This document shows, one piece after another, positions 1 through 39,337 of a stretch of 39,337 nt of DNA. The notes under the pieces are model-generated. The model ran no database searches and was not told where the DNA came from. It was given only the letters and a program-made list of their open reading frames with translations. Source of the stretch: Polyangiaceae bacterium (GTDB taxonomy: Bacteria; Myxococcota_A; Polyangia; Polyangiales; Polyangiaceae). Where the stretch lies: NCBI GenBank assembly GCA_020846005.1, contig JADLEQ010000106.1:1-39337 (forward strand), given 5' to 3'. A program made the position numbers and the translations under genes. Each line of letters begins with the position of its first letter. Positions within the stretch are counted from its first letter, which is position 1.

Positions 1-120
1 ACGGTGCCCTCGCGAACGGTGCCCTCGCGAACGGTGCCCTCGCGAACGGTGCCCTCGCGAACGGTGCCCTCGCGAACGGTGCCCTCGCGAACGGTGCCCT
101 CGCGAACGGTGCCCTCGCGA
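1..120. repeat. 15-bp tandem repeat, 8 copies
   Basis: The unit acggtgccctcgcga is repeated eight times head to tail with no mismatch, starting at the window edge, so the array probably continues upstream. The unit is a multiple of three and reads as Thr-Val-Pro-Ser-Arg in one frame. I see no start signal, RBS or recognisable protein supporting translation. Each unit carries the palindrome tcgcga. Confidence 0.95.
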
Positions 121-200
121 ACGGCCGCCGGGCGCTCGATGGCCGGGCCCAGCCCGAGCCCGGTCGGCCACCGAGCCAGCGCGCGCCCTCGGCGGCCGCC

Positions 201-324
201 GAGGTGCGCCGGCGAGGTGCGCCGCCGAGGTGCGCCAGCTAGGTGCGCCAGCTAGGTGCGCCGCCGAGGTGCGCCGCCCGTGCCCGCCCGCCGCGCGCTC
301 CGGGCGCCGCGCGCTCCGGGCGCC
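201..324. repeat. 13-bp and 16-bp direct repeats
   Basis: Positions 201-278 hold six copies of a 13-bp unit of form gaggtgcgccgcc, with variants ending agc or ggc and two copies beginning with t. Positions 293-324 hold two identical 16-bp copies of gcgcgctccgggcgcc. Together with the 15-bp array this makes 1-324 a noncoding, repeat-rich spacer. I see no gene in 1-527. Confidence 0.85.
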
Positions 325-390
325 GCGCGCGTCGCCGGCGCACCGGGGGCGTCGCGGTCTCCGGCGTCGATTCCGCGCCGTAGATGCCTC

Positions 391-420
391 TTGCGTCCGC
401 GGAAGACGGGCGGGTATAGT
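391..420 (+). promoter_or_regulatory. Candidate sigma-70 promoter of the TolQ/ExbD operon
   Basis: TTGCGT (391-396), an 18-nt spacer and TATAGT (415-420) stand out in very GC-rich DNA. The -10 matches 5 of 6 consensus bases, while the -35 matches only TTG. It lies about 108 bp before the ATG at 528, giving a predicted leader of about 100 nt. Inferred from sequence only. Confidence 0.4.
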
Positions 421-527
421 GCGGGCCGCGTCAGAGGGCCGCCCCGCCCGGGAGCACCACGCGACCGAGCGGGCACCAGCCGAACACGAAACCGGTAGCA
501 CCCGGAACAGCGAAAGGGATCCGACGT

Positions 528-1178
528 ATGCAGCTCCTCGGCAGCCAGCTCATGGAGGCCTTCAAGCACAACCCGACGTTCATCGTCCTGAACATCTGCA
601 GCTCGGCCATCGTGCTGACGATCGTGATCGAGCGATTCGTGTTCCAGATGACGCGCTACCGCGTGAACTCGAAGGAGTTCTTCGCCCAGGTGAAGAAGCT
701 GGTCACCGCCGGCAACATCGACCGGGCGATCAAGCTGTGCGAGGCGAGTGACTACCCCGTGCTGCAGCTCGTGAAGGCCGGCCTGACGCACTCGAACAAG
801 GGCGCCGACGAGATCGACGCGGCGCTCAGCGAGAAGCTCGGCGAGCTCAAGCCGGCGGTCGAGAAGCGCATCGGCGCGCTGTGGTCGCTCGCGAACATCG
901 CGACCCTGATCGGGCTGCTCGGCACGGTGAGCGGTCTCATCGCGACGTTCGCTGCCATCGCGGCGCCCGGGCTCTCTCAGGCGGACAAGCAGCGCATGCT
1001 GTCGAACGGCATCGCCGAGGCCATGTACAACACCGCGCTCGGGCTCGGCATCGCGGTGTTCTGCATGATCACGCACATCCTCCTGCACACGCGCGCCAAG
1101 ACGATCCAGCACGACCTCGAGTCCGTGATGGAGCGCACGTTCAACCTGCTGACGCTGCAGCAGCGCCCCGGGCAGTGA
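528..1178 (+). CDS. MotA/TolQ/ExbB proton channel family protein
   Basis: This 216-residue inner-membrane protein should form the proton-conducting pore that powers an ExbD/TolR-type partner. Three membrane segments are visible at about 17-38, 117-140 and 163-188. The long second segment carries the family signature IGLLGTVSGL, followed by a block rich in small residues (GIAEAMYNTALGLGIAV). The ATG at 528 has an upstream AAAGGGA at good spacing. Two ExbD-like genes follow in the same direction, a one-channel plus two-stator layout also seen in myxobacterial AglR-AglQ-AglS gliding motors. The family is clear from the sequence. Whether it serves gliding, Tol-like envelope work or TonB-type uptake cannot be told here; no tonB, tolA or pal is nearby. 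Confidence 0.9.
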   Translation: MQLLGSQLMEAFKHNPTFIVLNICSSAIVLTIVIERFVFQMTRYRVNSKEFFAQVKKLVTAGNIDRAIKLCEASDYPVLQLVKAGLTHSNKGADEIDAALSEKLGELKPAVEKRIGALWSLANIATLIGLLGTVSGLIATFAAIAAPGLSQADKQRMLSNGIAEAMYNTALGLGIAVFCMITHILLHTRAKTIQHDLESVMERTFNLLTLQQRPGQ

Positions 1179-1222
1179 CGCAGGCGTCGCCCCCGGCCTG
1201 ATCCCTCCCGGAGCGCCCACGC

Positions 1223-1780
1223 ATGTCCGACAAGCTCAGCGCGGCTCAGCGCAGCAAGATCCGGCGGCTCTCGCAGCCGAAGGAGCTCGCCCCCGACGAG
1301 GAGGGCGGCGAGCTGAACATCGTCCCGTTCCTCGACATCATCATGAACATCCTGATCTTCGTGCTCGCCACGGTGGCGGTGGTGTTCACGGCGTCCATCG
1401 AGACGACGCCGCCCTCCAAGGGCGGCGGCGTCCGGGCGGAGGCGAACAAGGACACGCCCACGCTCAACCTCACCGTGTTCATCGTGAGCGACGGCTTCGC
1501 GCTCAAGGCCACCGGCGGCAACATCGCGCCCGGCTGCGGCGGCGTCGGCCAGGGGATCGCGATCCCGAAGACGGGCGGGGCCTACGACTACGCCGCGCTG
1601 ACGGTGTGCGCCGAGAAGCTGAAGGGCGCCAACCCGGCCTTCGCCGAGGAGAACCAGGCCTCGATCACGGCGAACATGGACATCTCGTACGAGTACGTCA
1701 TCGGCGTCATGGACGCCCTCCGGAACAACTCGCAGGGCGACGCGCTCTTCGAGGAGATCACGTTCAAGGTGGCAAAATGA
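1223..1780 (+). CDS. ExbD/TolR family biopolymer transport protein (first)
   Basis: This 185-residue protein has a short cytoplasmic N-terminus, one membrane segment (about 32-56, LNIVPFLDIIMNILIFVLA) and a periplasmic domain. Asp38 inside the membrane segment is the conserved proton-carrying residue of ExbD/TolR/MotB-type partners. The periplasmic part contains two cysteines, one in a Gly-rich loop (APGCGGVG) and one in LTVCAEKL, which could form a disulfide; that is unusual for ExbD. It lies 44 bp after the TolQ-like gene. Its TGA overlaps the ATG of the next ExbD gene, so the two are probably translationally coupled. Confidence 0.88.
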   Translation: MSDKLSAAQRSKIRRLSQPKELAPDEEGGELNIVPFLDIIMNILIFVLATVAVVFTASIETTPPSKGGGVRAEANKDTPTLNLTVFIVSDGFALKATGGNIAPGCGGVGQGIAIPKTGGAYDYAALTVCAEKLKGANPAFAEENQASITANMDISYEYVIGVMDALRNNSQGDALFEEITFKVAK

Positions 1781-2400
1781 GCCAGGCGCAGCCCCCCGGC
1801 GGACCGATGTCGATACCCCCGGCGAAGGGGGTGCCGATGCCGCAGTACAAGGCGGCGCTGCGGCGCGCGATCCGGCGGAACGCGATGGAGCCGGAGATCA
1901 ACTTCCTCAACATCACGGCGATGCTCGACATCATGACGATCATCCTCGTCTTCCTCCTGAAGAGCCTGGGGGAGACGAGCGCGTCGGTGCCGCAGAGCGA
2001 CGACCTGCGGATCCCGGCGTCCGTCATGAAGAAGCAGCCGACGGACGAGGGCGTCGTCGTCACGGTGTCGAAGTCGCAGATCCTCGTGGGGGACGGCCAG
2101 GTCCTCAAGCTGCCGGGCCGCGAGTCGATGGTGCAGAGCGGCGTCGGCGCCAGCAACAAGCGCAGCGGGCCGAACGACCTCTACATCGTGCCGCTCGGCA
2201 ACGCGCTCCAGGCCGCGCGCAAGCTGGACCGCGCCGTCCGCCAGGCGAAGGGCCAGGATCCCTCGTTCTCTGAGGCGATCGTGATCGCCGACAAGACGAC
2301 CCCGTACCGCCTGCTCATCGAGGTGTTCAACACTCTGGGCGAGCACGAGTTCGCCAAGTTCCACCTGATGGTGCTCCAGTCGAAGACCATCGGCGGCTAG
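1777..2400 (+). CDS. ExbD/TolR family biopolymer transport protein (second)
   Basis: This 207-residue protein starts at an ATG overlapping the upstream stop (ATGA). A longer reading frame exists upstream, but it runs inside the previous gene and has no better start. About 40 basic, Pro-rich cytoplasmic residues precede one membrane segment (about 41-62, INFLNITAMLDIMTIILVFL) that carries the conserved Asp51. The periplasmic domain ends in the usual ExbD pattern (TPYRLLIEVFNTLGEHEFAKF). With the first ExbD-like protein it would supply two non-identical partners for the single TolQ-type channel, as AglQ and AglS do for AglR in Myxococcus gliding. The parallel is inferred from gene order and family only. 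Confidence 0.88.
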   Translation: MSQAQPPGGPMSIPPAKGVPMPQYKAALRRAIRRNAMEPEINFLNITAMLDIMTIILVFLLKSLGETSASVPQSDDLRIPASVMKKQPTDEGVVVTVSKSQILVGDGQVLKLPGRESMVQSGVGASNKRSGPNDLYIVPLGNALQAARKLDRAVRQAKGQDPSFSEAIVIADKTTPYRLLIEVFNTLGEHEFAKFHLMVLQSKTIGG

Positions 2401-2518
2401 CCGGGCGCGTCCCGCTCCCCTCCGCCCGGCGTGGAGCGAGGCCCCGGCGCGCGCCCGCGGCGCGGAGCTGCCGCGAGTCGCGCGACACGCGACGGCTCGT
2501 CGTGATAGGGCACGCCCA

Positions 2519-3826
2519 GTGAACCCGACGGCGGAGCTCCTGGTCTTCCGCGCGGTGCGCGCCTTCGATCCCGCGCGCGGGCTCGACGCGGTGGTCGACG
2601 TGGTCGTCGAGCGCGGGCGCGTCACGGCCGTCGGCGCGGGCGCGGGCGCGGAGCCGGGCGGCGCGGCGCACGCGCGGGTCATCGAGGGCGGAGGGCGGTG
2701 GCTGCTGCCGGCGTTCGTCGATCTGCACGTCCACCTCCGCGAGCCCGGCCACGAGTACAAGGAGGACATCGCGAGCGGCCTGGCGGCGGCCGCGGCCGGC
2801 GGCTATGCGCACGTCTGCGCGATGCCCAACACGCGCCCGGTGAACGACACCCGGGCGGTGACGGAGGCCATGGTCGCGCGGGCGCGGGAGGTAGGCGGCG
2901 TGGCGCTCCACCCGATCGGCGCCATCACGCGCGGCCTCGAGGGGCGCGACCTGACGGAGATGGGCGACCTGCAGCGCGCGGGCGCGGTGGGCGTCAGCGA
3001 CGACGGGCGCTGCGTCTCCAGCTCGCTGGTCATGCGGCGGGCGCTCGAGTACGCGCGCGGCTTCGACTTGCCCGTGATCCAGCACTGCGAGGACCACGAG
3101 CTGACGGCCGGCGCCGACATGCACGAGGGCGAGATCTCGGCGCGGCTCGGCCTCCGCGGCTGGCCCCGCGTCGCGGAGGACATCATCGTCGCGCGCGACC
3201 TCGCGCTCGCCGGATACGTCGGGGCTCGCTGGCACGCGGCCCACGTGTCCACCTCGGGCGCGGTGGAGCTCCTGCGGGCCGCGAAGGACCGCGGCGTGCG
3301 CGCCACGGCCGAGGTGACGCCCCACCACCTCCTCCTCACCGACGAGGCGGTGCTCGGCTACGACACCGGCTGCAAGGTGAACCCGCCGCTGCGCGAGGCG
3401 AGCGACGTGGCCGCCCTGCGCCGCGCGCTCGCCGACGGCACGCTCGACGCCATCGCGACCGATCACGCGCCGCACTCGCCGCTGGAGAAGGACTGCGAGA
3501 TCAGCCAGGCGAGCCCGGGGCTCATCGGCCTCGAGCTGTGCTTCGGGCTGCTCCTGGGCCTCGTGGGGAGCGACGGGCTCACCCTCGGGCGCCTGGTGGA
3601 CGCGCTGTCGACCGCGCCGGCGCGCATCGCCGGGCTCGAGCCGCCGGCGTTGGTCCCCGGCGCGCTCGCCGAGCTGACGCTCGTGGCGCCGGACGAGCGC
3701 TGGTCACCGGCCGCCGGGGCCCTGCGGTCGAAGAGCCGCAACACGCCGTTCCTCCACCGGGAGCTCCGAGGCCGGGTCCTGCTCACCATCGCGGGCGGTC
3801 GCGTCGTGTTCGACGCGATCGGCTGA
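2519..3826 (+). CDS. pyrC: Dihydroorotase
   Basis: This 435-residue cytoplasmic enzyme cyclises carbamoyl-aspartate to dihydroorotate, the third step of UMP synthesis. The metal-binding [10 protein letters not shown] is at about 68-77 (His70, His72). Later family motifs include [18 protein letters not shown] and ATDHAPHSP, the last with the catalytic Asp. Length and motifs fit the longer class I bacterial dihydroorotases related to the amidohydrolase superfamily. The start is GTG at 2519, close to the natural N-terminus and 118 bp after the ExbD gene. One base separates its stop from a possible GTG start of carA, so pyrC and carA very likely share a transcript. Confidence 0.93.
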
Positions 3827-3845
3827 CGTGCTAGACGCGGCCGCG

Positions 3846-4997
3846 ATGACCGCCCGACCGCGCGCTCACCTCGCACTGGCAGACGGCACGGCCTTCCCGG
3901 GCTTCTCCTGGGGCGCTGAGGCGACCAGCGTAGGCGAGGCGGTGTTCACCACGGGGATGACGGGCTACCAGGAGGTGCTGACGGATCCGTCGTACACGGG
4001 GCAGCTCGTGGTGATGACGGCGCCGCAGATCGGGAACACCGGCGTCAACTCGGCGGACCACGAGCACGTCGGCGGGCGACCGCAGGTGGCCGGGTTCGTC
4101 GTGCGCGACCCGAGCCCGGTCACCTCGAGCCACCGCGCCGAGGAGTCGCTCGGTGAGTGGCTGGCGCGGAGCGGGGTCGCCGCGATCGGTGGGGTCGACA
4201 CGCGCGCGGTGGTGCGCCACCTGCGAGAGACGGGCGCGCAGAACGCCTGCATCGGCACCGGCTCGGTCGCGGAGCTGGTCGATCGCGCCCGCGCAGCTCC
4301 GTCGATGGAGGGGCTCGACCTGGTCGAGCGCGTGACGCCCGCGGCGCCCTACGAGTTCACCGAGTCCCGCGCGGAATGGTCGACGGCGTTCGACGCCCAG
4401 CGGCTGTTCCACGATCCCGCGCGCCAGCGACCGACACGGTGGCACGTGGTCGCCCTCGATTTCGGCGCGAAGCGCAACATCCTGCGGTGCCTCGTCGATC
4501 TCGGCTGCCGGCTGACGGTCGTCCCGGCGCGCACTTCGGCGGCGGACGTGCTCGCGCTCCGCCCGGATGGCATCTTCTTGTCGAACGGCCCCGGAGATCC
4601 GGCGGCGGTCGGGCACGCCATCGCGACGATCCGCGAGCTACTCGGCCAGCGGCCGATGTTCGGCATCTGCCTCGGCCACCAGCTCCTGGCGCTGGCGCTC
4701 GGCGCGCGGACGTACAAGCTGAAGTTCGGGCACCGCGGCCTGAACCAGCCGGTGAAGGATCTCACCACGGGCCGCGTGGAGATCACCAGCCAGAACCACG
4801 GGTTCGTGGTCGACGTGGGGTCGCTGGGCGCGGCGGCGCGTTCGACGCACCTGCACCTGAACGACGGCACGAGCGAGGGGCTGGAGGCGCCGGAGGCGCG
4901 CTGCTTCAGCGTCCAGTACCACCCGGAGGCCGCCGCGGGGCCCCACGACGCGCTGTACCTCTTCGAGCGGTTCGGCGCAGCCATGGATCACGCGTGA
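3846..4997 (+). CDS. carA: Carbamoyl-phosphate synthase small subunit
   Basis: The product is the glutaminase subunit that feeds ammonia to CarB to make carbamoyl phosphate for pyrimidines and arginine. From the ATG at 3846 it has 383 residues. The N-terminal CarA domain begins [11 protein letters not shown] and includes [17 protein letters not shown]. The C-terminal class I amidotransferase domain has the nucleophile Cys275 in GICLGHQ and His359/Glu361 in YHPEA, so the triad is complete. An in-frame GTG at 3828 would add six residues. I prefer 3846 because family members begin just before this point. It sits between pyrC and rimO; no carB is in the window, so the partner must be encoded elsewhere. 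Confidence 0.93.
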
Positions 4998-6424
4998 CGC
5001 CGCGGCGCGCGCGCGGCCGCGGACCGCGCACGCTCCACCTGGTGAGCCTCGGCTGCCCGAAGAACCGCGTCGACAGCGAGGTCATGCTGGGCGTGGCGTC
5101 GGAGCGTGGGCTCACGCACGTGGACGACCCCGCCGAGGCGGACGTGATCGTCGTCAACACCTGCGGCTTCATCGACGCGGCGCGCCGCGAGAGCGTCGAC
5201 ACCATCCTCGAGCTCGCGCAGTGGAAGGAGCGGGGCCGCTGCAGCGAGCTCGTGGTGACGGGCTGTCTGGTCCAGCGCCACGCCGACGAGCTCGCGCGCG
5301 AGCTCCCGGAGGTCGATCACCTGCTCGGCTCGAGCGACGCGCTGGCGCTGTCCCGCGTGCTCGCCGGCGACGCGCCGCGGCTCCTCGTGGGGAGCCCTGC
5401 CGACTGGGTCATCCGCGCCTCCGACCCTCGCCGCCTGACGACGCGGGGCGCGAGCGCGTGGGTGAAGCTCGCCGAGGGCTGCGACCGGAGGTGCAGCTTC
5501 TGCACGATCCCGACGCTGCGCGGCCGGCAGCGCTCGCGCGCGGCGGACGACGTCGTCCGCGAGGTGGAGCGGCTGGCCGCGGGCGGCGTGCTCGAGGTGA
5601 ACCTGGTCTCCCAGGACACCGTCGCCTACGGCCGGGACCGCGAGGACGGCGCCCGCCTCGCGCCGCTCGTCGAGCGGATCGCGGAGGTCCCGGGCCTCCG
5701 CTGGGTCCGGCTCTTCTACCTGTACCCGGAGCGGCTCGACGACGCGCTCCTCGAGCTGCTGGGCGGGCACCCGCGGGTCCTCCCGTACGTGGACATGCCT
5801 CTCCAGCACGCGGCGGACTCCATGCTGCGTCGGATGCGGCGCGGGCACGGCGGCCGCCGGCAGCGCGAGCTCATCGAGCGGGTGCGCCGCCGCGTTCCGG
5901 AGGTGACGTTCCGCTCGGCCTTCATCGTCGGTCACCCCGGAGAGGGCGAGGCGGAGTTCGAGGAGCTGCTCGCGTTCCTTCGCTGGGCGGAGCTCGATCA
6001 CGTCGGCGTGTTTCGCTACTCCCCGGAGGAGGGCACCCCGAGCGCGAGCCAGGATGCCCAGGTACCCGCCCGCGCGGCCGCCGGCCGCGCGCGGCGCCTG
6101 ATGACCGTGCAGCGCAAGATCAGCCGCGCCAAGTGCCGTGCGCTCGTCGGCCGTGAGCTCGAGGTGCTGATCGACGGACCGAGCGAGGAGAGCGAGCTCG
6201 TGCTCGAGGGGCGCCACGCCGGCCAGGCCCCGGAGGTGGACGGCGTGGTGTACGTCGGCGTGGGGCACGCGCGGCCCGGGGAGCTCCACCGCGTGCGCAT
6301 CACCCAGTCGACGGACCACGACCTGGCGGGCGAGGTGATCGACGCGCCGCCGCCCGAGGCCCGGCCCAGCTCGCCGCGGCCGCGCGCGTCCCGCGGCCGC
6401 CGCCTCCCCGTCGTCGTCGGCTGA
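4994..6424 (+). CDS. rimO: Ribosomal protein S12 methylthiotransferase RimO
   Basis: This radical-SAM enzyme adds a methylthio group to the conserved aspartate of ribosomal protein S12. From the GTG at 4994, overlapping the carA stop as GTGA, it has 476 residues. The N-terminal domain has the RimO-type motif [11 protein letters not shown] (Cys21) with Cys57 and Cys91 for the auxiliary cluster. The radical-SAM CxxxCxxC is Cys163-Cys167-Cys170 (CDRRCSFC). A TRAM-like domain follows (about 375-450). The last 25 residues are a Pro/Arg-rich tail not usual in RimO. The [11 protein letters not shown] signature separates it from MiaB and MtaB. Linkage to pyrC-carA looks like housekeeping co-transcription rather than a pathway. 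Confidence 0.95.
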
Positions 6425-6436
6425 CGGCGCCCACCG

Positions 6437-6460
6437 CCGTGTCGCCGCGCGGCGACACGG
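6437..6460. terminator. 24-bp perfect palindrome between convergent genes
   Basis: Arms ccgtgtcgccgc and gcggcgacacgg form an uninterrupted 24-bp palindrome just after the rimO stop and before the stop of the minus-strand lipoprotein gene. As RNA it folds into a stem of about 10 bp with a GCGC loop on either strand. No U-tract follows, so a bidirectional terminator is an inference; a protein-binding site is the alternative. Confidence 0.45.
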
Positions 6461-6462
6461 TG

Positions 6463-6795
6463 TCAACGAGCGGGAACCGAGACGATGATCGACGGGCTCG
6501 TGTCGGTGTCGAGGACGTACCAGAGCACCAGCTCGTCGCCGATCTGGCCGCCAACGAAGAAGTCGTAGCGGCCCGTCGAGCCCGTGAGCTCCCCCGCGAT
6601 CTGGCCCGTCCGCTGGTTACGCGCGAAGACCTCGGCGTGCGGGAGCACCGTACCGCGCAGCCGGACCTGCCCGGACTCGTCGGGCGTCCCGATCTCGTCG
6701 GGGCGGGTCGGCGGCGGGAGGGGGAGCGTGGGCGAGAGGCAGGCGCTCGCGACCGCCGCGGCGAGCGCGACGAACAGCCACCGGCGGCGGACCAC
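6463..6795 (-). CDS. Small lipoprotein with carboxypeptidase-regulatory-like fold (putative)
   Basis: This 110-residue protein has a start of VVRRRW, a hydrophobic stretch and the lipobox VASAC (Cys19). A Pro/Thr-rich linker follows, then a domain of about 65 residues whose pattern (VRLRGTVLPHAEVFARN, TGSTGRYDFFV) resembles small beta-sandwich carboxypeptidase-regulatory-like or prealbumin-type domains. The resemblance is by eye only. It would be anchored to a membrane facing the periplasm. The start is GTG at 6795, with TACGGT ending 6 nt upstream and no Shine-Dalgarno, which suggests a leaderless mRNA. Longer upstream readings run into the divergent gene and lack the clean signal peptide. 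Confidence 0.7.
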   Translation of the reverse strand: MVRRRWLFVALAAAVASACLSPTLPLPPPTRPDEIGTPDESGQVRLRGTVLPHAEVFARNQRTGQIAGELTGSTGRYDFFVGGQIGDELVLWYVLDTDTSPSIIVSVPAR

Positions 6796-6801
6796 GTGCC
6801 A

Positions 6802-6807
6802 ACCGTA
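6802..6807 (-). promoter_or_regulatory. Candidate -10 element for a leaderless transcript
   Basis: On the minus strand TACGGT, preceded by TGC (extended -10 style), ends 6 nt before the GTG at 6795. That spacing would put transcription start on the start codon itself. It is one of four genes in the window with this arrangement. Low information content, so tentative. Confidence 0.25.
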
Positions 6808-6982
6808 GCACGCACCGTGCCGGCGGACGCCGGGCTCCAAGTGGCTGGAATCACCTGAGAACTCAGCTCGGCCGCCAACCCCGTTGGCGCCTCCGCCTCT
6901 GTGGGTGGCAGGCCCGTTCCCTTGGCTGGCGCGCCGGGAAGATGATAGCCGCGGGCCAGCGTTGCAGCGCGGCGAGCACCCG

Positions 6983-9616
6983 ATGACCGGAGAGGCGTCC
7001 GTATCTGCCGCCCAGCCGGCGCCCCGGCTGCGGCGGCTGGCGCCGCACGCGCGATGGGCCGCCGCGGCGCTCGCGCTGGCGTGGTTGGCCCGCGATCCAG
7101 CCGAGCCGGGGGCGGGCGCGGCCGGTGACCGCACCGGCGGGCTGGTGCTGGCGCTGGCCGCGCGCGGGCTCGAGGCGCTGCCGGGGGACGTGCACTGGAT
7201 CGACCGCGCCCCGGGCGCGATCGCCTCGCGGCTGGAGGACTCCCGGGCCCTCGTGCGCGCCCACCGCGCGGGCGAGCCGTCCGACGTGTTCCTGGTGCGC
7301 GTGGGTGAGGCGCCCGGCGGCGGGGTGCTGCGGCTCCGATCCCTCCACGAGCTCAGCGACACCTCCGCGGTCGACGAGTCCGCGCTCACGGTGAGCGGGG
7401 AGCGGGCCGCCTGGGCGGTGGTCGACGGCGGGCAGGCGCTCTCAATCCACTACGCCGACCTGCGCGGCGAGTCCCCCGAGGGCACCGCGAGCTGGGGCGC
7501 GCTCGCCCGCGCGCAGGATTGGATCACCCGCTGGCAGAGATGGGGGCAAGGGCAAGGCATCAGCCTGCGGTCGCTCGAGCTGGATCCACCCGCGCCGAGC
7601 CTGCGGCTCACGCTCACGGGGGACGCGCTGCGGATCGAGCTTCCGGGGGGAGCGGTCGAGCTCGGCGCGGCGCCCCTCGGCGCGAACGGCGCCGGGGTCG
7701 TCGAGCGCACGCCCCCGAAGGCGCGGCCCGGCAACCTCGTCACCTGGGCGGTCGACCGCGCGCGCGCCCACCCGTGGCTCGGCTCCGATCGGATCCAGCT
7801 GCTGAAGGTGATCGGCTTCGCCCTGCTGGACTGGGCGCAGCAGCTCGTCGGCACGGTGACCGGCGACGACGGCTCGGACGAGATCCGAGAGGAGCTGGGC
7901 GATCAGCCGGCGCCCGCGCTCGCGTACACGGATCCCGAGACGGGCTGGCCCCCTCCCCCGCTCCAGCCCATCCTGAAGCCGGCGCTCGAGGGCGAGGGGC
8001 AGTGGCGCTTGCTCGACTCGGACCCGTTCGTGCGCGTGGCGCCGGGGATGCCGGCCGCGCTGGCACAGACGTTCGTGCGTCCGGACCGCAAGCGCGGGTA
8101 CGTGCAGATGTGGGTCCTGCTCTGGGATCCGCGCCAGATCGAGCTCCGGACGATGAGCGGCACGATCGAGCCGAAGAGCGCCACGGGCGCCACCGGCCCC
8201 GGCCGGGTGCCGCGCGACGCGGCGACGATGGGCCGGTACGTCGGCGCGTTCAACGGCGGCTTCCAGGCCACCCACGGCGAGTTCGGCATGATGTCGGACG
8301 GCGTCGTGTACCTCCCACCGAAGCCGTACGCGGCGACGGTCGCGAGGCTGCGCGACGGCACGACGGCGTTCGGCACCTGGCCCAACGACGAGCAGGTGCC
8401 GGACTCCGTCCTCGACTTCCGCCAGAACATGACGCCCATGGTCATGGATGGCGCTCTCAACCCTTACCATCGCACGTGGTGGGGCGGCGTGCCGCCGGGC
8501 TGGACGGACGAGTCGCGCACCGCGCGGAGCGCCCTCTGCCTCACCGAGGAGCGGTTCGTCGCGTACCTGTACGGCGGCAGCGTCGACGCGGACCACATGG
8601 CGCTGGCGATGCAGACGGCACGGTGCATCTACGGCATCCACCTCGACATGAACCCGGGACACACGGGCCTCGAGCTCTACCGGGCGGATCCCGCGGCCGA
8701 GCAGCCGCCCCTCGGCCGCCCGATCGATCCCAAGTGGGAGATCGAGGGCGACGTGCGCGAACTCCCGGGCTGGCGGTTCCGCGGCCGGCGGATGCTCCGC
8801 TACATGGGCCTCATGAACTCGCCCGGCCGGTACATGGAGCCGGAGGCGCGCGACTTCTTCTTCCTGCTCCTGCGGCCGCTGGTGCCCGGCGCGGCCGTCG
8901 CCCTCCCCGGCGCGGCGGCGCTCCCCGGCGACGGCGAGTGGACGGTCCGGGACCTGCCCCAGCACGGCTGGCCGTACGCGCTCGCCACCGCGACGGTCCA
9001 CCCGGCGCCGGAGCGCGCGGACCTCGCGGTGCGGCTGCTCCAGCTCGATCCGCGCCGACTCGCAGCCCGCGACCCGGGCGCCGCCGCGGACGCGCTCGTG
9101 GTGAGCGTCCCGGTCGCGCGCCCGGCGGCCGCCGGCGAGGCGGTGCTCTGGCTCGACGGCGACCGGTGCGTGACGGCGGAGGCGGCGCCGAGCCCCGCCG
9201 CGCGCGCGCTCGCCGTCGGTCGCGTCGGCGCGACGCGCGGCGGCGCGGCGATCGGCGTGCACCCAGATACGGGTAGGGTCTACTACGCCGAGCCGTCCGT
9301 CGGCGACGACGCCACGGTCGCGGTGCGGGTGCTCGCGGCGCTCGGGGTCGAGGCGCCGCTCGTCCTCGCGCAGCCGCTCGACGCCGCGCTGGGGGGGGGC
9401 CGCACGCTCGCGGGGAACGCCCCGCGCGCGGGGGCGCGCCTCGCCCTGGTGCGCGTGCCGGGCCCGTCCGCACAGCGGTTCTTCACCGACACGCCCGTCG
9501 TGTCGATCAAGGAGTGGCACCCGCTCCAGGCCAAGCGCGTGCGCTACTTCCGCAAGCCGGACCCCCCACGCGCGGCCGCCAGCTCGGCCTCCCCTCCGAG
9601 CGAGCCGCCGCCCTGA
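6983..9616 (+). CDS. Large exported protein with phosphodiester-glycosidase-like domain
   Basis: This 877-residue protein begins at the ATG at 6983; a longer in-frame reading from 6884 lacks a better start. Basic residues and a membrane segment (about 24-37, RWAAAALALAWLA) indicate export or membrane anchoring. The middle resembles NAGPA/DUF2233 phosphodiester glycosidases: an AFNGGF motif near residue 423, RTARSALCL near 513, and a C-terminal block near 553 reading GIHLDMNPGH where family members usually have a DGG-type active-site motif. That difference means activity is doubtful. The regions before 350 and after 620 are not recognised. It is divergent from the small lipoprotein, with 187 bp between them. 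A run of nine G lies at 9391-9399 within the gene. Confidence 0.6.
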   Translation: MTGEASVSAAQPAPRLRRLAPHARWAAAALALAWLARDPAEPGAGAAGDRTGGLVLALAARGLEALPGDVHWIDRAPGAIASRLEDSRALVRAHRAGEPSDVFLVRVGEAPGGGVLRLRSLHELSDTSAVDESALTVSGERAAWAVVDGGQALSIHYADLRGESPEGTASWGALARAQDWITRWQRWGQGQGISLRSLELDPPAPSLRLTLTGDALRIELPGGAVELGAAPLGANGAGVVERTPPKARPGNLVTWAVDRARAHPWLGSDRIQLLKVIGFALLDWAQQLVGTVTGDDGSDEIREELGDQPAPALAYTDPETGWPPPPLQPILKPALEGEGQWRLLDSDPFVRVAPGMPAALAQTFVRPDRKRGYVQMWVLLWDPRQIELRTMSGTIEPKSATGATGPGRVPRDAATMGRYVGAFNGGFQATHGEFGMMSDGVVYLPPKPYAATVARLRDGTTAFGTWPNDEQVPDSVLDFRQNMTPMVMDGALNPYHRTWWGGVPPGWTDESRTARSALCLTEERFVAYLYGGSVDADHMALAMQTARCIYGIHLDMNPGHTGLELYRADPAAEQPPLGRPIDPKWEIEGDVRELPGWRFRGRRMLRYMGLMNSPGRYMEPEARDFFFLLLRPLVPGAAVALPGAAALPGDGEWTVRDLPQHGWPYALATATVHPAPERADLAVRLLQLDPRRLAARDPGAAADALVVSVPVARPAAAGEAVLWLDGDRCVTAEAAPSPAARALAVGRVGATRGGAAIGVHPDTGRVYYAEPSVGDDATVAVRVLAALGVEAPLVLAQPLDAALGGGRTLAGNAPRAGARLALVRVPGPSAQRFFTDTPVVSIKEWHPLQAKRVRYFRKPDPPRAAASSASPPSEPPP

Positions 9617-9870
9617 CGCCCCGACGGGCCGCTGCGCCGAGGCCGCAACTTTCCATCTGCTCCGTCCTCCCGTGGGCGCGCCCGCGCGGCCGCGGAGCCG
9701 AAGTCCCTCGCCAAAGTGCGGAAAGAGCGGTATCGTCCCCGCGCGAATTCACCGTGTGCGCTGGGCGACCCCCGCGGGTCGCTCGGGCATCGTCGCCTGC
9801 CCCCGGCGGCCTCGATCCGTAACCGGCACGCGCGAGCAGCCTCGACAGGAAGAGCAGGAGATCCCACCGG

Positions 9871-11607
9871 ATGAGCGACGACGGCGGTTCCGATCTGGAC
9901 GTTTTCGACGGACTGGCCAAGAAGCGCCCGAGCGTGCCGGCGCCTTCCGGGCGCGCTCCGACGCCCCCACCGGCCCCGGTGCGCCAGAAGACCCTCCTCG
10001 GCCTCCCGCCCCCGAACCTGGCGCCGCCGAGCGGCCCCGCGGCACCTCCGCCGCCGCCGAGCCGGTCGATGCCGCCGGCGGCGCCGTCCCGCCCGAGCGC
10101 GCCGGGCGCCCCGCCGCCGCCGCTGAACCGCACCCTCGCGATGTCCGCACCGCCGCCGGCCCCTGCGCCTCCGCGCGCCGCCGCCCCCGCGCCAGCGCCG
10201 CCCGCACCTGCGGCGCCGGTCGACATGGACTGGGACGACGAGGACGAGAAGACGGCGGTGTTCGACAAGGTCGCCGAGGACGCCTCCAAGGCGCTGCTCC
10301 GGAGCGCCCCGCCGCCGCCGGCCGCGGGCGCTCCCGCACCGCCAACGTCCGCCCGCATGGGCGGCGCCGCGTCGCTCGCCGCGATGTCGGGCGGTGCCGC
10401 CGCCCCCGCGCCCCGGGCTCCCGATCCGGCCGTCTCGGCGCCGCCCCCGCCGGTCGCTTCGGCCGCGCCCGCGCCGGCCGTGCCCGCGACCGCTCCCGCG
10501 CAGGAGGCCTCCGGCAGCGGCGCGCGGACGGCGCTCCTGGCCGTCGCGGCGCTCCTGGTCGTCGTGTTGATCGCCGCAGTCGTCGTGCTCGTCCTGCCGC
10601 CGGGCAAGGCGTCGCTGGTCGTGACGGTCGCCGGCCCCGGCAACCGCGCGGTCGACGCCGTGCAGGTGTTCGTCGACGGCCAGAAGCGCTGCGAGGCGTC
10701 GCCCTGCGCCGTGCGCGAGCTGCCGCCGGGCGCCCACATCGTGAAGGTCGTGGCCGCGGGCTATCAGCCGACGGCCGACCAGGCCGTGTCGCTGAAGGGC
10801 GGAGAGGAGCAGGTGCTCCCGATCGTCCTGGCGAAGTCGTCGGGTGGGACGGGCATCCGCGTCTCCGGCGAGGGCAGCGGGCTCAAGCTGTACGTGGACG
10901 GCAAGGAGATCGGCCCGCTCCCGCAGGAGCTGAAGGAGCTCTCCGCCGGTGAGCACACGATCCGCGTCGCGGGGAGCGAGCGCTTCGAGGCCTACGAGAA
11001 GAAGATCAGCCTGGCCGCCGACGAGATGCAGACGGTCGGGCCCTTGAAGCTCAAGGTGCTGAAGGGGCTGCTCACCATCAAGGCCGGCACGGGCGCGGAC
11101 GGGGCCAAGTACTACCTGGTGAGCGGCGGCGAGCGGCGCCCCATCCCGAGCCTGCCGATCAAGCTCGACATCGGCACGGACAAGCCGTGGTCGGTCGTCG
11201 CGACGCGGAAGGGCTACGCGGACTTCCGCAAGGACGTGAAGTTCGAGGACGGCCAGGCCGAGAGCACGATCGAGGTCGCGCTCTATGAGAAGGGCAAGGC
11301 GCCGCCGGAGGAGAAGCCCGACGACAAGCCCGCGAGCGGCGGCGACAAGCCCCCCACGGGCGACAAGCCCGCGGCGGGGGACAAGCCCGCCGCCGCGACG
11401 GGGACGGGGACGCTCAACATCAACTCGATCCCCGTCTCGCAGGTCATCCTCGACGGCAAGCCGCTCGGCAGCACCCCCAAGGTCGGGCTGAGCGTCCCGG
11501 CGGGGAGCCACACCGTCGTGTTCGTGCACCCCGAGCACGGCCGCAAGGTGCGGTCGGTGGTGGTCGAGCCCGGGAAGTCCGCGACGGCGGCCGTCCGCTT
11601 CCCCTGA
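9871..11607 (+). CDS. Pro-rich membrane protein with PEGA repeats
   Basis: This 578-residue protein has a long Pro/Ala-rich cytoplasmic N-terminus (about 1-215) interrupted by an acidic segment, WDDEDEKTAVFDK (about 120-132). One membrane segment follows (about 220-243, LLAVAALLVVVLIAAVVVLVL). The rest is outside the cytoplasm and holds PEGA-type units: FVDGQKRCEASPC, YVDGKEIGPLPQEL, a diverged third, and VILDGKPLGSTPKVGL near the C-terminus. A linker rich in DKP repeats (about 480-510) precedes the last unit. PEGA domains are thought to bind or pack against cell-wall or S-layer-like surfaces. The ATG at 9871 has AGGAG about 10 nt upstream. Its stop lies one base from the stop of the convergent gene. 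Confidence 0.75.
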   Translation: MSDDGGSDLDVFDGLAKKRPSVPAPSGRAPTPPPAPVRQKTLLGLPPPNLAPPSGPAAPPPPPSRSMPPAAPSRPSAPGAPPPPLNRTLAMSAPPPAPAPPRAAAPAPAPPAPAAPVDMDWDDEDEKTAVFDKVAEDASKALLRSAPPPPAAGAPAPPTSARMGGAASLAAMSGGAAAPAPRAPDPAVSAPPPPVASAAPAPAVPATAPAQEASGSGARTALLAVAALLVVVLIAAVVVLVLPPGKASLVVTVAGPGNRAVDAVQVFVDGQKRCEASPCAVRELPPGAHIVKVVAAGYQPTADQAVSLKGGEEQVLPIVLAKSSGGTGIRVSGEGSGLKLYVDGKEIGPLPQELKELSAGEHTIRVAGSERFEAYEKKISLAADEMQTVGPLKLKVLKGLLTIKAGTGADGAKYYLVSGGERRPIPSLPIKLDIGTDKPWSVVATRKGYADFRKDVKFEDGQAESTIEVALYEKGKAPPEEKPDDKPASGGDKPPTGDKPAAGDKPAAATGTGTLNINSIPVSQVILDGKPLGSTPKVGLSVPAGSHTVVFVHPEHGRKVRSVVVEPGKSATAAVRFP

Positions 11608-11608
11608 G

Positions 11609-12529
11609 CTACGGGGGGAGCGCCTCGGCCCACCCGGACCAGGACGTCGCGCACCGCTCCCGGGGCGCCGCGCCGCCCCGCCCAGCGCAGCGCGCGGGAT
11701 CGAACGCGGGCCCGAGCGCGAGCAGGTGGTCGCGGCTCACCCACGCGAGATCCCGCCCCCACGCGCGCTCGAAGGCGACGCGCCGCCGCTCGGCGCGCTC
11801 GCGCGCCTGCTCGCCGAGCACCTTCTCCAGGTACCCGCTCGCGAGCTCGCGGATCTCGTCACTGTCGGACACCGCCAGCATCCGCTCGACGAAGCGCACG
11901 AGCGCCTCGTTCTCGCCGCGACGAGTCATCAGGTGCGCGGCCGTCACGCAGTGGTACGGGAGGTTCTCGTTGCGCCCGACGAGCTCGCACGCCCGGGCGA
12001 GCTGCCGCATCCCCTCGAGCTTCGCCTCGCTGGCCTCGGCCTCGGGGACCAGGTCGCGAGACGGCAACACGTAGGCGAGGAACTGCCCCGAGGTGAGCCA
12101 CAGCTCGGCGTCCGTCGGGAAGGCGGCGAGGCCGCGGAGGAACACCGCGCGCGCGTGTCGGTAGTCCTCGGCCACGGGCGGCACGGGCCGGAGCGTCATG
12201 AACGTGTCCGCGAACAGGTACGGCTGGCGGAACCCGGGCGCGAGGGCGTTGATGGTGTCGACGTAAGCGCCCGCGTCGAGGCGTGTCTTCTCCTGAAACG
12301 AGATGCCGTACTCGACGAGGAGCGTCGCGAAGAGGTAGTCGGCGAGCGCGTCCCGGTACCCCAGGCTGACGAGCGTGGCGAGCGCGGGCGGCGGCACCGC
12401 GGCTCCCGCGACGGTCCGCCGCGCGGCGGCGTGCCGCGGGACGAGCTCCAGCCGCGTGTGGTGTACGGCGATCGCGGCGCTCACGATCGCGACGAGCGCG
12501 ACCGGGCCGCCCCGGTCACTCCACCTCAC
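11609..12529 (-). CDS. Helical-repeat (TPR-like) membrane-anchored protein of the prepilin cluster
   Basis: This 306-residue protein starts at a GTG at 12529, 14 bp inside the end of the preceding prepilin-like gene. A hydrophobic segment (about 9-21, VALVAIVSAAIAV) could be an anchor. The rest is predicted helical, with a recurrent pattern: LGYRDALADYLFATLLVEYG, then a block around FPTDAELWLTSGQFLAYVLPSRD typical of tetratricopeptide-like solenoids. Proteins with an LGYR-ADLLW-type opening occur beside pilin genes in other deltaproteobacteria; that link is from memory. A scaffold role in pilus or secretion assembly is a guess from context. It is the last gene of the minus-strand cluster. Confidence 0.65.
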   Translation of the reverse strand: MRWSDRGGPVALVAIVSAAIAVHHTRLELVPRHAAARRTVAGAAVPPPALATLVSLGYRDALADYLFATLLVEYGISFQEKTRLDAGAYVDTINALAPGFRQPYLFADTFMTLRPVPPVAEDYRHARAVFLRGLAAFPTDAELWLTSGQFLAYVLPSRDLVPEAEASEAKLEGMRQLARACELVGRNENLPYHCVTAAHLMTRRGENEALVRFVERMLAVSDSDEIRELASGYLEKVLGEQARERAERRRVAFERAWGRDLAWVSRDHLLALGPAFDPARCAGRGGAAPRERCATSWSGWAEALPP

Positions 12530-13007
12530 GCTCGACCTCCAGGGGGCCGACGGCCGGCGGCCCGCCCCCGCGGACGGTGACGCCCATGCGGAGCGTCGAG
12601 AGGACGCCGTCGCCGTCGAGATCGCCGTGCGCGCGCGCCTCGAGGCTGCTCTCCGCGGCGTCGACGCGCGTGTCCACGGCGAAGGCGTAGCGGTGCGGCA
12701 CCGTCCACTCGAACGCGAGCGCGCGCCACGTCGGGTGGCTCCACGTCCCGGGCGGATCGAGCACGCGCTCTCCGCGAGGCACCTCCGCCGGGGTGAGCGG
12801 CGCGGACTCCGGGAACGCCACCGGCGCCGCCTTGCCACTGGAGTGGGACGCGGCCACGCGAGTCAGCCTGCCGAGCGCCTCGACGGGCTCCGCGAGCCGC
12901 GACGCGTGCAGATCGCGCACGAACGCCGGGACGCCCACGGCGAGCACCGACCCGGCGAGCGAGACGCCGAGCGCCGCTTGCACGGGGCTGAGGGAGCTGA
13001 GAGCCAT
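12516..13007 (-). CDS. Prepilin-like protein lacking the G/FTLVE cleavage motif
   Basis: This 163-residue protein starts at the ATG at 13007. Its hydrophobic N-terminal helix (about 9-30, VQAALGVSLAGSVLAVGVPAF) is followed by a long polar helix, as in type IV pilins. The processing site G-F-T-L-V-E seen in its neighbours is absent. The C-terminus carries GDLDGDGVLSTLRM, the same Asp-rich loop found in the two upstream prepilins and in the pilin at 33374. I read it as a minor pilin or pseudopilin that has lost, or bypasses, prepilin peptidase processing. It lies 53 bp after the prepilin gene ending at 13061 and overlaps the next gene by 14 bp. Confidence 0.65.
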   Translation of the reverse strand: MALSSLSPVQAALGVSLAGSVLAVGVPAFVRDLHASRLAEPVEALGRLTRVAASHSSGKAAPVAFPESAPLTPAEVPRGERVLDPPGTWSHPTWRALAFEWTVPHRYAFAVDTRVDAAESSLEARAHGDLDGDGVLSTLRMGVTVRGGGPPAVGPLEVEREVE

Positions 13008-13060
13008 CTCGGCCTCGACCGGGTCGTGGCGCGGAGCCGCCGCGCGCAGCGCGTCCCGCG

Positions 13061-13666
13061 CTACTCGTCCTCGTGCTCCGAGTAGATCTGGTTGGTGAAC
13101 GAGCTACCGACGAAGATGGCCTTCTTGCCGTCGCCGTCCCGGTCGCCGACCGCCTTACACACCCAGAACGGACCGGTGATCGTGCTCGGCCAGGCGAACT
13201 CGGGCGTCGTCCCGACCGCCGGCGGCGCGGCGAGCGTCTCCGACGGGCCACCCGCCCGGCAGGCGTACCCGAACATCACGGGGCCGACCGGTCGCACGCC
13301 GAGCGTGATGAAGTTGTTGAAGGTCGCGCCGCCGCTCGTGTCCGTCCAGTCGTACGCGACGGGACCGGGCGTGGCCATCGGGTGGTAGGTGTCGATGCCG
13401 GTCGACACGTCGAGGTAGCGGAACGTCTCGTCCCGATACGCCTCCTGACCGGCGGCGATGTCCGCGAGGATCGCCCCCGCCTCGGTCGACTTCGCGGCGA
13501 GCAGGTACTTCCGCACCCCGAAGATGCCGATGGTCGCCAGCACCCCGACGATGATGACCACCGTCATGAGCTCGACGAGCGTGAAGCCACGCGCCGCGCG
13601 CCGCGCCGCGCGGTGACGAAAATCGGCCTGGCCTCCGGGCACGGTGGCGAAATTGGGCACTCTCAT
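13061..13666 (-). CDS. Type IV prepilin-like protein (second in cluster)
   Basis: This 201-residue protein has an unusually long leader (about 26 residues) before the prepilin peptidase site RG/FTLVELMTVVIIVGVLA. The Glu at mature position 5 is present. A helix follows (RKYLLAAKSTEAGAILADI), then a C-terminal globular part with cysteines in FGYACRAGG and PFWVCKAVG that could close a D-loop. The Asp-rich GDRDGDGKKAIFVGSSF is near the end. Its ATG overlaps the stop of the preceding prepilin as TGATG, indicating coupled translation. It is likely a minor pilin or pseudopilin of a type IV pilus or type II-like assembly. Confidence 0.85.
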   Translation of the reverse strand: MRVPNFATVPGGQADFRHRAARRAARGFTLVELMTVVIIVGVLATIGIFGVRKYLLAAKSTEAGAILADIAAGQEAYRDETFRYLDVSTGIDTYHPMATPGPVAYDWTDTSGGATFNNFITLGVRPVGPVMFGYACRAGGPSETLAAPPAVGTTPEFAWPSTITGPFWVCKAVGDRDGDGKKAIFVGSSFTNQIYSEHEDE

Positions 13667-14205
13667 CACTCGGCCTCCAGCTCGCTGAAGATCTCGTGGC
13701 TCAGACTGGACGCGACGAACCGCGATCGCACGCCGTCGCCGTCGCCGTCGCCATACGCCGCGATCACGTACCAGGGCTGCCGCGCGACCGCCGTCGGGAA
13801 GCCGCCGCTCGCGGGGAAGGCCGGCGCGACGCCCGGCGCGCCGGCGACCACTGCGTAGCCGAACTGCACCTCGGCGGTGATCTTCGGGTTGAGCTCGCGC
13901 CACCGCCCGAAGTCGGTGTGCGAGTCGTTGAGGAACGCGCGCCGGACGAGCCCGTTCGGCACGGCCGGGAACAGCGAGGAATCGGAGGTCACGTCCGCCG
14001 ACACGTTGACGTAGGCCTGGATGAGCGCGCGCCGCTCCTCCTGGGCCGAGCGGATGGCGGCGATGGAGCCCGTCGCCTCGATGGATTTCGTCCCGAGGGC
14101 CTGCTTGCGGAACGCCGCGACCCCGATGACGGACAGCACGCCCACGATGACCACCACCGCGAGGAGCTCCACGAGCGTGAAGCCACGCGCGGCACACGTT
14201 CGCAT
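13666..14205 (-). CDS. Type IV prepilin-like protein (first in cluster)
   Basis: This 179-residue protein starts at the ATG at 14205 (MRTCAARG). The short leader is cut at G/FTLVELLAVVVIVGVLSVI, with the conserved Glu5. A TTG three codons upstream is possible, but the ATG gives a normal class III leader. The C-terminal part contains AAYGDGDGDGVRSRF, the Asp-rich loop shared by all pilin-like proteins here; no C-terminal cysteine pair is seen. It sits 82 bp downstream of the PilR-like gene on the same strand. A TACCTT hexamer and a GG-N10-GC element lie just before the start, so transcription may begin almost at the ATG. Confidence 0.85.
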   Translation of the reverse strand: MRTCAARGFTLVELLAVVVIVGVLSVIGVAAFRKQALGTKSIEATGSIAAIRSAQEERRALIQAYVNVSADVTSDSSLFPAVPNGLVRRAFLNDSHTDFGRWRELNPKITAEVQFGYAVVAGAPGVAPAFPASGGFPTAVARQPWYVIAAYGDGDGDGVRSRFVASSLSHEIFSELEAE

Positions 14206-14212
14206 GTCGCTC

Positions 14213-14233
14213 AAGGTAGCACGTTCCGCGCCA
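14213..14233 (-). promoter_or_regulatory. Candidate promoter before first prepilin (overlapping sigma-54-like and -10 elements)
   Basis: On the minus strand, TGGCGCGGAACGTGCT (14233-14218) keeps the invariant GG-N10-GC of sigma-54 sites with two mismatches to TGGCACG-N4-TTGCW. It overlaps TACCTT (14218-14213), whose end is 7 nt from the ATG. Either would give a nearly leaderless transcript. In GC-rich DNA such a match can arise by chance. Confidence 0.3.
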
Positions 14234-14287
14234 GGCGGGCCAACTGGCGCTCGCCGGCCGCCGCAGCGCGCGGCGCCGGGGGCGCGC

Positions 14288-15727
14288 TCACCCGCCCTCC
14301 AGGGACGCCGGCGGCTCGGCGTCGTCGTCCGCGCCCCCGGGATCGAGCTGGTGCTTCTCCAACCGGTAGCGCATCGACCGGAAGGTGATGCCGAGCAGGC
14401 GGGCAGCCGCCTTCCTCACGCCGCCCGTCCGATCGAGCGCCTCGACGAGCAGGCGCCGCTCGACCTCGGCCAGCACCTGATCGAGGTCGCAGCCGGCGTC
14501 CGGCAGCTCCCCGAGGCGAGCCCCCACGGCGCCCGCCGCGCCGCTGATCTCGGGCGGGAGATCTCCGAGCCCGATCACGCGCGTCGCCGCGAGCGCCACG
14601 GCGCGCTCGATCACGTTCTCGAGCTCGCGGACGTTGCCCGGGAACGCGTACCCCTCGAGAGCGCGCAGGGCGTCCGCGGAGAGGCCCGTCACGTCCTTGC
14701 CCATCTCGCCGGCGAAGCGGCGCACGAAGCGCTCGACGAGCACCGGTACATCCTCGCGACGCTCGCGGAGCGGCGGGACACGGAGCCGGATGACGTTGAG
14801 GCGGTAGTAGAGATCCTGGCGGAAACGCCCGGCCGCCACGTCGGACTCGACGTCGCGGTTCGTCGCGGCGAGCAGCCGGACGTCCACCGGGGTCTCCTGC
14901 GCGGCCCCGACGGGGCGGACGGCCCGCTCCTGCAGGACGCGCAGGAGCTTCACCTGGAGCGACAGCGGCAGCTCGCCCACCTCGTCGAGCAGGAGGGTCC
15001 CGCCGTGCGCCTCGCGGAAGAGCCCGCGGTGGCGGGCCTGCGCGCCGGTGAACGCGCCCTTCTCGTGACCGAAGAGCTCGCTCTCCATGAGCGCCTCGGG
15101 CAGCGCGCCGCAATTGACGACGAGGAACGGGCCTGCGCTGCGGTCGGAGGCGTCGTGGATCGCGCGGGCCAGCCGCTCCTTCCCCGTCCCGCTCTCGCCG
15201 GTGAGCAGCACGGTCGTCCGCGTCGCCGCGATCCGCTCGACGAGCGAGAGCAGCTCCGTCATCGCCCGGCTGCGAGCCACGACGCCGGGGCGGGCGTCAT
15301 CCTCCCGGGCGCGCAGCCGCCGCACCTCCGAGACGAGCTCGTGCTTCTCGAGCGCCTTGGCGACGAGCGCCGAGAGCTCGGCGGGATCGAACGGCTTGCG
15401 CACGAAATCGTAGGCGCCGAGCCGCATGGCTTCGATCGCGTTCTCGACCGTCGAGTGGGCGGTGATCACGATGACCTCGGACGCCGCGTCCCGCTCCTTG
15501 GCGGCCCGGAGCACCTCGAGCCCGGAGCCGTCCGGCATCGCCAGATCGGTGATCACGAGGGGGAACGGCCGCGGGCTCGAGGTGATCGCCTCGACCGCCG
15601 CGCCGCGGCCCGCCGCGGTCACGACCTGGCGCCCCTCGCGGCGGAACGCGATCTCGAGCGCCTGCCGGATACCCGGCTCATCGTCGACGACGAGCAGCCG
15701 GAGCGCGGGCGGCGGGAAGGATTCCAC
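14288..15727 (-). CDS. pilR: Sigma-54-dependent response regulator, PilR type
   Basis: From the GTG at 15727 this is 479 residues; an in-frame GTG at 15769 would add 14. Receiver domain about 10-125: acidic DDE (15-17), phospho-acceptor Asp61 (ITDLAMPDG) and Lys111 (VRKPFD). AAA+ domain about 148-385: Walker A GESGTGKE at 177-184, the sigma-54 contact loop GAFTGA at 224-229, Walker B LLLDEVGE near 246. A C-terminal Fis-type helix-turn-helix ends LLGITFRSMRYRLEKHQL, wording very like PilR. PilR activates pilA through -24/-12 promoters, and prepilin genes follow directly. No PilS-like kinase is next to it, so it would answer to a kinase encoded elsewhere. Confidence 0.88.
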   Translation of the reverse strand: MESFPPPALRLLVVDDEPGIRQALEIAFRREGRQVVTAAGRGAAVEAITSSPRPFPLVITDLAMPDGSGLEVLRAAKERDAASEVIVITAHSTVENAIEAMRLGAYDFVRKPFDPAELSALVAKALEKHELVSEVRRLRAREDDARPGVVARSRAMTELLSLVERIAATRTTVLLTGESGTGKERLARAIHDASDRSAGPFLVVNCGALPEALMESELFGHEKGAFTGAQARHRGLFREAHGGTLLLDEVGELPLSLQVKLLRVLQERAVRPVGAAQETPVDVRLLAATNRDVESDVAAGRFRQDLYYRLNVIRLRVPPLRERREDVPVLVERFVRRFAGEMGKDVTGLSADALRALEGYAFPGNVRELENVIERAVALAATRVIGLGDLPPEISGAAGAVGARLGELPDAGCDLDQVLAEVERRLLVEALDRTGGVRKAAARLLGITFRSMRYRLEKHQLDPGGADDDAEPPASLEGG

Positions 15728-15824
15728 GATCGATCGAGTCTCTCCCCCTTCGGGCTCCGTCGCAAGCACCTCGCCCAGGGCGCTTCCTTGCGAGGGTGCG
15801 GGCGCGGCGTAGACTCGGAGAGCT

Positions 15825-17480
15825 TTGCTTCTCCGCCCTGCCGCCTCTCGGGACCGGGCAGCCGCCTTGGTGCGTGTCGTCGCCGCGCCCATTGCCGCTC
15901 CCATTGCCGCTCCCGCGGTCGTCTGTGCGTGCCTGCTGGGCGCCGGCGGCTGCTCGGGCGACGACCGGCTCGAGGTCGTCCTCCCACCGGCCCAGGACGC
16001 CAGCGGGGGGGACGCCGCGAGGAGCCCGGACGCCATCCGCTTCACCGAGCCGTTCCTCGCGCTCCTGCCTGGGACGTCCCGGGAGGTCGGGGTGGAGGTG
16101 TCTCCGGCGGGAGCCTACCCGCTCCGGCTCTCCCTGTCGGAGACCTCGAGCGACGCCTCCCTCGACCGGAGCGAGGTGGTCACTGCGGCCGACGGCCGGG
16201 CGTCGTTCGTGCTGAGCGCGCCCTCGCAGCCGGCGGTGTTCGCGGTCACCGCGACCGGCGGCGACACCGCGACGGCGCTGCCCGTGTCGGTCAGCGGCGC
16301 GGGCTTCGCGACCCTCGACATCGTCCCGATCTACGACGGCAAGCGCGATGTCCCGTACTGGGCAGCGAGCGTCCACGCCGGCGCGACGTGCTCCACGCTC
16401 GGCAGTCTGCCCCCACCGGACGGCCCGCTGCTCGGGGAGTCGCTCACCGGGAATCCGCGCATCGAGGGGGTACCCATCGGTCCCTCGCTGGCGGTCACCG
16501 TCCGCGCGGCGTGGGCGATCGGCGGCTGTAAGGACGCCCCGGGCCTGGTCGCCGACTCGCTGGCGACGATCGAGATCAGCGCGAGCGATGTCCCCCTGGC
16601 GCTCGCCGAGACGGATCTGGTGCTGGGCCTCGGCGTGGGGGCGTCCCGCCCGTGGGAGGAGGCCGCGTCCGCGGTGGGCGCCGCGATCGAGAGCGCCCTG
16701 CTCGGCGGGGCCGAGGACGACGTCGAGGCGCTGCTCGACTCGATGCAGCTCGCCCTCCCGACTCCGACGGCGCGCGCTGGGTTCGCCACGAACCGGGCGG
16801 AGGGGCAGTGGGACGACGCCCTCCGAGGCGCCCTCGGCGCGAGCGCGGGGAGCGCGATCCGCGCGGCGGCGGCCGACTGGATCAGCGCCGGAGCGGCGCG
16901 GCTCTCGGGGCCGGGCGTCCTGGAGGGCCGCCTCACGGCCGAGGGCTCGACGTTCGTGCTCGGCCTCGGGCCGCTCCTCGGCGTCCCCGCCGAGGACGCG
17001 GGGCTCCCGGCGCGCGTGGACGAGGCGGTGAGCTGGACGTCGGAGCCGGGCGACACCGTGCTGCTCGGCGCGACGTTCGCGTGGTGTCCGTCCCGCCTGT
17101 TCGGCGCCGTCGCGGTCGATCCGGCGAAGCAGGCGGTGGCCGGCGCGGAGGACGTCCCCACCGCGCTGGCGATCGTGGTCGACTGCGCTGGCGTCGGCGC
17201 CGCGCTGGAGGCGCTGGCCACCGGCGACGTGGCGCCGGGGTGCGCGACCGGTTGCGCCGAGGCGCTGTGCGTGGAGGCGGTCGCGGCGATGTGGTCGCGC
17301 GCGCTCGCGGCCACGCCGGACGGCAGCGCCACGTGGACGCTCGGCGCCACGGCGACGACCCGCGTCGACGAGCGCGCGCGACCGAGCGGGTTCGAGGGTA
17401 CCTGGGTAGGGACTCTCGCGGTCGGTGCGCTCGTCGTGGACGTGGGCGGCGAGCTCAGCGCCTCCACGCCCCCGGGGTGA
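15825..17480 (+). CDS. Large lipoprotein of unknown function
   Basis: This 551-residue protein has a signal peptide ending in the lipobox LLGAGGC. The signal region contains a duplicated 12-bp sequence giving API-API. I keep the TTG at 15825 because GGAG lies 4 nt upstream; a GTG at 15870 would give a shorter, also plausible signal peptide. After the anchor come an Ig-like stretch (about 70-165, VEVSPAGAYPLRLSLSET, GRASFVLSAPSQPAVFAVTA) typical of extracellular beta-sandwich domains, and a long Ala-rich region with paired cysteines (PGCATGCAEALC). No enzyme motif is recognised. It is divergent from the PilR-like gene (97 bp apart) and convergent with the GTPase gene (22 bp). Confidence 0.7.
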   Translation: MLLRPAASRDRAAALVRVVAAPIAAPIAAPAVVCACLLGAGGCSGDDRLEVVLPPAQDASGGDAARSPDAIRFTEPFLALLPGTSREVGVEVSPAGAYPLRLSLSETSSDASLDRSEVVTAADGRASFVLSAPSQPAVFAVTATGGDTATALPVSVSGAGFATLDIVPIYDGKRDVPYWAASVHAGATCSTLGSLPPPDGPLLGESLTGNPRIEGVPIGPSLAVTVRAAWAIGGCKDAPGLVADSLATIEISASDVPLALAETDLVLGLGVGASRPWEEAASAVGAAIESALLGGAEDDVEALLDSMQLALPTPTARAGFATNRAEGQWDDALRGALGASAGSAIRAAAADWISAGAARLSGPGVLEGRLTAEGSTFVLGLGPLLGVPAEDAGLPARVDEAVSWTSEPGDTVLLGATFAWCPSRLFGAVAVDPAKQAVAGAEDVPTALAIVVDCAGVGAALEALATGDVAPGCATGCAEALCVEAVAAMWSRALAATPDGSATWTLGATATTRVDERARPSGFEGTWVGTLAVGALVVDVGGELSASTPPG

Positions 17481-17502
17481 TGCGCGCCGCAGCGGCTCGC
17501 GC

Positions 17503-18906
17503 TCACTCGGCCAGGCGCGTGCGCGCGAGCCGCGCCTCGATCGCCAGCGCGTACGCGGCGAGCGCCTGGGCGTGGGAGACGGCTCCGCCCGCGCGCGCAT
17601 CGCGCACGAGCGCTCGGAACGCCAGGTAACGGCGGCCGTCGAGCCCGAGGAGCAGCGCGACGACGGACGGATCGCGCGGGGTCTCCAGCGTCGCGCCGAG
17701 CAGCCCGGCGGCGGACGCCAGCACGCGCGCCGCGAGCTGATCGACGAGCATCACCGCGGCCGTGGCGTCCCCTCGAGTGAGCGCCTCCTCCACGCGCTCG
17801 ACGACGGCGCGCTCCGGCGCGGGCCAGAGCTGGGCGAAGGAGCACCCCCCCGCCGGGACGCCCGCGGCGGGCGAGGGCGCGGACTCCGCGGGGCGCGCCG
17901 GCGGCTCGGACGCTTGCGCCTCGAGCCGCGCGCGGAGCTGGCCGGGCGAGAGGCTGGGCTGCGTCTGCGGCGGCTGCGTCTCGAGGGCCGGGGGCCGCTC
18001 GGAGACGCGGGCCGCCGCCGGTGCCGGCGCCGCCCCGTCCGACGCGGCGCCGAGGTCGTCCGGGACCCGCGCCGGCGGCGCGACCCGCCACGAGAGCTCC
18101 GACACCGCGCGCGCGGCGTCCTCCCCCGGATCGGCCTGCGGCGCGGCGCTGGGCCCGCCGAGCGGGAGCAGGGAGTCGCCCCCCTCGAGCGCAGCGCCGA
18201 GCGCCGTCAGCGGCGCACGGACGCTCGGCTCCGCCGGCCCCGGCTCGGCGCGCCGGAGCGCCTCGCTGAGCCCCCCCTCCGGGAGCGCGAGCTCCTGTAC
18301 GCTCGGCTCGCGACCGGGCGGGATCCGTCGCTGGAAGTCCTCCAGCACCGCGCGCGCGATGGCCTCGAGCGCCTCGTAGACGCCCACCCCCGTGGTGGCG
18401 ATCGTCTCGAACGCGGGCGCGGCGTGCGGGTTGAAGCGCTGCTCGAGCTCCGCCACCTCGATCAGGTCCGGCAGATCGCGTTTGTTGAGCTGGACGACGT
18501 GGGGGACGTCCTCGAGCGCGCGACCGTGCTCGCGGAGGTTGTCCCGCAGGTTCGCGAAGCTCTCCAGGCTGGCGTCGAGCCGCAGGCGCTGGGAGTCGAC
18601 GACGAACACGACGCCATCGGCCCCGGTGAGCACGAGCTTGCGGGTGGCGTTGTAGTAGACCTGCCCCGGGACGGTGAACAGCTGGAGGCGAACGCTCATC
18701 CCCCGCACGTGCGGGAGTCGGATGGGCAGGAAGTCGAAATAGAGCGTGCGGTCGACCGGCGTGGCCAGGCTCACGAGCTTGCCGCGATGCTCCGGCCGCG
18801 CGGTCGCGTGGACGTGCTGCAGCGTCGTCGTCTTTCCGCCGAGGCCGGGGCCGTAGTAGACGATCTTGAAGACGAGCTCCCGCGCGAGCGGGTTCACGAC
18901 GGGCAT
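17503..18906 (-). CDS. MglA-like small GTPase with long C-terminal extension
   Basis: Residues 1-194 closely follow bacterial Ras-like MglA: P-loop GPGLGGKTT (20-28 region), RTLYFDFLP (53-61), FTVPGQVYYNATRKL (77-91), GADGVVFVVDSQ (95-106) and NKRDLP (141-146). MglA sets the leading pole and drives gliding and pilus polarity in Myxococcus. Here, however, the protein has 467 residues. The part from 195 to about 355 is low-complexity Pro/Ala/Glu, and the last ~110 residues form a helical domain (ERVEEALTRGDATAAVMLVD onward) that I do not recognise. No mglB-like roadblock gene is adjacent. The ATG at 18906 is the family's natural N-terminus. It is likely a polarity or trafficking GTPase paralogue with its own effector domain; function unproven. 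Confidence 0.82.
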   Translation of the reverse strand: MPVVNPLARELVFKIVYYGPGLGGKTTTLQHVHATARPEHRGKLVSLATPVDRTLYFDFLPIRLPHVRGMSVRLQLFTVPGQVYYNATRKLVLTGADGVVFVVDSQRLRLDASLESFANLRDNLREHGRALEDVPHVVQLNKRDLPDLIEVAELEQRFNPHAAPAFETIATTGVGVYEALEAIARAVLEDFQRRIPPGREPSVQELALPEGGLSEALRRAEPGPAEPSVRAPLTALGAALEGGDSLLPLGGPSAAPQADPGEDAARAVSELSWRVAPPARVPDDLGAASDGAAPAPAAARVSERPPALETQPPQTQPSLSPGQLRARLEAQASEPPARPAESAPSPAAGVPAGGCSFAQLWPAPERAVVERVEEALTRGDATAAVMLVDQLAARVLASAAGLLGATLETPRDPSVVALLLGLDGRRYLAFRALVRDARAGGAVSHAQALAAYALAIEARLARTRLAE

Positions 18907-18928
18907 CGGGGAGCGAGCCTAGCCGAAA

Positions 18929-18946
18929 CGCCCCGAGCGCGGGGCG
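18929..18946 (-). terminator. Hairpin after rhomboid gene
   Basis: Seven perfect base pairs (cgccccg / cggggcg) close a 4-nt loop just beyond the minus-strand rhomboid stop; read on that strand it is followed by TTT. The U-tract is short, so termination is likely but not strong. It lies upstream of the GTPase start at 18906. Confidence 0.4.
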
Positions 18947-18952
18947 CCGCGC

Positions 18953-19792
18953 TCAGCGCAGGCCGCGGTCGATCTCGGCCTGCCGGGCCACCTGCCAGTA
19001 GGGGGAGCGCTGCGCGAGCAGGACCGATCCCACGGAGGCGAGCGCGACCGCCGCGGCGAGCACGCGGGCGGCGCGATCGCGACCCGGCCCCCGGCGCTCT
19101 CGGCCAAAGAGCGCCCCGCAGCCGACACCGGCGAGCCCCCCCACGACGTGGGCCGTGTCGTTCACCCGGGGCAGCAGGAGCGTCGCGATGACGGCGTAGA
19201 GCGTCAGCTCGATCGCGGCCTGCTTCCAGGCGGGATCTCGTGCCACCAGCAGCCACCCGACGCGGACCCCGCCCAACCCGAAGATCGCCCCGCTCGCCCC
19301 CGCCGTGAAGAGCCGTGGGCCGTACCAGAGATCGGAGGCGACGAAGCCGAGCACCCCGGTCACGCCGAAGGCGACGAGGAAGCGCGCCGAACCGACCGCG
19401 CGCTCCACCCCCCCCCCGATGCGGTGCAGGGCGAGGAGGTTGAAGGCCGCGTGCAGGATCCCCAGGTGGACGAACACGGCGGACAGGTACCGCCACGGCT
19501 CGACACGGACGGCTCCCGCCATGAGGGCGCCCCACCGGAGCGCCTCCGCCCCGAGCCCGCCGCCGCGATAGAGGCCGGAGCCGTCCCCCACGCCCATGCC
19601 GAGGTAGACGATCAGGCAGAACCCGACGACCAGGGTGGTGGCGGGCGCCCCGGCGCCCGCCACGGCGCCGACGAGCTCACGCGCGGCCGTGCCCCAGGGG
19701 CCAGGGAGCCGCTCGGCGCAGCGGTGGCAGCGGGCGTCGTCGGCGGCGTTCAGCGCCCGGCAAGAAGGGCAGACCCTGGAGCCAGCGGCCAT
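18953..19792 (-). CDS. Rhomboid-family intramembrane serine protease with N-terminal zinc ribbon
   Basis: This 279-residue protein opens with a zinc-ribbon pattern, Cys8-x2-Cys11 and Cys22-x2-Cys25. Six or so membrane segments follow. Rhomboid hallmarks are HAAFNLLAL in the second core helix, the catalytic Ser in GASGAIFG and the catalytic His in AHVVGGLAG. The family cleaves transmembrane substrates within the bilayer; the zinc ribbon faces the cytoplasm and may recruit a partner. A run of ten G on the coding strand (19408-19417) lies between the HAAFN motif and the catalytic Ser, in the codons for IGGGV, where slippage would truncate the protease. The ATG at 19792 fits. It is divergent from the sigma-factor gene, 196 bp away. 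Confidence 0.88.
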   Translation of the reverse strand: MAAGSRVCPSCRALNAADDARCHRCAERLPGPWGTAARELVGAVAGAGAPATTLVVGFCLIVYLGMGVGDGSGLYRGGGLGAEALRWGALMAGAVRVEPWRYLSAVFVHLGILHAAFNLLALHRIGGGVERAVGSARFLVAFGVTGVLGFVASDLWYGPRLFTAGASGAIFGLGGVRVGWLLVARDPAWKQAAIELTLYAVIATLLLPRVNDTAHVVGGLAGVGCGALFGRERRGPGRDRAARVLAAAVALASVGSVLLAQRSPYWQVARQAEIDRGLR

Positions 19793-19975
19793 CGGGGTGG
19801 AGCATGGCGGCGGAGGCGGCCGGCGGCGAGCCCCGCCCGGCGATCCTGCGCGCCGCGCGGGCGTAAGGCCGCGGGCGCCCGTCCGTTCAGGGGTCGTGAG
19901 CGCGCTGGTGCTGCCGTGGGTCTTCGGACCGGAGGGTCCGCTGGCGGCGTTGCGCGCGACGGCCCGCCGTTCCGG

Positions 19976-19981
19976 TAGAGT
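19976..19981 (+). promoter_or_regulatory. Candidate -10 element for leaderless sigma-factor transcript
   Basis: TAGAGT ends 7 nt before the GTG at 19989, with no Shine-Dalgarno in between. This matches the arrangement at 6802, 14213 and 37068. No convincing -35 at normal spacing is seen (a TTGCGC lies 20 nt upstream). Confidence 0.3.
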
Positions 19982-19988
19982 GCGCTCC

Positions 19989-20579
19989 GTGTTGGACGAG
20001 GCCGAGCTCGAGCGCGAGCGCAGCGAGTGGGAGCGCGCGCGGGAGGGCGACCGGGCGGCGCTCGGCGCGCTGCTCTCGCGCCACGGCCCGCGGCTCTACC
20101 GGAGCGTCCTCCTGCCGCGGCTGGGCAGCCCGGCGCTGGCCGAGGAGGCGCTCGGGGTGACCTACGTGAAGGCCGTCGAGCGCTTCGAGCAGTTCACGTG
20201 GCAAGGCGTCGGGATCTACCCGTGGCTGCGCGTGGTCGCGCTCCGCGTCGCGCTGGACCAGCTCCGCGCGCGTAAGCGCGAGCTCCTCTTCGAGCCCGAG
20301 CACGTGGAGCGCGAGCTCGACGGCGCCGCGCGCGAGGTGCGGGACGCGGAGGCGCTGGAGCGCCACGATCTCGCGTTCGCTCGACGGCGGGTGGAGGAGG
20401 TGCTCGGCCGACTGAACCCGCGGTACGCGCGCGCGATCGTCCTCCGCGTGCTCGAGGAGCGCCCGCGCGACGAGTGCGCGAGGGAGCTCGAGGTGACGGC
20501 GGCGACGTTCGACGTCGTGCTGCACCGAGCGATGACGGCGCTGAAGAAGGTCCTCGCCGAGAGAGGAGCGGCCGCGTGA
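19989..20579 (+). CDS. RNA polymerase sigma factor, sigma-70 family (ECF-like)
   Basis: With the GTG at 19989 the product has 196 residues, the usual ECF size. Region 2 is visible at about 25-90 (LSRHGPRLYRSVL, ALGVTYVKAVERFEQF, WLRVVALRVALDQLRARKRE). Region 4 is at about 140-190 (LGRLNPRYARAIVLRVLEE, ELEVTAATFDVVLHRAMTAL). The reading frame continues upstream to 19635 but would add a Pro/Arg-rich tract without sigma features. Its stop overlaps the GTG of a single-membrane-span protein, the classical position for an anti-sigma factor, and lipoprotein genes follow. It probably governs an envelope-related response, as an inference from the operon. Confidence 0.8.
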   Translation: MLDEAELERERSEWERAREGDRAALGALLSRHGPRLYRSVLLPRLGSPALAEEALGVTYVKAVERFEQFTWQGVGIYPWLRVVALRVALDQLRARKRELLFEPEHVERELDGAAREVRDAEALERHDLAFARRRVEEVLGRLNPRYARAIVLRVLEERPRDECARELEVTAATFDVVLHRAMTALKKVLAERGAAA

Positions 20580-21274
20580 GCTCCCCCGCCGATCCGGACG
20601 GCCGCCGCGAGGCGGCGTGGCTCGACGACGCGGAGGAGCTCGCGCTCGCCGAAGCGCTCCGCGCCGCGTGGCGACCCGCCGAGCTCGACTCGGCGTGCGT
20701 CGACGAGCTGGTCGAGCTCGCGCTCACGGGGCCCGAGCTCGCGTCCGGCGAGGCTGCGATCGAAGCCGAGGCGCTGCGCGCCGCGGCGTACGGGGGCGAG
20801 CTGTCACCCGCGCGCGCCGGCGCCCTCGCCGCGCTCGCCGTCGGCGAGCTCCCGACCCCGGCGGAGACGCTCGCGGGCCGGACGCTGGCGCACGAGCTCG
20901 GCTCCGGAGCGCCCCCGCCGCTGGTCGAGGCGCTGCGCGCCGCGTGGGAGCCGCGGGAGCTAGCGGCGGGCCGAGCGGCCGTGCTCGCGGACCGCGCCGT
21001 CGAGCGCCGGCGGCGCACGAACGTGATCGCGGTCGCGTTCGGCGCGGGCGCCGGAGTGCTCGCGCTCGCCGCCGGCGTCGCGCTCCTGGTCCGCCCGCCG
21101 CCGGAGGCGGCGCCCGCCGCCGCGGCGGTCCCCGTGGCGCGCTCGCGGTCCACCGCGGCGTTGTTCGAGGAGCGCTTCACCGTCGAGGCCACCAGCGCGC
21201 GGATCGATCGGATCGGCGAGGCGCGAGCGCGCGATCTCCGCGCGAACCGCTACGCGGCCTGGGGGGTCCGGTGA
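20576..21274 (+). CDS. Putative anti-sigma factor (single membrane span, internal repeat)
   Basis: This 232-residue protein starts at a GTG overlapping the sigma-factor stop (GTGA). The first ~148 residues are acidic, Ala/Leu-rich and helical, followed by one membrane segment (about 150-172) and about 60 outer residues. Two related stretches, EALRAAWRPAEL (26-37) and EALRAAWEPREL (118-129), each followed by a similar helix, show internal duplication. The HxxxCxxC of zinc anti-sigma domains is missing. Topology and position argue for a regulator that holds the sigma factor at the membrane. No sequence family match is claimed. Confidence 0.6.
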   Translation: MSSPADPDGRREAAWLDDAEELALAEALRAAWRPAELDSACVDELVELALTGPELASGEAAIEAEALRAAAYGGELSPARAGALAALAVGELPTPAETLAGRTLAHELGSGAPPPLVEALRAAWEPRELAAGRAAVLADRAVERRRRTNVIAVAFGAGAGVLALAAGVALLVRPPPEAAPAAAAVPVARSRSTAALFEERFTVEATSARIDRIGEARARDLRANRYAAWGVR

Positions 21275-21858
21275 CGGCCAGGGCGCGAGCGGCGCTCGCC
21301 GCGACCCTCCTCGCGCTCGCGAGCGGCGCGTGCGGGCGCCAGCCGCCGCCACGGGACGACGGCTGCCCGCCCGCGGCTCCTGCTGGCGCGCCGGTCGATC
21401 CGGCGCTCCTCGCGTTCTTGTCGCGCGCGCGCTCCGCCCACCACGTCGCCGATCGCCACGAGGACGCCCAGGATCTGGAGGCCGCGATCGGCGCGCTGCG
21501 CGGCGTGACGGAGGGCCCCGCACCCGCGGGCGGGGTGGAGGCCCGAGCCGAGTCCCGCGAGGTCGTGGCGGACACACACGCGCGCCTCGCCGATCTCGAG
21601 AGCCGCCGCCAGCGCTTCGACGCGGCAGAGGCCGCGCTCGCCGCGGGGCTCGCGCTCGCCCGGGAGACCACCTACGTCCGCGGACACCTGCTGGAGGTCC
21701 GCGGCCACGTCGTCGAGCGAAGGGCGCAGTGGCACGCGGACGCGGGGCGTCCTGCCGACGCCGCCGCCGACCGCAAGCGCGCGCTCGATGCGTTCGAGGA
21801 GTCGATGGCGGTGCAGGCGAAGGTGATCGAGTGCAGCGTGGCGGAGGCGCCGCGGTGA
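21271..21858 (+). CDS. Lipoprotein with helical repeats
   Basis: This 195-residue protein starts at a GTG overlapping the upstream stop. The signal peptide ends in the lipobox ASGAC, followed by a short Pro-rich linker. The rest is helical with TPR-like pairs (LADLESRRQRFDAAEAALAAG; AQWHADAGRPADAAADRKRA). It would face the periplasm. Four-base overlaps on both sides place it firmly in the sigma/anti-sigma operon, so it may be a sensor or a target of that regulon. No specific function is recognised. Confidence 0.65.
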   Translation: MTARARAALAATLLALASGACGRQPPPRDDGCPPAAPAGAPVDPALLAFLSRARSAHHVADRHEDAQDLEAAIGALRGVTEGPAPAGGVEARAESREVVADTHARLADLESRRQRFDAAEAALAAGLALARETTYVRGHLLEVRGHVVERRAQWHADAGRPADAAADRKRALDAFEESMAVQAKVIECSVAEAPR

Positions 21859-22406
21859 CCCCGGCTCGCGACGGCGCGTCCCGCCGCGCGCGCTGGCGCC
21901 GCCAGGCCGCGATCTGCTGGGCCACGGGGCTCCTCGGCGTCGGCTGCGGCGCCCGGGCCCCCGAGGCCGGCCCGAGCGCGCCGGGCGGCGGGTCGCCTCG
22001 GGCAGCGCCGGCGACGGAGCCTGCGCCCACGCCTCCTCCGCCGAGCCCCGCGGCCACCGCGCCCCCCGAGGGCATGATCGACCTCGACGACGAGAAGGGC
22101 GCCGACGAGCCAGCGCCCGAGGAGACCCCGAGCGGCGGCCTCGAGCCCGACCAGGCCGACGCGGCCGACGGGCTCGCGACCGCGCTCGGCGCTTTCCGCC
22201 GGGCCGAGGCGGCGCTCGCGGCGCAGCTCGCGGAAGCGCCCGGCCGCGATCGGTGCGAGCTCGCGTGCCGGGCGCTCGGCTCGCTCGAGCGCTCCGCGGA
22301 CCGCATCTGCCAGCTGGACGGTGGCGGGCCGCGGTGCCGGGCAGCGCGGGACCGGGTGGCCGACGCGCGGGCGAGGGTCCGCGCCGCGTGCGGGGCGTGT
22401 CCTTGA
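21855..22406 (+). CDS. Small lipoprotein with Pro-rich linker and Cys-containing C-terminal domain
   Basis: This 183-residue protein starts at a GTG overlapping the upstream stop. A twin-Arg-rich N-terminus (RRARWRRQ), a short hydrophobic stretch and LLGVGC make a plausible lipobox. An extended Pro/Ala linker and an acidic patch (MIDLDDEKGADE) follow. The C-terminal ~80 residues are helical with six cysteines (CELACRALG, ICQLD, RCRAA, CGAC) that could pair as disulfides outside the cytoplasm. Function unknown. Its end overlaps the possible starts of the acyltransferase gene. Confidence 0.6.
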   Translation: MTPARDGASRRARWRRQAAICWATGLLGVGCGARAPEAGPSAPGGGSPRAAPATEPAPTPPPPSPAATAPPEGMIDLDDEKGADEPAPEETPSGGLEPDQADAADGLATALGAFRRAEAALAAQLAEAPGRDRCELACRALGSLERSADRICQLDGGGPRCRAARDRVADARARVRAACGACP

Positions 22407-23347
22407 GCGCGGTCGCAGCGGCGGGCGACCTGCGCGCGGGCGGGCGCTGGTCGCGCGCGCAGCGGTGGAAGAACGAGCTGCTCTTCCACGCGGTGCGCGG
22501 GGGCCTTGGCGCAGCCGATCGGCTACGTCCACCGGCGCTCGAGCGGGTCCTCGCGATCCTCGCGCGCGGCGTGCCCCACCGCGCCCTGGCCCGTCGGCTC
22601 GCGCCCGCGCTCGGCGCGCGGGCCGCCGCGGAGGTCGCCCGCCGCTGGCCGCTCGCGCTCGCGCGCAACCTGGCTGCGTCGCTCGCGCTGCGCGATCCCG
22701 GCCGGGCCGCGCTGGATCGCGTCGTGGTGGCGCCGGCCGCCCATGCGGCGCTCGAGTCGATCCGCCGGAGCTCGCGCGGCGCGATCGTGGTGGGCGCACA
22801 CGTGGGCCCGTTCGAGCTCGTCCCCGCGGTGTTCGCCGAGCTCGGACACGCGCCGGCGATCGTCGTGCGGGAGAGCTACGACCCGCGGCTCGATCCGCTG
22901 GTCGATCGACACCGCGTGGCCCGAGGGATCCGTGTCATCCACCGAGGTCACGCCGGCGCGCCGTTCCGGATCGCGCGCGCGCTCCGGTCCGGCTCCCCCG
23001 TGGGGTTCCTCGTCGACCTCGCGCGGAGCGTGCCGGGCGTCCCGATGCGCCTGGCCGGGCTCGGCACGCGCGTCGCCGTGGGGCCGGTCGGCCTCTCGCT
23101 CCGGCTGGAGGTGCCGATGTTCGGCGTCGGCCTGAGGCGTGTCGGCACCGTGAGCCACGAGCGCGGGGCCGCCAGCGCGGCGGGCGCATCGTGGGAGCTC
23201 GAGCTGACCGAGCTTCGGTTCACAACGGAAAGTTCCGGGCTCGAGGAAGTGGAGCGCTTCCTCGGGGAGCTGGTGGCCGCCGATCCGGCCGAGTGGCTGG
23301 GACTGACCGACGCGGACCCGTTGCCTGCCCTCCCCCGGGATCCGTAG
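22397..23347 (+). CDS. Lysophospholipid/lauroyl acyltransferase-like protein (LpxL/HtrB family)
   Basis: From the GTG at 22397 this is 316 residues; a GTG at 22388 or a TTG at 22403 are also possible. Family features: a hydrophobic stretch, then IVVGAHVGPFE, in which His135-x4-Glu140 matches the HX4(D/E) catalytic motif of lipid A secondary acyltransferases. Next comes a block of the expected type (RSGSPVGFLVDLARSVPGVPM), where related enzymes have the conserved Asp/Arg. It would add an acyl chain to lipid A or another envelope lipid at the inner membrane. It overlaps the lipoprotein gene, so envelope remodelling under the sigma factor is a reasonable inference. Confidence 0.75.
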   Translation: MSLSAVAAAGDLRAGGRWSRAQRWKNELLFHAVRGGLGAADRLRPPALERVLAILARGVPHRALARRLAPALGARAAAEVARRWPLALARNLAASLALRDPGRAALDRVVVAPAAHAALESIRRSSRGAIVVGAHVGPFELVPAVFAELGHAPAIVVRESYDPRLDPLVDRHRVARGIRVIHRGHAGAPFRIARALRSGSPVGFLVDLARSVPGVPMRLAGLGTRVAVGPVGLSLRLEVPMFGVGLRRVGTVSHERGAASAAGASWELELTELRFTTESSGLEEVERFLGELVAADPAEWLGLTDADPLPALPRDP

Positions 23348-23350
23348 AAT
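23321..23350 (+). promoter_or_regulatory. Candidate sigma-70 promoter for the J-protein/DnaK genes
   Basis: TTGCCT (23321-23326), an 18-nt spacer and TAGAAT (23345-23350) match 4/6 and 5/6 of the vegetative consensus. They lie at the end of the acyltransferase gene, the -10 overlapping its TAG stop. A start near 23357 leaves about 38 nt before the GTG at 23395. It suggests the chaperone genes can be expressed apart from the sigma operon. Confidence 0.45.
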
Positions 23351-23394
23351 GGCCGGCTGGCAGCCGCACGTCGCCGCGGCGCCGCGGCAGCCAC

Positions 23395-24900
23395 GTGGAC
23401 AGCAACCAACGCACCGTCGCCTGCCGCGTGCAGGGTGTGGACGAGACCTCGCTCCCGATCGGCCCCGAGGAGGCGTTCGTGCTCGCACAGGTCGACGGCA
23501 AGACCACGTCCGCGGATCTCGCGCTCGCGACCGGGCTGTCGCGGGAGCAGCTCGAGGGCGCGCTCACGAGGCTGATCGCGCTCGGCGCGATCCGCTTCGA
23601 GGAGGTCGACCAGGCCTCCGAGCCGCGCCCCCAGCCCCGCTCGGAAGGAGCCGGCGCGAGCTCCCGCCTCGAGCGTCCCGCGATCGAGGCGCCGCGCCGG
23701 ACCGAGACCCCGCACCAGGCGGCGGCCGCGCTCTACGATCCCTCGGAGCTGGACGAGGCGGCCGAGCTCGATCTGATCCGCAAGCGGCGGATCCTGGACC
23801 TCTTCTACGCCCTCGATTCGTCGACGCACTACGAGGTCCTCGGCGTCCCGCGCGCCGCCGACAAGAAGGAGATCAAGGACGCGTACTACGACGCCGTCCG
23901 CCAGTACCATCCGGACCGCTTCTTCGGGAAGCAGCTCGGCTCCTTCAAGACGAAGCTCGAGCGGATCTTCCAGCGGATGACGGAGGCGCACGACCTCCTC
24001 ACACGCAAGAAGACCCGCGACGAGTACGACGCCTACCTGCGCGGCTCGGAGCGGAACGCCTCGGAGGACCGCCTTCTGTCGGACGAGCGCGCGCGCGCCG
24101 CGGAGGTGGAGCAGGCCCGGCGCCGCATCGAGGAGACCGCCCGTCTGATGGAACGGGTCGCCCGGAACCCGCCCGACACCGCCCCGCCGGCCTCTCCGCA
24201 CGGGCTGGCCCCCCGGCCGATTTCCGAGGACGAGCGCCGGCGCGCGCTCGCCCGCCGGCTGGGCCGATCGGGGCCCCCCGCCGGCGCGACGACGAGCTCA
24301 GCGCCGCCCCGCGAACCCCCGCGCGAGGCGGTCGCCGAGGACCTCCGCCGGATGTGGGAGCAGCGGGTCCTCGCCGCGCGCCAGCAGCAGGTCGACCAGT
24401 ACCTCGCCACGGCGCAGGACGCGCTGAAGCGGGACGAGGCCGTGGCCGCCGCCAACGCGCTCCGCATCGCCGCCTCGCTGGCCCCGGACGACGCCGGCAT
24501 CACCGCCCTGCTCGAGCAGGCCACGGTCCGAGCGGCGGCAGATCTGGCGCAGTCCTACGTGGAGCAGGCCCAGTACGAGGAGCGGAGCGGGCGCTGGCTC
24601 GCCGCCGCACGATCGTACGATCGCGCCGTCCGCGGCAAGGAGTCCCCCCGGCTCCACGAGCGGATCGCCCACTGCCTGCTCGAGGGCGAGGGCGACGTCC
24701 GCGAAGCGAGCGACCACGCCCGCCGGGCGCTGGCGCTCGCCCCGGATAACGTCGAGTACCGGATCACCCTCGCGCGCGTCTACCTGAAGGCGGGGCTCCG
24801 GCAGAGCGCCATCGGAGAGTTCGAGCGGGCCGGGCAGATCGCGCCGAACGATGATAACGTGAAGAGCTGGCTGCGTCGCATCAAGCGAGGCGAGCTGTGA
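23395..24900 (+). CDS. J-domain co-chaperone with N-terminal winged-helix-like module and C-terminal TPR
   Basis: From the GTG at 23395 this is 501 residues. Residues ~26-68 form a small helical module (FVLAQVDGKTTSADLALA, TGLSREQLEGALTRL) of the kind seen in myxobacterial regulatory proteins. The J domain is at about 144-215 (HYEVLGVPRAADKKEIKDAYY) with the essential HPD at 172-174. There is no zinc-finger or Gly/Phe region, so this is a class C J-protein. A charged linker and about three TPR-like repeats complete it (QYEERSGRWLAAARSYDRAV; ARVYLKAGLRQSAIGEFERA). The J domain stimulates ATP hydrolysis by a DnaK partner, almost surely the DnaK encoded 43 bp downstream. Confidence 0.85.
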   Translation: MDSNQRTVACRVQGVDETSLPIGPEEAFVLAQVDGKTTSADLALATGLSREQLEGALTRLIALGAIRFEEVDQASEPRPQPRSEGAGASSRLERPAIEAPRRTETPHQAAAALYDPSELDEAAELDLIRKRRILDLFYALDSSTHYEVLGVPRAADKKEIKDAYYDAVRQYHPDRFFGKQLGSFKTKLERIFQRMTEAHDLLTRKKTRDEYDAYLRGSERNASEDRLLSDERARAAEVEQARRRIEETARLMERVARNPPDTAPPASPHGLAPRPISEDERRRALARRLGRSGPPAGATTSSAPPREPPREAVAEDLRRMWEQRVLAARQQQVDQYLATAQDALKRDEAVAAANALRIAASLAPDDAGITALLEQATVRAAADLAQSYVEQAQYEERSGRWLAAARSYDRAVRGKESPRLHERIAHCLLEGEGDVREASDHARRALALAPDNVEYRITLARVYLKAGLRQSAIGEFERAGQIAPNDDNVKSWLRRIKRGEL

Positions 24901-24943
24901 GCGGTCCGGCCCCCGGCCGGCTCGCGCCGCGGGAAAGGTACTC

Positions 24944-26770
24944 ATGGCTGAGCGCGTGATCGGCATCGACCTCGGGACGACCAACTCCTGCGTCGCCGTG
25001 ATGGAAGGCGACGCCCCCGCCGTCATCCCCAACCGAGGCGGGTACAAGACGACCCCCAGCATCGTCGCGGTGACCGAGGCGGGGAAGCGGCTGGTCGGAC
25101 ACATCGCGAAGCGCCAGGCCATCACCAACGCGGAGAACACCGTCTACGCCGCGAAGCGACTCATCGGGCGCAAGTTCAACTCGCCGCAGGTGAAGAACGC
25201 CATCATGACGTGCAGCTACGGCATCGTGGAGGGCCCGCACGGCGACGTACGCATCAAGCTCCGCGACAAGACGTACAGCGTCCCCGAGATCAGCAGCATG
25301 GTCCTCCAGGAGATGAAGGTCATCGCGGAGGACTACCTGGGCGAGACGGTCAGCAAGGCGGTCGTCACCGTCCCGGCCTACTTCAACGACAACCAACGCC
25401 AGGCGACCAAGGACGCGGGCGCCATCGCGGGGCTGGACGTCATCCGCATCATCAACGAGCCGACGGCCGCGTCGCTCGCGTACGGCTTCGGCAAGGGCAT
25501 CGACAAGACGGTCGCGGTCTACGATCTCGGAGGCGGGACGTTCGACATCAGCGTGCTGGAGATCGGCTCGCACGGAGTCTTCAAGGTGATCGGCACCACG
25601 GGTGACACGTTCCTCGGCGGCGAGGATTTCGACGCCCGCATCATCGACTGGCTGGTCCAGGGCTTCCTCGATGAGCACGACGTCGACCTCCGGCAGGACC
25701 GCATGGCGCTCCAGCGGCTGCGCGACGCGGCGGAGAAGGCGAAGTGTGAGCTCTCCAGCGTCCGGGAGACGGAGGTGAACCTCCCGTTCATCATCTCCGC
25801 CGGGCGGAACGAGGCGCTCCACCTGCAGCGTGTGCTCTCGCGCGACACCCTCGAGTCCCTGTGCGAGGACCTCGTCGAGCGCACCATCGACATCTGCCGG
25901 CAGGCGCTGGTCGACGCCAAGCTCGACGTGGACGAGATCGAGGACGTAGTGCTCGTGGGAGGGATGACGCGGATGCCCGCGATCCAGCTCGCCGTCGGGG
26001 ACTTCTTCCAGCGGGAGCCCAACCGCGGAGTTCACCCCGATGAGGTCGTGGCGCTCGGCGCCGCGATCCAGGGCGCCGCCCTCGTCGAGGACAAGCACGA
26101 GATGATCCTGCTCGACGTGACGCCGCACGCGCTGGGCATCATGACGTTCGGCAGCTACTTCGAGGAGCTGATCCCGCAGAACACGACCGTCCCCACCAGC
26201 CGCACCAAGGTCTTCACGACGAGCCGCGACAACCAGACGGCGGTCAAGATCCTGGTCATGCAGGGCGAGAGCAAGAAGGCGGACGAGAACGAGCTGCTCG
26301 GCGAATTCATCCTGACGGGCCTCCGGCGCGCCCCGAAGGGTCACGTCGAGATCGAGGTGACGTTCGAGATCAACACGGACGGCATCGTCAGCGTCAACGC
26401 GAAGGATCTCGAGACGGGGCAGGCGCAATCGATCCAGGTCACCGCCACGAGCGGCCTCACCCACGACGAGGTGAAGCAGATGATGGCGAGCGCCGCCGAC
26501 TACATGGTGGAGCGCCGCGGCGACGAGCAGTTCGAGGCCGCCCGTCAGGAGGCGGAGACGCTCATGGCGCAGGTCGACGCGCTGTTCCCCGACGTGGAGC
26601 GGACGGTCGGCGGGGCCGACTTCGGGCGAGACGCCGTCCAGAAGGCGAAGGCGACCATCGAGCGCACCCGCGAGGCGATCCAGCGGAAGGACACCGCCAC
26701 GATCAAGGAACAACTCGAGACCCTCAGCCGGACGGAGCGGATGTTCCGCGGCGTGATCGGGCGGAGCTGA
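24944..26770 (+). CDS. dnaK: Hsp70 chaperone DnaK (paralogue)
   Basis: This 608-residue protein starts at the ATG at 24944 behind GGGAAAGG. The ATPase domain opens with IGIDLGTTNSCVAVMEG and includes VTVPAYFNDNQRQATKDAG, IINEPTAASLAYGFGKG, DLGGGTFDISVLEIG and VGGMTRMPAIQ. The DDVTP-like LLDVTPHALGI begins the substrate-binding domain. The lid is short and ends RMFRGVIGRS, without the acidic tail of housekeeping DnaK. Context is also unlike the grpE-dnaK-dnaJ operon: a TPR J-protein lies upstream and a protein sharing that J-protein's small module lies downstream. Myxobacteria carry several DnaK paralogues, including SglK of social motility; whether this is that type cannot be decided here. 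Confidence 0.92.
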   Translation: MAERVIGIDLGTTNSCVAVMEGDAPAVIPNRGGYKTTPSIVAVTEAGKRLVGHIAKRQAITNAENTVYAAKRLIGRKFNSPQVKNAIMTCSYGIVEGPHGDVRIKLRDKTYSVPEISSMVLQEMKVIAEDYLGETVSKAVVTVPAYFNDNQRQATKDAGAIAGLDVIRIINEPTAASLAYGFGKGIDKTVAVYDLGGGTFDISVLEIGSHGVFKVIGTTGDTFLGGEDFDARIIDWLVQGFLDEHDVDLRQDRMALQRLRDAAEKAKCELSSVRETEVNLPFIISAGRNEALHLQRVLSRDTLESLCEDLVERTIDICRQALVDAKLDVDEIEDVVLVGGMTRMPAIQLAVGDFFQREPNRGVHPDEVVALGAAIQGAALVEDKHEMILLDVTPHALGIMTFGSYFEELIPQNTTVPTSRTKVFTTSRDNQTAVKILVMQGESKKADENELLGEFILTGLRRAPKGHVEIEVTFEINTDGIVSVNAKDLETGQAQSIQVTATSGLTHDEVKQMMASAADYMVERRGDEQFEAARQEAETLMAQVDALFPDVERTVGGADFGRDAVQKAKATIERTREAIQRKDTATIKEQLETLSRTERMFRGVIGRS

Positions 26771-26833
26771 GACCCCGCCGATGCGGCTGCCCCGTTGCTG
26801 CCAGGGCCCGACGGCCGAGCGCAGAGGAGCGCG

Positions 26834-27706
26834 ATGAGCGGCTCGAGTCGTCCGAGCGTGCGACCGAGCGGTCCCCCCACGGACGAGCTCGACACCTCGT
26901 GGGACGACGAGCCCGTCCCCGAGCTCGGCTCGTTCCTCCCGCCCGAGCTCGAGGCCGATGAGCTGGACCGGGTCACACAGATCCCGAGTGTCCCGCCCGA
27001 GGAGCTCGCGCGGCGAATGTTCGCGAAGGCGCGCTCGTCGCCGCCTCCCGCGGCGGCGCCGCTGTCGCCCGGGCTCCCCGCGAGCGGGCTCGAGCTCGAT
27101 GAGGTAGGCACGCAGACGCGGGGGAGGATGCGGGCGGTCACGCCGCGGGGCCGGCTCTCGCCCACGGGCATCGAGCTCGACGACCTGAGCCTTCAGCCGA
27201 CCTTGGACTCCGCGGCGACGCTGGATTTCCCGGACGAGCTCGGCTTCGACCACGCCTCCCCGCGCAGGGAGGCGCCCGCCACCGCCCCGCCCTCGTTCGT
27301 GACGCGCAAGCCGGATCCGCCGGAGGGCGACCCGGCCATCCGCGACATGAAGGACCGCTACGCGATGGGCGACTACAGCGGCGCGCTGGTGGTGGCCGAG
27401 GGGATCCTCGAGACCCGCCCGGAGGACGCCGACGCGATCCGCTACGCCGGGAGCTGCCGCGAGGTGCTCATGCAGATGTACTCGGCGCGCCTCGGCGACT
27501 CGAAGCAGATCGTTCGCGTCGCCATCCCGCCCGACCAGGTCCGCTGGCTGTCACTGGACCATCGCGCGGGCTTCCTGCTCTCGTTGGTGGACGGCCTGTC
27601 GACGATCGAGGAGCTGCTCGACATGAGCGGGATGCCCCAGCTCGACGCGCTCCGGCTCCTGTACATGCTGCTCGAGCAGCGCGTGATTGCGCTCGAGCCC
27701 CGCTGA
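26834..27706 (+). CDS. Protein with TPR-like segment and C-terminal winged-helix-like module
   Basis: This 290-residue soluble protein starts at the ATG at 26834, with AGGAG 5 nt upstream. The first ~160 residues are disordered, acidic and Pro-rich, with TSWDDEPVPELG near the start and short LELDE/IELDD motifs repeated (about 93, 116). A TPR-like pair follows (about 172-205, RYAMGDYSGALVVAEGIL). The last ~45 residues (GFLLSLVDGLSTIEELLDMSG and onward) align without gaps to the N-terminal module of the J-protein at 23395. It lies 63 bp after dnaK, suggesting a client-selecting or regulatory partner of this chaperone pair. Function is inferred. Confidence 0.7.
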   Translation: MSGSSRPSVRPSGPPTDELDTSWDDEPVPELGSFLPPELEADELDRVTQIPSVPPEELARRMFAKARSSPPPAAAPLSPGLPASGLELDEVGTQTRGRMRAVTPRGRLSPTGIELDDLSLQPTLDSAATLDFPDELGFDHASPRREAPATAPPSFVTRKPDPPEGDPAIRDMKDRYAMGDYSGALVVAEGILETRPEDADAIRYAGSCREVLMQMYSARLGDSKQIVRVAIPPDQVRWLSLDHRAGFLLSLVDGLSTIEELLDMSGMPQLDALRLLYMLLEQRVIALEPR

Positions 27707-27714
27707 ACGAGCCG

Positions 27715-29754
27715 ATGTCGGCAGCCGGCCAGCGCCGACCGCGCCGCGATCCGGCGCCGTGCCGCGCCGCCTGGCGCGTGGGCGCAGCGCTGCTCGGGCT
27801 CGCAGCCGCCGCGACGAGCCCCGCTTCGCGCGCAGACAGCCCGAATCGCTCCCCGGCGGCGACCGCGATCCAGGCGCCTGGCCCCCGCTACGACGACGAC
27901 GCCTCGCTCCGCGAGCACGCGGCCGCCGTCGCGAGCTACGACCTGGCCGTCCGACTCGACCCCGTGGTCCACGACCTCCGCGGCGCGGGGACGATCCGGT
28001 GGACGAACGCGAGCGACCTCCCGGCCGGGGAGATCTTCGTGCAGCTCTACCTGAACGCCTTCAAGAACGATCGCACGCTCTTCCAGCGCTCCCCCTTCGC
28101 GCGGGGACGGAGCGGTCGGCACGCGGCGGAGTGGGGCTGGATCGACGTGACGCGGCTGGTCGCGCCGGCGCTCGGCGGCGCCGATCTCTGGCGCGGCGCG
28201 GATCTCCACCCGGGCGGCGACCTCGAGGACGAGACGCTCGTGCGCGTGCCGCTCCCGCGCCCGGTCGCGCCGGGTGAGGCGATTACGTTGGAGTTCGAGT
28301 GGACCGCGCGGCTGCCCCGGGTCGTCGAGAGGACAGGGCACGCCGGTTCGTTCCACCTGGTGGCCCAGTGGTTCCCCAAGCTGGCGCGCCGGGAGCCCGA
28401 CGGGCGCTGGAGCGGCGCGCCGTTCCACCCGCACGCCGAGTTCCACGCGGACTTCGGCGACTACGACGTCGCGCTCGATGTCCCGGCGCAATTCCGCGTC
28501 GGCGCGACGGGGAGCCCGGTGGACGAGCGCGTCGAGGGCGGCCGGCGCCTCGCCCGGTACTCCGCGCGCGACGTACACGACTTCGCCTGGGCGGCCTGGG
28601 ATTCCTTCGTCGAGCGCGCCGAATCGATCGACGGCGTCGCGGTGCGAGTGCTGCACCCTCCGGGCCACCACGCGAACGCCGAGCGGACGCTCGCAGCGCT
28701 CCGTCACGCGCTGCCGTGGCTGAGCCACCGGTTCGGCAGATACCCTTACCCCGCCCTTACTGTGGTGCACCCGCCGGCCGCCGCCGCCGACGCCGGGGGC
28801 ATGGAGTACCCGACGCTCGTCACGACGGGGGGCCCGTGGTGGCTGCCGGCGGGCGCACGCTGGGTGGAGGCGGTGACGGTCCACGAGCTCGCGCACCAGT
28901 GGTTCCAGGGATTGGTCGCGACCGATGAGCGCCGCTGGCCGTTCCTCGACGAGGGGCTGACGACGTGGGTCGAGCAGCGCGCGCTGGGCGATCGCTTCGG
29001 CGAGGCGTCGCTCCTCGAGCTGGGGGGGCTGGCCGTGTCGGACACCGCGGCCCGGCGCGTGTTCGCGATCCGCCACGGCCTGACGGATCCCATCGCCCTC
29101 CCGGCGAGCGGCTTCGTGGACTTCGCCAGCCTGGGCGGCCTCGCGTACGCCCGCACCGCCACGGTGCTCGAGACGCTCGCGCGGGTGTACGGTGAGCGCG
29201 AGCTCTTCCGCGCGCTCGGGCGCTACGCCCGCCGGCATCGCTTCGAGCACCCGGACCCGAGGCACCTCGTCGCCGCGGTGCGCGAGTCGGCGGGGGACGC
29301 CGCGGCCGAGGCGCTCGAGGCCGCCCTGTTCGACCGCGGGTGGGTCGACTACCAGCTCGCGCGCCTCGACGTGGCGCCCGAGGTGGCGCCGGGAGGGACG
29401 TTCGATGGCGCCGAGGGCCGCGTGGTGCGCGAGCGGGGCCAGCCGACGAACCGCTGGGTCGGGCGCGTGGTCGTTCGTCGCCTCGGCACGCTGCGGCTCC
29501 CGGTCGAGATCGAGCTGCGCACTGCCGACGGCGGGCGCGAGCGCCGCGCGTGGGACGGCGCCACGACCTCCACGGTGCTCGAGTGGACGGGCTCGAGCCC
29601 GCTCGTGAGCGCCCACGTAGACCCCGACCATCGTGTCCTCCTCGACCAGGACCTCGTGAACAACCTGCGCCGCGCCGGCCCGGCGTCGACCCCGCGCGTG
29701 CGTGAGCGCGCGACGCTGGTCGCCGCGCTCCTGCTCGCGCTGCTGGAGCCATGA
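27715..29754 (+). CDS. M1-family zinc metallopeptidase, exported
   Basis: This 679-residue protein has a basic N-terminus and hydrophobic segment (about 20-38, WRVGAALLGLAAAATSPASRA) resembling a signal peptide. An N-terminal beta domain of the M1 type is followed by the substrate-binding GGMEYP (361-366) and the zinc site HELAH (His390, Glu391, His394), with the third ligand Glu413 in LDEGLTTW. It is expected to be an aminopeptidase acting outside the cytoplasm. The gene starts 8 bp after the previous stop, and its own stop overlaps the next ATG, so it belongs to the same transcript. All catalytic residues are present. Confidence 0.9.
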   Translation: MSAAGQRRPRRDPAPCRAAWRVGAALLGLAAAATSPASRADSPNRSPAATAIQAPGPRYDDDASLREHAAAVASYDLAVRLDPVVHDLRGAGTIRWTNASDLPAGEIFVQLYLNAFKNDRTLFQRSPFARGRSGRHAAEWGWIDVTRLVAPALGGADLWRGADLHPGGDLEDETLVRVPLPRPVAPGEAITLEFEWTARLPRVVERTGHAGSFHLVAQWFPKLARREPDGRWSGAPFHPHAEFHADFGDYDVALDVPAQFRVGATGSPVDERVEGGRRLARYSARDVHDFAWAAWDSFVERAESIDGVAVRVLHPPGHHANAERTLAALRHALPWLSHRFGRYPYPALTVVHPPAAAADAGGMEYPTLVTTGGPWWLPAGARWVEAVTVHELAHQWFQGLVATDERRWPFLDEGLTTWVEQRALGDRFGEASLLELGGLAVSDTAARRVFAIRHGLTDPIALPASGFVDFASLGGLAYARTATVLETLARVYGERELFRALGRYARRHRFEHPDPRHLVAAVRESAGDAAAEALEAALFDRGWVDYQLARLDVAPEVAPGGTFDGAEGRVVRERGQPTNRWVGRVVVRRLGTLRLPVEIELRTADGGRERRAWDGATTSTVLEWTGSSPLVSAHVDPDHRVLLDQDLVNNLRRAGPASTPRVRERATLVAALLLALLEP

Positions 29755-30641
29755 TGACCTCGCTCCAGTCGCTCCGGCGGCTCGCGTGGCTGGCCACCGG
29801 GCTGTGGTCGTGGCGGCTCGCCGCGGCGCTGATCGTCGCCGCGCCGTGGGTCGACCTGGCGCGCGCAAGCGGCGCAGCGGCGCACGCCGACGGCGACGCC
29901 GCGCTCTTCTCCAGCGGCGGCCTGGTGCTGCTGGATGTCCTGCACCGCGCCGAGCCGGGCCTCCGCGCCGCCGCGTGGACGACGGCGGCCGCGTTCGCGC
30001 TGCTCTCGCTCGCCGGCGCGCTCCCGCTGGCGGCCGTCCTCGCAGCGCTCGCGACGCGGAGCCGCCGCGGCGCCTTCGCGTGGCTCGCGGAGGGCACCGC
30101 GGCGTTCCCGCGCCAGATCGCGATCACGGCGGGAGCGGGCGTGGGCCGCGCGCTGCTCGCGCTCGCGGCGGCGTGGGCGGCGGTCACCGTGGGCGCGTCG
30201 TTCGCGACGCCGGACGAGCGGCACGCCGATCTCGGCCGCGTCGCGATCCTGGCGCTCGGCTTCGCCGGCGGCGCGGGGGTGGGCGTCGTGGCGGACTGCG
30301 CTCGTGTCGTCAGCCTCCGCGACGGGCTCGGGCCCGTCGCGGCGACGCGCCGATCGCTCGGGGCGCTCCGCGCAGGCGCGTGGTGGGTGGTGCGCGCGTG
30401 GTCCTGGCGGGCGGGCGTCACCGCAGCGCTGAGCGTGGCCGCGCTGGTCGCGGTGGCCCGCGTCGACGTGTCGCGGCCGGAGCCGTGGCGCCCTGCCGCC
30501 GCGTGGCTCGCCGGGCAGCTCTGCCTGTGGGCGATCGCCGCGCTCCGCGTGTCCTGGTTCGCGAGGCTGTTCGAGCTGACGGCCCCCGAGCCCCCGGCGG
30601 GAGGTTCGCCTCAGGCGGCGTCGCCCGCGGCTGACTGGTAG
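29751..30641 (+). CDS. Polytopic membrane protein of unknown function
   Basis: This 296-residue protein starts at an ATG overlapping the peptidase stop (ATGATG). Roughly five to six hydrophobic segments are visible (for example about 20-36, 80-105, 122-148, 165-185, 222-240, 252-270). There are no motifs of a known transporter or enzyme. Short cytoplasmic loops are Arg-rich. Coupling to the M1 peptidase suggests a shared envelope role. The last 31 bp overlap the convergent glycogen-synthase-like gene. Confidence 0.65.
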   Translation: MMTSLQSLRRLAWLATGLWSWRLAAALIVAAPWVDLARASGAAAHADGDAALFSSGGLVLLDVLHRAEPGLRAAAWTTAAAFALLSLAGALPLAAVLAALATRSRRGAFAWLAEGTAAFPRQIAITAGAGVGRALLALAAAWAAVTVGASFATPDERHADLGRVAILALGFAGGAGVGVVADCARVVSLRDGLGPVAATRRSLGALRAGAWWVVRAWSWRAGVTAALSVAALVAVARVDVSRPEPWRPAAAWLAGQLCLWAIAALRVSWFARLFELTAPEPPAGGSPQAASPAADW

Positions 30642-31960
30642 AGCTGGAGCATGCGCCGGGCCGGGCGATCCCACGAGCAGTCCTGACGCATCACGCGGCG
30701 GCGCAGGCGACCCCACGCGGGCGTGGCGCACGCGGCGCGCGCCCGCGCCACGGCGCCGAGCAGCGCCTGCGCCGTGGGCGCCTCGAAGACGAACCCCGTG
30801 CCCGTCTCGAGCGCGACGTCGCAGTCGACCACGCCCTCCGCGAGCGCGCCGACGCCGTGCACGATCGGGACCGCGCCGTACCGCTGCGCGACCAGCAACG
30901 GCCGCGCCGCGGGCGCCGCGAGCGGCGACAGCAGCGCGAAATCCGCGGCCGCCATCGCCCGCCGGAGCTGCTCGTCGCTCGCGCGCGCCACCCGCGCCAG
31001 CTCGTGCGCGTGGCGCGACTGCGCCTTCGCGAACGCATCCGACGCGGGGAGCTCACCGGCGGAGCACACCACCAGCGTGAGATCGTGGCGGAGCAGGCGC
31101 TCGGCGGCCTCGAGGACCAGCGCGGCCCCGTCGCTCGCGCCGCCCTCCAGGACGGCGACGCAGAGGGGGCGATCCAGCTCGAGCTCGAGGCCGAGCTCCC
31201 GCAGGAGCGCCGCCTTGCCGCGCCCCTTCCCCGCAGCGTCCTCGGCGTCGAACCGGGCGACCAGCCCCGGGTCCGTCGCGGGATTGTAGAGCGAGAAGTC
31301 GAGGCCCTCCGGCACCACGCATGACGGCACCTCGGCCTCGGCGAGCGCGGCGGCGAGCGGCGTGTCCGCGCCCGCGCCAGCGAGTGACCGCTCGAGCCCG
31401 GCCGACGCGAACGTCACCACGTCGGCGCGCGCCGAGCCGCGGACCACGGCCTCCCTGCCAGCGGCGTCCGCGCCGAGCCGATCGTCGTGGAGCGAGAGGA
31501 CGCGAGGCGACCGGTCGCCCACCTCCGAGAGCGCGAGCAGCGCGCGCGCGCCCTGCCAGCCGTGCGCGTGCACGACGCCGGGGTCCCGCCCGCTCGAGGC
31601 GCGCTCGCGCACGAGCGCAGCGACCGCGCGGCCGAAGCAGACGGCGCGCTCCGCCTCGTCCTCGGGGCGGTCGGCGCGCTCGCGATCGTCGAGCAGCCCG
31701 CCACCCAAGAGCGTCAGCACCACCCCCGACGCGAGCTGCGCGTCGTACGGCATCGCCTCCCCTCCTCCCGCGACGGGCAGCGGCGTGATCCGCCGCGCGA
31801 GCAGCAGCCCCGCCGACTCGAACGCCGGGTGGCGCGGCACGACGAGGTTCACGTCGTGCCCGAGCTGCCGGAGCGCCTTGGCGAGCTCCCCGATCGGGAG
31901 CGCCGCGGGAGACCGGCGAAGATACGGCGCCACCTCGGACGCAACCATGACGACATCCAT
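30611..31960 (-). CDS. Glycogen/starch synthase homologue (GT5) with lost catalytic motifs
   Basis: From the ATG at 31960 this is 449 residues. The GT5 fold is visible: MDVVMVASEVAPYL at the N-terminus, VVHAHGWQGARALL where GlgA has HAHDWHAG, and PEGLDFSLYNPATDP matching the GlgA NGID-WNPATD block. Yet the ADP-glucose-binding KxGGL is replaced by RRSPAAL (15-21). The R/K of the SRLxxQKG motif are replaced in VAVLEGGASDG. The Glu motif near EPCGLTQ is replaced by LSPLAAPAARPLL. The C-terminal GGLADTV is GALAEGV. Folding seems kept while catalysis seems lost, so a regulatory or binding role is more likely than glucan synthesis. It overlaps the end of the upstream convergent gene. Confidence 0.75.
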   Translation of the reverse strand: MDVVMVASEVAPYLRRSPAALPIGELAKALRQLGHDVNLVVPRHPAFESAGLLLARRITPLPVAGGGEAMPYDAQLASGVVLTLLGGGLLDDRERADRPEDEAERAVCFGRAVAALVRERASSGRDPGVVHAHGWQGARALLALSEVGDRSPRVLSLHDDRLGADAAGREAVVRGSARADVVTFASAGLERSLAGAGADTPLAAALAEAEVPSCVVPEGLDFSLYNPATDPGLVARFDAEDAAGKGRGKAALLRELGLELELDRPLCVAVLEGGASDGAALVLEAAERLLRHDLTLVVCSAGELPASDAFAKAQSRHAHELARVARASDEQLRRAMAAADFALLSPLAAPAARPLLVAQRYGAVPIVHGVGALAEGVVDCDVALETGTGFVFEAPTAQALLGAVARARAACATPAWGRLRRRVMRQDCSWDRPARRMLQLYQSAAGDAA

Positions 31961-32344
31961 CGCGCCCCTGCTACCACGTCCCCCGCCCCCCGTCGGCGAA
32001 TCTGCCCCCCGAGCCCGAGCTCGAGCCCCAAGCCCGAACCCCAAGCCCGAGCCCCACGCCGTCGTCCCCTCCCCTCGCGGGCGCGCTGCCCCCGGCCCCC
32101 GCCTCTCCGTCGCCCTCCGTCCCGCCTCCGCCCTCCCCCCTCGCGCTCGCCCCGCCCTCCCTCGCGCCCCCGCCCTCCCGCTCGCGCTCACCCTCCCCCG
32201 CTCGCTCGCGCTCTCCCTCGCCCCCGCCCTCCCTCTCGCCCCAGCCCCCCCCTCTCGCCCCCGCCCCCCCTCTCGCCCCGCCCTCCCACTCGCGCTCGCC
32301 CTCTCGCCCGCGCCGTCCCCCTTGTCCCGCGCCCCGCCGCGGCT
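31961..32344. other. Pyrimidine-rich low-complexity spacer
   Basis: About 385 bp without a credible gene. On the plus strand it is overwhelmingly C and T, with degenerate repeats of the ctcgccc / cccgccctccc type around 32100-32330 and cccgagccccaa near 32015-32060. Such asymmetric tracts can form triplex or G-quadruplex structures on the purine strand. The argB promoter and 5' leader must lie in or near this stretch, but I cannot point to them. Confidence 0.7.
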
Positions 32345-33253
32345 ATGGCTACGCGCCCCATGCGCGACCCCATCGAGAAGGCCGCCGTCCTCCACGAGGC
32401 GCTGCCGTACATCCGCCGCTTCCACAAGAGAACCTTCGTGGTGAAGTACGGCGGCCACGCGATGGTGGACGAGACGCTGAAGGAGAGCTTCGCGCGCGAC
32501 GTGTGCTTGCTGCGCTACGTCGGGATCCAGGTGGTCGTCGTGCACGGCGGCGGGCCACAGATCGACGATCTGCTGTCCCGCCTGGGCATCGCCCCCGCTT
32601 TCGCGGCGGGGCTCCGCGTCACGGACGAGCGCACGATGGAGGTGGTCGAGATGGTGCTCGGCGGCAAGGTGAACCAGGACATCGTGGGGCTCGTCTGCTC
32701 GCACGGTGGCCGCGCGATCGGCCTCTCCGGCAAGGACGATCACTTCATTCGGGCCCGGCCCGAGGAGCCCGCGCGCGGCGTCGGCCCGGATGGCGAGGAG
32801 ACACTCGTCGATCTCGGGCGGGTGGGCCGGGTCGAGAGCGTGGATCCGACGATCGTGCAGCGCCTGATGCAGGAGGGCTTCATCCCGGTGATCGCCCCGA
32901 TCGCCGTCGACGAGGCCGGGCGGGCGCTCAACGTCAACGCCGACACCGCCGCCGCGGCTGTCGCGGCCGCGCTCGGAGCGGCCAAGCTCGTCCTGATGAC
33001 GGACGTGGCCGGCGTGAAGGACCGCGACGGCAAGCTGCTCTCGTCGGTGCGAGCGCAGGACATCGGCGAGCTGATCGCGACCGGCGTGGTGACGGGCGGG
33101 ATGATCCCGAAGCTGCAGTGCGCGCTGGAGGCGACGCGCGGCGGCGTGGAGAAGGTCCACGTGATCGACGGCCGCGCCCGCCACGCCCTGCTGCTCGAGA
33201 TCTTCACGGACCGCGGCGTCGGGACGGAGATCCGTCGCGCCGGCGCGGGCTGA
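32345..33253 (+). CDS. argB: Acetylglutamate kinase
   Basis: This 302-residue cytoplasmic enzyme phosphorylates N-acetylglutamate in arginine synthesis. Visible motifs: FVVKYGGHAM (phosphate-binding Lys), VVVVHGGGPQI, the substrate loop GLRVTDERTMEVVEMVLGG, LNVNADTAAAAVA, and KLVLMTDVAGVKD with TGGMIPKLQCAL near the C-terminus. Length and residues are normal. The ATG at 32345 is used; an ATG five codons later is possible. It stands alone, with no other arg gene beside it. Confidence 0.95.
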   Translation: MATRPMRDPIEKAAVLHEALPYIRRFHKRTFVVKYGGHAMVDETLKESFARDVCLLRYVGIQVVVVHGGGPQIDDLLSRLGIAPAFAAGLRVTDERTMEVVEMVLGGKVNQDIVGLVCSHGGRAIGLSGKDDHFIRARPEEPARGVGPDGEETLVDLGRVGRVESVDPTIVQRLMQEGFIPVIAPIAVDEAGRALNVNADTAAAAVAAALGAAKLVLMTDVAGVKDRDGKLLSSVRAQDIGELIATGVVTGGMIPKLQCALEATRGGVEKVHVIDGRARHALLLEIFTDRGVGTEIRRAGAG

Positions 33254-33311
33254 GCCCACCCCGGCCGCCCACCGCCGGCGCGCGCCACGTGGACGACGGC
33301 GCGGGCGCGCA

Positions 33312-33351
33312 CAAAAAGGGAGCGGCGCCTCCCCCGAGGGGAAGGCGCCGC
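33312..33351 (-). terminator. Rho-independent terminator of the pilin gene
   Basis: A strong GC hairpin (gcggcgcct...aggcgccgc extended by ccccc/gggg) is followed on the minus strand by TTTTT (aaaaa at 33313-33317). It begins 23 bp after the pilin stop at 33374, which fits termination of that gene, and lies beyond the end of argB. Confidence 0.75.
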
Positions 33352-33373
33352 GGCCGGACGCCGAGGCGTCAGC

Positions 33374-33955
33374 TCATTCCTCGGGGAGGACCTCCTCGAT
33401 CGTCGGCGCGAGGACGACCACACGCTCGTTGCCCTCCTTCTTGACCGCGCCGGAGAGCGAGAACGTCGAGGTGGCCTGATCGCCGTCCAGATCGCCCTCG
33501 GCCGAGCACGTGAAGGTGCCGTTGTCGGCCGTGGGGTTCGCCGCAGTGTAGCCGTACATGTAGTACTGCGGATCGGCCATCGAGAACTTCACGCACATCC
33601 AGCCGGTCTCCTTGTCGCCCGCGGACCACTCGGACGGCTTCGACTGGTACTTCTTGCCCTCGATCGAGGTCTTCGCGGCGGGGACCTTGGCAGCCGCGGC
33701 GCCGCAGAGGCGGTTCACGATGCCCGTCGACTCGCCGAGGCCCATGACGGTCGCCGCCATGCCTTCACGGTTGAAGGAGCTGGTCGAGTCCTTCGCCATG
33801 CGGCCGAGCGCGTTGCGCGCCTCCGCCGTCTTGGCGTTGGTGATGTACTTGCGGACGCCGTAGATGGCGAGCGCGGCGAGGACGCCGATGATGGCGACCA
33901 CGATCATGAGCTCGACGAGCGTGAAGCCGCGCCGTAGCTTCTTGAGTGCGTTCAT
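33374..33955 (-). CDS. pilA: Type IV major pilin-like protein
   Basis: This 193-residue prepilin has a 10-residue leader (MNALKKLRRG), then F-T-L-V-E-L and the hydrophobic helix MIVVAIIGVLAALAIYGVRK, the classical type IVa pilin start with Glu5. The amphipathic helix AEARNALGRMAKDSTSSF follows. The globular part has cysteines in NRLCGAA, GWMCVKF and FTCSAEG and the Asp-rich GDLDGDQATSTF near the end. The ATG at 33955 has AGGAG 5 nt upstream. A near-consensus sigma-54 promoter lies 50 bp before it and a terminator follows, so it is a single-gene transcript, as expected for a highly expressed pilin controlled by PilR. Confidence 0.9.
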   Translation of the reverse strand: MNALKKLRRGFTLVELMIVVAIIGVLAALAIYGVRKYITNAKTAEARNALGRMAKDSTSSFNREGMAATVMGLGESTGIVNRLCGAAAAKVPAAKTSIEGKKYQSKPSEWSAGDKETGWMCVKFSMADPQYYMYGYTAANPTADNGTFTCSAEGDLDGDQATSTFSLSGAVKKEGNERVVVLAPTIEEVLPEE

Positions 33956-34004
33956 GGGGACTCCTGGGTGAGCGCGGGCCGGGGCGGCTCGCGCTCGGCC
34001 TGAT

Positions 34005-34019
34005 GCAGCTCCCGTGCCA
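34005..34019 (-). promoter_or_regulatory. Sigma-54 (-24/-12) promoter of the pilin gene
   Basis: On the minus strand, TGGCACGGGAGCTGC followed by A matches the consensus TGGCACG-N4-TTGCW at every fixed position but one (C for the first T of TTGC), with exact GG-N10-GC spacing. Transcription would start near 33993, leaving a leader of about 38 nt with an AGGAG before the ATG at 33955. Control by a PilR-type activator is the expected arrangement. Confidence 0.8.
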
Positions 34020-34121
34020 CGAGCCCGCCGGCGGATCGCGCCGCAGGATCTCCGCGCAGAGCCGGCGCCGGTGCCGTGAATTGTCACGCCCCGGGGGGCC
34101 GCAGCGCCGACCTGCGGCACC

Positions 34122-36299
34122 TCACCACTCGGCTCCGGGGTCCGGCTCGAGCGCTCGCCGGCCGAGCTCGGAGAGCCCCGCCTCGAGCCGCGCGTAGTCC
34201 TCAGGCGCCAGCGCCGCGCGCGCCTCGGCGCGGCGCGCGAAGAGCAGCGCCTCGCCGAACAGCAGGCGTCCCGCGGGGTCGAGGCGCGCCGCGTGGGGCC
34301 TGAGGCGCCGTGCCGCTCGCAGATAGGCGCCGAGCTCGAGGTCCACCCGCGCGAGCGCGACGCTCCGCGCCGGCTCCGGCTCGCCGGCGGCCAGCGCCAC
34401 CGCACGTTCCGCGCCGCCGAGTCGCCCGCGGAGCTCGGCCGCCGCTGCGGCGACGGACGGCGCCGCCCCCCCGAGCTCGAGCTGCCGCGAGGCCGGGCCC
34501 CACGCGCCGCCGCGCGCCAGGGCGAGCGCGAGGTTGAAGCGAGCTCGAGGATCGACCAGCGCGGCGTCCGGCACGGCGGCCGCCATGCGGCGAGCTTCGT
34601 CGTCGCGGCCGAGGCGGGACGCGACGAGCGCGGCCGCGGGCGCGAGGTGGTAGCGCGCGTTCTCGACGTACGCCCAGAAGTGCGGCTCGCTCGGGCGCTC
34701 GAGGTCGAGATCGGCCGAGCGCCGGAGCGCACCCGGGGGCCGGCGCTCGACGAGCGCCACCTGCTCCTCGAGGAGCGCCGCCAACGCGAGGGCGTCCCCA
34801 TCCGCGAGGCGCCGGCCCTGCAGCTCGAGCTGCGCCAGGTACACGCGCGTCGGCTGCGCGAGGAGGTCCAGCCGCCGCGCCTCCGGAGCCATCGCGCGGT
34901 TCATCAGCGAGAACGCCTCGTGGACCTCGCCGCGGGCCTCCCGCTCCTGCGCCAGCCGGGCGAGGGCGCGCGGGTTCGCCGGGTTCACCTCGAGCTCCCG
35001 GGACCACATCGCCTCTTCGTCCTGGTAGTCCAGCGTGCGCACCCACACCACGCCCGCGCACGCCAGCGCGACGCTGCCCACGACCAGCCCGGCCAGCCGA
35101 GACCCGCGCCGCCACCGCTCGATCGGACCGGCCAGCGCGCGAGCGATCGCGCACGCCACGACGAACGATGGGAAGTAGAGGAACCGATCTGCCGTCGGCG
35201 AGTCGAAGCCCGCGTACACGACGTGCACGATGGGCAACACCGCCGCGAGCGCCGCCGCGAACATCCACGTCCGGACGCGATCCCGCCGCCACCCTGCGGC
35301 CACGCCCGCGGCGAGCGCCACGAGCACGAGCGCGCCGAGCGCCACGGACGCCGCAGGCAGCACCGGGCCTCCTCCCTCGTACGCGATCGGTCGATAGTGG
35401 AACGTCTGCGGCCAAGGCAGCAGCAGGCGCTCCGCGTAGTAGCCCGCGGTGAGCAGGACCCACGCCGCGTGGAGCGAGAGGGGCGGCGCCGCCTCGCTCG
35501 CCTCGGGCGGACGGAGCGGCATCCACGCAGCTCGCGCGGCGAAGTACGCCACGACGACGGCCCCCGTCGCCACCGCCGCTGTGCGCAGCCGCCTGGGAGC
35601 CGCACCGTCGCCCCTCACGTCGGCGAGCGCGGCCTCCACGAGCAAGAGCAGCGGGAGGCACACGGCGTACTCCTTGCTGAGCACGGCCAGCACCCACAGC
35701 CCCCCCGCGGCGAGCCAGCGCGCCGCCCCACGCGCCGCGGCCGCCGCGACCGCCAGCTCCAGCGCGCCGAGGAGGAACGCCCCCATCCACACGTCGGTGC
35801 GCCCGGAGATCCACACCACGTTCTCCGTCCGAGACGGGTGCACCGCGAAGACCAGCGCGACCAGGAGCGCCGGCCAGGCCGCGCCCGTCCACCGCCGCGC
35901 GACCCGCACCGCGAGCCACGCCGCCGCGGCGTGGACGACGACGTTGCCGAGGTGGAACGCCCACGCCGCGCCGCCGCCAGCGACCCAGGTCGCCACGTAG
36001 CTCGCGGTGACGACCGGCCGGTAGAAGCGGACCGACGCCGTCGGCGTGAGCCGCGCCGGCGTGTCCCACAGATCGGTGCGGAAGCACCGGCCAAGGAAGC
36101 TCCAGTCGTGCGCGTACGGGTTGTCGACGATGAGCGGCAGGTCGTCGAACACGTAGCCGGCCGCGAGGCTGGGCAAGAACGTGACGAGCGCGGCCGCGAC
36201 GACGATCGCCTCGAGGCGACCGGGGTGATCGAGCCAGCTCGACGCGGCGGGCGCGCCCACCGGAGAGTCCTTCGCGGCGGCCTCCGGCCCGCCGCTCAC
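34122..36299 (-). CDS. TMTC-like polytopic membrane protein with C-terminal TPR
   Basis: This 725-residue protein starts at a GTG overlapping the upstream stop (GTGA). The N-terminal half has about ten to twelve membrane segments. The first outer loop carries YVFDDLPLIVDNPYAHDWSFL (Asp52-Asp53), the acidic pair typical of GT-C-fold glycosyltransferases. AVHPSRTENVVWISGRTDVW and DSPTADRFLYFPSF also match the TMTC/DUF1736 pattern. The C-terminal ~300 residues are TPR-like (NPANPRALARLAQEREARGE). The GT-C relatives add sugars from lipid carriers. Adjacency to the pilin gene makes pilin or surface glycoprotein glycosylation an attractive but unproven role. Confidence 0.7.
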   Translation of the reverse strand: MSGGPEAAAKDSPVGAPAASSWLDHPGRLEAIVVAAALVTFLPSLAAGYVFDDLPLIVDNPYAHDWSFLGRCFRTDLWDTPARLTPTASVRFYRPVVTASYVATWVAGGGAAWAFHLGNVVVHAAAAWLAVRVARRWTGAAWPALLVALVFAVHPSRTENVVWISGRTDVWMGAFLLGALELAVAAAAARGAARWLAAGGLWVLAVLSKEYAVCLPLLLLVEAALADVRGDGAAPRRLRTAAVATGAVVVAYFAARAAWMPLRPPEASEAAPPLSLHAAWVLLTAGYYAERLLLPWPQTFHYRPIAYEGGGPVLPAASVALGALVLVALAAGVAAGWRRDRVRTWMFAAALAAVLPIVHVVYAGFDSPTADRFLYFPSFVVACAIARALAGPIERWRRGSRLAGLVVGSVALACAGVVWVRTLDYQDEEAMWSRELEVNPANPRALARLAQEREARGEVHEAFSLMNRAMAPEARRLDLLAQPTRVYLAQLELQGRRLADGDALALAALLEEQVALVERRPPGALRRSADLDLERPSEPHFWAYVENARYHLAPAAALVASRLGRDDEARRMAAAVPDAALVDPRARFNLALALARGGAWGPASRQLELGGAAPSVAAAAAELRGRLGGAERAVALAAGEPEPARSVALARVDLELGAYLRAARRLRPHAARLDPAGRLLFGEALLFARRAEARAALAPEDYARLEAGLSELGRRALEPDPGAEW

Positions 36300-37006
36300 T
36301 TTCCCTCTTGCTCGATCTGCCTCTTGAGGAACGGATCGACCGCGAGATACGACGGCGACGCGAGCGTCACCGTCGTCCCTGCGTCCTCGACGCTCAGGAC
36401 CGCGTCGAGCCCGCTCAGCTTGCAGTGCGCGCGGTGCGCCTTGCCGCCCGCCTTCGTCGTCACGGACCACTTGCGGCCCTGCTGGCCGCCGAGCTGCGCG
36501 CACGTCCCGGCGCCGGCGCCCTGGACGGTGTACCGGAACGCGCCGACGGCGTCCGCCTTGTACCGCACCTGGATCGCGGACGAGGTCCCGCCGATCGCAC
36601 GCTCGCCAGCGCAGAAGCCGTAGTCCGGCTTGCCCTCCTCGGGGCAGGTCTTCGCCGCGACGGCCCGCTCCGCCGTGGTCGCGTTCTCGGCGACGAATCG
36701 GGCGAACAGCTCCATGAGCGGCTTCGCCTGCGCCTCCCGCGCCGTGGCGGCCTGGACCTCTCCCTCACGCGTGACGATCGAGCGATCCAGCTCGGCGAGG
36801 GCGGTGGTGTCGGCGCACTGCTTGTACGCGTGGTCACGCCACTGGCGGGCCTCCGCGAACTGCGCGCCCTCGAGCGCCTTCTTCACCGTGACCTGCGCCT
36901 CCTGGCACTTGGCGGCATCCTTCTTCGGGCCACAACCGACGACGAGGCCGGCGGCGGCCGCGGTCGCGAGGAGCCGACGGAGACCCGGGGAGGGAGCGAG
37001 CTGCAT
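36296..37006 (-). CDS. Lipoprotein of unknown function
   Basis: This 236-residue protein has a signal peptide ending in the lipobox VVGC (Cys25), followed by GPKKDAAK. A helical stretch (about 34-110, KKALEGAQFAEARQWRDHAYKQ) precedes a domain with cysteines (AKTCPEEGKPDYGFCAGE; TCAQLGG; AHCKLSG) and a beta-rich end (AVLSVEDAGTTVTLAS). No family is recognised. It overlaps the TMTC-like gene by four bases, so the two are co-translated and may act together. It is divergent from the pseudouridine synthase gene. Confidence 0.7.
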   Translation of the reverse strand: MQLAPSPGLRRLLATAAAAGLVVGCGPKKDAAKCQEAQVTVKKALEGAQFAEARQWRDHAYKQCADTTALAELDRSIVTREGEVQAATAREAQAKPLMELFARFVAENATTAERAVAAKTCPEEGKPDYGFCAGERAIGGTSSAIQVRYKADAVGAFRYTVQGAGAGTCAQLGGQQGRKWSVTTKAGGKAHRAHCKLSGLDAVLSVEDAGTTVTLASPSYLAVDPFLKRQIEQEGK

Positions 37007-37067
37007 GATGGGGGAGCGTCACCCTGGTCGCCCCGACTCCGCAAGCCCTGAGTCGCCGACGCGAGGA

Positions 37068-37073
37068 TATGCT
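37068..37073 (+). promoter_or_regulatory. Candidate -10 element, leaderless rluA-type gene
   Basis: TATGCT ends 7 nt before the ATG at 37081; a second ATG at 37069 sits inside this hexamer. If it is the -10, translation must start at 37081, without a leader. No clear -35 is visible. Confidence 0.35.
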
Positions 37074-37080
37074 GGGCCAC

Positions 37081-38157
37081 ATGCGAGCGTTTCGGGCCCC
37101 CGGCGCCGACGGCCCCGCGGACCCCACCGCGCCGCCCGGGGAACCGGCGCGCCCGCCGGGCGTCGCGCCGGACGCCCTGCTGCGGGTGCTCAGGGTCCCA
37201 CCCGAGAGCGCCGGGCTGCGGCTGGACGTGTTCGTGCAGTCCCAGCTCCGGAACACCAGCCGCACTCGCTCCCGCGCGATCGTCGAGAACAGCGCGTACG
37301 ATCTCGAGGGGCGTCGGCTGCGCGCGAACGACCGCGTCCGCGCCGAGCAGCGCGTCGCGCTGTGGCGCCCGGCGTTCGAGGAGGCCGACCTCCGCCCGGT
37401 CCAGCTGCGGCTCGTCCATGAGGACGCGCACCTGCTCGTCGTCGACAAGCCGCCCCTCATGGCCGTGCACCCGACCGCGCGCCACCACTCGAGCACGCTG
37501 ATGAAGCAGCTCGAGCTCGCGAGGGGCGGCGAGCGGGTGTGGCTGATCCACCGGCTGGACCGCGAGACGAGCGGCCTCGTGCTGGTCGCGCGGTCGCCCG
37601 AGGCCGACCGCGCGTTCAAGCGCTTGTTCGAGGAGCGGTCCACGCGAGAGGCGACGTCGCTGGCCCACGCGTCGAGCGCCGGGGTCGCCAAGACGTACCT
37701 GGCGCTCACCTGGGGCGCCCCCTCCGAGGGCGACGTCCGGCTGCCGGTCGAGCCGGACACGGCGAACCCGCTCCGCGTCAAGATGCGGATCGCGGCGCCG
37801 GGCACCGGGCTCCCTGCGCGTACGAGCCTCACGGTCCGCGAGGTGCGCGGCCGCTATGCGCTCGTCGAGTGTGAGCTCCACACGGGCCGGCAGCACCAGA
37901 TCCGGGTGCACCTCGCGGCGCTCGGCACTCCGGTCGTCGGAGACAAGCTCTACGGCCCGGACGAGCGCCTCCTCGCCCGCGCGGCGGACGGCGAGCTCAC
38001 CTCGGACGACCTCGCGCGCCTCGAGCTCCCTCGCCACGCGCTGCACGCCCACCGGTACCGCCTGCGCCACCCGCTGACGGGCGAGGAGCTCGAGCTCGTG
38101 GCGCCGCTACCGGCAGATCTGGCGGATTTCTGGGGATCGAAGGGCGCCTCGGGCTGA
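37081..38157 (+). CDS. RluA-family 23S rRNA/tRNA pseudouridine synthase
   Basis: From the ATG at 37081 this is 358 residues; an in-frame ATG at 37069 would add four. A disordered Pro-rich N-terminus (~30 residues) is followed by an S4-like region (AGLRLDVFVQSQL). The catalytic domain has the active-site Asp in IHRLDRETSGLVLVAR, the structural motif AKTYLALTWG, and HTGRQHQIRVHLAALGTPVVGDKLYG. The family converts specific uridines in rRNA or tRNA. About 12 extra residues lie before the KTYLAL strand. The exact target (RluC/RluD/other) cannot be assigned from sequence alone. Confidence 0.9.
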   Translation: MRAFRAPGADGPADPTAPPGEPARPPGVAPDALLRVLRVPPESAGLRLDVFVQSQLRNTSRTRSRAIVENSAYDLEGRRLRANDRVRAEQRVALWRPAFEEADLRPVQLRLVHEDAHLLVVDKPPLMAVHPTARHHSSTLMKQLELARGGERVWLIHRLDRETSGLVLVARSPEADRAFKRLFEERSTREATSLAHASSAGVAKTYLALTWGAPSEGDVRLPVEPDTANPLRVKMRIAAPGTGLPARTSLTVREVRGRYALVECELHTGRQHQIRVHLAALGTPVVGDKLYGPDERLLARAADGELTSDDLARLELPRHALHAHRYRLRHPLTGEELELVAPLPADLADFWGSKGASG

Positions 38158-38183
38158 GGCAGGGCCGGGGCGCGGCCTCGGCG

Positions 38184-39337
38184 TCACCACCCCGCGCACA
38201 CCACGTGGTATCCAGCGAGCCCGCACGTCGCGTCCGCCGTCGAGATCCAGGCCGACGTCGTCTGCCCGGAGACTCCGTAGTGGCCGTCGAAGAGGGCGCC
38301 GTCGGTCGTCCAGCCCGTGCAAGTGTGCGCGTCGAGCGAGCCGTCTGGGCCGCTCCCGCTGTACCAGAAGTTGCTCGTGAGGACGCCGGCGTCGGCGAGC
38401 GAGCGGTCGAGCGTGCCGCTGAGCAGATCGGCCCAGTCGCTCGCGATCACGCTGCCGTTCGGCCCGAGGATCCGCTGGTCGGTGGGGATCGAATAGTTGC
38501 CGGGCAGATCACGGATCTCGTCGGACGCGGACACCGAGAGGAAGGCTCGTGACTGCGTGATCGGCAGCGAGCCCGTCGACGCGGCGCACAGGGCGTCGGC
38601 CCCCGCGCGGCCACCGAGCGCGGTGTCGGTGCCGCCGCCGTCGAAGAGGTACACGCCCTGCCAACCGACGCACAGGACGTTGTAGGTGACGAGACCGCAC
38701 ATCGCCGCGCCCGTGTCGATCCACTGCGAGCCCGTGTGGACCTGCCGACCGTAGCGCCCGTCGCCGACGGCGGTAGAAGTCCAGCCGCTGCAGTGGTTGG
38801 GCGAGAGCGAGCCGTCCGCGTTGCTCCCGCTGTACCAGAAGTTGCCCGTGGCGCCGGCGGGCAGGACGTGAGCCCCCTCCAGCGTCCGATCGATGCTGCC
38901 GTCCAGCAGGTCGGCCCAGTCGTTCGCCACGACGCCGCCGTCCACGCTGGTCACCGGCAGCTCCGTCGGCACGCCGTAGTTCGCTGGCAGATCGCGGATC
39001 TCGTCGGTCTCGCTCACGGAGAGGAACGCGCGGACGTGAGGCAGCGAGTACGGCAGCGAGAGCCCGGCGAGGGCGTCCCGGCAGTGCTGATCTGCGCCTC
39101 CCCGCCCCCCGAGCGGCCCGGCCACGCCGCCGGCGTTGAAGAGGACGACGTCCGGCCGCGCGGAGGATCCGCCGCCGGACCCGCCCGCCCCCGCACTCCC
39201 GCTCGCCCCCCCACTCCCACTCGCCCCCCCACTCCCACTCGCCCCCCCACTCCCACTCGCCCCCCCACTCCCACTCGCCCCCCCACTCCCACTCGCCCCC
39301 CCACTCCCACTCGCCCCCCCACTCCCACTCGCCCCCG
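38184..39337 (-). CDS. Surface lipoprotein-like gene with two DUF1554/endostatin-like repeats (5' end outside window)
   Basis: The reading frame is open to the window edge, so the start and any signal peptide are missing. After a Gly/Ser/Ala linker, two homologous domains of about 155 residues follow, at about 38661-39150 and 38187-38660. Each has LGGR-GAD---C, AFLSVS--DEIRDLP-NY--PT, DWADLL-G--DR-L, NFWYSGS--DGS, C-GWT and a final C---YNVLC-GW or C---YHVVC-GW. The pattern resembles DUF1554/endostatin-like lectin-fold domains of Leptospira surface proteins; that assignment is by eye. It is likely an exported, surface-exposed protein. A GTG at 39125 falls inside the first repeat and is not a credible start. 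Confidence 0.7.
   Translation of the reverse strand, partial: GASGSGGASGSGGASGSGGASGSGGASGSGGASGSGGASGSGGASGSAGAGGSGGGSSARPDVVLFNAGGVAGPLGGRGGADQHCRDALAGLSLPYSLPHVRAFLSVSETDEIRDLPANYGVPTELPVTSVDGGVVANDWADLLDGSIDRTLEGAHVLPAGATGNFWYSGSNADGSLSPNHCSGWTSTAVGDGRYGRQVHTGSQWIDTGAAMCGLVTYNVLCVGWQGVYLFDGGGTDTALGGRAGADALCAASTGSLPITQSRAFLSVSASDEIRDLPGNYSIPTDQRILGPNGSVIASDWADLLSGTLDRSLADAGVLTSNFWYSGSGPDGSLDAHTCTGWTTDGALFDGHYGVSGQTTSAWISTADATCGLAGYHVVCAGW
39202..39337. repeat. 18-bp tandem repeat encoding a Gly-Ala-Ser linker
   Basis: The unit ctcgcccccccactccca occurs seven times without a mismatch (39202-39327), then a partial copy runs to the window edge. On the coding (minus) strand each unit reads Gly-Gly-Ala-Ser-Gly-Ser in frame with the DUF1554-like protein, forming a flexible linker. 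Copy number is likely to vary between strains. Confidence 0.9.

Follow-up and report, generated by a model that had tools for sequence, protein, structure and literature searches.

A glycogen synthase homologue of Myxococcota with an erased active site at the chromosomal position of GlgA

We analyzed a 39,337-nucleotide stretch of DNA from a Polyangiaceae bacterium (the window, meaning the whole stretch) and found that it codes for a degenerate homologue of the bacterial glycogen synthase GlgA, here called pseudo-GlgA, which has an intact predicted fold and lacks most of its active-site residues. We consider it rather likely that pseudo-GlgA is a pseudoenzyme that arose by conversion of the positional ortholog of GlgA, not by duplication, and that it has kept an older, non-catalytic role, most likely a protein–protein contact.

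A full-length GT5 protein with an altered active site

The gene was assigned from its frame, from profile matches and from a structural model:

30611..31960, minus strand, pseudo-GlgA, degenerate GlgA/GT5 homologue of 449 aa

The frame runs from an ATG at 31960 to a stop at 30611, and its coding signature is clear (GC1/GC2/GC3 of 0.83/0.54/0.94). The protein scored 57.2 bits against the starch synthase catalytic domain PF08323, above the curated cut-off of 22.7, and 197 bits against TIGR02095 (glgA), below the family cut-off of 328. An AlphaFold2 model built with 36 orthologs as input had a pLDDT of 92.9 and a pTM of 0.91, and could be aligned with E. coli GlgA (2qzs; VIA) over 437 residues (Z of 40.2, 3.1 Å). 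The model shows the two-domain GT-B fold of GT5 enzymes, in agreement with a preliminary description of the sequence, which had recognized the landmarks of that fold. As modeled, pseudo-GlgA is a full-length GT5/GlgA protein with an intact fold.

The preliminary description also took the open frame as a sign of retention. Because the window is 75-78% GC and contains many spurious long ORFs, the open frame by itself counts for little; retention itself is upheld by the selective conservation of residues described below. We reject an assembly error or frameshift in pseudo-glgA, since 19 independent relatives can be aligned with the frame along its entire length.

The residues of E. coli GlgA that bind ADP-glucose include Lys15, Gly18, His161, Asn246, Arg300, Lys305 and Glu377 (PMC6210743; PMC7137382). 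The corresponding residues of the window protein are R15, P18, H158, E218, E272, D277 and A349, so that the histidine alone is retained. In full, the replacements relative to E. coli GlgA are K15 to R15, G17 to S17, G18 to P18, D21 to L21, D137 to G134, N162 to D159, N246 to E218, R300 to E272, Q304 to S276, K305 to D277, E377 to A349, C379 to A351, G380 to A352, L381 to R353, G400 to A372 and D403 to E375. The diphosphate site is reversed in charge. The loss is not total, because His161 (H158), Asp249 (D221) and Gly399 (G371) are kept. The preliminary description, which spoke of loss at all sites, needs correction for these three. We also considered that the catalytic pair might be intact at another place in the protein, and rejected this: the aligned stretch 216-442 contains no shifted motif.

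Relatives, chromosomal position and selection

Scanning 84,980 species genomes yielded 247 relatives, the best 80 of which come from named Myxococcota MAGs and strains, barring a few MAGs labeled only 'Proteobacteria', 'Deltaproteobacteria' or uncultured. The catalytic state of the loci is nearly bimodal, most having either all six core residues present or at least three lost. In a phylogeny from which the catalytic columns were excluded, the window protein, on a long branch and without a close relative, falls in a 20-member Myxococcota clade (support 100/100), itself nested inside a wider, otherwise intact set. All 20 members, window included, have lost the same sites, and we refer to them as the dead clade. 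The losses of the window protein are thus shared by its relatives. Homologues that regain the residues, named in the preliminary description as evidence against a pseudoenzyme, do exist, but all of them are positional orthologs that are more distant and lie beyond the dead clade.

Further degenerate copies are found in a deep clade, B (16 rows), in the group L076/L083/L091 and, partly, at L068. Forcing the dead clade together with L076/L083/L091 was rejected (AU p = 0.009), which argues for at least two independent catalytic losses. Forcing it together with clade B cost 14.7 lnL (AU p = 0.15), and we do not claim that those two losses were independent. The loci of clade B include L098, L103, L113, L101, L106, L107 and L108 (Myxococcota MAGs); here, the neighbors are a TIGR01777 oxidoreductase and TsaB in place of RluA and ArgB, and the KxGGL segment is wholly replaced. 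The loci L068, L076 and L083 are partly degenerate (K15R, K305Q/G, R300P, with Glu377 retained) and resemble intermediates on the way to a loss of catalysis. Four Polyangium loci (L039, L043, L047 and L069) code for a GlgA that is otherwise intact and carries G17T and N162D, both common in the dead clade; possibly, this is an early or permissive state.

Within the dead clade, Arg300 and Lys305 do not occur together in any member. Some replacements recur, namely K15R (63%), G17T (68%), L19A (79%), N162D (84%) and H361R (79%), as might be the case for a neofunctionalized glycosyltransferase that uses a different donor or acceptor and has a remodeled active site. We regard this possibility as quite unlikely. 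Positions 300, 305, 377, 381 and 382 show no shared replacement, neither the Glu377 site nor the positive phosphate clamp is left, and the recurring changes may in part reflect a GC-rich mutation bias.

The neighborhood of pseudo-glgA contains the following features:

24944..26770, plus strand, homologue of DnaK/Hsp70, in synteny across the dead clade
26795..27706, plus strand, protein of 303 aa, family unknown, in synteny across the dead clade
27715..29754, plus strand, M1-family peptidase, downstream neighbor in the dead clade and in one intact clade
29751..30641, plus strand, conserved downstream neighbor of 296 aa, convergent with pseudo-glgA
31961..32359, no strand assigned, short, C-rich, tandem-repetitive intergenic region between the divergent pseudo-glgA and argB
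32360..33253, plus strand, argB, acetylglutamate kinase, head-to-head with pseudo-glgA
37069..38157, plus strand, RluA-family pseudouridine synthase, ancestral upstream neighbor of intact and dead copies

Intact orthologs are mostly divergent from the RluA-family gene; in one intact clade, the M1-peptidase gene is found downstream as well. Members of the dead clade retain the RluA gene, mostly the M1 gene and, beyond it, the DnaK block; the gene for the 303 aa protein lies between those for DnaK and the M1 peptidase, in an order conserved across the clade. The 296 aa neighbor, the 3' end of which overlaps that of pseudo-glgA by 31 bases, is recognizable at several dead and intact loci. Pfam searches with the 296 aa and 303 aa proteins gave no match. 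Because these neighbors are shared with intact loci, the dead gene is the positional ortholog of the working GlgA and not a spare copy. In a quick tree that included the canonical Myxococcota GlgA paralogs, the ortholog group separated from them with an SH-aLRT of 99, and the dead clade had 100. The genes thus form an RluA-linked GlgA ortholog group by both chromosomal place and monophyly against the canonical paralogs, and of the 25 genomes of the family, 24 carry a GlgA of this type.

In the dead clade, 20/20 members have argB inserted between rluA and glgA, as against 0 of about 41 intact loci, and the link of argB to glgA persists where the M1 neighbor is missing (L041 and L050). It could be that pseudo-GlgA acts together with ArgB, its divergent neighbor and an enzyme of arginine biosynthesis, for instance as its regulatory partner or by way of a common promoter. 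As the whole block is syntenic, a single ancestral insertion suffices to explain the association, and clade B is equally dead and has no argB neighbor. We take the link as suggestive only, and a joint function as improbable. Between the two genes, the segment 31985-32340 is strongly C-rich, with tandem repeats of periods 6, 13, 18, 54 and 108, and opens spurious long frames on both strands. Beyond argB, the minus-strand ORF 33374-34801 has a type IV prepilin N-methylation motif at ORF residues 287-311; its true start is probably internal.

We compared the retention of positions that are at least 90% conserved in intact orthologs, grouped as active-site, GlgA-general and ortholog-group-specific. 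The window protein keeps 1/13 active-site positions, as against 37/64 other GlgA-general positions (Fisher p = 0.0015 for active-site versus other conserved sites) and 20/29 ortholog-group-specific ones (p = 0.0005). Over the dead clade, mean retention is 16% at active-site positions, compared with 77% at ortholog-group-specific positions and 73% at the other conserved ones (Mann–Whitney p of 3e-5 and 3e-6 for the active site against the second and third class, respectively). The active site has been selectively erased and the remainder of the protein kept. Besides Q387, A391, V406 and T417, the ortholog-group-specific positions (E. coli numbering) include A54, R56, L57, D407, L412, R437 and R467. 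These last seven show 95-100% conservation among intact, dead-clade and clade B copies, the window protein being an exception with Ile at position 57, and are found in 0-29% of canonical GlgA paralogs. It may be that the ortholog-group-specific residues are simply lineage-specific core residues.

Selection was estimated as dN/dS by the Nei–Gojobori method, with codon bias uncorrected. The ratio was 0.12 in the closest dead-clade pair (L035/L036) and 0.05-0.17 in close pairs of clade B, similar to the 0.04-0.21 found in intact pairs; a more diverged dead-clade pair gave 0.31, with dS above 1. Degenerate copies are under purifying selection where this is measurable, that is, among close relatives. 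Since the window protein has no near relative, selection on its gene is inferred from its clade, and the combination of catalytic loss with purifying selection is a measurement on relatives. The dead clade evolves faster than the intact set (mean column entropy of 1.60 versus 1.10 bits), which also fits a relaxed, weak role. Together with the highly variable active-site positions and the very GC-rich sequence, this faster evolution would suit a pseudogene in slow decay, the frame of which has stayed open because stop codons are rare at such a base composition. We disfavor decay and rate it the least probable of the explanations considered, given the low dN/dS of close degenerate pairs, the frames that are open in 20/20 members of the clade at a near-constant length of 441-484 aa, the 21 columns that are invariant across 36 diverse sequences and the high-confidence fold. 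The view of the preliminary description that the gene codes for a retained pseudoenzyme is borne out by the shared losses of the 20-member clade, by purifying selection where measurable, by synteny and by the fold.

Glycogen genes of the host genomes and the role of pseudo-GlgA

The glycogen pathway was followed genome-wide by family searches with score thresholds. The preliminary description had raised the matter of a second, intact glgA, and in these searches no canonical intact GlgA was found in the genome of the window; the one further GlgA-type synthase detected there is GlgM, the gene of which adjoins glgC on contig C81. This genome also codes for GlgE and GlgB (on C20) and for GlgP. Four of the eight dead-clade genomes searched (G000, G003, G014 and G022), the window's own among them, have GlgC, GlgM and GlgE, and G014 has an intact canonical GlgA besides. 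In the other four (G001, G007, G008 and G010), no GlgC, GlgM, GlgE or other GlgA was detected, which leaves them without a recognizable α-glucan synthase. G001, G007 and G008 also gave no hits above threshold for GlgB and GlgP, absence calls that rest on drafts 90, 96 and 97% complete, the same-genus G001 being at 90%. A genome from another family of the order (G033) has a degenerate copy and the same absence pattern. Overall, GlgC was present in 11/12 genomes with intact copies versus 7/15 with degenerate ones (Fisher p = 0.019, uncorrected for phylogeny). Pseudo-GlgA outlasts the glycogen pathway in some hosts, in which glycogen genes are not recognizable. In G010, GlgB and GlgP are present in a genome with no recognizable glycogen synthase, GlgC, GlgM or GlgE, and judging from this gene content its α-glucan pathway is broken or unusual.

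A glucan or nucleotide-sugar sensor, the role first put forward for the protein, fares poorly. In a wider form, a dead GlgA would bind α-glucan or a nucleotide sugar and regulate glycogen synthesis as a glycogen-associated scaffold or sensor, like plant STARCH SYNTHASE 5 (SS5), a noncanonical, nonenzymatic protein of the GT5 family that binds MRC and takes part in the initiation of starch granules in plastids (PMC10801857). Besides this precedent, the presence of GlgB, GlgP, GlgE and the GlgC–GlgM pair in the window's own genome, and the retention of Asp137 and His161 in most dead-clade members, speak for such a role. We nevertheless find it unlikely. The charge reversal of the phosphate clamp, in a clade with no member carrying both Arg300 and Lys305, argues against a nucleotide-sugar sensor; the persistence of the protein in the three genomes without hits for GlgA, GlgM, GlgB, GlgC or GlgP argues against a glycogen-bound scaffold as the general role. 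A partner role is favored, and sensing of a nucleotide sugar or glucan is less likely.

For the preferred reading, a converted GlgA ortholog that acts through protein–protein contact, we envisage that a second role, independent of catalysis, was present in the RluA-linked GlgA of the ancestor. This role would be carried by an ortholog-group-specific surface comprising E. coli positions 54-57, 386-391, 406-417, 437 and 467. Replacement or loss of the ADP-glucose route would then have freed the catalytic site from selection, after which the second role alone would have kept the gene, most likely with the protein as a scaffold or a partner subunit. The second function probably predates the loss, because A54, R56, D407, L412, R437 and R467 are near-invariant except in the canonical paralogs. 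The fuller proposal, that myxobacterial GlgA had a second, non-catalytic function before the loss, that at least two lineages independently dropped the active site and that the protein now serves cells without glycogen, is more tentative, and we hold it to be plausible at somewhat less than an even chance.

Related systems and meaning

Pseudo-GlgA resembles bacterial GlgA (GT5, TIGR02095) in its fold, in domain order and in many structural residues, and shares its chromosomal position with the intact myxobacterial GlgA; it differs in having lost 12 of 13 active-site residues and in falling below the TIGR02095 cut-off. GlgM, the α-maltose-1-phosphate synthase (TIGR02149, PDB 6tvp), has the same GT-B fold and, unlike pseudo-GlgA, retains the donor-site equivalents of R300, K305 and E377 (PMC7137382). 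By its description, plant SS5 is likewise a GT5 protein kept for a non-catalytic role. In contrast to SS5, pseudo-GlgA has both domains and occurs in bacterial hosts, some without recognizable glycogen genes, and the two would be independent in origin. In the GtfA–GtfB system, GtfB is a pseudo-glycosyltransferase partner subunit that is glycosyltransferase-like and has no catalysis of its own. Pseudo-GlgA could likewise work by binding a partner, although GtfB belongs to another glycosyltransferase family, with another substrate, and pseudo-glgA has no adjacent gene for an active glycosyltransferase.

No study of a bacterial GT5 pseudoenzyme or of myxobacterial GlgA was found in the literature searched, in which few subscription journals were covered, and the part of an α-glucan review that was covered (PMC11046441) contains none of the terms sought. 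GT5 pseudoenzymes are known from plants (SS5); the bacterial case appears new, a novelty that a literature search does not prove.

The usual origin of a pseudoenzyme is a spare duplicate. Here, it is the positional ortholog itself that seems to have undergone conversion, on more than one occasion, and that outlives its own pathway. This makes the group a natural experiment for a moonlighting role of GlgA, in which the features conserved in dead copies mark the second function. Some of the dead copies even score above the TIGR02095 cut-off, and many automatic 'glycogen synthase' calls in Myxococcota name proteins that are very probably unable to make glycogen. The group concerned consists of soil and water myxobacteria, in which the gene probably has a further, non-catalytic job.
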